Shown: positions 1-64,000 of the stretch, piece by piece
Numbering within the stretch: position 1 is the first letter of the stretch
Layout: every line of letters starts with the position of its first letter
Source: an uncultured Bacteroidota bacterium
GTDB lineage: Bacteria > Bacteroidota > Bacteroidia > AKYH767-A > OLB10
Direction: 5' to 3'
Assembly (NCBI GenBank): GCA_900696575.1
Contig: CAADHD010000023.1
Location: 1-64,000 of the forward strand
DNA length: 64,000 bases
Made by a program: the position numbers and the translations under genes
Notes under the pieces: model-generated
Databases searched by the model: none
The model's input: only the letters and a program-made list of their open reading frames with translations
What the model was told of the DNA's origin: nothing

Positions 1-896
1 CTGAAGAGCTGGAAGCCATAACAAACGACTTTATTACCCAATCGCTATCACAGCAATGGAACCTTGGAACGTATGAGTATGAAGATGTGGTATTAATGCT
101 CGAAGGAGCTTTGAACTACCGTACCTGTACACCGCAAGAGTATTATGATGAGATAGCTATAGACAGCGCTGTGTTTCAGTTAGATATTTTTAAACAAGCA
201 GATGACCATTGGTATGTGGAATCCGAACGTGTTATAGAATTTTGGAACACACTAATGCAACATGCGGCAAGCGCACCGGAGCGGCTACAGTTAACAAATG
301 GCTTCAACATTGTAGCCGACCTTGAAGTAGCCGGTGTTGATTATGAAACGGAGAAAATAAACGTGAGTGTGGTTATTTGGGCGGGGAATGGAAGTGAAGA
401 AACAATTTGTGATTTTACAAGCAATGATTATTGGTTAGCGTGTGCCCCTGTAGGTGGATGCTATACAAACTCAAATAATCTTACATCAGATTCAAGAATT
501 GAGATTCAGAAAAGATTGAATAATAGAACTTGCAATCAGTTTCTATTGACTGGTTGTGATTATTATATGTATATCAGCTTGCAAGGATTTTCGGCCTTGA
601 ATTTTCCATCAATATCTTGTCAGAATTATTGTTTTGCTATTTTAAATTATGGTGGTACCATGTTTATTGGATATGGTATGAATGATTGTATTTCACCTCA
701 AGAGTTAGAGTGCAGTGTAACGGAAACAGCAAAAATGGCTAGTTGTAATGCACCAAATGTTCCTGGTTCGTTTTCTAATAAGGATGTAATTTCACATAAC
801 ATTCAATACGCACAAGATAATAATCAGCCACCATATCTTTGGTATCATTTTGTAACTGTTAGCAATGGAAAGTGTAATACATACACACCTGATTAA
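1..896 (+). CDS. Hypothetical protein, N-terminus cut by window edge
   Basis: The reading frame (codons starting at base 3) is open to the left edge, so this is the 3' part of a longer gene and the GTG at 87 is not a real start. I do not recognise the family. The visible product is acidic, rich in aromatic residues and asparagine, and has about a dozen cysteines in its C-terminal two thirds, as in exported proteins. No T9SS sorting domain is seen at its C-terminus. The first ~390 bases look clearly higher in GC than the rest of the gene. Its end overlaps the presumed start of the next, broken gene by 32 bases. Function unknown. Confidence 0.6.
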   Translation, partial: EELEAITNDFITQSLSQQWNLGTYEYEDVVLMLEGALNYRTCTPQEYYDEIAIDSAVFQLDIFKQADDHWYVESERVIEFWNTLMQHAASAPERLQLTNGFNIVADLEVAGVDYETEKINVSVVIWAGNGSEETICDFTSNDYWLACAPVGGCYTNSNNLTSDSRIEIQKRLNNRTCNQFLLTGCDYYMYISLQGFSALNFPSISCQNYCFAILNYGGTMFIGYGMNDCISPQELECSVTETAKMASCNAPNVPGSFSNKDVISHNIQYAQDNNQPPYLWYHFVTVSNGKCNTYTPD

Positions 897-2369
897 AATA
901 TCTATTTTTCTAGTGATGATTCAAATGACTGAGCATTTAAATGCTCAGTCATTTGAATTCATTTATTCAACTTCACAAGATGAATCTATTTATGAAGTAA
1001 TTCAGGATGAAAAGGATAGTTACTATTTAATTCTCAATCAAGGAACATTTCCAAGTTTATATAACCCATTATTGATAAAAATTGATTCACTTGGAAATTT
1101 TGTTAAATCACAGAGTGTAAATTCATTGTTGAATAATGTATTTGTAGGAAAGAATTGTTTAAAGTGGAATGACAGTTTATTTGTAACAACTGGAATTGCT
1201 ACAGATTCTATAACCGGACTTCAGGGATTATATTTCTTGTCATTTGATTCGTCATTCAATTATTTAAATGAAAAACTGATAAGTTTTTCAACACAAAATC
1301 TATATGCTACAAGAATACGATTATTATCAGATTACAGTTTACTTGTTGGTGGCAGCATGATTGACAATGCAAGCTTTGACTATCAATTTTACATGTTGAA
1401 ATTACACAACTTGGATAGTATTAAAAACATTTATATTTATGGACAACCCAACCAAAATGAAACGCTGACTGACTTTCTTATTTTTCCGGATAATTCTGGA
1501 TATTTACTATTCACCTGAGGCTTAAGTCCAGGAATCAATCAAAGCGAAATGATAAGGGTGGATACAATTGGAAATATAGATTCAATTTTTGTTCTGCCTT
1601 TTGCTTCACTTCCTGTAGCTACATCTGCAAAATGGATTTCCCATGACAGATTTCTGGTTTTATCTTCTGCATTTGATCAGTTCAGCATATCTTTTGAATG
1701 GGGAATTACATCTTTATTATACAGTAACGATGTTGAATTATTGAAAGATACTTTTTTTATATATCAAGACACATTAACAAGAGAAGTTCATCAAGGTATT
1801 GACTTCACCTATAATAACAGAATATATCTTGCAGGAACAAAAAATCATCATTTATCTTTTTTTCAAAACGAACCAGCATATTATCTTTTGATGTGTGTTG
1901 ATTCAAATCTGAATTTTAAGTGGATAAAAAGTATTGAATATAATCAAGAGTATCTTCAATTAAAAAAGTCCTCGCTACCAATGATGGCGGAGTGCTGCTT
2001 ACCGGCACTAAATACAATGCAGCCACAACCAACGGGCAGGAGCGTGATATTTATGTCATCAAACTCGATTCGCTGGGCAACTATGTAACCGGCACAGGCA
2101 GCAGCCCCGTTGCACTGGTTCATGATTTCATTGTTTATCCCAACCCTGCTGCTTCACAGCTTACGCTTCAATACACACCGCCCCAAACCACCGGCTATGC
2201 AACCATTTACAACACCTTTGGCGAAGCAGTACAGCAACTCACTTTACCGCCCGGCATCACACGCCAGCAAGTAAACATTGCTCACTTACCCGCAGGGCTT
2301 TACTTAATAAAAGTAGAGGCCGATGGGAAAAGCGGAGTAAAGCGGTTTGTGAAGCTTGCCTATCCTTAG
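865..2369 (+). pseudogene. T9SS-sorted secreted protein, broken by a nonsense codon and a frameshift
   Basis: Three open segments join into one secreted protein. It starts at ATG 865 with a signal-like segment (ISIFLVMI, then LNAQS) and continues as beta-propeller-like repeats. It meets TGA at 1516-1518 and goes on in the same frame (GLSPGINQ, VDTIGNIDS). At the run of six A at 1962-1967 it needs a -1 shift to reach the frame reading VLATNDGGVLLTG, RDIYVIKLDSLGNY and a type A sorting domain (VYPNPAASQLTLQY, LPAGLYLIKVE, VKRFVKLAYP). The last part is the normal end of Bacteroidota T9SS cargo. One TGG to TGA change and loss of one A would explain both lesions. A sequencing or assembly error, or slippage-based switching, cannot be excluded. 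Confidence 0.75.
919..958. repeat. Perfect 40-bp palindrome without spacer
   Basis: The 20 bases at 919-938 are exactly complementary, read backwards, to 939-958. The centre is TTTAAA and the match stops at 918/959. It lies 22 bases after the stop of the first gene and inside the presumed signal-peptide region of the broken T9SS gene. No T-run follows, so it does not look like an ordinary terminator. Confidence 0.9.
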
Positions 2370-2382
2370 GTTGGGAGTAGAA

Positions 2383-2412
2383 ACGATTCACAATTGCGGA
2401 ATTGTTAATCGT
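2383..2412. terminator. Hairpin between convergent genes
   Basis: ACGATT-C-ACAATT pairs with AATTGT-T-AATCGT around a GCGG loop, giving 12 pairs with one mismatch. It sits between the end of the T9SS pseudogene and the end of the convergent miaE. No long T-run follows on either strand, so termination is only plausible. Confidence 0.4.
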
Positions 2413-2438
2413 GAATGATTAATCGTAAATCATCCCGG

Positions 2439-3020
2439 TTACCCATGCACCGTTTCTTTCTTTCCAAAACGGCTGATGACTTCTCCTTCGTAATCTAAGT
2501 ACTGCTGCCAGCGGGCATCTACATCCTCAGCCGCACAATACTTTTTAGCAAATCCAATAAAAGTGGAGTAATGATTCGCCTCGCTGATCATCAGTTCATG
2601 ATAAAACTTTTTCAGTTCCTCATCTTTTATGTTTTCAGAAAGCAAACGGAAGCGTTCGCAACTGCGGGCTTCAATCATGGCGGCAAACAATAGATGATCA
2701 AGCAACTGCTGTGTGCGTGAACCGCCTTTTCGTCTGAAATTGTAAAGCAGATTTACGTATTCATCCTTTCTTTCGGGTCCTAATATGAAACCGCGTTCTT
2801 TTATTTTTTCAGTTACCATTTTGAAATGCGCAAGTTCTTCCTGAGCAATATCAAGCATTACGGAAACAAGTTCTTCAAATTCAGGATAACGTACAATGAT
2901 GGAAATAGCATTAGAAGCGGCTTTCTGCTCGCACCAGGCATGATCGGTTAAAATCTCGGGAATGTTTTTCTCGACAATGTTAACCCATCGAGGGTCTGTT
3001 GGCAGGCGTAACTTAAACAT
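2439..3020 (-). CDS. miaE: tRNA-(ms2io6A)-hydroxylase, MiaE family
   Basis: A ferritin-like non-haem di-iron monooxygenase that hydroxylates the isopentenyl group of the modified adenosine at tRNA position 37. The four-helix ligand pattern is visible: Glu in WCEQKAA, EELAH, Glu in MIEARSCERF and EANHY. Length (193 residues) is normal for the family. The frame is open to an ATG at 3041, but family members begin near LKLPTDPRWV, so the ATG at 3020 (MFKLRLPTDPRW) is the better start. It is a single gene convergent with the T9SS pseudogene and divergent from the M16 peptidase pair. The family call rests on the whole protein pattern; activity requires a MiaA/MiaB-type pathway not seen here. Confidence 0.85.
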   Translation of the reverse strand: MFKLRLPTDPRWVNIVEKNIPEILTDHAWCEQKAASNAISIIVRYPEFEELVSVMLDIAQEELAHFKMVTEKIKERGFILGPERKDEYVNLLYNFRRKGGSRTQQLLDHLLFAAMIEARSCERFRLLSENIKDEELKKFYHELMISEANHYSTFIGFAKKYCAAEDVDARWQQYLDYEGEVISRFGKKETVHG

Positions 3021-3214
3021 GACAGATTCAATTAGATGCAAAAGTATTTTACATCAGCATTTATTTTGAATAGCTGGTTAAAAATAAGTTCTGTTGATTT
3101 CTCTTCTGTGCGCAGGAACCCTTCAGAGGCACGGGTGCGGGCTAGATGGATAAAAGTTTTATTAATGAATCTGGTATCAGAAATAAAGTTCGATTGTTTT
3201 CTCATTTTCGCCCC

Positions 3215-4456
3215 ATGATTCCATTTGATCAATTTAATCTTGAAAACGGACTTCGCGTTTTTGTGAATACCGACCGTTCCACACCCATGGTCAGTTTAAA
3301 CATCATGTACAACGTAGGAGCCAAAGACGAAGATGAAAACCGTACAGGCTTTGCCCATCTGTTCGAACACCTCATGTTTGGCGGAAGCAAAAACATACCC
3401 AGCTACGACCAGCCTTTAGAAAGGGCAGGAGGGGAGAACAATGCATGGACTAACAATGACCTTACGGATTATTACTTAACGCTTCCTGCACAAAATATTG
3501 AAACCGGTTTCTGGCTCGAAAGCGACCGCATGCTTGAACTTGCTTTCAGTCCTGAGAGTCTGGAAGTGCAGCGGCAGGTAGTAATTGAAGAATTCAAGCA
3601 GCGCTACCTCAATCAGCCTTATGGAGACTTGTGGTTGCTTATGCGTCCATTGGCATACAAGATACATCCTTATAAATGGAACACCATAGGAAAGGAAATT
3701 TCTCATATTGAAAATGCCAGGCTTGAAGATGTAAAAAATTTCTTTTTCAGTTATTATGCTCCAGATAATGCCGTGATGTCAGTATCAGGAAATATCAGTA
3801 CCGGTGAAGTGAAAGCGTTAACAGAGAAGTGGTTTGCTGAAATTCCTTCGCGGAATGTTAAGAAAAAAACATTGCCTAAGGAGCCGAAGCAAACCGAAAA
3901 GAGAACCTTGACTGTTGAGCGTAATGTTCCGGCTGATGTAATCTGTAAGGTCTGGCATACCTGCGCACGCATGGATGAAAATTTTTATGCCAATGATTTA
4001 ATGACGGATGTATTAAGTAAAGGCAAGTCGGCAAGGCTTTATCAGCGCCTTGTTAAAGAAAGAAAGCTATTCTCAAGTATTGATTGCTATCTTACAGGTG
4101 ATGTGGAAGAAAACCTGATTGCTGTGAAAGGACGATTAATGAAAGATATAACTATGGAACAAGCCGAAACGGCTATTGATGAGGAAATGGAAAAACTGAA
4201 ACAGGAAAGCGTTACCGCTGACGAAATGAAAAAAGTAAAACAGATGGCCGAAGCAGCCGTTGTGTTTTCTGAGATAAGCGTAGCTGATAAGGCGTTGAAT
4301 ATCTCATACTACGCCACACTCGGAAATGCAACCTTGATTAACAAACAGGTCGAATTATACCATGCTGTTTCACCTGAGCAAATTAAACTGGAAGCACAGA
4401 AAGTTTTCAGAGAGGAAAACAGCAGTGTACTTTATTACAGGAGGGAAAAGAAATGA
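3215..4456 (+). CDS. M16 family zinc metallopeptidase (catalytic subunit)
   Basis: A pitrilysin/processing-peptidase-like protein. The inverted zinc motif HxxEH is present (residues 48-52, HLFEH) with the third ligand Glu about 74 residues on (VVIEEFKQRY). The N-terminus FNLENGLRVFVNTD is typical. The frame extends upstream to 3146, but the ATG at 3215 matches the family start, and the upstream part overlaps the miaE promoter side. No signal peptide is seen, suggesting a cytoplasmic enzyme. It overlaps the next gene by four bases (ATGA), so the two are translated as a pair. Together they make the usual two-chain bacterial M16B arrangement: one active chain and one that shapes the chamber. Substrate unknown. 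Confidence 0.9.
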   Translation: MIPFDQFNLENGLRVFVNTDRSTPMVSLNIMYNVGAKDEDENRTGFAHLFEHLMFGGSKNIPSYDQPLERAGGENNAWTNNDLTDYYLTLPAQNIETGFWLESDRMLELAFSPESLEVQRQVVIEEFKQRYLNQPYGDLWLLMRPLAYKIHPYKWNTIGKEISHIENARLEDVKNFFFSYYAPDNAVMSVSGNISTGEVKALTEKWFAEIPSRNVKKKTLPKEPKQTEKRTLTVERNVPADVICKVWHTCARMDENFYANDLMTDVLSKGKSARLYQRLVKERKLFSSIDCYLTGDVEENLIAVKGRLMKDITMEQAETAIDEEMEKLKQESVTADEMKKVKQMAEAAVVFSEISVADKALNISYYATLGNATLINKQVELYHAVSPEQIKLEAQKVFREENSSVLYYRREKK

Positions 4457-5715
4457 TAGACCGTACTCGGGAGCCTGCGCTTAAAAAGCCTTCAACCATC
4501 GAACTAAAAGATCCGGTTAAGATTCAGGGAACTTCCGGATGGCCGTTGTATGCTTTTCATCAGCCCGGCTATGAGATTACCAGAATAGAAATTGTATTTC
4601 CTGCTGGAATGAGCAGCCACAGTAACTTTCTGATGGGCCCTGCCGTGAATCAACTGATGGATGACGGAACGAAAACCAAAACCTCATTTGAAATCTCCAA
4701 TTTTTTTGAAAGTTACGGAGCGGCTTTTTACGGAGAAGGAAGTTACAATTATGCATCACTTACACTGGTAGCATTAAGCAAACACATTGATCAGTTGCTG
4801 CCGGTAGTGAATGAGATTATTTCGGAGCCTGTTTTTCCGGAAAAGGAATTGCAGCATTACAGAGATGAAAACCAGCAGCGGTTGTTAGTTGAACAGAAGA
4901 AAGTAAGTTATCAGGCAAGGAAAAAATTTTTCAATTTGCTTTTCGGCAGCACTTCAGTTTATGGATTTGAAGAGAAGCCGGATGATTTTTCCTCTGTAAG
5001 CAGAGAAGAACTCATCCAATTTCATAAGGTAAATTATGTGGGCAAAGGGGTTTGTGTGATTATTTCTGGTAATGCTGATGAGGCCATGATTTCGATGGTT
5101 GATTCGATGTTGCCCAGACTGAATAGTCCGGTTTTAAAATTGAAGGTACCGGATTATGAAACTTCAAAAGAGAGAAATATACACATTGAAAAAGATGATG
5201 CGCTTCAGACTGCCATACGCATCGGCCGTACTTTTCCGGATCGTCAGCATCCCGATTTTATTCCCTTCAGCATACTGCAAACCATTCTTGGCGGCTATTT
5301 CGGTTCGCGGCTGATGGCCAATATCAGAGAAGAAAAGGGTTACACCTATGGCATCAATACCATCATGCAATCCTTGCCGGGAGTAACCGCTTTTTACATA
5401 GCTACCGAAGTCGGGAAAAAAGTAAAAGATGCTGCCATTGAGGAAATTTATAAAGAGATGAATGCTTTGAATGAGCCTGTGGGAGAAGATGAACTGAATC
5501 TGGTAAAAAATTATCTGTTCGGCCATTTTCAAAGGGCGGTAGATGGTCCATTACAACTGTCAAAAATTTTTAAAACCATGCATTTGCAAGGCGCTGACTT
5601 TGGTTATTTCAGGAATTATTTGAACGCTTTGAATTTCATTACTCCTGAAGTTCTCTCCGAGATGGCTAATAAATACCTAAATAGGGTTGATTATCATGAG
5701 GTAACAGTTGGTTAA
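4453..5715 (+). CDS. M16 family peptidase-like protein (non-catalytic subunit)
   Basis: The second half of the M16 pair. It has the M16 fold pattern (FPAGMSSH, FFESYGAAFYGEG) but no HxxEH zinc motif. The C-terminal half keeps the R/Y motif region (GSRLMANIREEKGYTYGI) that in two-chain M16B enzymes completes the active site of the partner. It begins at ATG 4453, overlapping the upstream stop. In known M16B heterodimers the chain lacking zinc ligands is needed for activity, so a heterodimer with the upstream product is the natural inference. No signal peptide. Confidence 0.88.
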   Translation: MIDRTREPALKKPSTIELKDPVKIQGTSGWPLYAFHQPGYEITRIEIVFPAGMSSHSNFLMGPAVNQLMDDGTKTKTSFEISNFFESYGAAFYGEGSYNYASLTLVALSKHIDQLLPVVNEIISEPVFPEKELQHYRDENQQRLLVEQKKVSYQARKKFFNLLFGSTSVYGFEEKPDDFSSVSREELIQFHKVNYVGKGVCVIISGNADEAMISMVDSMLPRLNSPVLKLKVPDYETSKERNIHIEKDDALQTAIRIGRTFPDRQHPDFIPFSILQTILGGYFGSRLMANIREEKGYTYGINTIMQSLPGVTAFYIATEVGKKVKDAAIEEIYKEMNALNEPVGEDELNLVKNYLFGHFQRAVDGPLQLSKIFKTMHLQGADFGYFRNYLNALNFITPEVLSEMANKYLNRVDYHEVTVG

Positions 5716-5719
5716 ATAA

Positions 5720-5727
5720 TATATTTG
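5720..5727 (+). promoter_or_regulatory. Promoter -7 element (TATATTTG)
   Basis: Exact match to Bacteroidota TAnnTTTG, about 110 bases before the adhesin start at 5839. No convincing -33 element at the expected distance. Confidence 0.45.
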
Positions 5728-5838
5728 TATTATTTGATTCATCATGAAAGTTTGCTTTCTTCGCAAAGTAAAAATGAGGATTAAATTACCTCAATTGTAA
5801 GTATGATATGCGTTGATAACCTTAAAATAAATTTACAC

Positions 5839-8800
5839 ATGAAACACCTTCGGATAGCCTTATTGTTTTTTTGGAGTTTGACATGCAATAACTTATTTGC
5901 TTCTCATGGAATGGGAGGGGAGTTGACATGGACATGTCAGGGCAACGCCTATGTTTTCACCATGAAATTTTACCGCGATTGCAATGGAATTCCGGGTCCT
6001 GTTAATCCATCATTAACTACTAATGTTCCGGGTGTTCCTAATATCCCGCTTACACAAATTTCATTGACTGACATAAGTCCTACCGGCTCCAATACTTCAG
6101 GTGTTACTCCTTGCCCTGCTTGTCCGGCTTCGGGTTCAGGAGGAGGTAATGGAGCTGTCCATGAGTATGTTTATCGTTCAAATCCTGTTATTCTTCCCGG
6201 TACTCCGCCTGCTGCAGGTTGGGTATTTTCATGGGGTGAGTGTTGCAGGAGTAATTCATTAACCAATATGGTAGGTGCGGGTGGCTTAAGTATGGGAATA
6301 AGAGCGGTTATGTATCCTTATGCAGGTTTTATTGCCGGTCAATGCCGCGATAACTCTCCCTTTTTTGCTGAAAAACCTAATGTAATTATTTGTACGGGGT
6401 ATCCGTTTACATACAATCACAACGCGATAGATTATGAGCTTGACTCATTGGTTTATTCATGGGATTCTCCTGTTTCTTCTCCACCCATAACACCTCAGGC
6501 TTACTCAGCAGGATATTCAGTGAATAGCCCCCTTCCCGGTCCGATACAAAATCCTTTAAATGTACCTGCTGCGTTGAATTCACAGAATGGTGAGATTACG
6601 TTTACATCATTTACCCAAGGGTATTTCGTTACGGTTGTTAAAGTAACCGCTTATAAATGCAACACAAAAGCTGCAGAAATTTTCAGAGAAATTAATGTGG
6701 TATTGATAGCCGGATGTGTACTTCCCTGTTCAAGCCCGGTTGTTCAGAATCTACCACCACAAGTAACAATTATCAATCGAAAAACCGGACTACCCATCAG
6801 TCAAAACAAGGATACTGTATGTGTAGGGGATACGTTAAAGTTAAGAATTATTGCTTCTGATCCCGATTGCCATCCTACCATGGGAGTGCAAAGTGTTACG
6901 TTCACTATAACAGGAAGTGAATTGAGTTCTCCGGCCAATAATCCAAACGGAACATGCCTAATTCAGCCATGTGCATACACCAGTGCCAACTTACCGCTTA
7001 CAGCACTGTTTGGAACACAAATGGATTTTGACTGGCCGGTTAAATGTGAGCATCTCGGTTTTGATACCTTATGTACCCGGATAAGCAGCACTTTTAATTT
7101 TGTTATTAAGGTAAAAGACAATTATTGTCCGGCACCGGGCATAAATACCAATACGCTTTCCATCACCGTTAAACGTTGCCGCGAAATCGGTCCTCCGGAA
7201 TTAAGATGCGCTTCGGTTGAAACGCCAAGCGGTGATGTCCGCTTGAACTGGAAACCCGAATCACCCAGAGACACATTTGGACTATTTCATAAGTATGAAA
7301 TTGTTGGCAGTTTAAACCGGCTTGGACCTTATGTAGTTGTTGACAGTGTTTACAATCCGGTCAATAATTATCTTACCAATCAGATTTTAATTCCTGCCTG
7401 GAAATTGGTGAGCAATCTTGGGTATCATGGACAGGATACCTCCCTCTATTTCAAAATGATTACCTATTCAGGTTGCAGATGGGATAGTATATCTGATAGT
7501 TCGAACATTATCCGAACAATGAAGCTTCATGCCGATACCGGTCAGATGAATGCAGCTATTTTAACATGGAACTCTGTTCATGTGCCATTGTTACCTACCA
7601 GCAATCCGTGGTATTATATCTACCGGGAATATCCTGCCGGAACATGGACCATGATAGATTCGCTGCTGCATCCTCCGGGAATCTTTTATGATACCATACT
7701 TACCTATGTAGATACTTTCCCGCGGCAATTGTGTGATGATATTGTTGTTTACCGGATAAGAACATCAGACAGTTTGTATTGTGACAGCTGGTCATCGTTT
7801 GATACTATAGATGTATCTAACAATACACCCTTAGCCGCCATTACCCCGCCTGCGCCTGCAATCTGTACTGGTGGCAATGTAAATCTTACGGCTTCGGCCG
7901 GAGGGTCGGTATATTTATGGTCAACCGGAGCAAATACTCAAACAATCAATGTATCATCAGCCGGGACTTATACAGTTACCATTACTTATAATCCGGGAGG
8001 TTGTACAGCTACGGCAACAGCCACAGTACAACAGGTAACGCCCTGTACACCTGCGTGGTCGGCATCGCCAACCAGTTATTGTGCAGGCGGATCATCTACA
8101 TTGACAATAAATTGTGCCGGAGGAACGGGGCCTCCTCCTGCAAGTTATACCTACTCATATACCAATGTAACTACGGGACAGGTGTTCGGTCCTTTCACTG
8201 TTGCCACTTTGCCAATCAATATCCCGGTAAGTCCTGCAGCTACCTCTACCTATCAATTAACAAGTTTTATAGCCAATTATCCCACATTTAGTTTAACCTG
8301 TCCGGGTTCTCCACTACCTGCCAATGTTACAATAACAGTGAACCCAATACCGACAGCCGCAATTTCAGTTTCGGGAGCATCTTCTATTTGCGAAGGACAA
8401 TCGGCCAATATACAGTTCAACTTTACAGGCTCCGGTCCCTGGACATATTCCTACAATACCCCTTCAGGTGTATTAGGTCCGTTAGTTACAGCTACTTCTC
8501 CGGTAACTGTTTCTGTAAGTCCGACTGCTACTTTTAGTTATACGTTAGTGAGTACCAGCAATGCTTTATGTAACGGAACGGTATCCGGCAGTGCATTGAT
8601 TACGGTTAATACACTTCCTCAGGCTACCATTTCAGGCACAACTGCCATTTGTGAAAATCAGAATGCAACTATCACTGTAAATTTTGCTAATGCTCCGGGA
8701 CCCTATTCAATTACTTATAATCCGGGCAATGTGGTAGTAAATAATGTGAATAATCCATACACGTTTAATGTTTCGCCTTCTTCCACTACTAATTACACCT

Positions 8801-11800
8801 TAGTAGCTGTAAGCAATGCGAATTGTACAGGATCAGTTTCAGGCAATGCAAACATTACTGTAAATCAGTTGCCCACAGCAAACATTGCAGGCAATCCAAC
8901 TATTTGTAATGGACAGCAAACAAACCTTACTGTTAATTTCGGTGGAGGACCGGGGCCTTACAACTTTGTTTACAATCCGGGTAATGTTGCAGTTAATGGA
9001 GCAACCAATCCGGCTGTCATCACCGTAAATCCAACTTCAACAACAAACTATAGTCTTGTTTCGGTAAGCAATGCCAATTGTACAGGAACGGTTTCAGGTG
9101 CTGCTACAGTAACCGTAAATCCGCTTCCTACTGCTCAAATAACAGGTAATCAAACCATCTGTAACGGCCAGCCGGCCAATCTGACCATAAGTTTTACCGG
9201 TACCGGTCCATGGACTTACAGTTATCTGGCAAATGGTAATCCGGTAGGTCCGTTTGTTGCAAACTCTTCTCCGGCAACTATCACCGTTACGCCAACAGCC
9301 AGCACAACTTATACATTACCCCTCACTGTAACTGATGCCAACTGTACAGGAACCAGTACATCGGGCTCGGCTTTGGTTACTGTTACGCCATTGCCATCGG
9401 CTCAGATAAGCGGAACTACAGCTATTTGTAACGGCCAGCAAACGGCACTTACTTTTGATTTTACCGGGCAGGCGCCTTTTGTTTACTCATATTCTGATGG
9501 CACGAACACCTTCGGGCCATTTAATACCAACCTGAATCAGGTAACCATAAATGTTGCGCCAACATCCACCACAACCTATTCGCTGGTAAATAACTTAACC
9601 GGTAATGGTTGTAGCGGCAGCGTTTCAGGTTCTGCTACTGTAACGGTGCATCAGTTGCCTGATGCTGCCCTTACAGGAACAGCAACCATTTGTGATGGCG
9701 ATAATGCAACCCTTACTGTAACATTCTCCAATGCTCCCGGCCCATACTCATTCACTTACAATCCGGGTAATGTTACTGTGAATAATGCCGGCAATCCGGC
9801 AACCATTACTGTGAATCCGGGCGCTAATACCACTTACACTCTGGTAACTGTAAGTAATGCGAATTGCCCAGGCACTATTTCATCACCCTCAGCCACTGTT
9901 ACCGTAACTCCATTGCCTGCAGCAACTCTCTCGGGAACAACAACCATCTGCAACGGTAATTCAGCCAATCTTACAGTCAATCTCACCGGCCAGCCTCCTT
10001 ACAGCTTCAGTTATACAGACGGAACTAACATTTTTGGACCCATTAACACCAGCAACAGCAGTTATACCATCAGTGTAAACCCCAGCACAAATACCAATTA
10101 TACGCTGCTTCCTGTAGTTACCGGTAATAATTGCAATGGTACTACCAGCGGCAGCGCTTCTATAACGGTTAATCAATTGCCAAGTGCCGTCATGTCAGGT
10201 ACACCGGAAATCTGCAACGGAGATCAGACAACTATTGAAGTGAACTTTACGGGCGTGGCGCCTTTTACTTACCGCTATTCTGATGGCACTAACACCTACG
10301 GCCCGTTTATAGCTGCATCCAGTCCGGCTTCTATCAATGTATCTCCTGCTGTAACTACCAATTATACCTTGATTTCGGTGGATGATGCCAATTGTACAGG
10401 TACGGTTAGCGGAAGTGCATTAGTAACGGTTCATCAATTGCCGGCAGCTCAGATTACCGGCAGCACTACAATATGTGACGGAGACCAAACTAATCTTGAT
10501 TTTACTTTTACCGGAGTGGCTCCTTTCACATACTCTTATTCTGATGGCGCCAATACTTATGGTCCGTTTATAGCCAACAGTAATAATATCTCAATTCAGG
10601 TTTCACCTAATGCTACTACTACCTACACACTGATTACCATTGAAGATGCTCATTGTACCGGAACCGTTACAGGAAATGCAACCATTACCGTAACTCCATT
10701 ACCAACAGCTGCTCTTTCGGGATCGCCTGTTATCTGCAACGGCCAAAGTGCCAGCCTCACTGTAAATTTTACGGGTGTCGCTCCTTTTGAATACAGCTAT
10801 ACTGACGGAGCAAACGTGTATGGACCATTTACCACTTCGTCCAATCCTGTAAATATTTCGGTTTCACCAACTGTAACCACCACTTATACCTTGACTTCAT
10901 CTGTAATAGGTGCCGGCTGTAACGGCACTACCTCAGGAAATGCCACGGTTACCGTTAATCAGCTGCCTGATGCCGTTGTGTCGGGCAACAGCACAATCTG
11001 CAATGGTGATCCGACTTCCTTTAATATTACCTTTAACGGTGTTCCTCCGTTTACTTATTCTTATTCGGATGGATCAGCTACTTACGGCCCGTTTGTTTCC
11101 GCTTCTTCAACAGTAAATATCCCTGTCAGCCCTTCAAATACCACTACTTATTCTGTTGTTTACATTGCTGATGATAATTGTACAGGCACGGCTTCAGGAA
11201 ATGCAACAGTAACGGTAAATCAGCTTCCACAGGCGCAACTGAGCGGAACAACTTCAATTTGTGACGGTAACCCGACATCATTAATTGTCAATTTCACCGG
11301 TACAGCCCCGTTTACTTATTCTTACAGTGATGGCTCTTCCACGTTCGGCCCCTTTACTACAACTAATAATCCCGAAACAATTTTAATACAGCCTGGTGCA
11401 ACTACATCCTATTCATTATTATCAGTTACCGATGCCAACTGCACCGGCTCTGTGTCAGGAAATGTTACTGTAACAGTTAACGAATTGCCTACTGCGGTTA
11501 TCAGTTTAAATAGTGTGATTTGTGTTGGCCAGCAAACAAATTTTCAGGTGGCATTTACCGGAACCGCACCTTTCACTTTCTATTACACTAATGGTCAGCA
11601 AACCTTTGGTCCTGTTACCACTTCCGGCAATCCTGCATTGATTCAGGTTTCACCCGGTGTTACTCAAACATATTCGCTGGTTAGTGTAACCGATGCTAAT
11701 TGCCCGGGAAGTGTTTCAGGTTCGGCCAACGTAATTGTTCATCCGCTGCCTACACCGGTTATCACCGGAATAAATACAATTTGCGATGGTGATGAAACTA

Positions 11801-12726
11801 CCTTTGATGCCGGTACTGGTTATACTGCTTATTTATGGAGTAACGGTCAGTCCACGCAAACCATTAACATCAATGCAGCAGGTACTTACACTGTTACCGT
11901 TACCGATAACAATGGGTGTCAGAACAGTGATGATCAGGTACTCACAGTTAATCAAACTCCTGTTGTCAGTTTCACAAACGACACGAGCCTAACCTGTTCT
12001 GATCCGGTAATCAATTTTATCAACCTGTCAACCTATCCACCAGGTTCCACTTTTAACTGGACTTTCGGAAATGCCGGTACTTCTACCTTGGCAAATCCTT
12101 CACAGCTATTTACTCAGCCCGGAACGTATCCTGTTACCTTGATAATTACCTCGCAGGCCGGTTGCCGTGACTCACTTACCCGGGATGTTGAAATAATGTT
12201 CTACCCTTTGCCGGTAGCTGAGTTTATTGCCAATCCGAAAGAAGCCGGAATTTTCAATTCGAAGATTAAGTTTACCGACCTTTCTCAATATGCTGTTTCC
12301 TGGTGGTGGGATTTCGGAGACGGACAAAATTCTGCTCTGCAGCATCCGGAACATTACTACGATGAAATGGGCAAATTCATAGTAACTCTTACCATTAAGA
12401 GTATTGCCGGTTGCAAAGCAACATTTCGAGAAACGGTTTATATCACCCCGTTTTTTGTTCCCAATGCATTTACCCCTAACAATGATGGATTGAATGAGAA
12501 CTTCTTTGAAGCTGGTTACCTTCTTGATGTCTCGAAATACAATATGAGCATCTTTAACCGATGGGGTCAAAAGGTATTTGAAAATGATTCTCATTACAAA
12601 CCATGGAATGGTTTGGATAAAAATGGTAAACCGGCCCCGGAAGGCGTTTATGTGTATGCCATTAAAGTGAAAACTATATCAGGCAAAGACTATTATTATT
12701 CAGGACATGTTACCCTGTTAAGGTAA
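5839..12726 (+). CDS. Giant surface protein with 13 Ig-like repeats and gliding-type T9SS B sorting domain
   Basis: A 2295-residue secreted protein. The start chosen gives a clean signal peptide (MKHLRIALLFFWSLTCNNLFA, cut before SHGMGG); the frame also extends to 5803. Order of parts: an N-terminal module starting SHGMGGELTW and containing FYRDCNG, common in Bacteroidota surface proteins; a fibronectin-III-like stretch (about 7195-7450); an Ig-like segment; 13 tandem modules of 85-89 residues (8344-11751); two PKD-like domains (NWTFGNAG, WWWDFGDGQ); and a type B sorting domain (PNAFTPNNDGLNENF, IFNRWGQKVFE, PEGVYVYAIKV). The last is the gliding-motility-associated C-terminal domain, so the protein is probably exported by T9SS and held at the cell surface. 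An adhesin role like SprB is inference. It has its own promoter candidate and terminator. Confidence 0.9.
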   Translation: MKHLRIALLFFWSLTCNNLFASHGMGGELTWTCQGNAYVFTMKFYRDCNGIPGPVNPSLTTNVPGVPNIPLTQISLTDISPTGSNTSGVTPCPACPASGSGGGNGAVHEYVYRSNPVILPGTPPAAGWVFSWGECCRSNSLTNMVGAGGLSMGIRAVMYPYAGFIAGQCRDNSPFFAEKPNVIICTGYPFTYNHNAIDYELDSLVYSWDSPVSSPPITPQAYSAGYSVNSPLPGPIQNPLNVPAALNSQNGEITFTSFTQGYFVTVVKVTAYKCNTKAAEIFREINVVLIAGCVLPCSSPVVQNLPPQVTIINRKTGLPISQNKDTVCVGDTLKLRIIASDPDCHPTMGVQSVTFTITGSELSSPANNPNGTCLIQPCAYTSANLPLTALFGTQMDFDWPVKCEHLGFDTLCTRISSTFNFVIKVKDNYCPAPGINTNTLSITVKRCREIGPPELRCASVETPSGDVRLNWKPESPRDTFGLFHKYEIVGSLNRLGPYVVVDSVYNPVNNYLTNQILIPAWKLVSNLGYHGQDTSLYFKMITYSGCRWDSISDSSNIIRTMKLHADTGQMNAAILTWNSVHVPLLPTSNPWYYIYREYPAGTWTMIDSLLHPPGIFYDTILTYVDTFPRQLCDDIVVYRIRTSDSLYCDSWSSFDTIDVSNNTPLAAITPPAPAICTGGNVNLTASAGGSVYLWSTGANTQTINVSSAGTYTVTITYNPGGCTATATATVQQVTPCTPAWSASPTSYCAGGSSTLTINCAGGTGPPPASYTYSYTNVTTGQVFGPFTVATLPINIPVSPAATSTYQLTSFIANYPTFSLTCPGSPLPANVTITVNPIPTAAISVSGASSICEGQSANIQFNFTGSGPWTYSYNTPSGVLGPLVTATSPVTVSVSPTATFSYTLVSTSNALCNGTVSGSALITVNTLPQATISGTTAICENQNATITVNFANAPGPYSITYNPGNVVVNNVNNPYTFNVSPSSTTNYTLVAVSNANCTGSVSGNANITVNQLPTANIAGNPTICNGQQTNLTVNFGGGPGPYNFVYNPGNVAVNGATNPAVITVNPTSTTNYSLVSVSNANCTGTVSGAATVTVNPLPTAQITGNQTICNGQPANLTISFTGTGPWTYSYLANGNPVGPFVANSSPATITVTPTASTTYTLPLTVTDANCTGTSTSGSALVTVTPLPSAQISGTTAICNGQQTALTFDFTGQAPFVYSYSDGTNTFGPFNTNLNQVTINVAPTSTTTYSLVNNLTGNGCSGSVSGSATVTVHQLPDAALTGTATICDGDNATLTVTFSNAPGPYSFTYNPGNVTVNNAGNPATITVNPGANTTYTLVTVSNANCPGTISSPSATVTVTPLPAATLSGTTTICNGNSANLTVNLTGQPPYSFSYTDGTNIFGPINTSNSSYTISVNPSTNTNYTLLPVVTGNNCNGTTSGSASITVNQLPSAVMSGTPEICNGDQTTIEVNFTGVAPFTYRYSDGTNTYGPFIAASSPASINVSPAVTTNYTLISVDDANCTGTVSGSALVTVHQLPAAQITGSTTICDGDQTNLDFTFTGVAPFTYSYSDGANTYGPFIANSNNISIQVSPNATTTYTLITIEDAHCTGTVTGNATITVTPLPTAALSGSPVICNGQSASLTVNFTGVAPFEYSYTDGANVYGPFTTSSNPVNISVSPTVTTTYTLTSSVIGAGCNGTTSGNATVTVNQLPDAVVSGNSTICNGDPTSFNITFNGVPPFTYSYSDGSATYGPFVSASSTVNIPVSPSNTTTYSVVYIADDNCTGTASGNATVTVNQLPQAQLSGTTSICDGNPTSLIVNFTGTAPFTYSYSDGSSTFGPFTTTNNPETILIQPGATTSYSLLSVTDANCTGSVSGNVTVTVNELPTAVISLNSVICVGQQTNFQVAFTGTAPFTFYYTNGQQTFGPVTTSGNPALIQVSPGVTQTYSLVSVTDANCPGSVSGSANVIVHPLPTPVITGINTICDGDETTFDAGTGYTAYLWSNGQSTQTININAAGTYTVTVTDNNGCQNSDDQVLTVNQTPVVSFTNDTSLTCSDPVINFINLSTYPPGSTFNWTFGNAGTSTLANPSQLFTQPGTYPVTLIITSQAGCRDSLTRDVEIMFYPLPVAEFIANPKEAGIFNSKIKFTDLSQYAVSWWWDFGDGQNSALQHPEHYYDEMGKFIVTLTIKSIAGCKATFRETVYITPFFVPNAFTPNNDGLNENFFEAGYLLDVSKYNMSIFNRWGQKVFENDSHYKPWNGLDKNGKPAPEGVYVYAIKVKTISGKDYYYSGHVTLLR
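8344..11751 (+). repeat. Thirteen tandem ~85-89-residue Ig-like modules
   Basis: Each unit starts with a LPxAxISGxxxICNGQ-like stretch, has a middle TYSYSDGxNTYGPF or YNPGNV segment, then TTYTLVSVSDANCTGTVSG and a closing TVTVN. Unit starts fall near 8347, 8614, 8869, 9124, 9391, 9655, 9913, 10177, 10438, 10699, 10963, 11224 and 11488. A shorter related unit starts near 11749. Each keeps one Cys near the start and one near the end, suggesting a disulfide per module. The repeats are diverged in DNA, so the expansion is not very recent. Confidence 0.9.
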
Positions 12727-12744
12727 TGCATAAAAGTATTTTAC

Positions 12745-12777
12745 AAAAGCCTCCCCTAGGGAGGCTTTTATTTTTTT
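12745..12777 (+). terminator. Rho-independent terminator after the adhesin
   Basis: An 11-bp perfect stem (AAAAGCCTCCC with GGGAGGCTTTT), a three-base CTA loop and a T-rich tail at 12766-12777, 19 bases after the adhesin stop. Confidence 0.9.
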
Positions 12778-12857
12778 AAGCAAATACAGGCTGACCGATA
12801 ACCGATATTGTTCAAAAAAGACTCATTCACATTTCACACTCAGGTAATCTCTTTAAT

Positions 12858-12865
12858 TACATTTG
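12858..12865 (+). promoter_or_regulatory. Promoter -7 element (TACATTTG)
   Basis: Exact TAnnTTTG match ending 17 bases before the DUF4920 start. It lies inside an upstream extension of that reading frame, which supports the later start. Confidence 0.55.
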
Positions 12866-12882
12866 CGCAAAAGATAAGGTTT

Positions 12883-13332
12883 ATGAAAAATTTATTTATG
12901 ATTTTATTACTTACCGTAGGTTTTCATGTTTCTGCACAGGAAGCAAAGTACTTCGGAAAAAAAATTGATGAAAACGGAGCTATTTCCATGGCTGAATTGC
13001 TTGAGAAAACTGCCGATGGGAAAGAAATGCATGTTAAAGTAACAGGTAAGGTAGAAGAGGTTTGTCAGACAAAAGGCTGCTGGATGCTGATTGATAAAGG
13101 TGACGGAACCACCATGCGCGTTAAATTTAAAGATTATGGATTTTTTGTTCCAAAAGATTGTTCAGGCAAAACTGCTGTGATGGAAGGTCGTGCCTTCTTC
13201 CGAACTGTTTCAGTGGATGAGTTAAAGCATTATGCCGAAGATGCCGGTAAGTCAAAAGAAGAAATCGAAACTATTAAAGAACCACAGAAGGCATTGTCCT
13301 TTGAAGCCGAAGGAGTAATTCTGAAGGACTAA
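12883..13332 (+). CDS. DUF4920 domain-containing secreted protein
   Basis: A 149-residue protein with signal peptide MKNLFMILLLTVGFHVSA cut before QEAKYFG. The mature part has an OB-fold-like pattern (HVKVTGKVEEVCQTKGCWM, RVKFKDYGFFVP) with the conserved CxxxGCW cysteines seen in DUF4920 proteins; these may bind metal or form a disulfide. The frame is open upstream to 12808, but the signal peptide and promoter fix ATG 12883. The HMG-CoA-lyase-like gene starts eight bases after its stop, so they probably share a transcript. Molecular role unknown; a periplasmic or outer-surface location is inferred. Confidence 0.85.
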   Translation: MKNLFMILLLTVGFHVSAQEAKYFGKKIDENGAISMAELLEKTADGKEMHVKVTGKVEEVCQTKGCWMLIDKGDGTTMRVKFKDYGFFVPKDCSGKTAVMEGRAFFRTVSVDELKHYAEDAGKSKEEIETIKEPQKALSFEAEGVILKD

Positions 13333-13340
13333 TTATTGAA

Positions 13341-14231
13341 GTGAGTTCAGTTCCGGAAAAAATAAAAATAATTGAATGCCCTCGTGATGCCATGCAGGGC
13401 ATTCATGATTTTATACCCACCGTTAAAAAAGCGGAGTACATCAATCGTTTGCTGCAGTGCGGATTTTCGGCTATTGATTTCGGAAGTTTTGTTTCGCCTA
13501 AAACCATTCCGCAGATGCGCGATACTGCCGAAGTGCTTTATCTTCTTGAACTTAATTCATCAACTCCTCCGTTGCTTGTCATAGTTGCCAATCTCAGAGG
13601 AGCAGAAGAGGCATGCAGGCATAAGGCAATTTCATTTCTGGGTTTTCCGTTTTCAGTATCTCAAACTTTTCAATTGAAAAACACCAATTCTACCATTGAA
13701 AAATCTTTAGACACGGTTAAGGCCATACATCAGTTGTGTGTAAATCATAACAAACAATTAGTCATTTACATCAGCATGGCTTTCGGAAATCCTTATGGCG
13801 ATGTATGGAGTACTGATTTAGTTTTGAATTGGATGAGCAGAATTGTTGACTCCGGGGTGAAAACAATTTCACTTGCCGATACCGTTGGGTTGGCTTCCCC
13901 CGAAAACATCAGTAGTATTTTCAATTCGGTGTCGGCTGCATTTCCCGGTATCGAAACGGGCGTTCACCTCCACTGCCGTCCGGATAACTGGAAAGAGAAA
14001 GTGGAGGCAGCTTACCATCAAGGTTGCAGAAGATTTGATACGGCTATTAAAGGATTCGGAGGATGCCCGATGGCCAATGATGAGTTGGTGGGTAATCTGG
14101 CTACTGAAAACCTGATTCACTTCTGCGAATCCAACAAAATTGAAACCGACATTCATAAAATTCGTTTCAAAGATACCTTACAGGTTGCCAATGACTTTTT
14201 TCATTCTGTTAGGTCTGTTAAATTACCATGA
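13341..14231 (+). CDS. Hydroxymethylglutaryl-CoA lyase-like enzyme
   Basis: A TIM-barrel enzyme of the HMGL-like family (HMG-CoA lyase, homocitrate/isopropylmalate synthase). Visible motifs: IECPRDAMQG with catalytic Arg-Asp, metal-binding HLHCRPD, and the glycine-rich Cys loop KGFGGCPMANDELVGNLATE that is characteristic of HMG-CoA lyase. Family members split HMG-CoA into acetyl-CoA and acetoacetate in leucine breakdown. It starts with GTG at 13341, just after the DUF4920 stop, and its end overlaps the frame of the next gene. Length (296 residues) is normal. The substrate is inferred from the lyase signature; a related acyl-CoA lyase is possible. Confidence 0.85.
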   Translation: MSSVPEKIKIIECPRDAMQGIHDFIPTVKKAEYINRLLQCGFSAIDFGSFVSPKTIPQMRDTAEVLYLLELNSSTPPLLVIVANLRGAEEACRHKAISFLGFPFSVSQTFQLKNTNSTIEKSLDTVKAIHQLCVNHNKQLVIYISMAFGNPYGDVWSTDLVLNWMSRIVDSGVKTISLADTVGLASPENISSIFNSVSAAFPGIETGVHLHCRPDNWKEKVEAAYHQGCRRFDTAIKGFGGCPMANDELVGNLATENLIHFCESNKIETDIHKIRFKDTLQVANDFFHSVRSVKLP

Positions 14232-14239
14232 TAACTACC

Positions 14240-16195
14240 ATGAAAATACTCAATAGGCCCTTTTTTACTCTTTTCTTCTTTCTGTTTTCATTCTCTGTAT
14301 TGGCACAGAATAGCGGCTACCTCGAAATGGTTGGCCGGGTTCAACAAGACGGAAAAGGATTTGAAGGGGTTTCTATCCGCATTCTGAAAGGCAACGAACC
14401 CATTGATGAAATCATCACCTCTTCCGGTGGACGGTTTATTTTTAATCTTGATTTTGATAATTCCTACACGCTCATTTTTTCAAAGAAAGGAGCAGTAACC
14501 AAAAAAGTTTTTGTTGATACAAAAGTGCCTGCTGAAAATAAGCCGGTTATTTTTTCGTATGAGTTCAAGATTGATCTGTTCAGACTGGCAGAAGATGAGG
14601 TTCAGGAAGCTTTGCCTGATAAAGCGGTTGCTAAAATTTCTTATGACCCGCGGTATGATGACTTCAACCATGATGTGAAATATGCAGAAGCCCGTAAAGA
14701 AGAATTTCAGCAGGTAAAGAAAGATCAGGCTGCTGCTTTAGCTAAACAAAAACAAGATTCAATAGCTGTAGCCAAGTTGCAGGCACAAGCGTTGGCTGCG
14801 GCTGCTGCTGCCGAAAAAGCAAAGCAGGACAGTATTAAGAAAGCGGAATCTGCCGAAAAAGCACGCCTTGCTGCATTAGAAAAAGCATATCAGGATAGTT
14901 TGGCGAAGGCTAATGCTGCCGAAAAAGCAAGGTTGGCAGCGCTTGAAAAATCCCGCCAGGACAGTATAGCCAAAGCACAGGCAGAAGAGAAGGCAAGACT
15001 AGCGGCATTAGAGAAAGCCAGACAAGATTCGCTGGCAACAGCGCGGGCAGAACAGGCACGCTTAGAGAAGATAAAACAAGACAGCATAGCCAAAGCACAG
15101 GCAGAAGAGAAGGCAAGACTAGCGGCATTAGAGAAAGCCAGACAAGATTCGCTGGCAACAGCGCGGGCAGAGCAGGCACGCTTAGAGAAGATAAAACAGG
15201 ACAGCATAGCCAAAGCACAGGCAGAAGAGAAGGCAAGATTAGCGGCATTAGAGAAAGCCAGACAAGATTCGCTGGCAACAGCACGGGCAGAGCAGGCACG
15301 CTTAGAGAAGATAAAACAAGACAGCATAGCCAAAGCACAGGCTGAAGAGAAGGCAAAATTAGCGGCATTAGAGAAAGCCAGACAAGATTCGCTTGCAACA
15401 GCACGGGCAGAGCAGGCACGCTTGGAGAAGATAAAACAAGACAGCATAGCCAAAGCACAGGCAGAAGAAAAAGCAAGGCTGGCAGCATTAGAAAAAGCGC
15501 GTCAGGATTCTATAGCAGAAGCTAAACGACAAGCTGAATTACGAGCGAAATTTGTTGCCGATTCCATTGCCAAAGCACAGGCAGAAGAAAAAGCAAGGCT
15601 GGCAGCATTAGAAAAAGCGCGTCAGGATTCTATAGTTGAAGCCAAACGACAAGCTGAATTACGAGCGAAATTTGTTGCCGATTCCATTGCCAAAGCACAG
15701 GAAGAAGAAAAGATAAGATTAGCTGCTCTTGAGAAGGCCCGGCAGGATTCAATCGCCAAAGCCAAAGCCGAAGAAGATCTCCGAGCACGCTTTGTTGCCG
15801 ATAGTTTAAAGAAAGCTGAGGAAGCTTCCCGCATTGCGGCTTTGGAAGAAGCCAAACAAAAGGCTTTAGCCGAAGCTGAAGAGAAACGCAGAAAAGAAGT
15901 TGAAGCTCAGAAAGAAGCGCTCTCAAAAGCCAATCAGCAACAGATTAAGCAACAACAGAAAATTGACCTTCCGGAATTAAAGAAAAATTATCCTGAAGGT
16001 TTATCTGAAGAAACCATTAAAGAAAATAACCGTGTATTGTATCGAACTGTCATTAAGAAGTCAATTACGCAGGATGTTTTCTATAAAATTGTTTACAACT
16101 GGGGCGGGGTGTTCTATTTCAAAAATGGCCAAAGCATGTCTGAATCTAATTACAACACCGAGTTGAAAAATATTAAAGCCACTCTTAATGAGTGA
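14240..16195 (+). CDS. Secreted coiled-coil protein with carboxypeptidase-regulatory-like domain and 40-residue repeats
   Basis: A 651-residue protein. Signal peptide MKILNRPFFTLFFFLFSFSVLA is cut before QNSGY; an ATG at 14228 is less likely. Residues ~25-115 look like a CarboxypepD_reg-like beta-sandwich (VGRVQQDGKGFEGVSIRI, GGRFIFNLDF). Then follows about 400 residues of Ala/Lys/Glu/Gln-rich helix built from 20- and 40-residue repeats (EKARLAALEKARQDSIAKAQ). A C-terminal folded domain of ~80 residues (ITQDVFYKIVYNWGGVFYFKNG) closes it. The architecture suggests a periplasmic rod, perhaps linking envelope layers. The DNA repeats are nearly identical, so length may vary between strains. Function unknown. 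Confidence 0.8.
   Translation: MKILNRPFFTLFFFLFSFSVLAQNSGYLEMVGRVQQDGKGFEGVSIRILKGNEPIDEIITSSGGRFIFNLDFDNSYTLIFSKKGAVTKKVFVDTKVPAENKPVIFSYEFKIDLFRLAEDEVQEALPDKAVAKISYDPRYDDFNHDVKYAEARKEEFQQVKKDQAAALAKQKQDSIAVAKLQAQALAAAAAAEKAKQDSIKKAESAEKARLAALEKAYQDSLAKANAAEKARLAALEKSRQDSIAKAQAEEKARLAALEKARQDSLATARAEQARLEKIKQDSIAKAQAEEKARLAALEKARQDSLATARAEQARLEKIKQDSIAKAQAEEKARLAALEKARQDSLATARAEQARLEKIKQDSIAKAQAEEKAKLAALEKARQDSLATARAEQARLEKIKQDSIAKAQAEEKARLAALEKARQDSIAEAKRQAELRAKFVADSIAKAQAEEKARLAALEKARQDSIVEAKRQAELRAKFVADSIAKAQEEEKIRLAALEKARQDSIAKAKAEEDLRARFVADSLKKAEEASRIAALEEAKQKALAEAEEKRRKEVEAQKEALSKANQQQIKQQQKIDLPELKKNYPEGLSEETIKENNRVLYRTVIKKSITQDVFYKIVYNWGGVFYFKNGQSMSESNYNTELKNIKATLNE
14971..15700 (+). 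repeat. Six 120-bp direct repeats within the coiled-coil gene
   Basis: Four copies of a 120-bp (40-codon) unit follow one another from ~14971 to ~15450 with only a few base differences each. They are followed by two copies of a related 120-bp unit to ~15690. The period keeps the reading frame and the heptad-like pattern. The near-identity points to recent unequal crossing-over or slippage. Repeat boundaries are arbitrary by a few bases. Confidence 0.92.
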
Positions 16196-16242
16196 GTTTG
16201 TGGATTTTTCTTAATTCTGCATCCTGTTACAAAAATTCTGTT

Positions 16243-17838
16243 ATGGTCCGTAAATTATTTATCAGCACAATGCTTTGTGCTTTCTATTTATCATCTTCTG
16301 CCGAAGAAAAGATAATCCGTAATTCTGATGTTAAAGACGTTTGCATTTATCTGAACATGGCCAGGGTTACACGAACCGGCAGCATTCAGCTTAATGCCGG
16401 AAAACAATTGATTGTTTTTCCTTCACTTTCACCTTATGCCGATGCTCAATCTTTGCAAGTTTCGGGAAAAGGTGATTTCAGTATTCTTTCCACACGTTAC
16501 GAATTGAATTACCTGGCCGGCATGACAGAGATACCTGAACTGAAAAAACTGGAAGACTCTCTTGAATTGCTGCAAAACCAGCTGGAAGTATTACTGAACA
16601 GAAAATTTGTTCTTAACGAAGAACAGTCATTATTGCTGGCCAACAAAACCATTGGCGGAACCAATACCGGCTTAAACAGCAGAGAACTTGAATTAGTGGC
16701 AGATATTTTCAATCGCAGACTTACCCGATTGAAGAACGATTTACTGGAAGTGAATCAAAAAGAAAAGAAGCAAAAAGAGAAAATTCAGAAAGTGCAGAGC
16801 CAGATCAGCACATATCGTCAGAAGAAAGATCAGCCTTCAGGATCGGTAATTATTGAAACCGATGCCCGCGCTGCTGTTAATGCTTTTTTCGAAATATCCT
16901 ACCTCGTTTCCAATGCAAGCTGGTCGCCTGTTTATGAAATACGTGCTGCTGAGTCTGATAACGACATAACGTTAGTTTTCAAAGCTGCTGTTCGGCAAAC
17001 CACAGGCGAAGACTGGAAGAAAGCCAAGGTTAAACTCACATCATACAACCCTTCGTCCGGTAATTATAAACCGGAATTGTTTCCGTGGTATCTCCGGTTT
17101 CAGGAGCCGAAATATAAAATGATTCTGCAGCACTCTGAAACCGCTAATGTTCCCATGATGGATGGAGCCATAAAAACGGAAAACAGGGCAGCCGGAAATA
17201 TGAACGAGTTAATTGAAGTTACCCAATCCAACATCTTCAGCAATTATGAAATTTCCATTCCTTATGATGTTAATGCGGATGGCAAGGAAGTAATGATGCT
17301 TATTCAAAAGAATAAACTGGCATCTGCAGTAATGCACTATGCGGTTCCTAAATTGGAGAATGATGTATATGTGCTGGCTTCCATTACCGGCTGGCAGGAT
17401 TTAAATCTGCTTCCCGGCAAAGCCGGCATTTATTACGATGGAGCTTATACAGGAGAAACTTATCTGAACCCTGCCGAGTCATCCGATACTTTGCAAATTC
17501 CGCTTGGACGCGACCGCAGTATCGTTATTAAGCGCGAACTGATGAAAGATTTTTCTTCCAATCAGTTAATCGGCAGCAACCGCACCCGTACCTTCACCTA
17601 TGAGTTTACTATAAAAAGTCTGAAGCCAAAGCCGGTTGATTTATGGATGGAAGATCAGTTGCCTGTTTCGCAGGAAAAAGACATTGAAGTAAAAATTTCG
17701 GAACTTTCGGGAGGCGATCTGGAAAAAGAAACCGGAAAAGTTTTGTGGAAACTGGACTTAAAAGCCGGTGAACAGATTAAAAAGCGATTGACTTATTCGG
17801 TTAAACATCCCAAAGACAAACATGTATCCGGATTGTGA
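16243..17838 (+). CDS. DUF4139 domain-containing secreted protein
   Basis: A 531-residue protein of the DUF4140/DUF4139 (mucoidy-inhibitor-MuiA-like) family. Signal peptide MVRKLFISTMLCAFYLSSSA, then an N-terminal DUF4140-like part (DVCIYLNMARVTRTGSIQL, LNAGKQLIVFPSLSP), a central coiled coil (~95-195), and the DUF4139 beta-rich part (YLVSNASWSPVYEIRA, RQTTGEDWKKAKVKLTSYNP, YEFTIKSLKPKPVDLWMEDQ, KRLTYSVKHPKD). The chosen ATG 16243 gives the signal peptide; the frame extends to 16192. The stop overlaps the GTG start of the NUDIX gene by four bases, so translation is coupled. Biological role in Bacteroidota is not established; periplasmic location is inferred. Confidence 0.85.
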   Translation: MVRKLFISTMLCAFYLSSSAEEKIIRNSDVKDVCIYLNMARVTRTGSIQLNAGKQLIVFPSLSPYADAQSLQVSGKGDFSILSTRYELNYLAGMTEIPELKKLEDSLELLQNQLEVLLNRKFVLNEEQSLLLANKTIGGTNTGLNSRELELVADIFNRRLTRLKNDLLEVNQKEKKQKEKIQKVQSQISTYRQKKDQPSGSVIIETDARAAVNAFFEISYLVSNASWSPVYEIRAAESDNDITLVFKAAVRQTTGEDWKKAKVKLTSYNPSSGNYKPELFPWYLRFQEPKYKMILQHSETANVPMMDGAIKTENRAAGNMNELIEVTQSNIFSNYEISIPYDVNADGKEVMMLIQKNKLASAVMHYAVPKLENDVYVLASITGWQDLNLLPGKAGIYYDGAYTGETYLNPAESSDTLQIPLGRDRSIVIKRELMKDFSSNQLIGSNRTRTFTYEFTIKSLKPKPVDLWMEDQLPVSQEKDIEVKISELSGGDLEKETGKVLWKLDLKAGEQIKKRLTYSVKHPKDKHVSGL

Positions 17839-18464
17839 GCCTGTTTTATGACCGAAAAAAGATTTCAGTTTTGCTAAGATCAAATCTGAAAGATGAGCTT
17901 CCGGGTATCCGGGCACATGATACCATGATGCCTGTTGGAAGAAAACGACTTATAGATGATGATTCATCCTACAGCAAAAGCGCTGTAATGCTGCTCCTGT
18001 ACAAGAGCAACGGAAAAATATGCTTTCCCGTTATTGAACGCGCTGATGAAGGGCCTCATGCCGGCCAGTTAGCATTGCCGGGAGGAAAAAATGAGAGTAC
18101 AGAGTCGCTGTGGCAAACAGCCTTACGCGAATCATTCGAAGAGATTAATGCCGTCCCCGAAAAAATTGAATGCCTTGGCAAGCTATCAGAATTATCAATC
18201 CCTGTAAGCCACTACCGGGTTCATCCGTTTGTAGGGTTAGCTAAAGGAAAGATGGATTTTGTGGCCCAGGCCGATGAAGTGAAAAGGATTATCGAAATAG
18301 ATCTGGAAGATTTCATTAACCGGTATGAAAGAAAACTTCTTCCCTTTAATACTTCTTATGGTCTGTTAAAAGCTCCCTGTTTTGTATATCAGGATCTGAA
18401 AATATGGGGCGCCACAAGTATGATTCTTAATGAGTTCATTTGCATTCTTCAAACAAAACAATAA
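17835..18464 (+). CDS. NUDIX hydrolase, CoA-pyrophosphatase type
   Basis: The NUDIX box is present: GGKNESTESLWQTALRESFEEI fits Gx5Ex7REUxEE. The preceding HAGQLALPGG and N-terminal layout resemble NudL/CoA pyrophosphatases (ADP-pantetheine-releasing, cytoplasmic). Length 209 residues is normal. GTG start at 17835 overlaps the upstream stop, and the next gene follows after nine bases. Exact substrate is inference; other nucleotide diphosphate substrates are possible. Confidence 0.85.
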   Translation: MSLFYDRKKISVLLRSNLKDELPGIRAHDTMMPVGRKRLIDDDSSYSKSAVMLLLYKSNGKICFPVIERADEGPHAGQLALPGGKNESTESLWQTALRESFEEINAVPEKIECLGKLSELSIPVSHYRVHPFVGLAKGKMDFVAQADEVKRIIEIDLEDFINRYERKLLPFNTSYGLLKAPCFVYQDLKIWGATSMILNEFICILQTKQ

Positions 18465-18473
18465 GCCCCATCC

Positions 18474-18902
18474 ATGAAAATGCATTTCATAGTAATAAGT
18501 GCAGTGTTTGCCCTGCTCTTCTCATCCTGTTATACCATTGAACCGGTTACAGTGAAGAGGTTAGATGATTTTCAGGTAAAAACACTTAGTACCCGACCGG
18601 CCATCAATTTCAATGCTGTGCTTTATAATCCTAATGCATTCGGAATAACCTTACGGTCATTTGCCTGTGATGTGAAAATGGGAGGAAAGCAGGTTTCTCG
18701 CATAGAAACTTCACACAAAGTCCGCATCAGTTCAAATGCTGATATTTCCATTCCGCTTGAAGCATCTCCTGATTTGAAAGACATATCAGGAATGATTCTT
18801 GGCGGAACAAGCTTTACCGATTGGAAAGCAGAAGGAAATCTGGTAGTCAGCAAGTTTATTTTCAGAAAAAAAATTCCATTTTCTATAAAAGGGAAGCTGT
18901 AA
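18474..18902 (+). CDS. LEA type 2-like lipoprotein
   Basis: A small lipoprotein of 142 residues. The lipobox LLFSSC places the lipidated Cys at about residue 19. The mature part has the beta-sandwich pattern of LEA14/WHy domains (NAVLYNPNAFGITLRSFACDVKMGGKQV, ISIPLEASPDL). After the Cys come YTIEP, without the acidic run of known surface-export signals, so an inner-leaflet periplasmic anchor is likely. It is the last gene of the 16.2-18.9 kb run. Function unknown. Confidence 0.75.
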   Translation: MKMHFIVISAVFALLFSSCYTIEPVTVKRLDDFQVKTLSTRPAINFNAVLYNPNAFGITLRSFACDVKMGGKQVSRIETSHKVRISSNADISIPLEASPDLKDISGMILGGTSFTDWKAEGNLVVSKFIFRKKIPFSIKGKL

Positions 18903-18994
18903 ATGAATCAATTCACTTTTCATTGTTGATATTTCATTTCAACCTGCAAGGCAATTTCCTTTCAGCGAAATCTGCATTTCTATTTTAGCGGACA

Positions 18995-20251
18995 ATGAAA
19001 TGGTACTGCCATACTTCTTCCGGAGTTGCTTTACGGATACAGTTAATAGCTTTTATTCTTTTACCGGTTAGAGCTTTTTCGTTTAATGCTGATGAAAAGA
19101 TTACTCCTGACTCAACATTGCAGCAGTTAAAAAGGGAAGCAGAAGAAAATTATACGTCCTTTAAAAACGGACCCGCGTTTGATGCGCTTGTGAACTTTGC
19201 AAACCTGAAGTATAAATTGCTGAATGATTCTGCTCAAAAAGCTTTGGCGGAACATACCGTGAGGTATAGCGATTCGCTCATTAAACAGCAGGACGCATAC
19301 ATGAAATCAGTTTCTGAAGTTCATTTGCTTAAGCAGCAGAACGAAGAACTGCATGCCGAAAGAAACCGCCTTCTGCGCAATGCAGGCATTTACATTTTAA
19401 TCATTGCAGGAGCGGGGATACTTATATTGGTTAACCGAAAGAAGAAATTGAAAAAGCAAACCATGCTTGCATCAGAAACTGCCGATAAGCTCCGTTTTGT
19501 AGAAGAATACAATCAGAAGGCCGATGATCTGCAAAAAGCTACGGCTAACCTAAGGTTCTCTTTTGCTTCCGTTTCGCAGGTAACTTCCAACATGCAGGAA
19601 AAGGCCGAAAAAATACGCTCGTTGTGTGTTACGCTTAATATGCAGGTAACAGAATTTGATTCAGTAACAGAAAATCTTTCCCGAATAAATTCTTCAGCAT
19701 CAACTGCAGTGGAAAGCATTGACCATTTCAATTCTTTTTTCAGTGAACAGTCAAAAGTGAAATCGGTTCAAAACCTTAATCCGCTGCTTGACGATATGGC
19801 TCACCTGGCATTACTGTGGGTGCAATCTGAGTTTCCGGTGTTTCAATGTAAACTTACTAAAGACCTTGAAAAAATTCTTCCGGATATGGAATTTCAACCG
19901 CATGCTCTGCGAATTGCGTTCTTTCATTTGCTGAGTAATGCCTTTCAGTCAGTAGCAGAAAAGGCCATGGATTCACCTAAAGGCTATCAGCCGCTGGTTA
20001 CTGTTTCCTCTCGTAAACTTCCAAGATTCATTCAGGTAAGAATTCGTGATAACGGAAGAGGACTTAATCTTCAGGATCCTTATAAGATATTCGAACCATA
20101 CTTCACCGTCAGAAATAAACCTTTCAATGCCGGACTTGGTCTGCACGAAGCCTCAGTTATTCTAAAAGAAATGCATAAAGCTGAAATTATCATTGAATCG
20201 GATGCGAGTACGGGAACCGATTTTCTGATTCGTTTTCCATTTAACAGATAG
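18995..20251 (+). CDS. Histidine-kinase-like membrane ATPase lacking a visible H-box
   Basis: A 418-residue protein. It has a signal-like N-terminus, a helical extracytoplasmic part (~32-128), one membrane segment (~130-147, AGIYILIIAGAGILILV) and a cytoplasmic coiled coil (150-260). The C-terminus is a GHKL ATPase domain with N-box HLLSNAFQSV (~311-320), G1 DNGRGL (~352), F-box FEPYF (~366) and G2 GLGLHEA (~380). The region where a phosphoacceptor helix with H-[ED] should be shows none; the nearest candidate is DHFNSFF (~243). It could be a degenerate kinase or use an unusual site. The next gene begins four bases after its stop and has a similar layout without the ATPase. No response regulator lies nearby. 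Confidence 0.75.
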   Translation: MKWYCHTSSGVALRIQLIAFILLPVRAFSFNADEKITPDSTLQQLKREAEENYTSFKNGPAFDALVNFANLKYKLLNDSAQKALAEHTVRYSDSLIKQQDAYMKSVSEVHLLKQQNEELHAERNRLLRNAGIYILIIAGAGILILVNRKKKLKKQTMLASETADKLRFVEEYNQKADDLQKATANLRFSFASVSQVTSNMQEKAEKIRSLCVTLNMQVTEFDSVTENLSRINSSASTAVESIDHFNSFFSEQSKVKSVQNLNPLLDDMAHLALLWVQSEFPVFQCKLTKDLEKILPDMEFQPHALRIAFFHLLSNAFQSVAEKAMDSPKGYQPLVTVSSRKLPRFIQVRIRDNGRGLNLQDPYKIFEPYFTVRNKPFNAGLGLHEASVILKEMHKAEIIIESDASTGTDFLIRFPFNR

Positions 20252-20254
20252 CTC

Positions 20255-21091
20255 ATGAAGAATCAATTCCTCATCATCCTTTTGCTTTTTTTAGTTCCGC
20301 ATTATGCTATTGCACAGAATCCGACTGATGCAACAGCAGAGGAACTTACCCAACTTGTTCAAAAGGCTAAGACTACTTATGAGCTTGAAAAGTTGAATGA
20401 CATCCGCATACGCCTGCGTAACATTGAGTTTGCCCGTCTTACCGATCGTAACCGGCAGGAATTATATGCCGAAGCATACAGGCAATTAGCCATTGCGCAC
20501 CGAAACAATAAGTACATAAGGCCCGGATATGAAATTTATCAAAAGTATATTTCGCTGAAAGATTCTCTGGCAGAAAGAGAGCATAAACATAGGCGCGATT
20601 CGGTTGTTCAATTCTTCGAAAACAAAATTGCAGAAGCTAATCAAAGAGTTGACAGCATTAATCTGGTTAAATCCAAACTGAATGTTGAGTATAACTCCAT
20701 GGAGAATCTGCGTACCAATTACATGTCATACTGTACCATGATAACTATTGTATTGGCTGCCGTTTTCTTCTTTTTCTATTCATCGCTTACAAAAAAAATA
20801 AAATACCGGTTGCAGGTAACAGAAGATAACCGAAGCAAACTGCAATCAGTTTATGATGACCATACCCGTTGCCGCATGTTTGCCGGATTGGTTAAACAAA
20901 TGATTGTATTAAACAACCGCATGAAAGAGAATCATGCAGCATTGCTGCAGTCATTTGATTCAGTACAGGAAAGCCTCAAAGACCTTAAAGAAACATCATC
21001 ACTGCTGAAACAGTTCAAAGATGATGACGGACGGCTTGAAAAGCTGATTGAAATTAACAACAATACATTACATCCTTTTATTACCTCTTAA
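20255..21091 (+). CDS. Unknown membrane protein, partner of the kinase-like gene
   Basis: A 278-residue protein I do not recognise. Signal peptide MKNQFLIILLLFLVPHYAIA, a helical extracytoplasmic part (~22-155) with a TPR-like stretch (RQELYAEAYRQLAIAHRNN), one membrane segment (~159-177) and a cytoplasmic coiled coil (180-278). The layout copies the N-terminal two thirds of the preceding kinase-like protein but has no ATPase domain. Three bases separate the genes, so they are almost certainly co-transcribed and may form a membrane complex. Partner function is inference from layout and position. Confidence 0.65.
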   Translation: MKNQFLIILLLFLVPHYAIAQNPTDATAEELTQLVQKAKTTYELEKLNDIRIRLRNIEFARLTDRNRQELYAEAYRQLAIAHRNNKYIRPGYEIYQKYISLKDSLAEREHKHRRDSVVQFFENKIAEANQRVDSINLVKSKLNVEYNSMENLRTNYMSYCTMITIVLAAVFFFFYSSLTKKIKYRLQVTEDNRSKLQSVYDDHTRCRMFAGLVKQMIVLNNRMKENHAALLQSFDSVQESLKDLKETSSLLKQFKDDDGRLEKLIEINNNTLHPFITS

Positions 21092-21096
21092 TTACA

Positions 21097-21597
21097 TTGT
21101 ACACAGATTACCTGCTCATCCTGTTTTCGCTGCTTTTCTGTTTTGCAGGATTGGCCGGTTGCATCATACCCGGATTGCCCGGTCCGCCTTTAAATTATGT
21201 GGCTTTGATTTTACTCCAATGGGCATTCAGCCCGTTTTCAGTTACATTTTTAATTGTATGGGCTGTTATTGTTTTTGTGATTGCCGTACTTGATTACATG
21301 CTTCCGGTGTGGACTGCCAAGAAGTTTGGCGCTACCCGCCAGGGAATCATAGGCAGCATTGCAGGAATGATTCTCGGAGTATTTTTTACGCCTATCGGAA
21401 TGATAACCGGACTGATTGCCGGTGCAATTATTGGTGACCTTATTGCCGGCCGGCAATTACACAAAGCGGTTGGTTCTGGTGCAGCAACAGCTTTCGGTAC
21501 TTTACTCACCATCGGTATCAAACTTATTGTTTCCGGCATCCTGGCATTCTATACAGTCTTTGAGGCCGGAACTTATTTATGGGTGAGCTGGAGTTAA
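21097..21597 (+). CDS. DUF456 family membrane protein
   Basis: A small integral membrane protein of about 166 residues with five or six hydrophobic segments and glycine-rich loops (GLAGCIIPGLPGPPLNY, KKFGATRQGIIGSIAGMILG, GAIIGDLIAGRQLHKA). These match the DUF456 pattern. No ATG fits; the TTG at 21097, five bases after the previous stop, gives a start without losing the first membrane segment. Role unknown. Confidence 0.75.
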   Translation: MYTDYLLILFSLLFCFAGLAGCIIPGLPGPPLNYVALILLQWAFSPFSVTFLIVWAVIVFVIAVLDYMLPVWTAKKFGATRQGIIGSIAGMILGVFFTPIGMITGLIAGAIIGDLIAGRQLHKAVGSGAATAFGTLLTIGIKLIVSGILAFYTVFEAGTYLWVSWS

Positions 21598-21957
21598 GGT
21601 TTACTGCCATTTTCATTCTGCTGATTTTCTTTCAATGAGCACATCTTAACCCGTTTAAAGAATAAACTCCATTCTCTCTTGCAGGGGTATAAAAATTAAA
21701 GTCGGGGTAGCCGGATACGAACCAGTGCTGAATGCCACGAACTTTAATAAATTTTTTCGAGAGCCAATGCATCAGCCCGGGATTTTGCAAAGAATCGAGT
21801 GGAAAAGATTCCGGGAGAAAGCATGTTAATTGCTATTAACAAGACCGGAATTATATTTATCAATACTGAAAGATAAATTATTGGTATGCCCACAATAAAA
21901 CTTTCCGGTTACACTGCTTTTTAAAATATAAACGTTAAAACTCATAGTAATTCAATT
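21598..21957. other. Gene-poor stretch between DUF456 and the tRNA-Pro terminator
   Basis: No credible gene. It holds a tRNA-like 3' fragment at 21702-21726 and otherwise AT-rich sequence with no promoter-like or repeat element that I can support. Confidence 0.6.
21702..21726 (-). pseudogene. Decayed tRNA 3'-end fragment
   Basis: On the minus strand this reads as a T-arm (GGTTCGTATCC) and an acceptor 3' strand (TACCCCGA), close to the 3' end of the intact tRNA-Pro at 21992-22067 but with several differences. No matching 5' acceptor strand (TCGGGGT) is found 70-80 bases away, so the tRNA is incomplete. It may be the scar of a past integration or a duplicated tRNA. Confidence 0.5.
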
Positions 21958-21987
21958 AAAAAAAAGCCCTGCGAAAACAGGGCTTTC
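21958..21987 (-). terminator. Terminator of the tRNA-Pro transcript
   Basis: On the minus strand AAAGCCCTG pairs with CAGGGCTTT across a six-base loop and is followed by a run of eight T, directly after the tRNA 3' end. Confidence 0.88.
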
Positions 21988-21991
21988 AGAA

Positions 21992-22067
21992 GTCGGGGTG
22001 ACTGGATTCGAACCAGCGACCACTTGCACCCCATGCAAGTGCGCTACCGGGCTGCGCTACACCCCGA
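21992..22067 (-). tRNA. tRNA-Pro (anticodon GGG)
   Basis: A complete cloverleaf on the minus strand. Acceptor TCGGGGT/ACCCCGA is perfectly paired. The D-arm is GCGCAGCCCGGTAGCGC. The anticodon stem is CTTGC/GCAAG with loop ATGGGGT (anticodon GGG) and the T-arm is CTGGTTCGAATCCAG. CCA is not encoded. It is followed by its own terminator and preceded by a promoter-like element at 22173-22180. Confidence 0.95.
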
Positions 22068-22172
22068 ACCCGGGTGTGTGATTAAGTGTAGTGGGGCTGC
22101 AACCGCTGTTACAACCTCACCAGCCGGTATTACTGCATGTGTGGTCTGCGTTCACCTCCGAAATCAGGGCGG

Positions 22173-22180
22173 CAAATGTA
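22173..22180 (-). promoter_or_regulatory. Promoter -7 element (TACATTTG) for tRNA-Pro
   Basis: Exact TAnnTTTG on the minus strand, about 105 bases upstream of the tRNA 5' end, in the gap between the tRNA and uvrA. Confidence 0.45.
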
Positions 22181-22274
22181 TGTATTCTTAAAAGTCTGTT
22201 AGCTTGAATGGCCTTAAAACTTTCTTTACTTAAAAAGGTTTATTCACATTGATGCTTCCGGTTTCTGTTATATC

Positions 22275-22282
22275 TAAATTTG
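22275..22282 (+). promoter_or_regulatory. Promoter -7 element (TAAATTTG) of uvrA
   Basis: Exact TAnnTTTG ending 17 bases before ATG 22300. It lies inside an upstream extension of the uvrA frame, which argues that translation starts at 22300. Confidence 0.55.
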
Positions 22283-22299
22283 CCGGTTCGCCCGCTTTT

Positions 22300-25137
22300 A
22301 TGAATTACGAGCCTGAACAGATAGAAATTTACGGTGCCAGGGTTCACAATCTTCAAAACATAGACCTTATTATTCCGCGCAATAAGCTGGTAGTTATTAC
22401 CGGCCTGAGCGGAAGCGGTAAATCTTCTCTGGCTTTCGATACAATTTATGCCGAAGGGCAACGCAGGTACATGGAAACATTTTCTGCCTATGCCCGCCAG
22501 TTTTTAGGAAGCATGGAACGCCCGGATGTTGACAAAATTACCGGCCTGAGCCCTGTTATTGCCATTCAGCAGAAAACAACGCATGCCAATCCCCGCAGCA
22601 CCGTTGGTACCGTAACGGAGATTTATGATTTTCTCCGCCTGTTGTTTGCCCGTGCTGCTGTACCCTATAGTTATGCAACCGGTGAAAAAATGATTCGCCT
22701 GAACGATGATGAAATCATCAGCATGGTTAAAGAAAAGTTCACTGACATACCGGTAGCTATTCTCGCTCCGGTAGTAAAAGGCCGTAAAGGCCATTACCGC
22801 GAATTGTTTGAAAGCCTGGCACACATGGGTTTTTTGAAAGTGAGAATTGACGGGGCAGAGGTGCAGCTTCGCAATGGCATGAAACTCGACCGTTACAAAA
22901 CACATGACATTGAACTGGTCATTGACCGGCTTACGGTTAAGGAGGATATGGCAGACCGTATCAAACACAGTATTGCCACGGCCTTAAAACATGGCAAAGG
23001 GTCAGTGATGATTTTGAATGAAAACACGGGCAAAACACAGTTGCTGAGCCGCCATTTGATGTGCCCTACCAGCGGAATTAGTTATGATGAGCCGGCTCCT
23101 AATAATTTTTCGTTTAACTCGCCTTATGGCGCCTGCCAGCATTGCAATGGATTAGGAACCGTAGCGGAAATAGACATCAGCACGGTTATTCCCGACAGGA
23201 AAAAATCAATTAAAGCCGGAGGCATTCTTCCGCTTAAGGATTTGAAAAATGTTTCTGTAACGGAACAAATAACAGCCATCGGGAAAAAGTATGGATTCAC
23301 ATTAGATACTCCTGTCAAAGACATTCCTGAAATTGCATTGAATACCATCCTCTACGGATCGGATGAAATGTTTAACATAAACCGAAAATTCATTACCGGC
23401 AATGTGCTCAATTACAACATAGCCTTCGAAGGAATTGCAACTTTCATTGCCAATCAGAGCGATGATGAAAAGGCTTCGGCAGGAATAAAAAAGTGGGCTG
23501 CCGGGTTTATGAAGAAAGTAGAGTGCCCCGATTGTAAAGGCGCACGGCTTAAAAAGGAATCATTGCATTTTAAGCTTGGCGGGAAAAACATTTCTGAGTT
23601 GGCCATGATGGATATTTCTGATTTGTCAGATTGGTTTAAAAATCTGGAACCTCAGCTAAGCGGAAAACAAAAAGCCATTGCAACGGAGGTAGTGAAAGAG
23701 ATTGACAAGCGCATCGGTTTTCTGTTAGATGTAGGCCTTGAGTACCTGACTTTAAACCGTCCGTCAGCATCACTTTCAGGAGGGGAATCGCAGCGCATCA
23801 GGTTAGCTACGCAGATTGGTTCACAGTTGGTGAGTGTACTTTATATTCTGGATGAACCGAGCATAGGGCTTCATCAGCGTGATAATGTTCGCCTGATTAA
23901 CTCACTGAAATCATTGCGCGATTTAGGCAATTCCATTCTGGTAGTTGAACATGATAAGGAAACTATCCTCTCTGCCGATCATATAATTGACCTTGGCCCT
24001 GCAGCCGGGTTGCATGGCGGAAAAGTAATGGCAGAAGGAAATCCGCAACAATTCATGAATCAGCCGTCACTCACTGCCAGGTATCTGTCCGGTGAAATGA
24101 GGATTGAAGGTTCACGTCATCGCAAAGGCAACGGAAAAAAAATTACGCTCATCAATGCCTCAGGACATAACCTTAAAAATCTGGATATAGATTTTCCTCT
24201 CGGAAAACTGATTTGCGTAACCGGAGTATCAGGCAGCGGAAAATCATCACTCATCAATAAAACGCTTTATCCGTTAATGAGCCGCTATTTTTATAAATCA
24301 GATTTAAAACCATTGCCATATAAAACCATTACCGGCCTTAGTCATATTGACAAAGTAATTGAGGTAGATCAATCACCCATCGGAAGAACTCCACGTTCCA
24401 ATGCGGCTACTTATACAGGTGTGTTTACCGACATTCGGTCTTTATTCGCCAGTTTGAAAGAATCAAAAATCAGAGGCTTTACGCAAGGTGCATTTTCTTT
24501 TAATGTAAGAGGCGGACGCTGCGAAACATGTCTTGGAGCCGGTGTGAAAACCATTGAAATGAATTTTCTGCCCGATGTTTATGTAACCTGCGATTCTTGT
24601 CGCGGGCAACGTTACAAACACGATGTGCTTGACATCCGTTACCGCGGTAAATCCATCAATGATGTACTGAACATGAGCATTGAGCATGCCGTTCAGTTTT
24701 TTGAAAATATACCATCCATCACTCAAAAAATTTCAACCATTGCCGAGGTTGGATTGGGATACATTACGCTTGGTCAACCTTCCACTACGTTATCAGGGGG
24801 CGAAGCGCAGCGGATTAAACTGGCCGCTGAACTTACCAAACGCGATACCGGAAACACCTTTTACATTCTTGATGAACCCACCACCGGTTTGCATTTTGAA
24901 GATGTGAGAATTCTGCTGGAAGTCATTCACAAGCTTGTTGACAAGGGAAATACCTGTGTCATCATTGAACATAACATGGATGTAATTAAATCGGCAGATT
25001 ACATAATTGACTTAGGCCCTGAAGGAGGAAGTAAAGGAGGCCATTTGATTTTTGAAGGACCCTTAAAAGATTTTATCCATAACCCGAAAAGCATTACTGC
25101 CGAATACCTGAGGCGCGAAATGGAAGTGACGGCCTGA
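22300..25137 (+). CDS. uvrA: Excinuclease ABC subunit A
   Basis: Damage-recognition ATPase of nucleotide excision repair, working with UvrB in the cytoplasm. It has two ABC modules: Walker A GLSGSGKSS and GVSGSGKSS; signature SLSGGESQRIRLA and TLSGGEAQRIKLA; Walker B ILDEPS and ILDEPT. Two zinc modules are visible (CPTSG...CQHC and CETC...CDSC). The family hallmark YAEGQRRYMETFSAYARQF is present. Length of 945 residues from ATG 22300 (MNYEPEQIEIYGARVHNL) is standard. The frame extends to TTG 22249, but homologues start near EIYGARVHNL and the promoter is inside the extension. Single gene; uvrB and uvrC are not in the window. Confidence 0.97.
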   Translation: MNYEPEQIEIYGARVHNLQNIDLIIPRNKLVVITGLSGSGKSSLAFDTIYAEGQRRYMETFSAYARQFLGSMERPDVDKITGLSPVIAIQQKTTHANPRSTVGTVTEIYDFLRLLFARAAVPYSYATGEKMIRLNDDEIISMVKEKFTDIPVAILAPVVKGRKGHYRELFESLAHMGFLKVRIDGAEVQLRNGMKLDRYKTHDIELVIDRLTVKEDMADRIKHSIATALKHGKGSVMILNENTGKTQLLSRHLMCPTSGISYDEPAPNNFSFNSPYGACQHCNGLGTVAEIDISTVIPDRKKSIKAGGILPLKDLKNVSVTEQITAIGKKYGFTLDTPVKDIPEIALNTILYGSDEMFNINRKFITGNVLNYNIAFEGIATFIANQSDDEKASAGIKKWAAGFMKKVECPDCKGARLKKESLHFKLGGKNISELAMMDISDLSDWFKNLEPQLSGKQKAIATEVVKEIDKRIGFLLDVGLEYLTLNRPSASLSGGESQRIRLATQIGSQLVSVLYILDEPSIGLHQRDNVRLINSLKSLRDLGNSILVVEHDKETILSADHIIDLGPAAGLHGGKVMAEGNPQQFMNQPSLTARYLSGEMRIEGSRHRKGNGKKITLINASGHNLKNLDIDFPLGKLICVTGVSGSGKSSLINKTLYPLMSRYFYKSDLKPLPYKTITGLSHIDKVIEVDQSPIGRTPRSNAATYTGVFTDIRSLFASLKESKIRGFTQGAFSFNVRGGRCETCLGAGVKTIEMNFLPDVYVTCDSCRGQRYKHDVLDIRYRGKSINDVLNMSIEHAVQFFENIPSITQKISTIAEVGLGYITLGQPSTTLSGGEAQRIKLAAELTKRDTGNTFYILDEPTTGLHFEDVRILLEVIHKLVDKGNTCVIIEHNMDVIKSADYIIDLGPEGGSKGGHLIFEGPLKDFIHNPKSITAEYLRREMEVTA

Positions 25138-25185
25138 AAACCAAATGTAATCTGTAATCGTTAAAACAGTAAATTAAATCAAATT

Positions 25186-25893
25186 ATGACCGCTGACGAA
25201 GCAAAAATCCGCAAAGCATTTACCGAACGCGACTGGCAGCAGATTAAAACCGAAGACTCTTGGCAGATTTTCAAAATCATGGCTGAGTTTGTTGAAGGTT
25301 TTGAAAAGATGGGAAGGATTGGCCCCTGCGTTTCTATTTTCGGGTCGGCAAGAACAAAACAGGAAACCCGCTATTTCGAATTAGCCGAGCAGATTGCTTA
25401 CAAGCTGACCAAGGAAGGCTTCGGAATTATAACCGGGGGCGGTCCCGGCATTATGGAAGCCGCTAATAAGGGCGCTTTCGAAGCCGGTGGAAAATCGGTA
25501 GGATTAAATATTGAATTGCCTTTTGAACAATCCTCCAATCCATACATTGACCGTGATAAGCTCATCATGTTCAACTACTTTTTTGTGCGTAAGCTTATGT
25601 TCATCAAATACGCTCAGGGTTTTATCACATTGCCCGGTGGTTTCGGCACCATGGATGAACTGTTTGAAGCTTTAACTTTGATTCAAACCGGAAAAATTGC
25701 ACGTTTCCCGATTGTAATGGTAGGACGTGATTATTATGCAGGGTTGTATGAATGGATAAAGAATAAGCTCTTGACCGAACGGAATATCAATGAAGAAGAC
25801 CTGCAGCTTTTTTCCATTGTTGATGAAGCAGATGAAGCTGTTGCCGTAATCAATGCCTTCTATTCAAAATACCTGCTCAAACCTAATTTTTAA
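25186..25893 (+). CDS. LOG family protein (TIGR00730)
   Basis: A Rossmann-like protein of 235 residues with GPCVSIFGSART at the N-terminal strand, GGGPGIMEAANKGAFEAGG and the catalytic PGGFGTMDELFE. Members of the LOG family remove ribose-5'-phosphate from cytokinin nucleotides or act on AMP-like substrates (nucleotide 5'-monophosphate nucleosidase). In bacteria outside plant association the true substrate is usually purine nucleotides or unknown. It stands 48 bases after uvrA and probably belongs to the same transcript or its own; no promoter match was found. Confidence 0.88.
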   Translation: MTADEAKIRKAFTERDWQQIKTEDSWQIFKIMAEFVEGFEKMGRIGPCVSIFGSARTKQETRYFELAEQIAYKLTKEGFGIITGGGPGIMEAANKGAFEAGGKSVGLNIELPFEQSSNPYIDRDKLIMFNYFFVRKLMFIKYAQGFITLPGGFGTMDELFEALTLIQTGKIARFPIVMVGRDYYAGLYEWIKNKLLTERNINEEDLQLFSIVDEADEAVAVINAFYSKYLLKPNF

Positions 25894-25935
25894 AATTTCT
25901 TTTTAACAGCAAACCCCGTTTTGAACGGCACTAAT

Positions 25936-25943
25936 TACCTTTG
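25936..25943 (+). promoter_or_regulatory. Promoter -7 element (TACCTTTG)
   Basis: Exact TAnnTTTG, ending 18 bases before the lipoprotein start at 25962. Confidence 0.5.
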
Positions 25944-25961
25944 CCGAACAATCAACTCCTA

Positions 25962-26828
25962 ATGATCTTCAGAGTATTATTGAGCGCTGCTGCGCTCTCC
26001 TTTTTTCTGCAGGGATGCAAATCTTATAAAGAAGAATTTGAGCAGGTAAGCCGCGAACGCGATTCGATGATTTATGCTTCTGATTTAAAGGATTCTTCCA
26101 TCAATGCGTTGCTGGCTGACTTTAACGCGGTAGAAGAAAATCTTGACAGCATTGCCAACCGGCAGGAGGCACTCGAAATTACTTCGTTGCACAACAGTGA
26201 GGTAAAAGCCACACAGCGCGACCGTATCAACGAAAACATCAGGGTTATCAATGAACTGCTGGAGCGTAACCGTAAGCTTATTGCCGATTTGCAGGCTAAA
26301 CTCCGTTCTTCGCAGAGCCGTGTGGCCGAACTGAATTTACTGGTTGAAAAACTTCAACTTGCTGTTGCCGAAAAAGAAAAAGAACTTGGAGTAACAAAAG
26401 CAAGACTGAATGAACTTGATCTTAATCTTGAAAACCTTAATGTAATGCTCGATACCATTACTGCCCAGAAAGCCGAAACCGACAAAGCATTACAAGATAA
26501 AATCAAACAACTGAATACGGCTTATTTTGTAGTGGGAACTTTTAAAGAACTGCGGCAGAAAAATGTAGTGGATAAAGAAGGCGGTTTTCTTGGTATCGGC
26601 AAAAACCAATTGCTGAAACAGGATTTTAATAATGATGCTTTTACCCGTATTGATATTACCGAAACCACCAGTATTGATTTTGGAGGAAAGGAAGGCAGAG
26701 TGATTACCAACCATCCCAGCGGCTCATATTCGTTAGTCAGAAATTCCGGCAAGTTTACTTCGCTCAGTATTTCCGACCCTGAAAAATTCTGGGGAGCATC
26801 CAAGTACCTTGTTGTTATTACTCAGTAA
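25962..26828 (+). CDS. Coiled-coil lipoprotein of unknown function
   Basis: A 288-residue lipoprotein. The signal MIFRVLLSAAALSFFLQGC ends with a lipobox Cys at residue 19. A long coiled coil follows (~25-190; EKLQLAVAEKEKELGVTKARLNELD), then a C-terminal ~95-residue beta-rich domain (YFVVGTFKELRQKNVV, GGFLGIGKNQLLKQDF, ITETTSIDFGG). The promoter inside the upstream extension supports ATG 25962. I know of no assigned function; the mix of coiled coil and end domain suggests an envelope scaffold or sensor. The next gene begins four bases after the stop. Confidence 0.75.
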   Translation: MIFRVLLSAAALSFFLQGCKSYKEEFEQVSRERDSMIYASDLKDSSINALLADFNAVEENLDSIANRQEALEITSLHNSEVKATQRDRINENIRVINELLERNRKLIADLQAKLRSSQSRVAELNLLVEKLQLAVAEKEKELGVTKARLNELDLNLENLNVMLDTITAQKAETDKALQDKIKQLNTAYFVVGTFKELRQKNVVDKEGGFLGIGKNQLLKQDFNNDAFTRIDITETTSIDFGGKEGRVITNHPSGSYSLVRNSGKFTSLSISDPEKFWGASKYLVVITQ

Positions 26829-26831
26829 AAC

Positions 26832-27299
26832 ATGAAAGAAGTAAAAGGCGGATTTGTAGTGCCGGTAAACGGGGTAATCCGCAACCTGCTTATCTCCGCT
26901 CTAAGTACCTGTCGCTTTACCATTCTGCACCACGATAATCCTTTTGCCGAAATCATAAACAGCAACAACCTGGCGGATGAGGATGAGTTGCTCAGACTCA
27001 TTACCCGGATTAAGGAGGTTGAAGATAATCAGAATATCCTGCTTAGCATTGATGATGAAATTCTCATCTATACAGCACTTGACATCACCTGCAAATTTTA
27101 CCTGACCAACCTTTCTGATGAACTGCAGCGCAATGTTCATGACTATATACAAGCAACCGACAGCACTTTTCAGGAAGTAAGAAGTACCTTGCTTAAAAGC
27201 GCTGAATTTGTGCGTGAGAACATGCGCAAAACTTTTGCAGAGAATGATAAGTTTATGGACCGGGTTGAACTGCTCGACATGATTCTGACGGTTGATTAG
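26832..27299 (+). CDS. Unknown cytoplasmic protein paired with the coiled-coil lipoprotein
   Basis: A 155-residue soluble, acidic, mostly helical protein (HDNPFAEIINSNNLADEDELLRLI, DEILIYTALDITCKFY, ELQRNVHDYIQATDS). No known motif. It starts three bases after the lipoprotein stop, so the two are co-transcribed. No signal peptide or membrane segment. Function unknown. Confidence 0.65.
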   Translation: MKEVKGGFVVPVNGVIRNLLISALSTCRFTILHHDNPFAEIINSNNLADEDELLRLITRIKEVEDNQNILLSIDDEILIYTALDITCKFYLTNLSDELQRNVHDYIQATDSTFQEVRSTLLKSAEFVRENMRKTFAENDKFMDRVELLDMILTVD

Positions 27300-27390
27300 C
27301 GGTTAATACACTTCAAAAAATTTATTTGCGGCCTACAGGTTGAATTCCGTATCTTCAACCTCGAATTCGTTCTTCGTTTAACAATTTAAA

Positions 27391-27398
27391 AAAGGAGG
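27391..27398 (+). promoter_or_regulatory. Strong Shine-Dalgarno sequence before doxX-like gene
   Basis: AAAGGAGG ends four bases before ATG 27403. Such a full match to the 16S 3' end is rare among the genes of this window, where AT-rich leaders prevail. Confidence 0.6.
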
Positions 27399-27402
27399 CC
27401 TC

Positions 27403-27858
27403 ATGAACTTCTTAAAAAAAATTGAAACATGGGGTGAACATCATCATCCCAAATGGTTTGACGTGCTCCGCATGGCGCTGGGCATTGCCTTATTCATTAA
27501 AGGCTACTACTTTGTAAGAAACACCGATTCTCTGTTACACATTATGGAGAACAGCCGCTTTCCGTGGGTATCGCTTTCGCTGGCGCATTATGTAGCGTTT
27601 GCTCACCTGGTAGGCGGCTTTATGATATGCATTGGGCTTTTAACACGCATCGCCATCCTTTTTCAACTGCCGGTTTTGCTCGGAGCGGTACTCTTTGTAA
27701 ACAGTGAGCGCGGCTTCTTTTCCGAAAGCTCTGAACTGATGTATTCCGTCATTATTCTTATTCTGCTTTTGGTTTTCCTGGTGATAGGCTCAGGACCATG
27801 GTCGGTAGATGAATCGTGGAACCGCAGCGGTGAGAAATGGAATGAAAACCGGACATAA
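27403..27858 (+). CDS. DoxX family membrane protein
   Basis: A 151-residue protein with four hydrophobic segments (VLRMALGIALFIKGYYF, LAHYVAFAHLVGGFMICIGLL, IAILFQLPVLLGAVLFV, YSVIILILLLVFLVIG). The DoxX pattern RxxLGxxFxxxG is seen near the start. DoxX-like proteins are often tied to redox or thiol balance at the membrane; the actual partner is unknown here. It is convergent with ppx. The N-terminal soluble stretch WGEHHHPKWFD is His-rich. Confidence 0.8.
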   Translation: MNFLKKIETWGEHHHPKWFDVLRMALGIALFIKGYYFVRNTDSLLHIMENSRFPWVSLSLAHYVAFAHLVGGFMICIGLLTRIAILFQLPVLLGAVLFVNSERGFFSESSELMYSVIILILLLVFLVIGSGPWSVDESWNRSGEKWNENRT

Positions 27859-27934
27859 GTAAATCTGCTATATTAGCATCGCTTTTACAGACTGACCCAT
27901 TATGAAACTGTTTGTTAAAAGCAGCACCGTCAGG

Positions 27935-27956
27935 CATGGGGAGATTTCTCTCCATG
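27935..27956. terminator. Hairpin between convergent doxX-like and ppx genes
   Basis: CATGG-G-GAGA pairs with TCTC-T-CCATG around a two-to-four-base loop (one G-T wobble on the plus strand). There is no T-run, so terminator function is uncertain. Confidence 0.3.
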
Positions 27957-27973
27957 TTCTGATGATGCGTAAT

Positions 27974-28894
27974 TCAATATGCAGCGTTTTCGAAAAGCAT
28001 TCCTTCCTTTAAAGAATAAGCCGACCAGCGTATTTGCTTAATTTCCATATTGCGAATGATAAAATTTGTAAGCACAGATGCCGGAACAATCATATCCACC
28101 CTGAATTCAGGCAGGCCTTTCATTTTTAAACGTTGTTCACGAGTAGAATGGAGCAGGGCTGCGTAAACCGAATAAAATGCTTCTGAACTGATAACGCCAT
28201 GCGTATCATTTATATCCGGAGGTTTTAATCCTTGCTGATGGCAGGTCAGCGCGGCCAGTGTTTCAAACGAACCTGCTGAACCGTTGAGTACATTGATTTT
28301 TCCTTTCCATTCAGATAAAAAGGAACTGAAAATTTCTTCAAACCATTTTTCCATGGCTTCAAGGTTTGCGGCACTTATCGGGTCAGAAGGTTTGAATTTT
28401 TCACGAAGCAGCGATGCGCCTGCAGGATAGCTTTGCAGCCAGTGTATCTTGTTTTCATCAGCCACAATTAACTCGGTACTGCCACCGCCTATGTCTATTA
28501 TCAATTCCGGTCCATTCAACTTCAGGGCTTTTTTAACTCCGGCATAAACAAGTTCTGCTTCCCGGTTTCCGTCAATTATCTGCAAGTCAATTCCTGTTTC
28601 AGTTTTTATGGAATCAATGAACAGATTGCTATTGCTTGCATTACGCAAGGCAGCGGTACCATACGCCATCACCTTATCAGGGTTTACTTTCTTAATGATG
28701 GCATTAAAATTATTTATGCAGTTAATACCGCGTTGAAATGCTGATGCTGAAATTTCTTTTTTGGTAAGACCTCCTTCTCCAAGCATTACAGGCACCTGTT
28801 CTTTTACCAGAAACTGTATATCGTTAGCAGCTTTCACCTCCGCTATGAGCAGGTGAAAGGTATTGGTGCCACAATCTATCAAAGCAATCTTCAT
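27974..28894 (-). CDS. Ppx/GppA family phosphatase
   Basis: An ASKHA-fold enzyme of 306 residues. The phosphate-1 loop DCGTNTFHLLIAEV opens it and DIGGGSTELIV forms the second loop. Between them are AYGTAALRNASN and the Glu-containing DGNREAELVYAGV, as in exopolyphosphatase/pppGpp phosphohydrolase. At this length it is the short form with only the catalytic core. Its ATG lies three bases after the ABC permease stop, making it the third gene of that operon. Substrate (polyphosphate or pppGpp) is not decided by sequence. Confidence 0.9.
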   Translation of the reverse strand: MKIALIDCGTNTFHLLIAEVKAANDIQFLVKEQVPVMLGEGGLTKKEISASAFQRGINCINNFNAIIKKVNPDKVMAYGTAALRNASNSNLFIDSIKTETGIDLQIIDGNREAELVYAGVKKALKLNGPELIIDIGGGSTELIVADENKIHWLQSYPAGASLLREKFKPSDPISAANLEAMEKWFEEIFSSFLSEWKGKINVLNGSAGSFETLAALTCHQQGLKPPDINDTHGVISSEAFYSVYAALLHSTREQRLKMKGLPEFRVDMIVPASVLTNFIIRNMEIKQIRWSAYSLKEGMLFENAAY

Positions 28895-28897
28895 GAA

Positions 28898-30226
28898 TTA
28901 ACTTTTATAGAATATCCATTTGCCGAGTTCTTTCCACGTTATCTTTTTTCCATACATCAGAATACCGGTACGGTAAATTCTGCCGGCAATCCATGTAGTA
29001 AAGATAAAGCCTGCCACCAGAGCAATCATGGAAATAATCAAATCAATCCATGGAGGATCAAAAGGCATGCGCACCATCATTACTACAGGCGATGTAAACG
29101 GAATTATACTGAACCAGTAGCCAAGCGAACTATCGGGATTTGCCATTACGCTGGCCCCAACAATGTAAGCTAATATCAAAGGAATGGTAATGGGCAGCAT
29201 GAACTGCTGCGTGTCGGTCTCGTTGTCAACAGCACCGCCTATGGCGGCAAATAATGCAGAGTAGAGGAGGTAGCCACCGAGAAAATAGAATACAAATGCA
29301 AAAAGAATTTTGCCGATGTTGAGCGAACCAAGTGCTTTAAAAATTTCTGTCTGGCCTATGGCAGGTGGCGGATGGTGCATAGCATCATTCGGTATCATAT
29401 TTTCCTTCTGCATTTGCTCCATCTTTTCCATCACCTGCTCACTTTTCCCTGTCATGGCTGAACTTACGGCTGTGGTTACAATCATGGTAAGCACTACCCA
29501 CAATAGAAACTGCGTGAGGCCAACCAGTGCAAGCCCGATGATTTTTCCCATCATCAGTTCAAAAGGTTTTACTGATGAAATCATTACTTCAATAATACGG
29601 CTGCTTTTTTCTTCCATCACTCCGCGCATGACCTGTACACCGTAAAGGAAAATAAAAAGGTAAATCAGCAAGCCGCCAACAAACCCGACACCGGCTGTAA
29701 CCCCGGCACTGAATTCTTTTTCGGCAGCATCGGCAGCTACAGAGCGCTGAAGAACAGCAACACTGGCTTTCAAGGAATCGAGCATGGATTTACTTAAGCC
29801 GGCATTGCTGAAATTTTTTTCTTCTATTACCTGTTCAAGATTTTTTTCGATAATGGTTACTACACTCGGGCTGGGTTGTTTGGATGTAAACAGCGTAATG
29901 CTGTCAGGTTTAGCGGCTGCATGCTGAGGAATATAAAGAATACCGTAGTATTGGTCAGAATTAAAAATCTCGCGTGCTATGGCTATGGGCATGGTATCTT
30001 TTTCATAAACCACCATTTTTGATTCGGGAAGTTTATCGAATATCATTCCTGTTTCATCAATCACTTTTACTACCGATACAGAATCCTGAGACTGCATGGC
30101 GAGGTAAATGGATAGAGCGACCAATCCGCCCATCAGCAGCGGACCGAGAATGGTCATAATGATGAACGATTTTTTGCGGATGCGCGTTAAGTATTCACGT
30201 TTGATGATGAGTGCTGTTTTTCCCAT
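28898..30226 (-). CDS. ABC-2 type exporter permease (NatB-like)
   Basis: A 442-residue membrane protein. One N-terminal membrane helix (KKSFIIMTILGPLLMGGLVAL) precedes a large extracytoplasmic domain (~45-170). A C-terminal group of five helices follows (GFVGGLLIYLFIFLYGVQVM, IIGLALVGLTQFLLWVVLTMIVT, ILFAFVFYFLGGYLLYSALFAAIGG and two more). The VMRGVMEEKSSRIIEVMISSVKP motif is typical of ABC-2/NatB permeases. The ATPase gene is eight bases upstream. In Bacillus NatAB exports sodium; here the cargo is unknown. Confidence 0.9.
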   Translation of the reverse strand: MGKTALIIKREYLTRIRKKSFIIMTILGPLLMGGLVALSIYLAMQSQDSVSVVKVIDETGMIFDKLPESKMVVYEKDTMPIAIAREIFNSDQYYGILYIPQHAAAKPDSITLFTSKQPSPSVVTIIEKNLEQVIEEKNFSNAGLSKSMLDSLKASVAVLQRSVAADAAEKEFSAGVTAGVGFVGGLLIYLFIFLYGVQVMRGVMEEKSSRIIEVMISSVKPFELMMGKIIGLALVGLTQFLLWVVLTMIVTTAVSSAMTGKSEQVMEKMEQMQKENMIPNDAMHHPPPAIGQTEIFKALGSLNIGKILFAFVFYFLGGYLLYSALFAAIGGAVDNETDTQQFMLPITIPLILAYIVGASVMANPDSSLGYWFSIIPFTSPVVMMVRMPFDPPWIDLIISMIALVAGFIFTTWIAGRIYRTGILMYGKKITWKELGKWIFYKS

Positions 30227-30234
30227 GTGATTTT

Positions 30235-31170
30235 TCAGTTTTCAGATTCCACGATTTCGCCTTTTTCCTTTACAGCATTTATAAAAATGTCGTTCATGGC
30301 AGGAATGAGTTCATTAAAGGAAAGGACCTGCACTTCACTGATTAAAGACTGAATCAATGTATTGGTTTGCTCAGGGTCGGATAGTTTTATCTGTGCATAA
30401 TGATGATCGCCTTCATCGTGATTTTTCAGCAACTCATAAGGACCCCATAAACCGGCAACCAGGCTTACCGGGTGGCCTTTGTAACGGACTTCAAAAACTC
30501 CGGAACGGTATTGCTTGCGGATTTCTTTTACACTTCCGTGAAGCACATTTTTCGCTTTATTTATCAGAACGATGTGACTGCACAACTCTTCCACCGATTC
30601 CATGCGGTGTGTTGATAACAAAATGGTGATTCCTTTTTTGTTTAAACGCAGTAACTCATCTTTTATAAGGTTGGTGTTTACAGGGTCAAAACCGGTGAAA
30701 GGCTCGTCAAGAATCAGTAAATCCGGTTTGTGAACAACAGTAACAATAAACTGAACTTTCTGCGCCATGCCTTTGCTAAGTTCTTCCACTTTCTTTTTCC
30801 ACCACGGCCGTATTTCAAATTTGTCAAACCAGTACCGAAGTTCCTTCACCGCATCGCTGCGGCTCATGCCTTTCAATTGTGCAAAGTAGATAGCCTGTTC
30901 GCCTACTTCCATTTTTTTATAAAGGCCGCGTTCTTCGGGCATGTAGCCTATCTGGTATATATGATCAGGCCGGCTGGGTTCGTTGCCGAAATAAATGGTG
31001 CCGCTGTCAGGGCCGGTTATTCTTGTAATTATTCTGATAAGCGAAGTTTTTCCTGCTCCGTTCGGACCAAGCAAACCGAATACACTTTGATCGGGAACTT
31101 CAAAACTTACATCATCAAGGGCAGTATGGTTGGAATACCGCTTTTCAATATGTTCGACACGTATGTTCAT
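30235..31170 (-). CDS. ABC transporter ATP-binding protein (NatA-like)
   Basis: A 311-residue ATPase. Walker A GPNGAGKTS, Q-loop region IGYMPEERGLY, signature LSKGMAQ (the variant common in this exporter group), Walker B LLILDEPFTGFDP and switch His in LLSTHRMES. A C-terminal ~80-residue DUF4162-like extension follows. It is the first gene of the ATPase-permease-ppx operon. Substrate unknown. Confidence 0.93.
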   Translation of the reverse strand: MNIRVEHIEKRYSNHTALDDVSFEVPDQSVFGLLGPNGAGKTSLIRIITRITGPDSGTIYFGNEPSRPDHIYQIGYMPEERGLYKKMEVGEQAIYFAQLKGMSRSDAVKELRYWFDKFEIRPWWKKKVEELSKGMAQKVQFIVTVVHKPDLLILDEPFTGFDPVNTNLIKDELLRLNKKGITILLSTHRMESVEELCSHIVLINKAKNVLHGSVKEIRKQYRSGVFEVRYKGHPVSLVAGLWGPYELLKNHDEGDHHYAQIKLSDPEQTNTLIQSLISEVQVLSFNELIPAMNDIFINAVKEKGEIVESEN

Positions 31171-31253
31171 ACAGTGCGCTAAAGTAATAGGAGCAGCGCA
31201 TTAACACAGAAATGCAAGTGTTAACTGCTTCTTAATATGGATATTTGCACCGG

Positions 31254-32144
31254 ATGTCAGCCATAAACAATAAAAAACTTCCCCTTAAAACCCGATTCTT
31301 CAATCTTTTCCGATTGATTTTTCTGCTTTATCCCTTTGAGCGGCTACTCCGTTTTTTTATAGTAAACGGTAAAATGGAGTTCCTCCGAAAACTTATTCCG
31401 CTTCCGCTTCAGTACAGACCCGAAACGTTCAGAATAAGCGAAAAAGGAGGAGTTCAATTCAGGCTTGATTTGCATCAGTCGGTTGATCATTTTATTTACT
31501 GGTTATATCCCGAATCATCAGCCGAAAGACTTCTTGAACTGGCTGCCAATTCAAAGGTTATTCTTGATGTGGGAGCCAACATCGGAAGCACTGCTTTGTT
31601 TATGGCAAACATAAATCCGGAAGCGGTTATTCATGCGTTTGAACCCCACGAAGGTAATTTTACCAAAGCACAGAAAAACCTTTCCCTCAATAAGTTTAAC
31701 AAGGTAACATTTCATCGTTTCGGATTAGGAAATAAAAACGAATCGAGAAAGCTTTATGAAGTAGCCACCGAGAATTCCGGAATGAACCGGATATTGCAGG
31801 AAGATTCACCCTTGCCTTTTACCGAAATAAGTATCAGAACTATGGATGACTTTACACGCGGGCATGGAGTGGAAAAGGTTGATTTAATTAAAGTGGATGT
31901 GGAAGGCTTTGAAATGAATGTACTTGGCGGAGCAGAACAGACACTGAAATCGTTTCCGGTATTGTTTATTGAATTGGACGATAACAATCTTCGAATGAAT
32001 AATTTTAATGCAGCCATGCTGGTGAATCATTTACGAAATGCCGGATACAACAGTTTTCACCGCGCTGATACCATGACACCAATTTCTGAAACCACTGATT
32101 TTACCGATTGTCACTTTGATTTGATAGCAGAAAAAATTTGCTGA
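31254..32144 (+). CDS. FkbM family methyltransferase
   Basis: A SAM-dependent methyltransferase of 296 residues. SAM-binding motif I is VILDVGANIGSTALFMA, with acidic motif II IHAFEPHEGN. The FkbM signature DLIKVDVEGFEMNVLGGAEQTL is clear. A TTG at 31245 is in frame, but ATG 31254 is a better start. FkbM enzymes O-methylate polyketides or sugars; the N-terminal basic, hydrophobic stretch (FFNLFRLIFLLYPFERLLRFF) could seat it at the membrane. dapF follows four bases after the stop, so they are co-transcribed. Substrate unknown. Confidence 0.87.
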   Translation: MSAINNKKLPLKTRFFNLFRLIFLLYPFERLLRFFIVNGKMEFLRKLIPLPLQYRPETFRISEKGGVQFRLDLHQSVDHFIYWLYPESSAERLLELAANSKVILDVGANIGSTALFMANINPEAVIHAFEPHEGNFTKAQKNLSLNKFNKVTFHRFGLGNKNESRKLYEVATENSGMNRILQEDSPLPFTEISIRTMDDFTRGHGVEKVDLIKVDVEGFEMNVLGGAEQTLKSFPVLFIELDDNNLRMNNFNAAMLVNHLRNAGYNSFHRADTMTPISETTDFTDCHFDLIAEKIC

Positions 32145-32148
32145 AAGC

Positions 32149-32961
32149 ATGAGATTTCATTTTTCAAAATACCACGGCACAGGGAATGACTTTATCATTA
32201 TTGATAACCGCACTTTCTTTTTTGAAAAGGCAAATCATGAGTTGATAGCTCACCTGTGCCACCGCAGGTTCGGAATAGGGGCTGACGGTGTTTTGCTTTT
32301 AGAACCTGATGATGAAACCGGTTTCAGAATGATTTACTTCAATGCCGATGGCAGACCGGGGACTATGTGTGGCAACGGAGCGCGCTGCCTTGTTGCCTTT
32401 GCCCATCGCCTGCTTAATACAGGCAATAAAGTTGTTTTTTCCGCTTCTGACGGAAGGCATGAAGCCGAAATAATTTCTATTGATGAAAATCTCAGAAATT
32501 ACACAGTAAAACTCAGAATGAATGATGTTTCGGTAATTGAATCTTTTGACGGAGGTTTTGTGCTTAACACAGGCTCACCACATTTTGTAACGGCTGAACA
32601 TGATCCGTATAAAACAGATGTGGTATCTGAAGGCAGAAGAATCAGAAACAGCGAACGCTTTAGGCAGGAAGGCATTAATGTAAATTTTATTAAAGTTGAA
32701 GACGGAAAGGTTCATTTGAGAACTTATGAAAGGGGAGTGGAAGATGAAACATGGTCGTGCGGTACAGGTTCAGTAGCCGCGGCATTAACAGCGCTTCATG
32801 CCGGACTAACAGATAAATCACCGGTGCAAATCATTGCCAAAGGAGGCAGCTTAAAAGTGTTTGCTGAAAGTAAAGATAAAATCTTCAAGAACATTTACCT
32901 GGAAGGGATAGCTCAGTTAGTTTATGAGGGCAGTTTCTGTATTTCAGATATCCGGTTTTAA
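32149..32961 (+). CDS. dapF: Diaminopimelate epimerase
   Basis: Cytoplasmic PLP-independent racemase that turns LL- into meso-diaminopimelate for lysine and peptidoglycan. Both catalytic cysteines are visible: MCGNGARC and WSCGTGSVAAA. The N-terminus FSKYHGTGNDFIIID and FRMIYFNADGRPG are family hallmarks. Length of 270 residues is normal. It follows the FkbM gene after four bases. Confidence 0.97.
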   Translation: MRFHFSKYHGTGNDFIIIDNRTFFFEKANHELIAHLCHRRFGIGADGVLLLEPDDETGFRMIYFNADGRPGTMCGNGARCLVAFAHRLLNTGNKVVFSASDGRHEAEIISIDENLRNYTVKLRMNDVSVIESFDGGFVLNTGSPHFVTAEHDPYKTDVVSEGRRIRNSERFRQEGINVNFIKVEDGKVHLRTYERGVEDETWSCGTGSVAAALTALHAGLTDKSPVQIIAKGGSLKVFAESKDKIFKNIYLEGIAQLVYEGSFCISDIRF

Positions 32962-33045
32962 CTTTACCAAGAATTACATTACCATGTGGAAATTCAGATT
33001 TGCATGGTTTACATTCGCTGCTTCAAATAAAATTCCACCATATTC

Positions 33046-35886
33046 ATGAAAAAACAACTCCAACTTTTAACAGGCGTTTTACTTCTTTGTCAGCTTGCCA
33101 TTTCCCAAAACAGAATGGCCGGCACAAACACCTTCCGGTTAGCGCCCGGTGTTACTCAGGAAGATTATGTTCCTGCCACCATCATTCTTAAAGTGAAACC
33201 TGAATTCAGGCAGGCATGTTCTGTAAACGGAATTGCCGATGCACGGATGCAGAATGTATTTCAGCGTTTGGGCGCCACCTCACTTCACAAAATTTTTCCG
33301 AATCATCAGCCTCCTGCAGCCGGAAGAAATAAAGCAGGGCAGAAAACAGCCGACCTTTCTTTGGTTTACAAAATGGAAATAAGTCCAAATGCTGACCTTA
33401 TTAAATCCATCAATGCGGTATTAGCCACAGGTATGGTTGAGTTTGCAGAACCTAAGTATCGCTACAAACCTTTTTTTAATCCTAATGACCCCAGTATTGG
33501 TCAGCAGCAGAATTTTCTAAACCGTATAAAAGCCTATCAGGCATGGGATACGCAGATGGGCGATTCGAATGTCGTGATTGGAATAGTTGATACCGGAACG
33601 GATTGGGATCATCCTGATTTGATTAACCAGATTAAATACAACAACAACGATCCGATTAACGGAGTTGATGATGATGGCGATGGTTATATTGATAACTACC
33701 GCGGATGGGATATGTCTGATAACGACAACAACCCAATGGTACCCGGTGGCGGAACAGCAGCTCATGGTTCGCATGTTTCAGGATGCGCGGCTGCGCAAAC
33801 CAATAATGGAGTAGGAGTAGCCAGCCCCGGATTCAATTGTAAATTCCTCCCGGTAAAAACTACTAAGAACAGCGACCCTAATTCATATCTCACCGAAGGG
33901 TACGAGGGCATTGTTTATGCTGCCGATCATGGCTGCCATATCATTAACAACTCATGGGGCGGTGCCGGTGGTGGTTCATTTGGTCAGTTAGCTATTGATT
34001 ATGCCACCATAAACAAAGATGCTTTGGTGATCTGTGCTGCAGGTAATGATGGCAATGAAACAGTCTTTTATCCGGCTTCTTACAAGTATGTAATTTCTGT
34101 GGCTTCTACAGGCTCAAACAGCGATGCAAAATCAAGTTTTTCCAATTACGGAATGTACATTGATGTCTGCGCTCCCGGATCAAACATTTACAGCACGTAC
34201 TATAACAATACCTACAATTTCTCAAGCGGTACTTCCATGGCCTCACCGGTTGCTGCAGGTGCTGCAGGCATTATAAAATCCGAATTTCCGGGTTACACGG
34301 GGCTACAGGTTGGAGAACAGTTAAGGGTTTCCTGCGATAACATTTACGGAAGCAATGCCCTTTATTTGGATAAACTTGGCAAAGGCCGGATCAATATGCA
34401 GAATGCTTTGATCTTTAATACCCCTTCGGTACGGTACGAAGATGTGAATTTTGACGATAACAACGACAATGCTTTTGTAATTGGAGATACTGTAAATATG
34501 AGCGGTCTTTTTATGAATTACTTAGCTCCGACTACCAGTAATTGTTCAGCTACCCTGTCAACCAGTTCTCCTTATGTAACCCTGCTGAACAATACATTTA
34601 CCATTGGCTCATTAGCTACCATGGGCTCAACGGATAATTTAAATGCACCTTTTCAGATTAAAATAAACAACAACGCTCCGCTGAATGCTAAAATAGTTTT
34701 GAAAGTAACCGTTACAGACGGGCTTTACACCGACTTCCAGATTTTTGATTTGCTTGTGAATGTGGACTACATCAACATTACCATAAACGATGTTCACACA
34801 ACGATTACCAGCAAAGGCCGTTTGTTCTGGAATGGCGACAGCCCGGGCGAAGGACTTGGTTTCAATTACAACGGTAATCAACTGAATTACGAAGGTACCT
34901 TGATGATTGGCTCAAGCAGCACTAAGGTATCGGATATGGCACGTGCATCCGGAGCAACGCCTGATAACGATTTCACCTCGCTTGATAAAGTTGCCCGCGT
35001 TACTCCTGATGTCTTTTCTGAATTTGATTTGACAGGTCGTTTCCGCGATAATGCCGCTTCTTCTCCGTTGCCGGTTACCGTTCGTCATAATGCCTATGCA
35101 TGGAGCACTCCTGGCGACCGTAAATATGTAATTGTGGAATACATAATTACCAATACAGGTGCTTCTGCACTTTCAGGCCTGTATGCAGGTATTTTTACTG
35201 ACTGGGACATTATGGATTATGGAAAAAACCGCGGAGCTGAAGACCAGACTTTGAAAATGGGTTATGATTTCAGCACTGAAGCCAACGGGCTATATGCCGG
35301 AGTTAAAGTGCTCACACCCGGTCCGTTTATGCACTATGCCATTGATAACATTTCTGGCGGAGGCGGAGGAATTGATATAACAACCGACTATACAACAGCA
35401 GAAAAATATCAGGCATTAAGTACTAACCGCCCTCAGGCCGGCACAGCCGGCCAGGGCAATGATGTGTGTGATGTAACCGGAACCGGGCCTTTTGCTATTG
35501 CACCGGGCGACTCTGTTAAAGTGGCTTTCGCCATTCTTGCCGGTGATGATTTGCAGGACCTGACAACCAGCGCCATCAATGCACAGATTAAATACGATAA
35601 CCTGCTGGGTATTGATAACCTTCCGTCTGTATTGACCAGTATAGCCCTTTATCCTAATCCTGCTGTTGACTTTGTAAACGTTGAAGTGATTACAGCACGC
35701 CAAACTGATATTTCGGTTAAAATAACCAACCTGCCTGGTGAGACGGTTTATATTTCAGAGAAAAATTATGCTGCAGGTTTAAATACGATTACCATTCCAT
35801 GCCGCAACTTTTCTAACGGTATTTATTTCTATGAAGTAAAAGCCGGTGCAAAAGTTTCAGCAGGAAAGTTTGTTATAAGCGAATAA
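33046..35886 (+). CDS. Subtilisin-like (S8) serine protease with T9SS type A sorting domain
   Basis: A 946-residue exported protease. The signal peptide ends at LCQLAIS before QNRM. An inhibitor-like propeptide region (~40-145, TIILKVKPEF) precedes the S8 domain (~165-430). Catalytic residues: Asp182 in VDTGTDWDHPDL, His240 in HGSHVSG and Ser397 in GTSMASPVAAG, with oxyanion Asn334 in AAGNDG. A calcium-binding-like DDDGDGYID loop lies at ~208. A beta-rich middle part (450-850) follows. The end is a type A sorting domain (ALYPNPAVDFVNVE, FSNGIYFYEVKAG, KFVISE). It is probably exported by T9SS and either released or held on the surface. A terminator follows. Confidence 0.93.
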   Translation: MKKQLQLLTGVLLLCQLAISQNRMAGTNTFRLAPGVTQEDYVPATIILKVKPEFRQACSVNGIADARMQNVFQRLGATSLHKIFPNHQPPAAGRNKAGQKTADLSLVYKMEISPNADLIKSINAVLATGMVEFAEPKYRYKPFFNPNDPSIGQQQNFLNRIKAYQAWDTQMGDSNVVIGIVDTGTDWDHPDLINQIKYNNNDPINGVDDDGDGYIDNYRGWDMSDNDNNPMVPGGGTAAHGSHVSGCAAAQTNNGVGVASPGFNCKFLPVKTTKNSDPNSYLTEGYEGIVYAADHGCHIINNSWGGAGGGSFGQLAIDYATINKDALVICAAGNDGNETVFYPASYKYVISVASTGSNSDAKSSFSNYGMYIDVCAPGSNIYSTYYNNTYNFSSGTSMASPVAAGAAGIIKSEFPGYTGLQVGEQLRVSCDNIYGSNALYLDKLGKGRINMQNALIFNTPSVRYEDVNFDDNNDNAFVIGDTVNMSGLFMNYLAPTTSNCSATLSTSSPYVTLLNNTFTIGSLATMGSTDNLNAPFQIKINNNAPLNAKIVLKVTVTDGLYTDFQIFDLLVNVDYINITINDVHTTITSKGRLFWNGDSPGEGLGFNYNGNQLNYEGTLMIGSSSTKVSDMARASGATPDNDFTSLDKVARVTPDVFSEFDLTGRFRDNAASSPLPVTVRHNAYAWSTPGDRKYVIVEYIITNTGASALSGLYAGIFTDWDIMDYGKNRGAEDQTLKMGYDFSTEANGLYAGVKVLTPGPFMHYAIDNISGGGGGIDITTDYTTAEKYQALSTNRPQAGTAGQGNDVCDVTGTGPFAIAPGDSVKVAFAILAGDDLQDLTTSAINAQIKYDNLLGIDNLPSVLTSIALYPNPAVDFVNVEVITARQTDISVKITNLPGETVYISEKNYAAGLNTITIPCRNFSNGIYFYEVKAGAKVSAGKFVISE

Positions 35887-35911
35887 AAATTTACTTTTTC
35901 TAGTGTTTGTC

Positions 35912-35947
35912 AAGGCTGTTCCGGGGGGGACAGCCTTCTTTTTTTTT
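35912..35947 (+). terminator. Rho-independent terminator after the S8 protease
   Basis: AAGGCTGT pairs with ACAGCCTT over a ten-base G-rich loop, followed by C and a run of nine T (35939-35947). It sits between convergent genes and could act on the protease transcript. Confidence 0.85.
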
Positions 35948-35962
35948 GACTGATACCGGTAC

Positions 35963-37879
35963 TTATGATGATATCTTTTTAAAACCTGCACCATATTTCT
36001 TCCACCAATGCTGAAAAACAATCAATGCCCAGATGCGGGCAGCCGATTCACCGGGATGAGAAGAGTAAAGCTGCTGTTTTAGTTTTCTGATTTCATCCGC
36101 ATTAAAAATTCCCTGTTCGCGGATAAAATTTATATTAAGCCAATCATTTTCAATTTTTGACTTTAATCCTGTGCGGAACCATTTAAGCAACGGCACTTCA
36201 AATCCTTTTTTTCCGCGTTTTCTTATTTTTTCGGGAAGCAGATGAGCAAAGGTTTCTTTCAGGATTTTTTTCTGCGATGATTTATCAATCTTGAAACGGG
36301 AGGGAAGGCCAAAAACATAATTGACCAACTCCACATCAAGAAAAGGGTTTCGCACTTCAAGGCTGTTGGCCATGCTCATCATATCTACCTTAACGAGCAT
36401 ATCACCGGTAAGTACAAGATTAAAATCAGCACGGAAAATATCGTTCATGTCTTTACCTCCTTTTATTAAACCGGTAACTGATTTTTTTCTTGATTCAGCA
36501 TGCTCGATAGCTTCTGCTGATAAACCGGATATCAGCAGTCGGGAATCTTGCTCAGAAGACAGGCTGCACCAGCGCCAGTAACGCTCCTGTGAAGCCATTT
36601 TTGAACCTTCGGCAAAACGGTGAACCTGCCGTAAAAGATTTCCGGATTTTGATTGGCGAGAGCCTGCAAAAGCGGAAGCAATCGGAGAAATTAAATTCAA
36701 TGTTGAAGTCCATATTTTATGGTTGCGGATGATCCATTCAGCACGGTGTTTATTATATCCACCGAACAGTTCATCAGCGCCATCGCCCGAAAGGGCAATG
36801 GTAACTTCTTTACGGGTGTGTTTGCTCAGCAGATAAATATTCAAAGCAGAGCTGTCGGCAAAAGGCTCGTCTAAGTAATCCAAAGCATCAAAAAGAATCT
36901 CGTAGAGATCATCATTGGTAAGGCTGAACACGGTGTGGTCAGTACGATGCATCTGTGCCACAGCCTGTGCATACGCTGTTTCATCAAAATGCGGTTCATC
37001 ACGAAAGCCGATGGAAAATGTTTTAAGGTGTTTGGTATGCCGCGCTGCCAGCGCTGTGGTAATGCTTGAATCAATGCCCCCGCTCAGAAAGCAACCGAGC
37101 GGTACATCGCTGATCATTCTTCTTTGAACGGCATCATCCGTCAGCTTTTCAATTTGCTTTTTGGCCGATTCGTAATCGGGGAAAGTTATTGGTTGTTCCG
37201 GAATGGAATACCAGCAGGTTTCTTCAACTGCAAACTGTTTTTTTGCTTTGAGTTTGATGAAATGGCCGGGCTTGAGTTTTTTTACTTCTTTAAAAATACT
37301 GAAAGGCGGCTGTATGTAATTAAGCTGCAGATAGGAAAAGAGCGAAGCATAATCAATCGATAAGGATAAACCATATTGCAGCATTGATTTCATTTCAGAA
37401 GCAAAAACAAAACAATCTGCATCATGATAATAGAGCAGGGGCTTTACTCCGTACCGGTCACGGGCAAGAAAGAGCTCATGCTGCTCGTTATCATAGACCG
37501 CCAGCGAAAAGAAACCATTGATGCGTTGCAGGCAATTTTCTTTTTCGATAAGGTAGAGATACAACAACACTTCCGTATCGCTGTTTGACTTTAATGGGAA
37601 GCCTTTTGATTTTACAAACTCACGGTGTTCTTTAAAATTGAAGAACTCACCGTTAAAAATGATGGTAAACCTCCCGGAGGCATCAGTCATAGGCTGGGCA
37701 CCGGCTTCGGAAAGGTCAATGATGGAAAGCCTGCGATGGCCCAGAAAAACATTTTCATGCTGAGCAGATCCGCCTGCATCAGGTCCGCGGAATTTAAGAT
37801 ATGAAACCGCTTGTTCAGCTTTAGAAAAAAGTTGGTTGCCTTTATCAGAATAGGAAACAAGCCCGGTAATACCGCACAT
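35963..37879 (-). CDS. asnB: Asparagine synthase (glutamine-hydrolysing)
   Basis: Two-domain enzyme that makes asparagine from aspartate, ATP and glutamine. N-terminal class II glutaminase: catalytic Cys2 (MCGITGL), GHRRLSIIDLS, NGEFFN and SNSDTEV. C-terminal synthetase: PP-loop FLSGGIDSS, SIGFRDEPHFDET, ALSGDGADELFGGY. Length of 638 residues fits the long AsnB form common in Bacteroidota, also used in surface-polysaccharide clusters. A -7 promoter element lies 19 bases upstream. No polysaccharide genes adjoin, so a biosynthetic role is likely. Confidence 0.93.
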   Translation of the reverse strand: MCGITGLVSYSDKGNQLFSKAEQAVSYLKFRGPDAGGSAQHENVFLGHRRLSIIDLSEAGAQPMTDASGRFTIIFNGEFFNFKEHREFVKSKGFPLKSNSDTEVLLYLYLIEKENCLQRINGFFSLAVYDNEQHELFLARDRYGVKPLLYYHDADCFVFASEMKSMLQYGLSLSIDYASLFSYLQLNYIQPPFSIFKEVKKLKPGHFIKLKAKKQFAVEETCWYSIPEQPITFPDYESAKKQIEKLTDDAVQRRMISDVPLGCFLSGGIDSSITTALAARHTKHLKTFSIGFRDEPHFDETAYAQAVAQMHRTDHTVFSLTNDDLYEILFDALDYLDEPFADSSALNIYLLSKHTRKEVTIALSGDGADELFGGYNKHRAEWIIRNHKIWTSTLNLISPIASAFAGSRQSKSGNLLRQVHRFAEGSKMASQERYWRWCSLSSEQDSRLLISGLSAEAIEHAESRKKSVTGLIKGGKDMNDIFRADFNLVLTGDMLVKVDMMSMANSLEVRNPFLDVELVNYVFGLPSRFKIDKSSQKKILKETFAHLLPEKIRKRGKKGFEVPLLKWFRTGLKSKIENDWLNINFIREQGIFNADEIRKLKQQLYSSHPGESAARIWALIVFQHWWKKYGAGFKKISS

Positions 37880-37898
37880 GGATGAAAGAGGAGTTGGG

Positions 37899-37906
37899 CA
37901 AAAGTA
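37899..37906 (-). promoter_or_regulatory. Promoter -7 element (TACTTTTG) of asnB
   Basis: Exact TAnnTTTG on the minus strand, ending 19 bases before the asnB ATG. Confidence 0.55.
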
Positions 37907-38096
37907 GGAGAAGGGAAATTGTAGTTTAGGCCTGCAGTTGGTGAGGCTGCACCAGCCACAGGCAAAAAGTAGTTAATCACAGTGAGCCACAGAGAAAAAA
38001 CTTTTCGCGTTTTGCGAATTCTTTTCGATTCTTTGCGTGAAAATCGGTTAATGTATTTCGGGTTGTAGCCGGAGAGAAAACAGCAAGGATAGTTTT

Positions 38097-38540
38097 TTAA
38101 TAATGAATCACTTCGCCATAGGCAGCGGCCACGGCTTCCATGATGGCTTCGCTTTTGATAGGATACGGTTGAGATAACGCTGATGCCGGAGCAAAAAATC
38201 CGCCCATTCAGCCGCCAATCAATGTAGTGGTCTCCGGTCTGAGCGCATCCAACAGCGAGATGACGAAGTCTGAGGCAGGAGACCGCAAGTCCACTCTCCG
38301 GTAGTCGAAGTCATCGCTAAGGCCGAAACCGGTACGATCAACTGCATACAGGTGCAGATCTGATGGCAGCGATGCCAGCAGTGTCGTCCAGTTCACCGCT
38401 TCACCATCTCCGCCATGCAAGATGACGATCCGTTCACCACTGCCAATGTCAAGGAAGGATGTCTGCATAGCCGGTTTCTTGAGGGCTACGAATCGTGATG
38501 TCGCTTTGACAAAAGAATAACTCAATAATTGAGTTTGCAA
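38097..38540 (-). pseudogene. Alpha/beta hydrolase with TGA at the nucleophile position
   Basis: The frame from 38540 encodes the N-terminal half of an alpha/beta hydrolase: FLDIGSGERIVILHGGDGE (oxyanion strand and loop), LYAVDRTGFGLSD and DALRPETTTLIGG. It then meets TGA at 38208-38210, followed in frame by MGGFFAPASALSQ, up to TAA at 38097-38099. The family elbow is GxSxG, here GG-stop-MGG, so the stop stands at the catalytic Ser. TCA to TGA is one change. The part after residue ~130 is too short for the usual His-bearing half, so the gene is also truncated. GC looks higher than neighbours, suggesting transfer. The bases from 37907 to 38096 hold no gene that I see. Confidence 0.7.
38519..38535. 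repeat. Short inverted repeat upstream of the hydrolase remnant
   Basis: AACTCAAT-A-ATTGAGTT, eight-base arms around one base, just at the 5' end of the hydrolase pseudogene. It could be an old operator; small enough to be chance. Confidence 0.35.
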
Positions 38541-38611
38541 CTGTTCGAATTTAGGATTACTTATTATACAACAGAGGAGTGTGGTCTAAGATTAATCTAC
38601 AGTTTTGAGCT

Positions 38612-39730
38612 TTACCCAATCATTACCGGCATAACCAGCATGAGGATATCACGCCCGTTGGCTTTTTCATCAACTGGTGTTATAAGTCCTGCACGGTTAG
38701 GCAATGACATTTCGAGGTTTACCATTTCCTCATCAAGATTGCTAAGCATGTCAATAAGAAAGCGTGCATTAAAAGCAATTTCAATATCATCACCGTTGTA
38801 TTCGCAGCTTAAGCGCTCGGCAGCTTCGTTGCTCAAATCGGGGTCTTCGGCAAGCACATTCAGTTCGCTGCCTGCAATTTTAAAACGTACCTGATGCGAT
38901 GATTTGTTTGAGAAGATAGAAACCCTTCGTATGGAGTTCAGAAAAGTTACACGGTCAATGGTCATTTTATTAGGGTTATCTGCCGGTATTACGGCTTCGT
39001 AATTGGGGTACTTGCCTTCAATAAGGCGGCAAATAAGTCTGAAGTTATCAAAAGAGAAAACGGCATTCGTTTCGTTAAAGTGAATGTTTACTTTAACATC
39101 TTCATTGGGCAAGGTGCTTTTAATAAGGTTAAGCGGCTTTTTAGGAATAATCATTACTGATTCTTTTTTAGACTTCACATCGCTTCTGCGGTAACGCACC
39201 AAGCGGTGAGCATCGGTAGCAACAAACGTAAGGTTATCGTTGCCAAGGTGGCAGTAAACGCCAGACATTACGGGGCGCATATCGTCATTGCCCGTTGCAA
39301 AGATGGTTTTGTTAATGGCTTCAGCCAGCACTTTAGAAGGAAGGTCAATGCTGCTGCCTTTTTCAATGGTAGGGAATCGCGGAAATTCATCACCGTCAAA
39401 ACCGGCAAGGCGGTATTTACCAAAGTCGCTGTTAATTTCAATACTTTGCTTTTTTAGGTCAACACTGAAGGTGATAGGCTGTTCGGGCAATGTCTTAAGC
39501 GTATCGAGAAGCAGGCGGGCAGGTATGGCTACTTTACAGGGTTCCTTGGCTTCTACTTCGAGCGAAGTGGTAAGTGTGGTTTCAAGGTCGCTGGCAGAGA
39601 GTGTAAGCTGTGTACCTTTTACTTCAAATAAGAAATTGTCAAGAATGGGAAGGGGATTGTTGCCTGTAAGCACACCGCCTACCGATTGCAAATGTTTTAA
39701 TAAAGCTGAACTGGAAACAATAAATTTCAT
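38612..39730 (-). CDS. dnaN: DNA polymerase III beta sliding clamp
   Basis: Ring-shaped processivity factor, dimer of three-domain chains. Family stretches: MKFIVSSSALLKHLQSVGGVL, ILDNFLFEVKGTQLTLSASDLET, FATGNDDMRPVMSGV, TDAHRLVRYR and, at the C-terminus, LMLVMPVMIG. Length of 372 residues is standard. It has its own promoter element at 39774-39781. dnaA is not beside it, as is usual in Bacteroidota. Confidence 0.97.
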   Translation of the reverse strand: MKFIVSSSALLKHLQSVGGVLTGNNPLPILDNFLFEVKGTQLTLSASDLETTLTTSLEVEAKEPCKVAIPARLLLDTLKTLPEQPITFSVDLKKQSIEINSDFGKYRLAGFDGDEFPRFPTIEKGSSIDLPSKVLAEAINKTIFATGNDDMRPVMSGVYCHLGNDNLTFVATDAHRLVRYRRSDVKSKKESVMIIPKKPLNLIKSTLPNEDVKVNIHFNETNAVFSFDNFRLICRLIEGKYPNYEAVIPADNPNKMTIDRVTFLNSIRRVSIFSNKSSHQVRFKIAGSELNVLAEDPDLSNEAAERLSCEYNGDDIEIAFNARFLIDMLSNLDEEMVNLEMSLPNRAGLITPVDEKANGRDILMLVMPVMIG

Positions 39731-39773
39731 TGCACTAAACGGTTAATCAGGTTATAGATTTTTCAGATGTGGG

Positions 39774-39781
39774 CAAATATA
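39774..39781 (-). promoter_or_regulatory. Promoter -7 element (TATATTTG) of dnaN
   Basis: Exact TAnnTTTG on the minus strand, ending 43 bases before the dnaN ATG. Confidence 0.5.
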
Positions 39782-39815
39782 TGGTAAAGCAAAGTTGACA
39801 GATTGCGCTTGTTAA

Positions 39816-40829
39816 CTACTTCTTAAAAATAAGGAAGTCGTCTGGTGTGCGCATCAGTTTTCCGAATACAAAATACTGTGCAAGGAAGGTTTGCGGTAGC
39901 GAATCTATTTCAAGGTAAAAGCGGTCGGGGTCATAGGGAGTCCGGGAGGGGTCTTGCTTTATCCAGTCGTCATCATCCGATTCCGGACGCGGTTTTCTGA
40001 ACAACCTGGCGGTTCGCTGTTCTCCGTTTTTGTTTTTCAGAGTCATGATCATCATGAGCCCTGCCTGTTTTGCCGAATCAATCTGATGATTGGTTGATTG
40101 AAGCTCGCGCTCGTAATTAATATCGCGGAAGTTGTTTACATAATTCAGCAGTTTTTCTTCCGAAACATTCTCGATTTTTTTTCCTGAAGGATAAGTATGC
40201 AGTTCAAAGGAGTTATTATGATGAACAATCACAAAAGACTTTTCGGGAATTAAAAGATTTTCAACCGTAATGGAAGCAATCTCTTCAGGAAGATAGCTGA
40301 AGATGTTTTTCTTCAACCATGATTTAATATCGGTGTTATACCTGATGTTCAGAAAACCGTTAAAACCAGGTATATGCATGGCAAAGGCAGTGGAAGAGTT
40401 TTCGAGGTACATGTAAGTGCCCATCTGATCCTGCGTTTCATGGCCCACATAGTAGGTTTTGAGTTTTTTGTCTTTCGCATAAAGTTCCACTTTAATGCCG
40501 GTAGCAGCCATTTGTTTCATAATGTTATTGTAAGCTGCTTTGGCCACCGGATGACGCACTTCAATGTTCTTTATGGCATCAAGCAGAAACACTACATTAG
40601 GCTGAAGGGCGGGTTTACCGTTGGCAGTCCATCCGTTGTTTGTACGCTCAAGTAGCACAGATCTACCGAATTTATCAGCAAGGAATATTCTGGTGATGGA
40701 AGCGGTATCGGCAACGGCAAAATCGCTGAGTTCGCTTCTTAAAGTTGAGGAAGGTGAGTTTCTGAAAAACCAGGCTGTTACCGCAATCAAAGCAACAAGG
40801 ATGATGAGAAGGAATACGTTTCGTTTCAA
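39816..40829 (-). CDS. DUF4340 domain-containing membrane-anchored protein
   Basis: A 337-residue protein with an N-terminal membrane anchor (FLLIILVALIAVTAWFF) and a periplasmic region with DUF4340 features (ITRIFLADKFGRSVLLERTNNGWTANGKP, VGHETQDQMGTYMYLENS). DUF4340 is often near ABC-type gliding or export genes, but none adjoins here. It lies between the beta-helix lipoprotein and dnaN on the same strand. Function unknown. Confidence 0.8.
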   Translation of the reverse strand: MKRNVFLLIILVALIAVTAWFFRNSPSSTLRSELSDFAVADTASITRIFLADKFGRSVLLERTNNGWTANGKPALQPNVVFLLDAIKNIEVRHPVAKAAYNNIMKQMAATGIKVELYAKDKKLKTYYVGHETQDQMGTYMYLENSSTAFAMHIPGFNGFLNIRYNTDIKSWLKKNIFSYLPEEIASITVENLLIPEKSFVIVHHNNSFELHTYPSGKKIENVSEEKLLNYVNNFRDINYERELQSTNHQIDSAKQAGLMMIMTLKNKNGEQRTARLFRKPRPESDDDDWIKQDPSRTPYDPDRFYLEIDSLPQTFLAQYFVFGKLMRTPDDFLIFKK

Positions 40830-40900
40830 TGGCTTCTGTTTTTATGGATTGCAAGTTTAGCGAACAGGAGAGAGTCTGTTTCGTAAATCGAAGTTAAAAT

Positions 40901-42337
40901 CTACTGCCTCTCATAAGCACCAAGGTCAGGAATGGAGCGCGGGTTACCTTTAATGTCGGTTGAAGTGAACGGAGTGATAAAAGTGGCATTGCCTTTATCA
41001 ATACAGAACGAAGTGGGGGTAAGTTCGTAATTGTTGTCTGATGTTTTCTCAAAACCCGGATCCTGGTTTTTAAATATGTTGTCGAAATGGTTTGGGTCTG
41101 AAGTGGAGGTATTGTTATCAACTTTGAGCAGGGTATATGTAAAAAGATGGTTGGATGCAGCACCTGCTTTGAAATCAAGCTCCAGTTCATTACTTACAAG
41201 GCCGTAAATAATACAGTTCTTAAAATCAGCTTTTACTAAATCAACGGCTACAGAGCCCGATGTTGCATTGAAATAATTGTTTAAGTAAACAGCCGGGGCA
41301 TTGCGTTGCGAGCGGGTCCAGTAATTGGCCATGGTGCATTGATTGAATTCATAACTGCCGCCCATAGTTAAAGCCAGCAGGTAATTAGCGCTGTTGGCCA
41401 CTATGGTGTTTGATGCTTCAATAGTATAATCTCTTGCTAAGATGCCAATGCCTGAGGTGTTTCTGATAAAGGTATTGTTCACAATCAGTTTACGCTGATT
41501 GCTGCCGATGGGCGAAAAAAGATTTTCTGCCTGAATGCCTATAAAAGAGTTTTTAATGACGGCATAATTTATTTCATTTTGAATAGATTGATCGCCTTCA
41601 TTGATCCAGATTCTGTCCCATTGGCCGGGCAATTCGGCATAACCGGCTTCGCGTCTTGTTCCTTGAAACACTACCGGTTTATCAACCGTGCCATTCACCT
41701 TTATCTGTCCGTAACGATAAACCCATAAGCCGGAATTCTGATAAAAATGAACCTGTGTTCCTTCTTCAATAAGTAAGGAGCAGGCCGAATCAACAACAGC
41801 ATAACCGTAAACCACATAGGGCAGTGTGTTAGTCCATACCGAATTGCAGGGAAGAATGCTGTATTGCAGCCCGAAGATAGTATTGGTTGGAGTAATAAAG
41901 TTGGCATTCTGCCCGAAGGCGACCAAATCAACATCCTGAATATTTCCATTAGTCTCGAAAAGAATGGAATCTGTTACCAGAAAAGGCGTGAGTGTGTTGT
42001 TCGGGTCAATAGTAACTTCAATAAAAATCCAGAGGCTGTCTTTCTTTCCGATTTCTACATCAGTAAAATTCCGGCCGGGCACACCGTCAACATTCAAACG
42101 GTAAGGCGAATTACTTCCCTGACCTAAGCGAATGGAAGAAATTTTAATGGGTTTGCTTTCGTTGTTATAAACAAGCAGGAATTCTGTTGTTGACCCCAGA
42201 GTTGTAAAGATGGTATCAAACATGATGGTGTCAGAAGAGAATTCAAGTCTGAAGGATTTATCAGAATTAAAGTCATCTTCTTTTTTACAGGCAAACAGAA
42301 GGGCCGTCAACAGAAACAAAAACGGAGTAAATCTCAT
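40901..42337 (-). CDS. Surface lipoprotein with right-handed beta-helix
   Basis: A 478-residue lipoprotein. The lipobox LLFAC gives Cys at ~17, followed by KKEDD, an acidic run like the lipoprotein export signals that send Bacteroidota lipoproteins to the cell surface. The N-terminal third is beta-sandwich-like (DTIMFDTIFTTLGSTTEFLLVYN). The rest has the parallel beta-helix pattern (GIQAENLFS, IVNNTFIRNTSGIGILAR, ASNTIVANSANYLLAL) ending with NPRSIPDLGAYE, as in choice-of-anchor/pectate-lyase-like proteins. A -7 element lies only seven bases from ATG. Ligand unknown. Confidence 0.85.
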   Translation of the reverse strand: MRFTPFLFLLTALLFACKKEDDFNSDKSFRLEFSSDTIMFDTIFTTLGSTTEFLLVYNNESKPIKISSIRLGQGSNSPYRLNVDGVPGRNFTDVEIGKKDSLWIFIEVTIDPNNTLTPFLVTDSILFETNGNIQDVDLVAFGQNANFITPTNTIFGLQYSILPCNSVWTNTLPYVVYGYAVVDSACSLLIEEGTQVHFYQNSGLWVYRYGQIKVNGTVDKPVVFQGTRREAGYAELPGQWDRIWINEGDQSIQNEINYAVIKNSFIGIQAENLFSPIGSNQRKLIVNNTFIRNTSGIGILARDYTIEASNTIVANSANYLLALTMGGSYEFNQCTMANYWTRSQRNAPAVYLNNYFNATSGSVAVDLVKADFKNCIIYGLVSNELELDFKAGAASNHLFTYTLLKVDNNTSTSDPNHFDNIFKNQDPGFEKTSDNNYELTPTSFCIDKGNATFITPFTSTDIKGNPRSIPDLGAYERQ

Positions 42338-42344
42338 GTGCGGG

Positions 42345-42352
42345 CAAATATA
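42345..42352 (-). promoter_or_regulatory. Promoter -7 element (TATATTTG), almost leaderless
   Basis: Exact TAnnTTTG on the minus strand with seven bases between it and the lipoprotein ATG at 42337, so transcription would start at or next to the start codon. Confidence 0.5.
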
Positions 42353-42521
42353 AAGGGAAGGAGATGCGTGTTGAGATTAAACGGAAATTTCAAATGGTTA
42401 GCATATTTTCAATCTCCGATAATGCTGTAAAATTTAATTGTATCGAGGTCGGCTCCCTTTAAGGACAGAGTGTGCGTGAAGGAAAGCAACTTGTAGAGTT
42501 TAAATTTTTACAAGAGAACTT

Positions 42522-43028
42522 TCAATAACTTACTAACCTGAATTCTCCGTTGGTAACCGTGTAAACGGTTCCTGTAGAAGAATCAGTGCAAGTAAAACTG
42601 AAAGTACCTTCCACAATTTTCTGAAGCGGGTTAACGGAAGTAAGCCTGATAGTTCCGCTGTTGAGTACCACAAAAGAACTAATGTCGCTTACATAGCCTG
42701 ATGAAGGGTCAAGCGCATATTCGCCAACGGCAAGCGGGCCGGTATAAACAAGCTGAACGGAAGGATAGAAGGATGATTTGCGAATTCCTCTCAAATTAAA
42801 TATCTGGCTTCCTGTGTTGTAAGAAGCAGTGGTAGTATCAGCTTCCCATGTTGTACCATTAACGGTTGCTTTCATAACAGGCTGACATTTAAATGGACAA
42901 ATACCTCCGCAATCAACACCAGCTTCGTTTTGATTCTGGATTTTGTCAAAACAGCTTTCACGAACCGGTTGTTCGTCTTTGCATGCTGCAAAGGCAAGAA
43001 TGAATAAAAAACTTACAAATCGTCTCAT
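42522..43028 (-). CDS. Lipoprotein with DCGG cysteine motif
   Basis: A 168-residue lipoprotein of unknown family. The signal MRRFVSFLFILAFAAC ends with the lipid Cys followed by KDEQ, which resembles a surface-export signal. A Cys-rich stretch follows (SCFDKIQNQNEAGVDCGGIC, with C...C), a short calcium- or disulfide-stabilised motif common in Bacteroidota surface proteins. The remainder is beta-rich (ATVNGTTWEADTTTASY, GTIRLTSVNP, VEGTFSFTCTDSS) and resembles the DUF6252-like/extracellular ligand folds. The start at 43028 is preferred to ATG 43040, which overlaps the previous stop. Confidence 0.7.
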   Translation of the reverse strand: MRRFVSFLFILAFAACKDEQPVRESCFDKIQNQNEAGVDCGGICPFKCQPVMKATVNGTTWEADTTTASYNTGSQIFNLRGIRKSSFYPSVQLVYTGPLAVGEYALDPSSGYVSDISSFVVLNSGTIRLTSVNPLQKIVEGTFSFTCTDSSTGTVYTVTNGEFRLVSY

Positions 43029-43039
43029 CATTATTGTCA

Positions 43040-43441
43040 TTATTGTACCTGCAGGATAATCTCTTTTATACCGGTATTGCCGTCAGCATCGGTAACGGTG
43101 AATTTATATTTTTCCCTTCCGCTTTCTGTGCGTGTGGTAAACTGATAATCGCGGCTGAAGTTCTCGCCTTCATTGCTCAACAGTGTATAAATGTAAACCT
43201 GCTGATACTCGAAGTTGTCATAAGCCTGATATACGGTGAATGTTTTAAGAGTGGCTTTATTTTTCTTTGCTGTTACGCCTATGGTAATCTGATTGCTTTT
43301 GCCTACCGTAGTATTTGATGAAACATACCCCATACCTTCTTTAAAAGAAACTTCGGGCAGTTCGGGGTCTTTTTCTTTTTTGCACGATACTGTTAGCGAT
43401 ATCATCAATAACAGCAACAGAGAAGAAATTATTTTTTTCAT
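43040..43441 (-). CDS. Small surface lipoprotein, unknown function
   Basis: A 133-residue lipoprotein. The signal MKKIISSLLLLLMISLTVSC has its Cys at residue 20 and is followed by KKEKDPE. The remainder looks like an Ig-like beta-sandwich (SNQITIGVTAKKNKATLKTFTVYQAY, YKFTVTDADGNTGIKEIILQV). Its stop touches the upstream end of the next gene, so they form an operon. Its -7 element is at 43461-43468. Function unknown. Confidence 0.7.
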   Translation of the reverse strand: MKKIISSLLLLLMISLTVSCKKEKDPELPEVSFKEGMGYVSSNTTVGKSNQITIGVTAKKNKATLKTFTVYQAYDNFEYQQVYIYTLLSNEGENFSRDYQFTTRTESGREKYKFTVTDADGNTGIKEIILQVQ

Positions 43442-43460
43442 GGCAGAATGAATAAGAACT

Positions 43461-43468
43461 CAAAATTA
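43461..43468 (-). promoter_or_regulatory. Promoter -7 element (TAATTTTG)
   Basis: Exact TAnnTTTG on the minus strand, 19 bases before the lipoprotein ATG at 43441, in the gap shared with divergent rsmE. Confidence 0.5.
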
Positions 43469-43504
43469 GCAAACCATCATCAATTACAGTATTAACTTAG
43501 GCGC

Positions 43505-44209
43505 ATGAAATTTTTCTACTGCGAGCAAATTACGGATTCACCGGCTTTTCTGAGCAGGGATGAATCCTATCACTGCTTTAAAGTTTTGCGCATGAGAAAA
43601 GGAGCCAGTATTTTGGTTACCGATGGAAAAGGTAATGCAGCCGAAGCCATCATTCTTAACTGCCATCCTGAAAAAACAGAATTACAGATTTCAAGACACA
43701 TTCAGTTAAACAGCGATCCTTTTTACCGCTTACACATTGCCATTTCACCTCTGAAAAACACCGACAGGTTTGAATGGTTTGCAGAAAAAGCTACCGAGTT
43801 AGGAGTAAATGAAATTACACCGCTTATTTGCAGCCGTACCGAAAAGAAATCAGTCAATACAGAAAGGCTTAAGAAAAACGTTCTTGCAGCCTTAAAACAA
43901 TCTATGCGTTGTATTTTACCGGAGGTGCATCCGCCAACTGAGTTTAAAGATTTTATCAATCAACAGTCAATTGGCGGAGTAAAATTCATGTGTACTCAAG
44001 GTGCTGATTCTTCAATACAATCTATTTTAAAAAATCAAAACAAAATTACCGTTCTAATCGGCCCTGAAGGCGATTTTACTGATGAAGAACTGGCAATGGC
44101 CATGAAATCAGGATTCAGAGCCGCTAATCTTGGAACGACCCGGTTACGTACCGAAACAGCAGGCATTTATATTTGCGCTGCTGCGAAAACACTTTTGTCT
44201 GCGCCATGA
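43505..44209 (+). CDS. rsmE: 16S rRNA (uracil-1498-N3)-methyltransferase
   Basis: A SPOUT-fold methyltransferase of 234 residues acting on 16S rRNA. Family features: HCFKVLRMRKGASILVTDGKG (N-terminal PUA-like part), AEKATELGVNEITPLICSRTEKK, LIGPEGDFTDEE and LGTTRLRTETAGI, the SAM-binding knot. The next gene's ATG overlaps its stop (ATGA). Confidence 0.95.
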   Translation: MKFFYCEQITDSPAFLSRDESYHCFKVLRMRKGASILVTDGKGNAAEAIILNCHPEKTELQISRHIQLNSDPFYRLHIAISPLKNTDRFEWFAEKATELGVNEITPLICSRTEKKSVNTERLKKNVLAALKQSMRCILPEVHPPTEFKDFINQQSIGGVKFMCTQGADSSIQSILKNQNKITVLIGPEGDFTDEELAMAMKSGFRAANLGTTRLRTETAGIYICAAAKTLLSAP

Positions 44210-44850
44210 TTCGGTTTCTCTTTATTTTCCTTTTGATTAATTCATTTGCATTTGCCCAGCCGCGCATAGCCGTTATGAAATACAACGGTGGAGGCGATTG
44301 GTATGCCAATCTGGCCACCTCTCTTCCCAATCTTATCAGGTTCTGCAATCAACATCTTGGAACAAACCTAAATCCCGAACAAGGCATTGTTGAAGCCGGA
44401 AGCCCTGAGTTGTTTAACTATCCATTTGTTCATCTTACAGGACATGGAAACATCGTTTTCAGCAACGAAGAAGCGCGTAACATCAGAAAGTATTTAATGG
44501 GCGGAGGTTTTCTTCACATCTCCGACAATTATGGCATGGATAAATTCATCCGTCCTCAGATGAAATTAGTTTTTCCTGAGCTTGACTTTGTGGAGTTGCC
44601 TTTCAATCATCCGGTTTATCATCAGAAGTATTCTTTTCCTAACGGACTGCCGAAGATTCATGAACATGACGGAAAATCTCCGCAGGGTTTCGGGCTATTC
44701 TGGAACGGAAGATTGGTTTGCTTTTATGATTTTGAATGCGATCTGGGCGATGGTTGGGAAGATCCGGATGTGCATAAAGACTCACCCGAAACAAGGCAAA
44801 AGGCCCTGCGGATGGGAGCCAACCTTATTCAATTTGCCTTTACTCAATAA
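44206..44850 (+). CDS. DUF4159 domain-containing secreted protein
   Basis: A 214-residue protein with signal peptide MIRFLFIFLLINSFAFA, then the DUF4159 pattern (AVMKYNGGGDWYAN, LFNYPFVHLTGHGNIVFS, YLMGGGFLHISDNYGMDKFIRPQM, ELPFNHPVYH). The domain has a class I glutamine-amidotransferase-like fold in known members. It overlaps rsmE by four bases; ATG 44206 is preferred to the upstream frame start at 44173, which would remove the signal peptide's position at the N-terminus. Role unknown. Confidence 0.8.
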   Translation: MIRFLFIFLLINSFAFAQPRIAVMKYNGGGDWYANLATSLPNLIRFCNQHLGTNLNPEQGIVEAGSPELFNYPFVHLTGHGNIVFSNEEARNIRKYLMGGGFLHISDNYGMDKFIRPQMKLVFPELDFVELPFNHPVYHQKYSFPNGLPKIHEHDGKSPQGFGLFWNGRLVCFYDFECDLGDGWEDPDVHKDSPETRQKALRMGANLIQFAFTQ

Positions 44851-44880
44851 CGGTTTTGCTGCGGGCATGAAGATTATGCC

Positions 44881-44888
44881 TACTTTTG
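44881..44888 (+). promoter_or_regulatory. Promoter -7 element (TACTTTTG) of guaB, with TTTG 22 bases upstream
   Basis: Exact TAnnTTTG ending 25 bases before ATG 44914. A TTTG at 44855-44858 lies 22 bases before it, a spacing that fits the -33 box, making this the best full promoter in the window. Confidence 0.6.
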
Positions 44889-44913
44889 ACCGCCAATAAA
44901 CAGTTACTGCCCA

Positions 44914-46380
44914 ATGAGTACAACCGAAAAGTTTATTGGTGAAAGCCTTACCTACGATGATGTTCTGCTGATTCCGGCTTATTCGGAAGTGCTTCCGCGC
45001 GAAGTGGACATTAAATCAAAGTTTACAAGCAGTATTCCATTGAATGTGCCTTTTGTATCAGCAGCCATGGATACCGTTACCGAGTCGGCATTAGCCATTG
45101 GTATGGCTCAGGAGGGAGGGATAGGCGTACTGCATAAAAACATGACCATTGAAAAGCAGGCAGCCGAAGTAAGAAAAGTAAAACGCTCCGAAAGCGGAAT
45201 GATACAGGACCCGGTTACGCTCCGCGAAAATGCAACCATTGGCGAAGCGCTGGCCATAATGCGAGAGAATAAAATTGGCGGCATTCCTATTATCAATCAT
45301 AAAAGAAAATTAGTAGGCATACTTACCAACCGCGACCTGAGATTCGAAAAGAACAATAATAAGCTGGTAAATGAAGTAATGACCAAAGACAACCTCATTA
45401 CTGCCAAAGGACCTACTACACTGCAAAAAGCTGAAATTATTCTTCAGCAACATAAGATTGAAAAACTTCCGGTGGTTGATAAAGATGGCTTGCTCATCGG
45501 GTTGATTACTTACAAGGATATTCTGAAATTCAAATCACGACCTAATTCCTGTAAAGATTCGCTTGGCAGGTTGCGTGTAGCGGCTGCTGTTGGTATTACT
45601 GCCGATATGATTGACCGCATTACAGCGCTGGTAAATGCCGGTGTTGACGCTATCGTTATTGATACTGCCCATGCCCATTCTAAAGGAGTGATGGATGCCC
45701 TGAAACGCGCAAGAAAAAATTTCAGCTCTCTTCAAATTGTTGTGGGAAATATAGGTACCGGTGAAGCAGCGAAAATGTTAGTAAAAAATGGAGCCGATGC
45801 GGTGAAAGTGGGTATAGGCCCGGGGTCCATCTGTACCACACGTGTGGTTGCCGGTGTAGGTATTCCGCAGCTTACGGCCGTATATAATGTGGCACAGGCA
45901 ATCAAAAACTCAGGAATACCGGTAATTGCAGATGGAGGCATACGGTTTACAGGCGACATACCCAAAGCTATTGCGGCAGGCGCTGATTGCATCATGGCCG
46001 GTTCGCTGTTTGCCGGAGTAGAAGAGGCACCCGGTGAAACAATGATTTACGAAGGAAGAAAATTCAAAATTATCCGTGGTATGGGTTCTATCGAAGCCAT
46101 GAAAGAAGGCTCTAAAGACCGATACTTTCAGGATGCAGAAGATGATATTAAAAAACTTGTTCCTGAAGGTATTGTTGGCCGTGTGCCGCATAAAGGAAGT
46201 TTATCGGAAGAGATTTATCAGCTTATTGGCGGATTGCGCGCCAGCATGGGTTATTGCGGTGCACGAACTATTGCCGAGTTAAAAAATGCAAAATTTGTTC
46301 GCATTACTCAAAGCGGTGTGCGCGAATCTCATCCTCATGGTGTTACCATTGTGCGTGAAGCACCTAATTACCACCGATGA
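44914..46380 (+). CDS. guaB: Inosine-5'-monophosphate dehydrogenase
   Basis: Cytoplasmic NAD-dependent enzyme converting IMP to XMP, the committed step to GMP. N-terminal [18 protein letters not shown], two CBS domains (~95-205; [44 protein letters not shown]), then the TIM barrel with catalytic Cys in [29 protein letters not shown] and [16 protein letters not shown]. Length of 488 residues is standard. It is monocistronic or with the methyltransferase 35 bases downstream. Confidence 0.97.
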
Positions 46381-46415
46381 TAATTTTTTTGAGAATCAAC
46401 TAATATCCATTTACC

Positions 46416-47567
46416 TTGAGAATAAAGTTAAAGTCGCTCATCAGTTGCCCTAATTGCAGGAAGTCGGAATTTTTATTTTTTGCCTATGAACTAATACGTA
46501 AGCAACAATCGCTTTTTCATGTGAGCGATGGTTTCCAGGAAGATGATGATGACATCAAATACGGAGTAGCTGTTTGTAATGAATGTAAAAGCGCTTTTCC
46601 TGTTGAAGAATTTATCGGAGTATTTCTGAGTGATGCCGATGCCGATAAAGGTGTTCACCGTAAAATGCTTGAACAACGGGCTTCACATGCGCCAGCCGAC
46701 ATTCAGGAATTTATAAATCAGACGCTTGCCAGAATTTATACCGAATACGAAACCGAAGATGGAAAATGGAACAGGGAAGAGATGAGGTATTATGATGCGG
46801 AAGTGGATACGGAAAAACAACGCATCCGAATGCTCGATTCCATGAAAAGCATTCCTGTTTGGCGAATTTTTATTCCACGCCAGAAATGGATCATCAACAG
46901 GATTTTACCTGATATCAAAGGCAGGCAGGTGCTGGAGATTGGCGGAGGTGTATGCCGTACGGTTTATAAACTTTTTAATCCCGATGAGTTTCAGTTTCAA
47001 TATACCGGAACTGATATTTCGTTTAAACGACTGATGGTTGCAAAAATGGCAATGCCTTCCTCCGATTTTATACAAGCAAGCGCCCTTAACCTTCCCTTTA
47101 AAGATAATGCTTTTGACGGGGTGTTGAGTTTCGGAATGCTGCATCATTTGCCCCGACCCGAAGAAGCACTCAATCATGTAAACACCAAACTGGCAGCCGG
47201 TGGATTTATCGGATTTCATGAGCCGGTTATACGGCCTGAAATCTCGCCTTTTATCACCGGCATTTCGCGAAAAATTTTCAGACAGTATCAACACAGCGAA
47301 CATGACGGGAAAATAAATCTGAAAAACAGTTTGAAGGTACTGGAAAATCAGCATCATGAAATCATTTCCTATCGTGAACAAATAAGTATTGTCAGGGCAT
47401 TTACCGAATCGCTGCTCGGAAAGTTTTTTAAAAAGCAGATGAATACCCGCACAGCCATTCAGATACTTGAATCGGTTGACAGGTTTTTTATCAATACCAT
47501 TTGCCGTTTATCAAAAAAATTCGGGCCAAATGCTGTATTGGTAGTTACACGAAAAAAGAAACAATGA
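46416..47567 (+). CDS. Class I SAM methyltransferase with zinc-ribbon-like N-terminus
   Basis: A 383-residue protein. The N-terminal ~70 residues have two CxxC pairs (CPNC and CNEC) as in Trm112-like/zinc-ribbon substrate-sensing domains. Next come a helical linker and a SAM-binding domain (QVLEIGGGVCRTVYKLF, YTGTDISFKRL, LPFKDNAFDGVLSFGMLHHLPRPEEAL), as in UbiE/COQ5-type enzymes. No ATG fits upstream, so TTG 46416 is the start. It runs 35 bases after guaB and almost touches the convergent sugar-dehydrogenase gene. Substrate unknown; small molecules or glycans are possible. Confidence 0.8.
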   Translation: MRIKLKSLISCPNCRKSEFLFFAYELIRKQQSLFHVSDGFQEDDDDIKYGVAVCNECKSAFPVEEFIGVFLSDADADKGVHRKMLEQRASHAPADIQEFINQTLARIYTEYETEDGKWNREEMRYYDAEVDTEKQRIRMLDSMKSIPVWRIFIPRQKWIINRILPDIKGRQVLEIGGGVCRTVYKLFNPDEFQFQYTGTDISFKRLMVAKMAMPSSDFIQASALNLPFKDNAFDGVLSFGMLHHLPRPEEALNHVNTKLAAGGFIGFHEPVIRPEISPFITGISRKIFRQYQHSEHDGKINLKNSLKVLENQHHEIISYREQISIVRAFTESLLGKFFKKQMNTRTAIQILESVDRFFINTICRLSKKFGPNAVLVVTRKKKQ

Positions 47568-47571
47568 CGGT

Positions 47572-50500
47572 CTATGGCCGGATAACCATTAAAGGAATAT
47601 GCCGGATTTCGCCTGAGGTGATCATACAGAGATAATAAACTCCGGAAGATATACCTTCAACCGAGAAGCTAAATTCATAGCCGCAGGGAGTTTGATTCTT
47701 TTTACTCAGCATTATTTCTTTTCCGGCAGGGTCAATTAACCGGATTGATTGCAGACATAGTTCAGCGTCCGATTTAAGTGAAAAGCTGGATGCAGCAGGA
47801 TTTGGAAATACCAGCAAACCATCTGCGCTTTCCATGCCCGTCTTCAGCACAGTGGAATAACAATAGTTATTTAAGTGTATATGGTTAGATGCAATTGAAC
47901 AGCCCTCAGCCGAATAAGCGATTACAGAATAGGTTCCGTTTGTTTTTGTTTTAAATACAGGATCAGTAGCATACGTAATGGCTGTTCCGTTACGCATCCA
48001 TTGATATGCGATGGAGGTGGTTGATTCTGCAACAAGTGTTACGGAGTCAATACAATTATTTTCATTTCCATCAATGAAAATTTCAGCACTGATGTATTTT
48101 TCAAAAACAGTTTTAGCGTCTGAGGTACGGGAACAGCCATTGGAACGTGATACAACGACACTGTATTCGCCTCCTTCGGTTGCTGTATAAACGGATTGAC
48201 CGGCAAAGGGAATGATGTTGCCATTACGTAACCATTGATATGTTAAATTAAATCCGGTTGAAGCCGATAAAATAATGCTTTGACCGGTGCAGATGCTGTC
48301 GGTTCCCGATGAAGTGATCTGTGCTATGGGCTTCGACTTTACATCAATGTATGCCGTTTTAATTAACGTATCACGCCCTCCGCCATTTTCAGTAATCAGC
48401 ATCACATCATACAGCCCCGGGGTGGAATACAGAACAATTGGATTTTTAAGATTGGAAAGCGAGGGATTACCGCCCGGAAAATGCCATTCATACGAATCGG
48501 CTAAACCGGTTGTTAAATCGGTAAAAGCTATAGTTTCATTCGTACAAATACCGGTTTGACTGGCGGTAAACAAGCTTGTTGGCTTATTACAGGCCGGATA
48601 TAAATTTACTTCATCAAATCCTGAAAGGCCTTCTTCATCGGTAACGGTAAGTCTTACCTTATAAAAGTATGTTTCGAAAGGATTGCAATCAGTAGGCGTA
48701 ATAACTGCCTGAGAGATTTTATTGGAATCAGCGCTTTCGGGGTGCGAATGCTGATTATGGTGAAGCGTTACCTGCCAGCTATAATGTAAATTAGCCGAAT
48801 CATGCTCTGCATCATGAACTGCTGCTTCTAACGGGATGAGGCCCGGAAATGAAACAGAATAAAGTTGCCCATCGGCAATACTGGTAATATCCACAACGGG
48901 CGGAGTGTTGTTCAGAAAAATTTTTATCGTGGTTGAATCGGAAAGGCCGGTTGTGTCCGTTACCGTAAGTTTTACCTTATAAGTATGAGGAGCATTAAGT
49001 GAATTCGTAAACTCGTGCATAGGGTTCATGTCATTGCTGAATGTTCCATTACCGAAATCCCAATGAAACATCAGCGAATCGTTATCAGGGTCTGCGGAGT
49101 ATTGACCAACGAATTTTACTTTCAAAGGCGAAGAACCGTAAAGTTTATTGGCTGTTGCCTTGGCCGTTGGCGGATTATGAACCAGCCCGTTGTATCTGAT
49201 CTTATAAATGCTGTTAGGATACATTACATAATAAATCAATTCATCATTTGGGTTGTATTCAAGATGCACGGTAGGACCTAAGTCTTCGGCAAAACTTTCA
49301 ATGGCATTTACTCTTTCGGTACTGTCAACCCTGAAAACTTTCAACCATCCGCCTACATAATCGGAATGAAAGTAAGATTGCTGAAAAGCAGAGGGATATT
49401 TGAATCCGGTATAAAATACTCCCCCAACCGAAGCGAAACCCTGAAAATGCGAACCCTGCACAGGAGAGCCGGGATGAGTTATGCTGACAACAGCAGGATT
49501 GTTATTGACAAAAATTCCGGTACGTACATAAGCAGAATCGTGCGACCAGTCAAGTTGCGGACGGGAGTGCATAAATGAATGGTGGGTAAGTGGAATTTGA
49601 ACCGAAGCGGAACAAGGATTTGGCCATACAGGAGTATTTAATGTTTCATTGATTAACAGATGTTTGAAACGAAAATGACTTTCACACCCCGGAACAATTC
49701 CATAAAGAGGATTAGGAGCGCTTAAATTCATGGGAGCGGCATTAAAGTAGGCCGAGACAAACCTCAGGCCTTCATAAACAGGCCAGCCAAAATTCTGACC
49801 CGGTGATTTACATATGTTGAATTCTTCCCAGTTATTCCATCCCACATCGCCAAAGTAAATATAGCCTGGCTTTCCTTCAGTAATATCCGTACTTCCCGAA
49901 TTGGGTTTTACCACCATACGATAAGGATTTCGCAATCCTAACGCCCATACTCTGCTGGCTGCCGAACGCGGGTTGGCTGAGTCATAAAACGGATTGGTTG
50001 GCAGTCCGTTTCCCGAAGTAGGATCTATCCTTAAAATTTTACCGTTCAAGCTGTTAATGTATTGGCTCCGGAATGAACCTATGTTTTCATCTTCACGAAT
50101 AATAGAATCATTCAATGCCATTTGCCAGTAAGCCTGATGATGAATACCGGTATCCAGACCATTGTAGCTGGCGCCATCACCGGTTGCAACCAACAATGAA
50201 CCATCGGTGCCAAATTGCAATTGACCGACAGAATGGGAGAGATGTAACACAGGAATGCCATTCTTTTTATCTTCCCCTATCAGGATCAGCCTGCTTCCGG
50301 GCACCAGTGTGCTGAAATTGGAAGCGGCATCTGCTTTATAGCGAACTACACGGGCAATCGTTGCCTTGAAGTAGTCATTCGTGTTGGGATCATAGGAAGG
50401 TGTGCCATAGTTTAGCAAATGATGCCTGTCAACTGCATAAGACACATAAAAAAAACCATTTGCCAGGAAGTTAGGGTCAAGCGCAAATCCAAGCAATCCA

Positions 50501-50766
50501 TGATCGCGCCAGTTTCCTACTTCATCCGAAATATCAAGCAACGGATTTGTGTAAACCGAGCCATTGGTATCAACAACCCATATTTTACCTCCTTTCTCAC
50601 AAACATACATTTGGCCATTGGCATCAAACCGAAGGCCGACAACTTCATTCCAGCTATCGCTGACCAATACATTCTGAAAATTACCGGTTAGCCATGCCTG
50701 CTGAGCAAAAACAGGTATTGCAAGCATTATAATAAAGGCCACGATAGCAGCCCGCATGGATTTCAT
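47572..50766 (-). CDS. Secreted sorbosone/glucose-dehydrogenase-like protein with PKD and T9SS domains
   Basis: A 1064-residue exported protein. Signal peptide MKSMRAAIVAFIIMLAIPVFA (start 50766; the frame extends to 50808). Residues ~25-525 match the beta-propeller of PQQ-dependent sugar dehydrogenases (VVGLRFDANGQMYVCEKGGKI, DHGLLGFALDPNF, HSVGQLQFGTDGSLLVATGDG, RNPYRMVVKP, FGDVGWNNWEEF). Then PKD-like domains (FHWDFGNGTFS, YEWHFPGG) and Ig-like segments (TYQWLRNGN, AYQWMRNGT). The end is a type A sorting domain (LLVFPNPAASSFSL, GISSGVYYLCM). Likely an extracellular enzyme or carbohydrate binder; PQQ use is family knowledge, not shown here. Confidence 0.88.
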   Translation of the reverse strand: MKSMRAAIVAFIIMLAIPVFAQQAWLTGNFQNVLVSDSWNEVVGLRFDANGQMYVCEKGGKIWVVDTNGSVYTNPLLDISDEVGNWRDHGLLGFALDPNFLANGFFYVSYAVDRHHLLNYGTPSYDPNTNDYFKATIARVVRYKADAASNFSTLVPGSRLILIGEDKKNGIPVLHLSHSVGQLQFGTDGSLLVATGDGASYNGLDTGIHHQAYWQMALNDSIIREDENIGSFRSQYINSLNGKILRIDPTSGNGLPTNPFYDSANPRSAASRVWALGLRNPYRMVVKPNSGSTDITEGKPGYIYFGDVGWNNWEEFNICKSPGQNFGWPVYEGLRFVSAYFNAAPMNLSAPNPLYGIVPGCESHFRFKHLLINETLNTPVWPNPCSASVQIPLTHHSFMHSRPQLDWSHDSAYVRTGIFVNNNPAVVSITHPGSPVQGSHFQGFASVGGVFYTGFKYPSAFQQSYFHSDYVGGWLKVFRVDSTERVNAIESFAEDLGPTVHLEYNPNDELIYYVMYPNSIYKIRYNGLVHNPPTAKATANKLYGSSPLKVKFVGQYSADPDNDSLMFHWDFGNGTFSNDMNPMHEFTNSLNAPHTYKVKLTVTDTTGLSDSTTIKIFLNNTPPVVDITSIADGQLYSVSFPGLIPLEAAVHDAEHDSANLHYSWQVTLHHNQHSHPESADSNKISQAVITPTDCNPFETYFYKVRLTVTDEEGLSGFDEVNLYPACNKPTSLFTASQTGICTNETIAFTDLTTGLADSYEWHFPGGNPSLSNLKNPIVLYSTPGLYDVMLITENGGGRDTLIKTAYIDVKSKPIAQITSSGTDSICTGQSIILSASTGFNLTYQWLRNGNIIPFAGQSVYTATEGGEYSVVVSRSNGCSRTSDAKTVFEKYISAEIFIDGNENNCIDSVTLVAESTTSIAYQWMRNGTAITYATDPVFKTKTNGTYSVIAYSAEGCSIASNHIHLNNYCYSTVLKTGMESADGLLVFPNPAASSFSLKSDAELCLQSIRLIDPAGKEIMLSKKNQTPCGYEFSFSVEGISSGVYYLCMITSGEIRHIPLMVIRP

Positions 50767-50867
50767 TGTGGATAGATTTAATGTGGCTTTTACATTCATG
50801 ATTACCATATTGTTACATTTATTGACTTTTAGCGTGTTTTAGCAGTCAGCATTAAGCTGAAACGATA

Positions 50868-50875
50868 CAAAAATA
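50868..50875 (-). promoter_or_regulatory. Promoter -7 element (TATTTTTG)
   Basis: Exact TAnnTTTG on the minus strand, about 100 bases before the sugar-dehydrogenase-like start, within an AT-rich divergent gap. Confidence 0.4.
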
Positions 50876-51055
50876 GATTTTTTAACAATATGTTGATAAA
50901 TAAATTTTGAAATTTAAAATCCATTATTTTTATCAATATAAATAGCATACACATTTCGTAAAAATCAATGTTCAAAATGTGTTAATATGTTGAAATGTCA
51001 CTTATTATGTTAAATCATAGGGTTGAAATTTCATGGCTATGTTCGCGCCTTTCCC

Positions 51056-51820
51056 ATGCACCCTCTGAAAGGTTTTCTCAAGACATTGTTCGGTTTGTAT
51101 GCCCTTGTATTTTTCTGCATTGCACTTATTACTGCATTTCTGAGTTATGTTATCGTGTTTGCTATCCTGACGGAAAAACGGGCACCCGGTGCCGCACATC
51201 AGGTTTCCAGAATATGGGCTGCTGTATTATTTATTTTTTACTTTATCCGCCCTGAAACCGAAAACAAACAATTCATTGATAAAAAAAGCACCTATGTGTT
51301 TGTATCCAATCATAAATCGCTGCTCGATATTCCGCTGTTTGCTCTTTCATGCAAAAACACTTTCCGGTTTTTAGCTAAAGAAGAACTGGTAAAAATTCCC
51401 TTAATGGGCTATGTAATTAAAAAATTATACATCACCGTAAACCGCAGCGACCGTAAAGACCGCCACCGCAGCATGGAAATAATGAACCAAAGTTTGCAGG
51501 AAGGCATTTCGGTTTTTATCTGCCCTGAAGGAACCCGGAACCGTAATGATGAACCTATGTTGCTCGATTTTAAAGACGGAGCCTTCCGCCTGGCCATTCA
51601 CTCAGGAAAACCACTTGCAGTGTTCACCGTTCTGAATTCGGGCGAATTGCTTTCGCCTGTTAAATGGATGCAGTTAAAACCCGGTATTTTGAGGGGAGTT
51701 TGGGATAAGCCTATTGACACTACCGGGATGACAGAAGATGATTTACCTGCATTGAAGGAGAAAGTGCGCCAGATGATGATCACTCATCTGACCGAATACC
51801 GGAAAAGCAGGTCTGCCTGA
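51056..51820 (+). CDS. plsC: 1-acyl-sn-glycerol-3-phosphate acyltransferase
   Basis: Membrane acyltransferase of phospholipid synthesis (lysophosphatidic to phosphatidic acid). The N-terminal membrane helix (LYALVFFCIALITAFLSYVIVFAIL) is followed by the catalytic motif NHKSLLD (HxxxxD) and FICPEGTRNRN. Length of 254 residues is normal. ATG 51056 is chosen; a TTG at 51023 is in frame but gives an unusual N-terminus. It stands alone downstream of an AT-rich gap. Confidence 0.93.
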   Translation: MHPLKGFLKTLFGLYALVFFCIALITAFLSYVIVFAILTEKRAPGAAHQVSRIWAAVLFIFYFIRPETENKQFIDKKSTYVFVSNHKSLLDIPLFALSCKNTFRFLAKEELVKIPLMGYVIKKLYITVNRSDRKDRHRSMEIMNQSLQEGISVFICPEGTRNRNDEPMLLDFKDGAFRLAIHSGKPLAVFTVLNSGELLSPVKWMQLKPGILRGVWDKPIDTTGMTEDDLPALKEKVRQMMITHLTEYRKSRSA

Positions 51821-51827
51821 GTTTATT

Positions 51828-51835
51828 TACGTTTG
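51828..51835 (+). promoter_or_regulatory. Promoter -7 element (TACGTTTG)
   Basis: Exact TAnnTTTG, 20 bases before the DUF4199 ATG. Confidence 0.5.
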
Positions 51836-51855
51836 CATTGCAAAAAAATAACACG

Positions 51856-52365
51856 ATGAAACCTTACCTCAAATTCGGATTACTTTCTGCCGTTATCGGT
51901 ATTTTTATTACACTGCTTGTTTACATTTTGGGACTTGACAAGTCGCCAACCGGACAGTACTTAGGCTGGATAAATATACCGGTTACCATCATTCTGATGG
52001 TCATGTGTGTAAAAGAAAGCCGAGAATCATTGTACAATGGATTTATATCTTTTGGTCAGGCATTCAAAAATCTGTTTTTGATGCTTGTAGTAAGTACCGG
52101 AATTTCAGGTGTGTTTATGTACTTCTATTCTTCAGTAATCAACCCTTCACTGATTGATTATATAAAAGAACAGCAGGCGCTTGAAATGGAGAAAAAAGGA
52201 ATGGATCAGGCTGCCATTGATCAGGCCATGGCTATGTCAGAAAAATTCGTATCGCCTGTAATGATGACAGTTTGGACCATAATAGGCGGATTATTTCTGG
52301 GGGTGGTTATTGCCCTTATCATTTCTGCCATTATGAAAAAGAATGACCCTAATGCAATAGCCTGA
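51856..52365 (+). CDS. DUF4199 domain-containing membrane protein
   Basis: A 169-residue protein with four hydrophobic segments (FGLLSAVIGIFITLLVYILG, LGWINIPVTIILMVMCV, NLFLMLVVSTGISGVFMYFY, MMTVWTIIGGLFLGVVIALIIS) and the ESLYNGFISFGQAFK signature of DUF4199, a Bacteroidota family. Its own promoter element lies just upstream; the upstream frame start at 51838 overlaps it and is rejected. Function unknown. Confidence 0.87.
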   Translation: MKPYLKFGLLSAVIGIFITLLVYILGLDKSPTGQYLGWINIPVTIILMVMCVKESRESLYNGFISFGQAFKNLFLMLVVSTGISGVFMYFYSSVINPSLIDYIKEQQALEMEKKGMDQAAIDQAMAMSEKFVSPVMMTVWTIIGGLFLGVVIALIISAIMKKNDPNAIA

Positions 52366-52458
52366 TAAAATTTCGGAAGTATCAAAATTTGATTGCCTGC
52401 CAAACGGTTCACTTATAAAAATTAAATACTGCTGCAGCTTATTATAAAATTAATACCC

Positions 52459-53319
52459 TTGCTGATTCGCCTTTTTTTTCTTGGATTGATATTTCCAATT
52501 TCTGCCGCAGCCCGGATAGAACTGGTGAAGGAGGATTTATTCAAGATCAACATCAGCCGGATTATCGGTGAAGGCCATTTCAATTTTAAAATAGCCGTTG
52601 ATGCCGATGAAAACATTGCCATTGCCTCCTGCAATAAAAACATTGTTTACTACCTGTCAAAAACAGGTACCATTATAGACTCACTCGTTGTTCCCTTTGA
52701 ATCATGTATTCGAAACATGGAGTTTGATGAATATGACCACCTGCTCATCATGGATAATGATGAAAGATTTATTTACCGCCATCACCGGAAAAAAAATAAA
52801 GTGGAGAAAATAAACTATACCAAACCTGAAGACTGGTACAAAGAACTGAACCATTACTACAAACATTTTGAAATCAGTTCTATTCCTACGTTTTATGTGA
52901 ATAAGGAATATCTGCAGGACGCTTATTACACCCGTTTTAATTACAGTTACAATCTCTGGCTTAATTACAATGACGGATTCATATACCAGAGCGCTTACAA
53001 CTTTATCCGCAAAATCGGGAATCACAAAACCTATGTTGCTCTTAAAAAAACAGATCTTTGGTTTTCGGAAAGACTGAGCAACAAATGCAAACTGTTATTT
53101 ATTGATCGTGATAAGGAAGTGGCAGTTTATTTTAACCGTTCGCTATCCCTTTTTTATGAAGACTTCAAAAGCAATATCGTTAAAGAATATCCCTGCCCGT
53201 CAAGAAACAACGAAGGCATTCAATTTGATTTTTCTACCAACATTCAGCAGAAAAAGATTTGGGGAATCTCTGCCATTGACGATTATACATTTACGCTGGC
53301 TATCTGGCAGATTCGCTGA
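52459..53319 (+). CDS. Hypothetical secreted protein
   Basis: A 286-residue protein with signal-like MLIRLFFLGLIFPISAAA and a Tyr/Asn/Lys-rich beta-propeller-like mature part (FKIAVDADENIAIASCNKNIVYYL, FDEYDHLLIMDNDERF). No ATG is available; TTG 52459 gives a good signal peptide. No T9SS domain or lipobox. Family not recognised. It lies between DUF4199 and the phosphohexomutase, which has its own promoter. Confidence 0.65.
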   Translation: MLIRLFFLGLIFPISAAARIELVKEDLFKINISRIIGEGHFNFKIAVDADENIAIASCNKNIVYYLSKTGTIIDSLVVPFESCIRNMEFDEYDHLLIMDNDERFIYRHHRKKNKVEKINYTKPEDWYKELNHYYKHFEISSIPTFYVNKEYLQDAYYTRFNYSYNLWLNYNDGFIYQSAYNFIRKIGNHKTYVALKKTDLWFSERLSNKCKLLFIDRDKEVAVYFNRSLSLFYEDFKSNIVKEYPCPSRNNEGIQFDFSTNIQQKKIWGISAIDDYTFTLAIWQIR

Positions 53320-53373
53320 TGAACCTATTGATAAAAGCGGCTTTTTTGAAATCTGTTTTGAATAAAAACACCT

Positions 53374-53381
53374 TAAGTTTG
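53374..53381 (+). promoter_or_regulatory. Promoter -7 element (TAAGTTTG)
   Basis: Exact TAnnTTTG, 20 bases before the phosphohexomutase ATG. Confidence 0.5.
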
Positions 53382-53401
53382 CGTGCAGAAAATTTTTCAC
53401 T

Positions 53402-54817
53402 ATGCAAGATCAGATTAAATTCGGAACCGATGGCTGGCGTGCCATCATAGCCAAAGATTTTACCGTTGAAAATGTAACCCGTGTGGCAGAAGCCACAGCA
53501 CACTGGCTGCTTGAGAGAAAAAAGAATCCTCACGTTGTGGTAGGCCATGACTGCCGTTTTGCAGGAAAACTCTTTGCTGATACAGTAGCGGCTGTGATGT
53601 GCTCCAAAGGAATTAAAACTACTCTGGCTACCACTTTTGTTTCCACGCCAATGATTTCGCTGGCAGCCGTTAAACTGACTTGCGACCTTGGCATTATTAT
53701 CACGGCAAGTCACAATCCACCGGAATACAATGGGTATAAATTGAAGGGCCCGTATGGCGGTCCGTTAGTTCCTGCCGATGTAAGCAAGATTGAATCAATG
53801 ATCAAACCTGCTGCAACCATTGACACTTCTTCTGTATCATTTGACGATTTCAGAAAAAGCGGATTGTTAACCGATGTTGATCTGGAAAACATGTATGTTG
53901 AACAGGTAGAAAAGAATTTTAACCTTGACCTTATCCGCAAATCAACAATGCGCTGGGGATATGATGCTATGTATGGAGCGGGGCAAAATGTAATGCGAAG
54001 ATTGTTTCCCGATATTACCCTGGTTCATTGCGATTACAATCCCTCATTTAAAGGGCAGGCACCGGAGCCTATCCATAAAAACCTGGCAGAGTTTTCCGAA
54101 TTGATAAGAACTTCCGGAAAAATTGACTGCGGATTAGTTACTGATGGCGATGCCGACCGTCTCGGCATGTATGATGCTCAGGGTAATTTTGTTGACTCTC
54201 ATCATATCATCCTTTTACTCATTCATTACTTAGTGAAGTATAAAGGTATGAAAGGAAAAGTGTGTACAGCATTCTCTACAACACCACGCGTTGAAAAAAT
54301 CTGTAAGCACTACGGGCTTCCGCTTGATGTTGTGAAAATCGGGTTTAAATGGATTTGCGAAATCATGATTAAACCGGGCGAGGATGTGCTGCTGGGCGGA
54401 GAAGAATCAGGCGGCATTGCCATCAAAGGACATATTCCCGAGCGCGATGGTATATGGATCGGTTTGACTATCTGGGAATACATGGCCCGCAGCGGAAAAT
54501 CTTTGCAGGAACTGATTAACGAAGTTTACGAAATAGTAGGAAAGTTTTCTTTTGAACGTATTGACCTTCACATTCCCGAAGAAATCAAACAACGCGTACT
54601 TACCAACTGCAAAGCCGGCAACTACAAAACATTCGGAAATTATAAAGTGGCTAAAACAGATGATCTTGACGGTTACAAATACTTTTTCGAAAATGGCGAC
54701 TGGCTGATGATTCGCGCTTCGGGAACGGAGCCTGTACTGCGTACGTATGCCGAATCTGACACACGCGAAAAAGCTTTTGATATTCTCAAAGCCGGACAGC
54801 AGACCCTGCTTAATTAA
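53402..54817 (+). CDS. Phosphoglucomutase/phosphomannomutase
   Basis: Alpha-D-phosphohexomutase of 471 residues. All four family sites are seen: phosphoserine loop TASHNPPEYNGYK, metal loop TDGDADRLG, sugar loop GGEESGG and phosphate loop RASGTEPVLRTY. It interconverts hexose 1- and 6-phosphates to feed sugar nucleotides. Whether glucose, mannose or glucosamine is used cannot be told from these motifs. The GTG of the DUF2279 gene follows six bases after the stop. Confidence 0.93.
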   Translation: MQDQIKFGTDGWRAIIAKDFTVENVTRVAEATAHWLLERKKNPHVVVGHDCRFAGKLFADTVAAVMCSKGIKTTLATTFVSTPMISLAAVKLTCDLGIIITASHNPPEYNGYKLKGPYGGPLVPADVSKIESMIKPAATIDTSSVSFDDFRKSGLLTDVDLENMYVEQVEKNFNLDLIRKSTMRWGYDAMYGAGQNVMRRLFPDITLVHCDYNPSFKGQAPEPIHKNLAEFSELIRTSGKIDCGLVTDGDADRLGMYDAQGNFVDSHHIILLLIHYLVKYKGMKGKVCTAFSTTPRVEKICKHYGLPLDVVKIGFKWICEIMIKPGEDVLLGGEESGGIAIKGHIPERDGIWIGLTIWEYMARSGKSLQELINEVYEIVGKFSFERIDLHIPEEIKQRVLTNCKAGNYKTFGNYKVAKTDDLDGYKYFFENGDWLMIRASGTEPVLRTYAESDTREKAFDILKAGQQTLLN

Positions 54818-54823
54818 TCCGTT

Positions 54824-55753
54824 GTGAAAAGCAATCTGCAAACCGTTTTTCTATGGCTTTCGGTTTTGTTCTGCTGCTGCAATTACTCTTTTGCCCAATC
54901 TTCTTTTTTTAACCCTTCCGACACCTGTAATACTCAACGAGTAAAACTGGTAGCCTACAGCACGGCCGGTATTTACATAGCAGGTATGACCGGCCTTTAT
55001 CAGATTTGGTATAAGGATTATGACCTTATTCATTTTCATTTTTTTGATGATTATAATGAATGGTATCAGTATGATAAACTGGGCCATGTGGGCTCCTCTT
55101 ATTATCTCAGCCGGTGGGGGATGGGCCTCTACCGGTGGACAGGCATTAAACGCAAAAAAGCCATCTGGATTGGCGGTACTGTCGGTCTTGGATTTATGAC
55201 CACGATTGAAATTTTTGACGGCTTCAGTGCAGAATGGGGATTTTCAATTTCAGATATTGCCGCCAATACGCTGGGTACTGCCATGGCCATTTCACAGCAA
55301 TTGATGTGGGACGAGCAGCGCATTTCTTTTAAATACAGTTTTCTGCCTTCGGATTATGCCCGGTACCGTCCGGATCTTTTCGGTAAAACTTTTCCCGAAA
55401 AACTGGTGAAAGATTACAACGGGCAAACCGTATGGCTTTCGGCCAATATCAAATCATTCATTCAGAAAAAAGATACACGCTTTCCTGCCTGGCTGAATGT
55501 TGCTGCCGGTTATGGTATTGAAGGATTAACAGGAGCACGTTTCAATCCTGAATCCTTTAATGGTAAACCCATTCCGCCATTTGAGCGATACCGTCAGTTT
55601 TACCTGGCTCCTGATATTGATTTTTCAAAAATCAGAACAGAAAAAAAAGGATTGAAATTCCTTTTTTCCATACTCGGATTTATCAAAATACCGGCTCCGG
55701 CCATTGAGTTCAACCGTGTGAATAAAATTAAATTTCATGCACTGCACTTTTAA
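54824..55753 (+). CDS. DUF2279 domain-containing secreted protein
   Basis: A 309-residue protein with signal peptide ending FCCCNYSFA, then the DUF2279 pattern (YQIWYKDYDLIHFHFFDDYNEWYQYDKLGHVGSSYYLS, EIFDGFSAEWGFSISDIAAN, RISFKYSFLPSDYAR). Family members are predicted outer-membrane or periplasmic beta/alpha proteins of unknown role. Starts with GTG 54824, so close to the phosphohexomutase that one transcript is likely. Confidence 0.82.
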   Translation: MKSNLQTVFLWLSVLFCCCNYSFAQSSFFNPSDTCNTQRVKLVAYSTAGIYIAGMTGLYQIWYKDYDLIHFHFFDDYNEWYQYDKLGHVGSSYYLSRWGMGLYRWTGIKRKKAIWIGGTVGLGFMTTIEIFDGFSAEWGFSISDIAANTLGTAMAISQQLMWDEQRISFKYSFLPSDYARYRPDLFGKTFPEKLVKDYNGQTVWLSANIKSFIQKKDTRFPAWLNVAAGYGIEGLTGARFNPESFNGKPIPPFERYRQFYLAPDIDFSKIRTEKKGLKFLFSILGFIKIPAPAIEFNRVNKIKFHALHF

Positions 55754-55825
55754 AGTTTATTCGAATTGAAATTTTTTTTTTGCAGTCTGCAATTCAGTTT
55801 GAATTTTTAAAATATCATAACAAAT

Positions 55826-56356
55826 ATGGAAGCACTCGGCATAGGCTCGCGTATCCGCCATCCTGAATTCGGAGCAGGCGTGATTATCAATGTTAAACCT
55901 AAAACGTATTCTGTGGTATTTATTGACCGTGGAAGAATTGAGGTGTCCAAAACATATCATGCTCTCGAAGTAATTGAACCTGCCGAGCCTGATACGGATT
56001 TGGTCAGCCTTTCTCAGGTAGAAACCATTCTTACCAACATCATTAAGCGCTATTCCGATATTCAGGAAACTGTTCCGATGGGGCAGAAGTGGGCCGGAGG
56101 CAAAATGATTTTGTATTCCGGTAAAGAAAACATGCAGCCCAAGGAAGTACCTATTGATAACTTTTTCAACAAAATTATCATGCTGCGCGACCGCCTCCGT
56201 GTGCTTGAGCAACGCATAAATGCCCATGACAAACTCAGCGATGAAGATAAAATCAATTTGCAGCAGTATATTACACGCATTTACGGCAGCCTAACTACCT
56301 TCAATGTGCTCTTCAGAAATGATGAAGACCACTTTGTAGGCGAAAAAGGAAAGTAA
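55826..56356 (+). CDS. Small protein with UvrD/PcrA C-terminal-like domain
   Basis: A 176-residue protein. The first ~50 residues (LGIGSRIRHPEFGAGVIINVKPKTYSVVF) resemble the Tudor-like tail of UvrD/PcrA helicases, which binds RNA polymerase, but no helicase domain is present. The rest is helical (DNFFNKIIMLRDRLRVLEQRINAH). It resembles a conserved Bacteroidota hypothetical family. A stand-alone role, for example binding RNA polymerase, is inference. Convergent with purC, touching end to end with no intergenic bases. Confidence 0.75.
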   Translation: MEALGIGSRIRHPEFGAGVIINVKPKTYSVVFIDRGRIEVSKTYHALEVIEPAEPDTDLVSLSQVETILTNIIKRYSDIQETVPMGQKWAGGKMILYSGKENMQPKEVPIDNFFNKIIMLRDRLRVLEQRINAHDKLSDEDKINLQQYITRIYGSLTTFNVLFRNDEDHFVGEKGK

Positions 56357-57310
56357 TCACTTCCTGTTGCGAAGGAGCCAATCTGTTACATTTTTTTCGA
56401 TACGGCTTAACGGATCGGGCGAAGAATCGGGTATGAATGTATTTCCTGTAATTTTTTCAAACAGCTCAATGTAACGGGCTGAGACCATTTGAACTATTTC
56501 ATCAGTCATTTCCGGAACATGCTCTCCTTCTTTTCCCATAAAATTATTTTCCATCAGCCACTGCCTTAAAAATTCCTTGGAGAGTTGTTTCTGTGGTTCG
56601 CCCTTTTGCTGCCTGATCTCATAGCCTTCAGCATAAAAATAGCGCGAAGAATCAGGAGTATGAATCTCATCAATCAGCAAAATGTTTCCATCCGTATCTT
56701 TTCCGAATTCATACTTTGTATCCACCAGAATCAAGCCCCGGGCAGCTGCCATTTCAGAACCTTTCTTAAACAATGCCCGTGTATATTTTTCAATCATCAG
56801 ATAATCGTTTTCACTCACTATGCCTTTGCTGATGATTTCCTCGCGCGAAATGTCTTCATCATGTCCTTCGTTGGCTTTGGTTGTAGGAGTGATGATGGGA
56901 TCAGGAAAGCGGTCATTTTCTTTAAGGCCATCCGGCATGTTAACTCCGCATAATTCTCTTTTACCTGTTTGATAGGTTCGCCATGCATGTCCGCTCAGGT
57001 ATCCGCGAATAACCATTTCCACCTTAAAGGGATTACATTTTTTACCGATGGTAACATTAGGGTCAGGCATGGATATTATCCAGTTGGGAACGGATGATGA
57101 CGTAGCCTGCATAAAATGATGGGCAATGCGGTTTAGCACCTGCCCTTTAAAAGGAATTGGGCGCGGAAGGATGACATCAAAGGCAGAGATTCGGTCACTT
57201 ACTATCATTACCAGCAAATCTTTTCCTATGGTGTAAACATCACGCACCTTACCATGATAAACTGAAGATTGGCCGGGGAAATGAAAATCGGTTTTCAGAA
57301 TGGCTTTCAT
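56357..57310 (-). CDS. purC: SAICAR synthetase
   Basis: Enzyme joining CAIR and aspartate with ATP in purine synthesis. The family stretches are visible: [86 protein letters not shown]. Length of 317 residues is the longer form. ATG 57310 is preceded by a near-promoter element (TTTATTTG, one mismatch). Single gene, convergent with the UvrD-tail-like gene. Confidence 0.95.
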
Positions 57311-57404
57311 GTGTGCAAATAAAAGAGAATGGATATGATTCAGAGGATGATTCCGGATTTTATTACTGAAGAAACCCGGTATCTAAATTCCATGAAATGG
57401 ATAA

Positions 57405-57914
57405 TTACCAGTTCCCTGCATAATCAAAACTTTCACCGGTTTTAAACCGGAAGTAATCGAACTTCAATCTGGTAATTTGCCTGATGTGAAGCAGGTCATG
57501 AGCAAGCCAGTTATTCAGAAACATGCCTGCATACAGGTTGCCGAGTTTAGCATGTGTATAAAAATTATTCCAAGTTGGATTTTTTAATGAGCGTAACCAT
57601 TCAACAGAATTTTTCCGATCGGTTAAAAAGGCATCCAGTGTTGTCTCATAATCTTGTTCTGCATATTTTCGTAAGGAAACTAATTCAACAGGATTGATCC
57701 CGGGCATTTTTTCGGATGGAGTTTCAAGTACATGTTTCACTCTTGCCCTGAAATCTTCAAGTTCCTCATCATGAAGATGACAAACAATTTCGAGCAGGTT
57801 CCATTTATCCGGTGAAGGTTTCCACCGGTATTGTTCTTCCGGTATTTTTTCAAGTAAAGATTTGAAAACAGAAATGTTTCTTTCCAATTCATTGAAAACA
57901 ATTTTTGACTCCAT
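57405..57914 (-). CDS. DinB family protein
   Basis: A 169-residue four-helix bundle protein of the DinB/YfiT group. The metal-binding His pattern shows HLHDEELEDF and, at the C-terminal helix, NWLAHDLLHIRQITRL. Members are usually thiol- or metal-dependent transferases; many use bacillithiol, which this genome can make (bshC at the right edge). That link is inference. Follows the HerA-like gene after a few bases, so the two are probably one transcript. Start at ATG 57914 rather than 57923. Confidence 0.85.
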   Translation of the reverse strand: MESKIVFNELERNISVFKSLLEKIPEEQYRWKPSPDKWNLLEIVCHLHDEELEDFRARVKHVLETPSEKMPGINPVELVSLRKYAEQDYETTLDAFLTDRKNSVEWLRSLKNPTWNNFYTHAKLGNLYAGMFLNNWLAHDLLHIRQITRLKFDYFRFKTGESFDYAGNW

Positions 57915-57926
57915 CGGAAGCACTGA

Positions 57927-59462
57927 TTAAAAAAAACTCTTGCGTTTTCTTGCTGAAGTTCCGGTTACGCCAAGAGCTCCGAGCAAACTTCGGGTTAGCA
58001 CAACTGCGGCTGTACGCAGTACTGTCTTTCCTACGGTACTGTTTAAAGTGCGTTCAAGAGTAGAAGTTTGTCCGGCAGGCGCATTCGCTGCAGGAGCAGT
58101 AGCTGCTGCTGCTTTCAGTTTTTCGGTAAGAATTTCAAAGGCGCTTTCGCGGTCAATTTCGCGGTTGTATTTTCTGACTAATTCGGAGTGGTTAACAATT
58201 GCATCGCTTTCGGCAGGAGTGATAACATCCATGCGCGACTGAGGCGCCCGCAGGTAACAATGAACTAACGGGGTGGGAACACCTTTTTCGTTCAGAGCAG
58301 TTACCAGAGCTTCGCCAATACCAAGCTGGGTAAGCAATTCTTCGGTTTTATAGAAATCGCTGAGCGGATAATTTTCTGCCACTTGCTTAATGTCTTTTCT
58401 GTCTTGAGCGGTGAAAGCTCTGAGAGCATGCTGAACCTTCAATCCTAACTGAGCCAGTACGGGCCGCGGAATATCAACAGGAGACTGAGTACAGAAAAAA
58501 ACACCCACGCCTTTGGAGCGGATAAGTTTTATAATGGATTCAATCTGACTTAACAGTACACTGCTTGCTTCTTTAAACACCAGATGGGCTTCGTCAATAA
58601 AAATCACAAGTTTGGGTTGCTCCATGTCGCCTTCTTCGGGAAAAGTGGCATAAATCTCCGCCAGCAGACTAAGCATAAAAGTAGAAAACAGTTTGGGTTT
58701 ATCCTGTATGTCAACCAGCCGGATGATGTTCAGGTATCCTCTTCCGTTTTCGTCAATGCGCATAAGATCATCTGGGTCAAACGAAGGCTCTCCGAAAAAC
58801 ATTTCGGCTCCCTGCTGTTCAATTTCAATCACTTTTCGGATGATGGTAGAAGTAGAAGCCGTGCTGATGCGTCCGTATTCTTTTTCAATTTCCTCCTTGC
58901 CTTCGTTGGTAAGGTACTGAAGTGTTTTTTTAAAATCTTTTAAATCGAGAAGCGGTATCTGCTTATCATCACAGTATTTAAAAACAAGCGAAACCACACC
59001 GGCTTGTGTATCGTTTAGTTCCAGAATTTTTGAAAACAGAACCGGACCGAATTCAAGAACCGTTGAACGCAATCTTACTCCATTTTCATTAGAAATGGAA
59101 AGCAATTCAACCGGAAAAGATTCAGGTTTCCATTCAAGATTCATCAGTTTCATGCGCTCATCTATTTTAGGATTGGCAGTGCCTTCGGCAGCCAATCCGC
59201 TCATATCACCTTTTACATCCATCAATAAACACGGAACACCGTTTTGAGAAAGCTGTTCGGCAATAACCTGAATGGTTTTTGTTTTTCCGGTTCCGGTAGC
59301 TCCGGCAATAAGGCCATGACGGTTGAAAGTGCTTAGCGGAATATCTACTTTGAAATCAGGGATAACTTCTCCATCAAGTTTGGCACATCCTAAGCTGATA
59401 GCAGCCCCTGAATGTTTGTATTTAGGTGATTCTGAATCTGTAAATGTTGATAAACGGCTCAT
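57927..59462 (-). CDS. HerA-like helicase (DUF853 family)
   Basis: A 511-residue ATPase. Walker A GATGTGKTKTI, ISLGCAKLDGEVIP before it, VPCLLMDVKGDMSGLAAEG, Walker B LVIFIDEAHLVFKEASS and VGVFFCTQSPVDIPRPVLAQLG. These define the DUF853/HerA-like family of soluble hexameric motors; the role in the cell is not established. The last ~50 residues are Ala/Thr-rich and then basic (TSARKRKSFF). It precedes DinB in the same direction. No NurA nuclease adjoins, so a recombination role is not supported by context. Confidence 0.88.
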   Translation of the reverse strand: MSRLSTFTDSESPKYKHSGAAISLGCAKLDGEVIPDFKVDIPLSTFNRHGLIAGATGTGKTKTIQVIAEQLSQNGVPCLLMDVKGDMSGLAAEGTANPKIDERMKLMNLEWKPESFPVELLSISNENGVRLRSTVLEFGPVLFSKILELNDTQAGVVSLVFKYCDDKQIPLLDLKDFKKTLQYLTNEGKEEIEKEYGRISTASTSTIIRKVIEIEQQGAEMFFGEPSFDPDDLMRIDENGRGYLNIIRLVDIQDKPKLFSTFMLSLLAEIYATFPEEGDMEQPKLVIFIDEAHLVFKEASSVLLSQIESIIKLIRSKGVGVFFCTQSPVDIPRPVLAQLGLKVQHALRAFTAQDRKDIKQVAENYPLSDFYKTEELLTQLGIGEALVTALNEKGVPTPLVHCYLRAPQSRMDVITPAESDAIVNHSELVRKYNREIDRESAFEILTEKLKAAAATAPAANAPAGQTSTLERTLNSTVGKTVLRTAAVVLTRSLLGALGVTGTSARKRKSFF

Positions 59463-59540
59463 AATGTTGAAAATTGATTTTTCAGCCTACGAAAATAGTA
59501 TGATTTCAAAATCAGGAGCCAAAAGCTTGACTATTTGCTG

Positions 59541-59548
59541 TACATTTG
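59541..59548 (+). promoter_or_regulatory. Promoter -7 element (TACATTTG)
   Basis: Exact TAnnTTTG, 32 bases before ATG 59581 of the large T9SS protein. Confidence 0.45.
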
Positions 59549-59580
59549 AAACGTCAACCATCAGTCTGCAAAAACGTAAA

Positions 59581-62500
59581 ATGTCTGACAATTTTATGTT
59601 GAAAAGGATTCAAACCGTTTGGATTTTTTTCCTGATGCAACTACCCTTTGCATCAGCGCAGCAGATTATTGCCGAATGGAATTTTCCTAATAATCCTGAC
59701 AATGCATTGGTTGATATATCTAACGGGTTAAATACGGCAGCAACCATTTCCACACAGGGTGGCACAGGCGTTATGGGATTTACCCAGGCAGGTGCTACCA
59801 CTTATTCGGCTAATTGTACAGGATGGGATAATGGCAGCGGATTAAAGTGGTGGGAAGTAACCATCAATACAAGCGGTTGTGTAAACATTACGCTTACTTC
59901 TAAACAATACAGTTCATCCACAGGCCCGCGTGATTTCAGAGTTGATTACCGCATCGGAGCCGGACCATGGACCTTTCTTACCAATGTTCCGGCTGTAGCA
60001 ACTAACTGGACTGCCGGAGTTCTGCCATTAACTTTGTTACCCGTTGCCTGCGAAAATCAACCGGCTGTTTCATTCAGATGGATAATGACATCCAACACAG
60101 CCGTTGGCGGTGCCGCAGTTGCTTCGGGTGGAAATACCAGAATTGATGACATCAGCATAGCATGGAATTCTGATGATTACTACCGTAGCATCCAAAACGG
60201 CAACTGGAATAATATCGCAACATGGGAATCATCGCCTGATAACATTACATGGAATCCGGCCATCATGCCGCCTTCTCAATTTGCGCGTACTATCACTGTC
60301 AGAAGTCCGCATACAGTTACAATCAATTCCAATGTCGGTTTGGATGAAACCATTGTTGAACTTGGCGCAACGCTATCATGGCAATCTTTCAATCTTACTG
60401 TATACAATGGAACAGGAGTGGATTTACAAGTTAACGGAACATTTTGGGATAATGCTACTAACAATGTAACATTCAGTCCTGCTCTTGCAGCATCATGGGC
60501 ATTGGGTGCTAATGCAACTTACATTAAATCAAACAACGGCAGCGCCAACAACTGGCGCGATAATTACAACGGAGGTATAGCCACTATTCCGGCTACTGCT
60601 ACCTGGTACATCAGAAAAATCAGTGGCAATAATCCTTCGGTAAGCTCGCTTGCCATGTACTATCCCAACCTGATTATTGAAAATAACACCGGAGCTCACT
60701 GGATAGCCACCGGCCCGTCATCCTTTCAGGGAGCCGGCACTACCATCACCGTAAAAGGATTTATGGACGTAGGCGGAGGAGGCAGCAGCACCGTTGAGTT
60801 TGAATGTACCAATACCAATCCCACAGCAGTTATCATTACAGGTAATCTTACCATTCGTACCGGCAATCTGCTCCGCAATTACGGAACCGGATTCGATTTG
60901 TATTCCAATCTGATATGTGACGGCAGCATTATTTACGATGCTACGGATCCACGCAGAATTATTTTCAGCGGAAGCGGAGCGCAATCCATCTCAGGCACCG
61001 GAACGCTCAACATCTTCAACATGATTATGAATAAACCTTCGGGTGATTTGATATTGAACCGACCTATCAAAGTGGATAATAACCTTCAGTTCAACAATCC
61101 GGGAGGAAGAATTTTTTCTTCGTCCGCCAATTTGCTTACCATAGAATCATCAGCCACAGTAACCACTCCCAACAACAGCAGTTTTGTACATGGTCCGGTT
61201 CGCAAGCTGGGCGATCCTGCATTTACATTTCCTGTCGGAAAAAATAACGACTATCAGGCCATAGCCATCAGTGCCGGATCGGGAGGAGGCGGTGGAGTTT
61301 TCTGGAGCGAAAATTTCGGTACAGGTTGCAATGCAGGTCAACTGGCAACATCATACACAGGGCCTAACGGAGCATGGAATATTACCAACACCGGTTCAAA
61401 TGATCCGGCCGCTAATAACTGGTTTGTAAGTGCTGCTGAAAACGGACAGGGAGCAGGCGTTTGCGGAGCAGCCTGTGGTACTAACCGGACGTTGCATCTT
61501 GGCGCCACTTATCCATCGGTTGACCCGGGAGCTGCCTATTATGAGTCCACTCCCGGTTTTTGCCCTACTTTCCTTCCTTGTTCTTACACCGACCGCAGAG
61601 CCGAGTCGCCTTTAATCAACTGTACCGGAAGAACAGGAATAACCCTTTCCTTTAATTATATGGAATTTGGCGAAGGCAGCAGCGATAATGCTACCCTCTG
61701 GTATTTTGATGGTGCTACCTGGTCGCTTCTGATTGATCTTCCTAAAACGTTGTGTTGCGGAAATGTAACCTGTACAGGCTCTATTCAGGGATTGTGGACA
61801 GCCTATTCGATAACACTGCCTGCCAGCGCCAATAACAATCCGGGCATACGTATAGGTTTCCGTTGGGTTAACAATGCCAACGGAGCGGGTACCGACCCTT
61901 CCTTTGCCGTTGATGATATTCAACTCAGTACATCCGGTACAACAGAATCTTTTACTGCTGAGTATTTTTATACAAACCCCCAGATTGTTTATAACAACAT
62001 TGTGAATGCTCCTCTTGATCATATCAGCCAATGTGAATATTGGACGTTGACACGTGATGTGGGTACAAGCAACCGGTTTGTAACGCTCACGTGGGATTTG
62101 AATAGTTGCGGAGTAACCGACCTTCCTGATTTGAGAGTGGCGCGATTTAATGGCGCTTCATGGGATGACAGGGGCAATGGCGGGACTACCGGAACTACTG
62201 CTGCCGGAACAATTATCTCGGCTGCCGCCCAAACCGCTTACGGGCCTTTTACGCTTGCCTCAGTAACTACCGAAAACCCGTTGCCCGTTGAGCTGCTCAG
62301 CTTTAATGCTGAATACAAAAACAAAAATGTATTGCTCGAATGGATTACCGCTTCTGAGCTGAACAATGATTACTTCTCTGTACAGCGCAGTAAAGACGGA
62401 AAATCATTTCAGGACATTGCCCGCGTTAAGGGTGCCGGCAGCAGCAGCTCATTAAAACAATACCAGATCATTGATGATAATCCGTTGCCTGATCTTTCTT

Positions 62501-62832
62501 ACTACCGTTTAAAACAGGTGGATTTTGACGGCAGCGAAAAACTCACACCTCCTGTAGCTGTAAAAATTCCAACTTCCGGAACAATAAGCATCATCAGCGT
62601 AATGCCCTTCAGTTATTCGGGCGTTGTATCGTTGCAGGTGTATTCAGAGCAAAAATGTAACGCAGAAATAATGTTGATTGATGCACAGGGCAGGGTAGTG
62701 GTTAATGAGAAAATTAATCTGAATGCAGGAATGCAATCTGTTAATCTCACATCATACAGCTTAGCTGAAGGATTATACACTTTACTTCTTCATGCCGGCA
62801 ATGAGTTGAGCAAAGCAAGATTTAATTATTAG
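59581..62832 (+). CDS. Large secreted protein with T9SS type A-like C-terminus
   Basis: A 1083-residue exported protein. ATG 59581 (MSDNFMLKRIQ) gives a signal peptide ending FASAQ; ATG 59596 is a possible alternative. The upstream open frame to 59323 overlaps the HerA-like gene and is rejected. Beta-rich modules follow: an N-terminal lectin-like part with TTYSANCTGWDNGSGLKWW, a repeated strand region (60300-61100), a DNATLWYFDGATW segment, and a fibronectin-like stretch VELLSFNAEYKNKNVLLEWITASELNNDYF with YYRLKQVDFDG. The end is a type A-like sorting domain (AEIMLIDAQGRVV, LAEGLYTLLLHAG, KARFNY). Ligand unknown. Its stop overlaps the convergent bshC stop by 11 bases. Confidence 0.88.
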   Translation: MSDNFMLKRIQTVWIFFLMQLPFASAQQIIAEWNFPNNPDNALVDISNGLNTAATISTQGGTGVMGFTQAGATTYSANCTGWDNGSGLKWWEVTINTSGCVNITLTSKQYSSSTGPRDFRVDYRIGAGPWTFLTNVPAVATNWTAGVLPLTLLPVACENQPAVSFRWIMTSNTAVGGAAVASGGNTRIDDISIAWNSDDYYRSIQNGNWNNIATWESSPDNITWNPAIMPPSQFARTITVRSPHTVTINSNVGLDETIVELGATLSWQSFNLTVYNGTGVDLQVNGTFWDNATNNVTFSPALAASWALGANATYIKSNNGSANNWRDNYNGGIATIPATATWYIRKISGNNPSVSSLAMYYPNLIIENNTGAHWIATGPSSFQGAGTTITVKGFMDVGGGGSSTVEFECTNTNPTAVIITGNLTIRTGNLLRNYGTGFDLYSNLICDGSIIYDATDPRRIIFSGSGAQSISGTGTLNIFNMIMNKPSGDLILNRPIKVDNNLQFNNPGGRIFSSSANLLTIESSATVTTPNNSSFVHGPVRKLGDPAFTFPVGKNNDYQAIAISAGSGGGGGVFWSENFGTGCNAGQLATSYTGPNGAWNITNTGSNDPAANNWFVSAAENGQGAGVCGAACGTNRTLHLGATYPSVDPGAAYYESTPGFCPTFLPCSYTDRRAESPLINCTGRTGITLSFNYMEFGEGSSDNATLWYFDGATWSLLIDLPKTLCCGNVTCTGSIQGLWTAYSITLPASANNNPGIRIGFRWVNNANGAGTDPSFAVDDIQLSTSGTTESFTAEYFYTNPQIVYNNIVNAPLDHISQCEYWTLTRDVGTSNRFVTLTWDLNSCGVTDLPDLRVARFNGASWDDRGNGGTTGTTAAGTIISAAAQTAYGPFTLASVTTENPLPVELLSFNAEYKNKNVLLEWITASELNNDYFSVQRSKDGKSFQDIARVKGAGSSSSLKQYQIIDDNPLPDLSYYRLKQVDFDGSEKLTPPVAVKIPTSGTISIISVMPFSYSGVVSLQVYSEQKCNAEIMLIDAQGRVVVNEKINLNAGMQSVNLTSYSLAEGLYTLLLHAGNELSKARFNY

Positions 62833-64000
62833 CCTTTTCTGAAAAAGATTTCAACCCGGTATGGAACGGGTTAGCCTGTTCATGCAGGTTGTCTATGTAA
62901 TGCTCTCCAAACCTTTCAGCAGCAAACAGCATGTTTTCTCTTCGTTCCTGCAAAATTCCATCCGGTAAAATGATTTGTTGGATTTTCCGGATACGGTTCA
63001 GATTGACCTCTTCTTTTTTCTTTAATGCTTTCAGTAGTTTTTCTTTAAGATGATCTATGCCTTTGAGCGCTTTCTGTTTTTCAGCCATTACGGAGCCTGA
63101 AAGCGATGGGTCAACGGATGCAATTTTCTGCAAAAGCAAATCATAAACTTTCTCAAGCGAATGTGATTCTGTTTTTAAATTCGATTCTTCTCCGGCTGAT
63201 GCTGCAATCAACATATTCATAACCGTGTTTTCATCTTTCAGAAAATCTTCAACATTCAGTTTTGTTTTCTCCACGAGTTGAGAAGTGTGCCGGTCTATCC
63301 ACAAAAACGAGTCGCGAAGCAACAAAACGGGCATGCGCTGACGGTGATACTCAAAAAACGATTTGTACTCCATCCAGTAAGAAATTTCGGCCGGACCGCC
63401 CGTGTATGCAATGTTTGGAAGAATCATTTCCTGATAAAGCGGACGCGTAATTACATTCGGGCTGAAGTGCTCAGGATGATTTTCAATTTCGGCATTCAAT
63501 TCCTTTTTACTGAATTGCTTTCCTGTTTGAAGTGTTGAGTAGCCGGAATCTGTTTTTACCATTCTTTCCCTTATTTCGTTTCCCAGATAAAAGAAATTAA
63601 TTTCGCGCGGATGCACCTGTGCTTTGTAATTCTTTTCGAGAGAAGCAATGGTTTCATTCACTAACCTGAATCCGCTGTTGTTTTCCACTTCATCCGTCAT
63701 TACCGGTTTAAGAACGGATTTCAGTTCACGGTCATCGGCATCAATGATTATCAATCCATGGCTACCCAACAGTCGGTGAGCAATTTCACGTGTAGCTGAG
63801 GAAAGCGTTTTATGTGTGGAGTAGCATTCTTTAAAAAGCAGAATCAGATTTTTTAATTTTTCATTTCCCTCAGCTTTTATCAGTAAGGTATCCGCTATTT
63901 CGGAAAGTCCATCTGTAGATAATCTTCCGCAGGGCGGGCCGGGCTGATGTTTATTCCACTCAATTTTTTCTCCCCGAAAATAAAAATGATTGATTTCTGC
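62822..64000 (-). CDS. bshC: Bacillithiol synthase (cysteine-adding enzyme), N-terminus beyond window
   Basis: The frame is open from the stop at 62822 to base 64000, so the gene continues past the right edge; the TTG at 63769 is not the real start. Family features: GPPCGRLSTDG, LLGSHGLIIIDADDRELK, FSPNVITRPLYQEMILPNIAYTGGPAEISYW and MPVLLLRDSFLWID, then a coiled coil and ILPDGILQERREN. BshC adds cysteine to glucosaminyl malate in bacillithiol synthesis. Known bacillithiol makers include Firmicutes and Bacteroidota. It is convergent with the large T9SS protein, overlapping by 11 bases. Confidence 0.9.
   Translation of the reverse strand, partial: AEINHFYFRGEKIEWNKHQPGPPCGRLSTDGLSEIADTLLIKAEGNEKLKNLILLFKECYSTHKTLSSATREIAHRLLGSHGLIIIDADDRELKSVLKPVMTDEVENNSGFRLVNETIASLEKNYKAQVHPREINFFYLGNEIRERMVKTDSGYSTLQTGKQFSKKELNAEIENHPEHFSPNVITRPLYQEMILPNIAYTGGPAEISYWMEYKSFFEYHRQRMPVLLLRDSFLWIDRHTSQLVEKTKLNVEDFLKDENTVMNMLIAASAGEESNLKTESHSLEKVYDLLLQKIASVDPSLSGSVMAEKQKALKGIDHLKEKLLKALKKKEEVNLNRIRKIQQIILPDGILQERRENMLFAAERFGEHYIDNLHEQANPFHTGLKSFSEKANN

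What the first reader, a model, noticed from the sequence alone, without database searches (positions are those of the whole stretch)
919..958. Perfect 40-bp palindrome inside a signal-peptide region
Twenty bases pair exactly with the next twenty with no loop. Such long spacer-free palindromes are rarely kept, since they form cruciforms and are cut by SbcCD-type nucleases. It lies at the junction of two genes of AT-rich make-up and could be a regulatory site, a recombination scar or an assembly fold-back.
Basis: seen in the sequence. Interest (0 to 1): 0.55.

Follow-up and report, generated by a model that had tools for sequence, protein, structure and literature searches.

The report
Conserved hairpin in signal-peptide codons
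A perfect 40-base DNA palindrome sits at the seam between two neighbouring bacterial genes, and related gene pairs carry a hairpin at the same seam, so it is probably an RNA element that adjusts how much of each gene's message survives rather than an assembly error.

Summary
The palindrome at 919-958 is real: 20+20 bases, no spacer, far beyond chance. It is not a fold-back. All three cover the signal-peptide codons of a type IX-secretion (T9SS) cargo gene that starts right behind another gene. A tandem pair in G177 and the third own-genome pair (C32) have strong hairpins of unrelated sequence at that junction; the C32 one folds well only in the sense RNA. Best reading: a selected RNA hairpin at an operon junction, most likely a barrier to 3'-5' RNA decay like those in E. 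coli that lie inside the downstream gene, with template switching keeping the arms complementary. Decay was not tested. The pattern is not general: 6 of 24 closely spaced T9SS genes sampled, in two of six genomes. SbcD was not detected here, so the SbcCD argument does not apply. New variant of a known kind.

The parts
919..958 (+). perfect 40-bp palindrome; as sense RNA an 18-pair hairpin with a 4-nt loop
   Evidence: (sense RNA -29.1 kcal/mol for 60 nt, z -7.6)
924..953 (+). conserved core of the hairpin shared with C17:10502-10531 and G177:C7:281362-281391 (minus strand)
   Evidence: three pairs with changes on both sides, 39 of 39 cells paired
3..896 (+). gene 1 (297 codons, 5' end cut off by the contig start), no Pfam or NCBIfam match; full-length relatives are lipoprotein-like
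   Evidence: relatives
865..948 (+). signal-peptide-like N-terminal codons of gene 2, ending ...NAQ; the palindrome covers the end of the hydrophobic part and the presumed cleavage site
   Evidence: cleavage site inferred from the sequence and paralogues, no predictor was run
865..1518 (+). gene 2, first open part; ends at an in-frame TGA
1519..1968 (+). gene 2, second part in the same frame; the frame changes near 1965-1992
1992..2369 (+). gene 2, C-terminal T9SS sorting domain (Por_Secre_tail) in another frame
   Evidence: E 2e-13; DNA 85-89% identical to the tails of C17 and C32

Best explanation
The palindrome is the DNA of an RNA stem-loop at the junction of a two-gene operon (gene 1: lipoprotein-like; gene 2: T9SS cargo). 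Because gene 2 starts right at the end of gene 1, the stem-loop lies inside gene 2's signal-peptide codons. The most likely action is that of a 3'-protective hairpin: after cleavage of the shared mRNA in gene 2, 3'-5' exonucleases stop at the stem, so gene 1's message outlives gene 2's and the two products are made in unequal amounts. The perfect 40-bp form is probably an ancestral stem of 13 or more pairs whose arms were kept or made complementary by replication template switching. Shown: the hairpin, its position, its conservation in homologous pairs with compensating changes, no T run behind it in the relatives. Inferred: co-transcription, RNA-level action, decay protection, template switching.
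For: (a) The C17 paralogue, found by protein similarity, has the inverted repeat at the same codons (13-bp arms, 4-nt loop); its differences from the window's core are two compensating pairs (chance about 0.0014 if independent) and one loop base, plus a 3-nt in-frame indel in the left arm. (b) The region is the most conserved of 332 windows of gene 2 between C23 and C17 (28/33 against 509/1062 overall); third codon positions 8/9 against 12/26 just downstream, one-sided p 0.03. (c) A covariance model of the two found G177:C7 in another family: a perfect 30-bp palindrome at the same place in a T9SS-tail gene that overlaps a lipoprotein-like gene; core 25/30 as in C17, proteins 22% identical; profile comparisons support homology of gene 2's N-terminal part (E 4.6e-5) and gene 1 (E 1.5e-4). 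(d) The tandem paralogous pair in G177 has a hairpin of different sequence at the same place. (e) C32, whose gene 2 starts 152 nt after gene 1, has its hairpin before the start codon; sense RNA -26.5 (z -6.6), antisense -11.2 (z -2.8); rank 1 of 207 starts with 100-250 nt gaps. (f) A second G177 sample taken without regard to hairpins (358 kb) gave two more, both in signal peptides of T9SS-tail genes directly behind T9SS-tail genes. (g) In seven junctions the stem begins 22-55 nt after the upstream stop, centre 45-73 nt into the downstream ORF. (h) In E. coli 17 of 26 such protective structures lie within the downstream coding sequence, on average 107+/-56 nt in, without a U tract and with conserved wobble positions (PMC5927463, section 7 read). 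(i) The most perfect hairpin is in the copy whose gene 2 is interrupted while gene 1 is open, as expected if it serves gene 1 (n=1, weak).
Against: No RNA data: transcription, processing and decay are untested. Only 6 of 24 closely spaced T9SS genes have z<-4 (own 2 of 9, G177 4 of 9, four other genomes 0 of 6), so it is no rule. Two of the six (window, G177 gene 2) were found by their hairpins. Outside these two genomes the core was not found: 1 of 42 genomes of the order, 0 stretches in genome contigs and viral contigs for a narrower pattern. The G177 hit has E 2.7e-4 per genome with 295 genomes searched, so it rests partly on gene context; gene 1 of G177 alone gave no significant match to the own-genome profile (E 0.11). 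The window's hairpin is flagged terminator-like by a simple scan (5 T in the next 8 bases). PNPase and other exonucleases were not looked for.
Confidence: 0.5

Rival explanations
1. Mutational scar without function: template switching at a quasi-palindrome makes arms complementary, and such palindromes survive in coding DNA mainly where the protein is permissive, as in signal peptides.
For: The window differs from C17 by a 3-nt indel that extends the left arm to match the right arm, plus paired changes, the known signature of quasipalindrome correction (PMC7202029 passages; PMC8794818 abstract and start of introduction; PMC8604942 abstract). T9SS closely spaced genes (4 of 22, two hairpin-found ones left out) against T9SS genes with gaps over 250 nt (1 of 40) differ only at p 0.049.
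Against: Neutral correction does not predict 25/30 identity across families while the proteins share 22%, nor hairpins of unrelated sequence at the same junction in paralogues, nor a hairpin that forms well only in the sense RNA upstream of the start codon in C32.
Confidence: 0.25
2. RNA hairpin that acts on the downstream gene: it slows or gates translation at the signal peptide, or couples it to export.
For: The 3' arm covers the presumed cleavage-site codons (ending in Q) in the seven junctions tabulated, and all seven downstream genes are T9SS-like cargo.
Against: C32 has its hairpin before the start codon; the window's gene 2 is interrupted yet has the best stem; closely spaced T9SS genes mostly lack it.
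Confidence: 0.1
3. DNA-level site: a dyad bound by a dimeric protein, or a recombination site for shuffling gene modules.
For: Perfect dyad with an invariant outer part AATGACTG/CAGTCATT in three loci; the own-genome pairs share nearly identical 3' tails and divergent middles, a sign of module exchange or gene conversion.
Against: Symmetric compensating changes are not needed for a binding site; the tandem paralogue and C32 have other sequences; no crossover is visible at the palindrome, flanks diverge on both sides; C32's stem is much weaker on the antisense strand.
Confidence: 0.08
4. Intrinsic terminator or attenuator of gene 1.
For: Distance from the stop codon fits; a consensus scan flags it; other strong hairpins of this genome look like terminators.
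Against: The relatives lack a T tract: 2-4 T in the next 8 bases in six of seven junctions, 5 in the window; unlike the genome's A-run/T-run terminators.
Confidence: 0.06
5. Assembly fold-back artefact.
For: The window begins at a contig end, and the contig starts at a repeat shared with C32.
Against: Arms stop at 20 bp; both flanks are collinear with C17; homologous palindromes occur in C17 and in another genome.
Confidence: 0.01

Closest known systems
Operon-internal 3'-protective RNA structures (programmed differential mRNA decay) of E. coli, Dar and Sorek 2018, PMC5927463 (section 7 and passages read; author names recalled)
   Same: stable stem-loop between two genes of one strand, often inside the downstream coding sequence, no U tract, conserved in relatives with conserved wobble positions
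   Different: here a perfect or near-perfect palindrome in signal-peptide codons of T9SS cargo genes; decay not measured; organisms carry T9SS
[quoted passage not shown]
   Same: stem-loops between genes of one operon set the ratio of products, secreted cellulosome proteins among them
   Different: those stem-loops lie in intergenic regions; other phylum
Template-switch-made hairpins, PMC8794818 (abstract and start of introduction), and quasipalindrome mutation in E. coli, PMC7202029 (passages)
   Same: explains perfect complementarity and multi-base compensating changes
   Different: a mutational mechanism, not a function
Coding palindromes of Nematomorpha mitochondria, PMC6649704 (abstract)
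   Same: perfect inverted repeats inside protein-coding sequence, both arms coding
   Different: much longer, mitochondrial, not tied to operon junctions or signal peptides
REP elements, PMC3733652 (search listing with start of abstract)
   Same: 20-40 bp palindromes linked to mRNA stabilization
   Different: REPs are high-copy and extragenic; this 20-bp half has one perfect palindrome in the genome

Membership tests
Operon-internal 3'-protective RNA hairpin (differential operon decay) | two genes on one strand, closely spaced, hairpin between or just inside the second | tested here: met
   co-transcription itself not tested
Operon-internal 3'-protective RNA hairpin (differential operon decay) | hairpin much more stable than background | tested here: met
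   window, G177 gene 2, G177 gene 2' and C17 rank 1, 3, 8, 9 of 1421 starts; window, G177 gene 2 and gene 2' rank 5, 2, 8 of 1700, C17 there outside the first 16 (its z was -5.5, -4.1, -4.8)
Operon-internal 3'-protective RNA hairpin (differential operon decay) | no uridine tract behind the stem | tested here: inconclusive
   met in six of seven junctions (2-4 T in 8); window has 5 T in 8, interrupted
Operon-internal 3'-protective RNA hairpin (differential operon decay) | structure conserved in homologous operons, wobble positions conserved | tested here: met
   five of five gene1-gene2 junctions seen have a hairpin (the starting one and G177 gene 2 were found by it, three were not); third positions 8/9 against 12/26
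Operon-internal 3'-protective RNA hairpin (differential operon decay) | RNA 3' end at the stem and longer half-life of the upstream gene | not testable with these tools
   no transcript data
Intrinsic terminator | G+C-rich stem followed by a T run | tested here: not met
   stem rich in A+T, tails without a T run in the relatives; the window's own tail (5 T in 8) is flagged by a loose scan
REP element | many copies, mostly between genes | tested here: not met
   one perfect copy and one diverged paralogous copy
Quasipalindrome template-switch product | indel or cluster of changes that raises arm complementarity relative to an ancestor | tested here: inconclusive
   3-nt indel and paired changes fit, but direction cannot be fixed: C17 could have lost what the window gained

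The most novel reading that the evidence does not exclude
Signal-peptide codons of T9SS cargo genes serve as a landing place for a conserved class of junction hairpins, some with a conserved sequence (AATGACTG...CAGTCATT) across families of the class, that set the ratio of surface lipoprotein to secreted partner after transcription; the protein code at the cleavage site and the RNA code are read from the same bases and kept in step by template switching.
Probability: 0.3. Interest if true: 0.7.

Novelty: new variant of a known kind. Interest (0 to 1): 0.5.

Why it matters
It turns what looks like an odd palindrome or artefact into a testable RNA element. If right, the expression ratio in operons of T9SS-secreted proteins is partly written inside signal-peptide codons, a dual-coding constraint that signal-peptide and codon-usage studies would miss. 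It also gives a case where compensating changes in a bacterial coding hairpin can separate selection from template-switch mutation. My literature searches listed no paper that describes hairpins in signal-peptide codons of T9SS operons, judging by titles and starts of abstracts; only the held open-access PMC papers were searched.

Tried and rejected
Fold-back artefact: rejected (flank symmetry absent, homologues present). Chance: rejected. Multi-copy element: rejected. Terminator: disfavoured. SbcCD argument: the SbcD model finds nothing in this genome while it rings in 13 of 14 control genomes (8 over the cut-off); 7 of 42 genomes of the order have weak partial matches, none over the cut-off; the two weak SbcC hits are, by their sequence, SMC- and RecF-like proteins (names recalled).

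Searches that gave nothing: gene 2 profile in genome contigs, 62 pattern matches but no relative; palindrome pattern in genome contigs and viral contigs, 0; gene 1 and gene 2 of G177 in plasmids, no match. Gene 1 profile in the order: own genome plus one weak match in G040, not followed beyond its ORFs. Weak gene 2 matches in 7 other genomes showed no hairpin of the AATGACTG kind in the loci scanned.

Other hits of the hairpin model: 10 of 295 genomes at E<=0.01 including the own one; loci of 7 of the 9 others were fetched: 5 look by eye like terminators, one (L076) is unexplained, one is G177; G069 and G217 were not fetched.

Not every control favours the reading: 16 of 24 closely spaced T9SS genes have z>=-3 and 2 lie between -3 and -4. 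z-scores from 40 shuffles are noisy. The C32 window position was chosen after seeing its hairpin, so its rank is flattered. T9SS membership rests on a home-made tail profile (33 seeds, 113 ORFs) and the start codons on the first ATG; the window and C17 genes were put into that class by hand in the script.

Full report
Observation. The 40 bases at 919-958 are a perfect spacer-free palindrome. Chance is excluded. It is the only copy in the genome; the next matches to the 20-bp half have 3 mismatches, and one of them, on contig C17, proved to be the homologous site. The window is the start of contig C23 of a 2.87-Mb genome in 35 contigs.

Setting. Gene 1 (3-896, cut by the contig start) ends 22 nt before the palindrome. 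Gene 2 overlaps it: its signal-peptide-like codons hold the palindrome, and its C-terminus is a T9SS sorting domain. In the window gene 2 is interrupted: an in-frame TGA at 1516-1518 and a change of frame near 1965-1992. Whether these are real or sequencing errors cannot be told here. Intact-looking relatives exist (C32). The C17 pair is also damaged: gene 1 has in-frame stops and gene 2 is cut short in its tail.

Paralogues. The own genome holds three such pairs: C23 (window), C17 and C32. C17 has the same inverted repeat at the same codons. Against the window it shows two compensating pair changes, one loop change, and lacks 3 nt in the left arm; those 3 nt in the window extend the left arm exactly to match the right arm. 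The direction of this change is open. The gene 2 DNA of the two is 48% identical overall (509/1062), the palindrome region 85% (28/33), the highest of 332 windows.

Another family. A covariance model of the two sites found nothing else in 42 genomes of the order but a match in G177, a genome of another family of the class. There a perfect 30-bp palindrome with the same outer 8 bp lies in the signal-peptide codons of a T9SS-tail gene that overlaps the end of a lipoprotein-like gene. Three pairs of the stem differ among the three loci, all on both sides, and 39 of 39 cells pair; 15 of 500 shuffles reach this. With three sequences this is weak statistics but has no exception. Homology of the genes is supported by profile comparisons with modest E-values; gene 1 of G177 alone gave nothing.

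Hairpins of other sequence at the same junction. G177 has a tandem paralogous pair next door; its gene 2' carries a 13-pair hairpin of unrelated sequence in its signal peptide (fold -33.7 kcal/mol, z -7.3). The C32 pair, where gene 2 starts 152 nt after gene 1, has no palindrome but a long hairpin just before gene 2; it is much weaker on the other strand (-26.5 against -11.2), as expected of a stem with G-U pairs. So five of five gene1-gene2 junctions seen have a strong hairpin; the window was the starting point and G177 gene 2 was found by its hairpin, the other three were not.

Wider survey. I sampled six genomes (own 455 kb; G177 280 kb, later 638 kb; G172 400 kb; G038 160 kb; G035 200 kb; G001 313 kb). 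Of 40 perfect hairpins (arms 10 or more, loop up to 8) inside ORFs, 12 were centred 20-110 nt after the start, where 8.5% of coding bases lie (the sample includes the loci found by their hairpins). Folding of the +20..+100 region of 1421 gene starts put window, G177 gene 2, G177 gene 2' and C17 at ranks 1, 3, 8 and 9. With the second G177 sample (1700 starts) 6 of 24 T9SS-tail genes starting within 40 nt of an upstream ORF had z<-4, against 7 of 492 other closely spaced genes; leaving out the two found by hairpin, 4 of 22, one-sided p 0.0007. All came from own and G177; four other genomes gave 0 of 6. The second G177 sample, drawn without regard to hairpins, added two cases (L286, z -6.3; L289, z -3.6), both T9SS-tail genes directly behind T9SS-tail genes.

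Mechanism. Position between two genes, absence of a T tract in six of seven cases, embedding in the downstream coding sequence and conserved wobble positions match the protective structures of E. coli that shield the upstream gene from 3'-5' exonucleases; there 17 of 26 lie within the downstream gene, on average 107+/-56 nt in (PMC5927463, section 7). In seven junctions here the stem starts 22-55 nt after the upstream stop and is centred 45-73 nt into the downstream ORF. I therefore favour an RNA element that sets the ratio of the two products. Template switching (PMC8794818, PMC7202029, PMC8604942) explains how the arms stay or become perfect and is compatible with this; taken alone, as neutral process plus tolerance of signal peptides, it is the main rival, since T9SS genes with and without close neighbours differ only at p 0.049.

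What is not shown. No transcript, processing or decay data; no signal-peptide predictor; no exonuclease inventory; organism not named by any tool (Bacteroidota is inferred from T9SS, recalled).

Noticed in passing
L049:2149-2188 (G000:C17:42149-42188): A second perfect 40-bp palindrome in the genome, between convergent ORFs, with A run and T run: a bidirectional-terminator-like sequence.
   Followed up: yes
own genome and 42 genomes of the order: SbcD (TIGR00619) is undetected in the own genome and over the cut-off in none of 42 genomes of the order, although 13 of 14 control genomes ring; SbcC hits look like SMC and RecF. SbcCD may be missing from the order.
   Followed up: partly
window 1-434 and 1965-2382; C17, C32, C27, contig ends C3 and C34: A family of gene-pair cassettes shares a similar 5' leader and 3' T9SS tail with divergent AT-rich middles; contigs C23 and C32 both start inside the same repeat. 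Looks like gene conversion or module exchange.
   Followed up: partly
window 1516-1518 and 1965-1992; L026 5554-5556, 5992-5994, 7761-7763: Two of the three own-genome pairs carry in-frame stops or frame changes, as if decaying, or as if the assembly has errors there.
   Followed up: partly
L212:10329-13666 (G177:C7): Three tandem near-identical T9SS-tail genes each with an 18- or 17-bp-arm hairpin in the signal peptide; a homologue at L286:1166 has a related hairpin with different inner pairs.
   Followed up: partly
L204:3737-3771 and 4146-4180 (G177:C7): Two identical 35-bp hairpins, one inside a 201-aa ORF that resembles a REP-associated transposase (resemblance recalled, not tested).
   Followed up: no
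window 5803-12726: A 2307-aa repetitive surface-protein-like ORF.
   Followed up: no
L076:1508-1553 (G070): An 18-bp-arm hairpin without A or T runs, found by the model; not explained.
   Followed up: no
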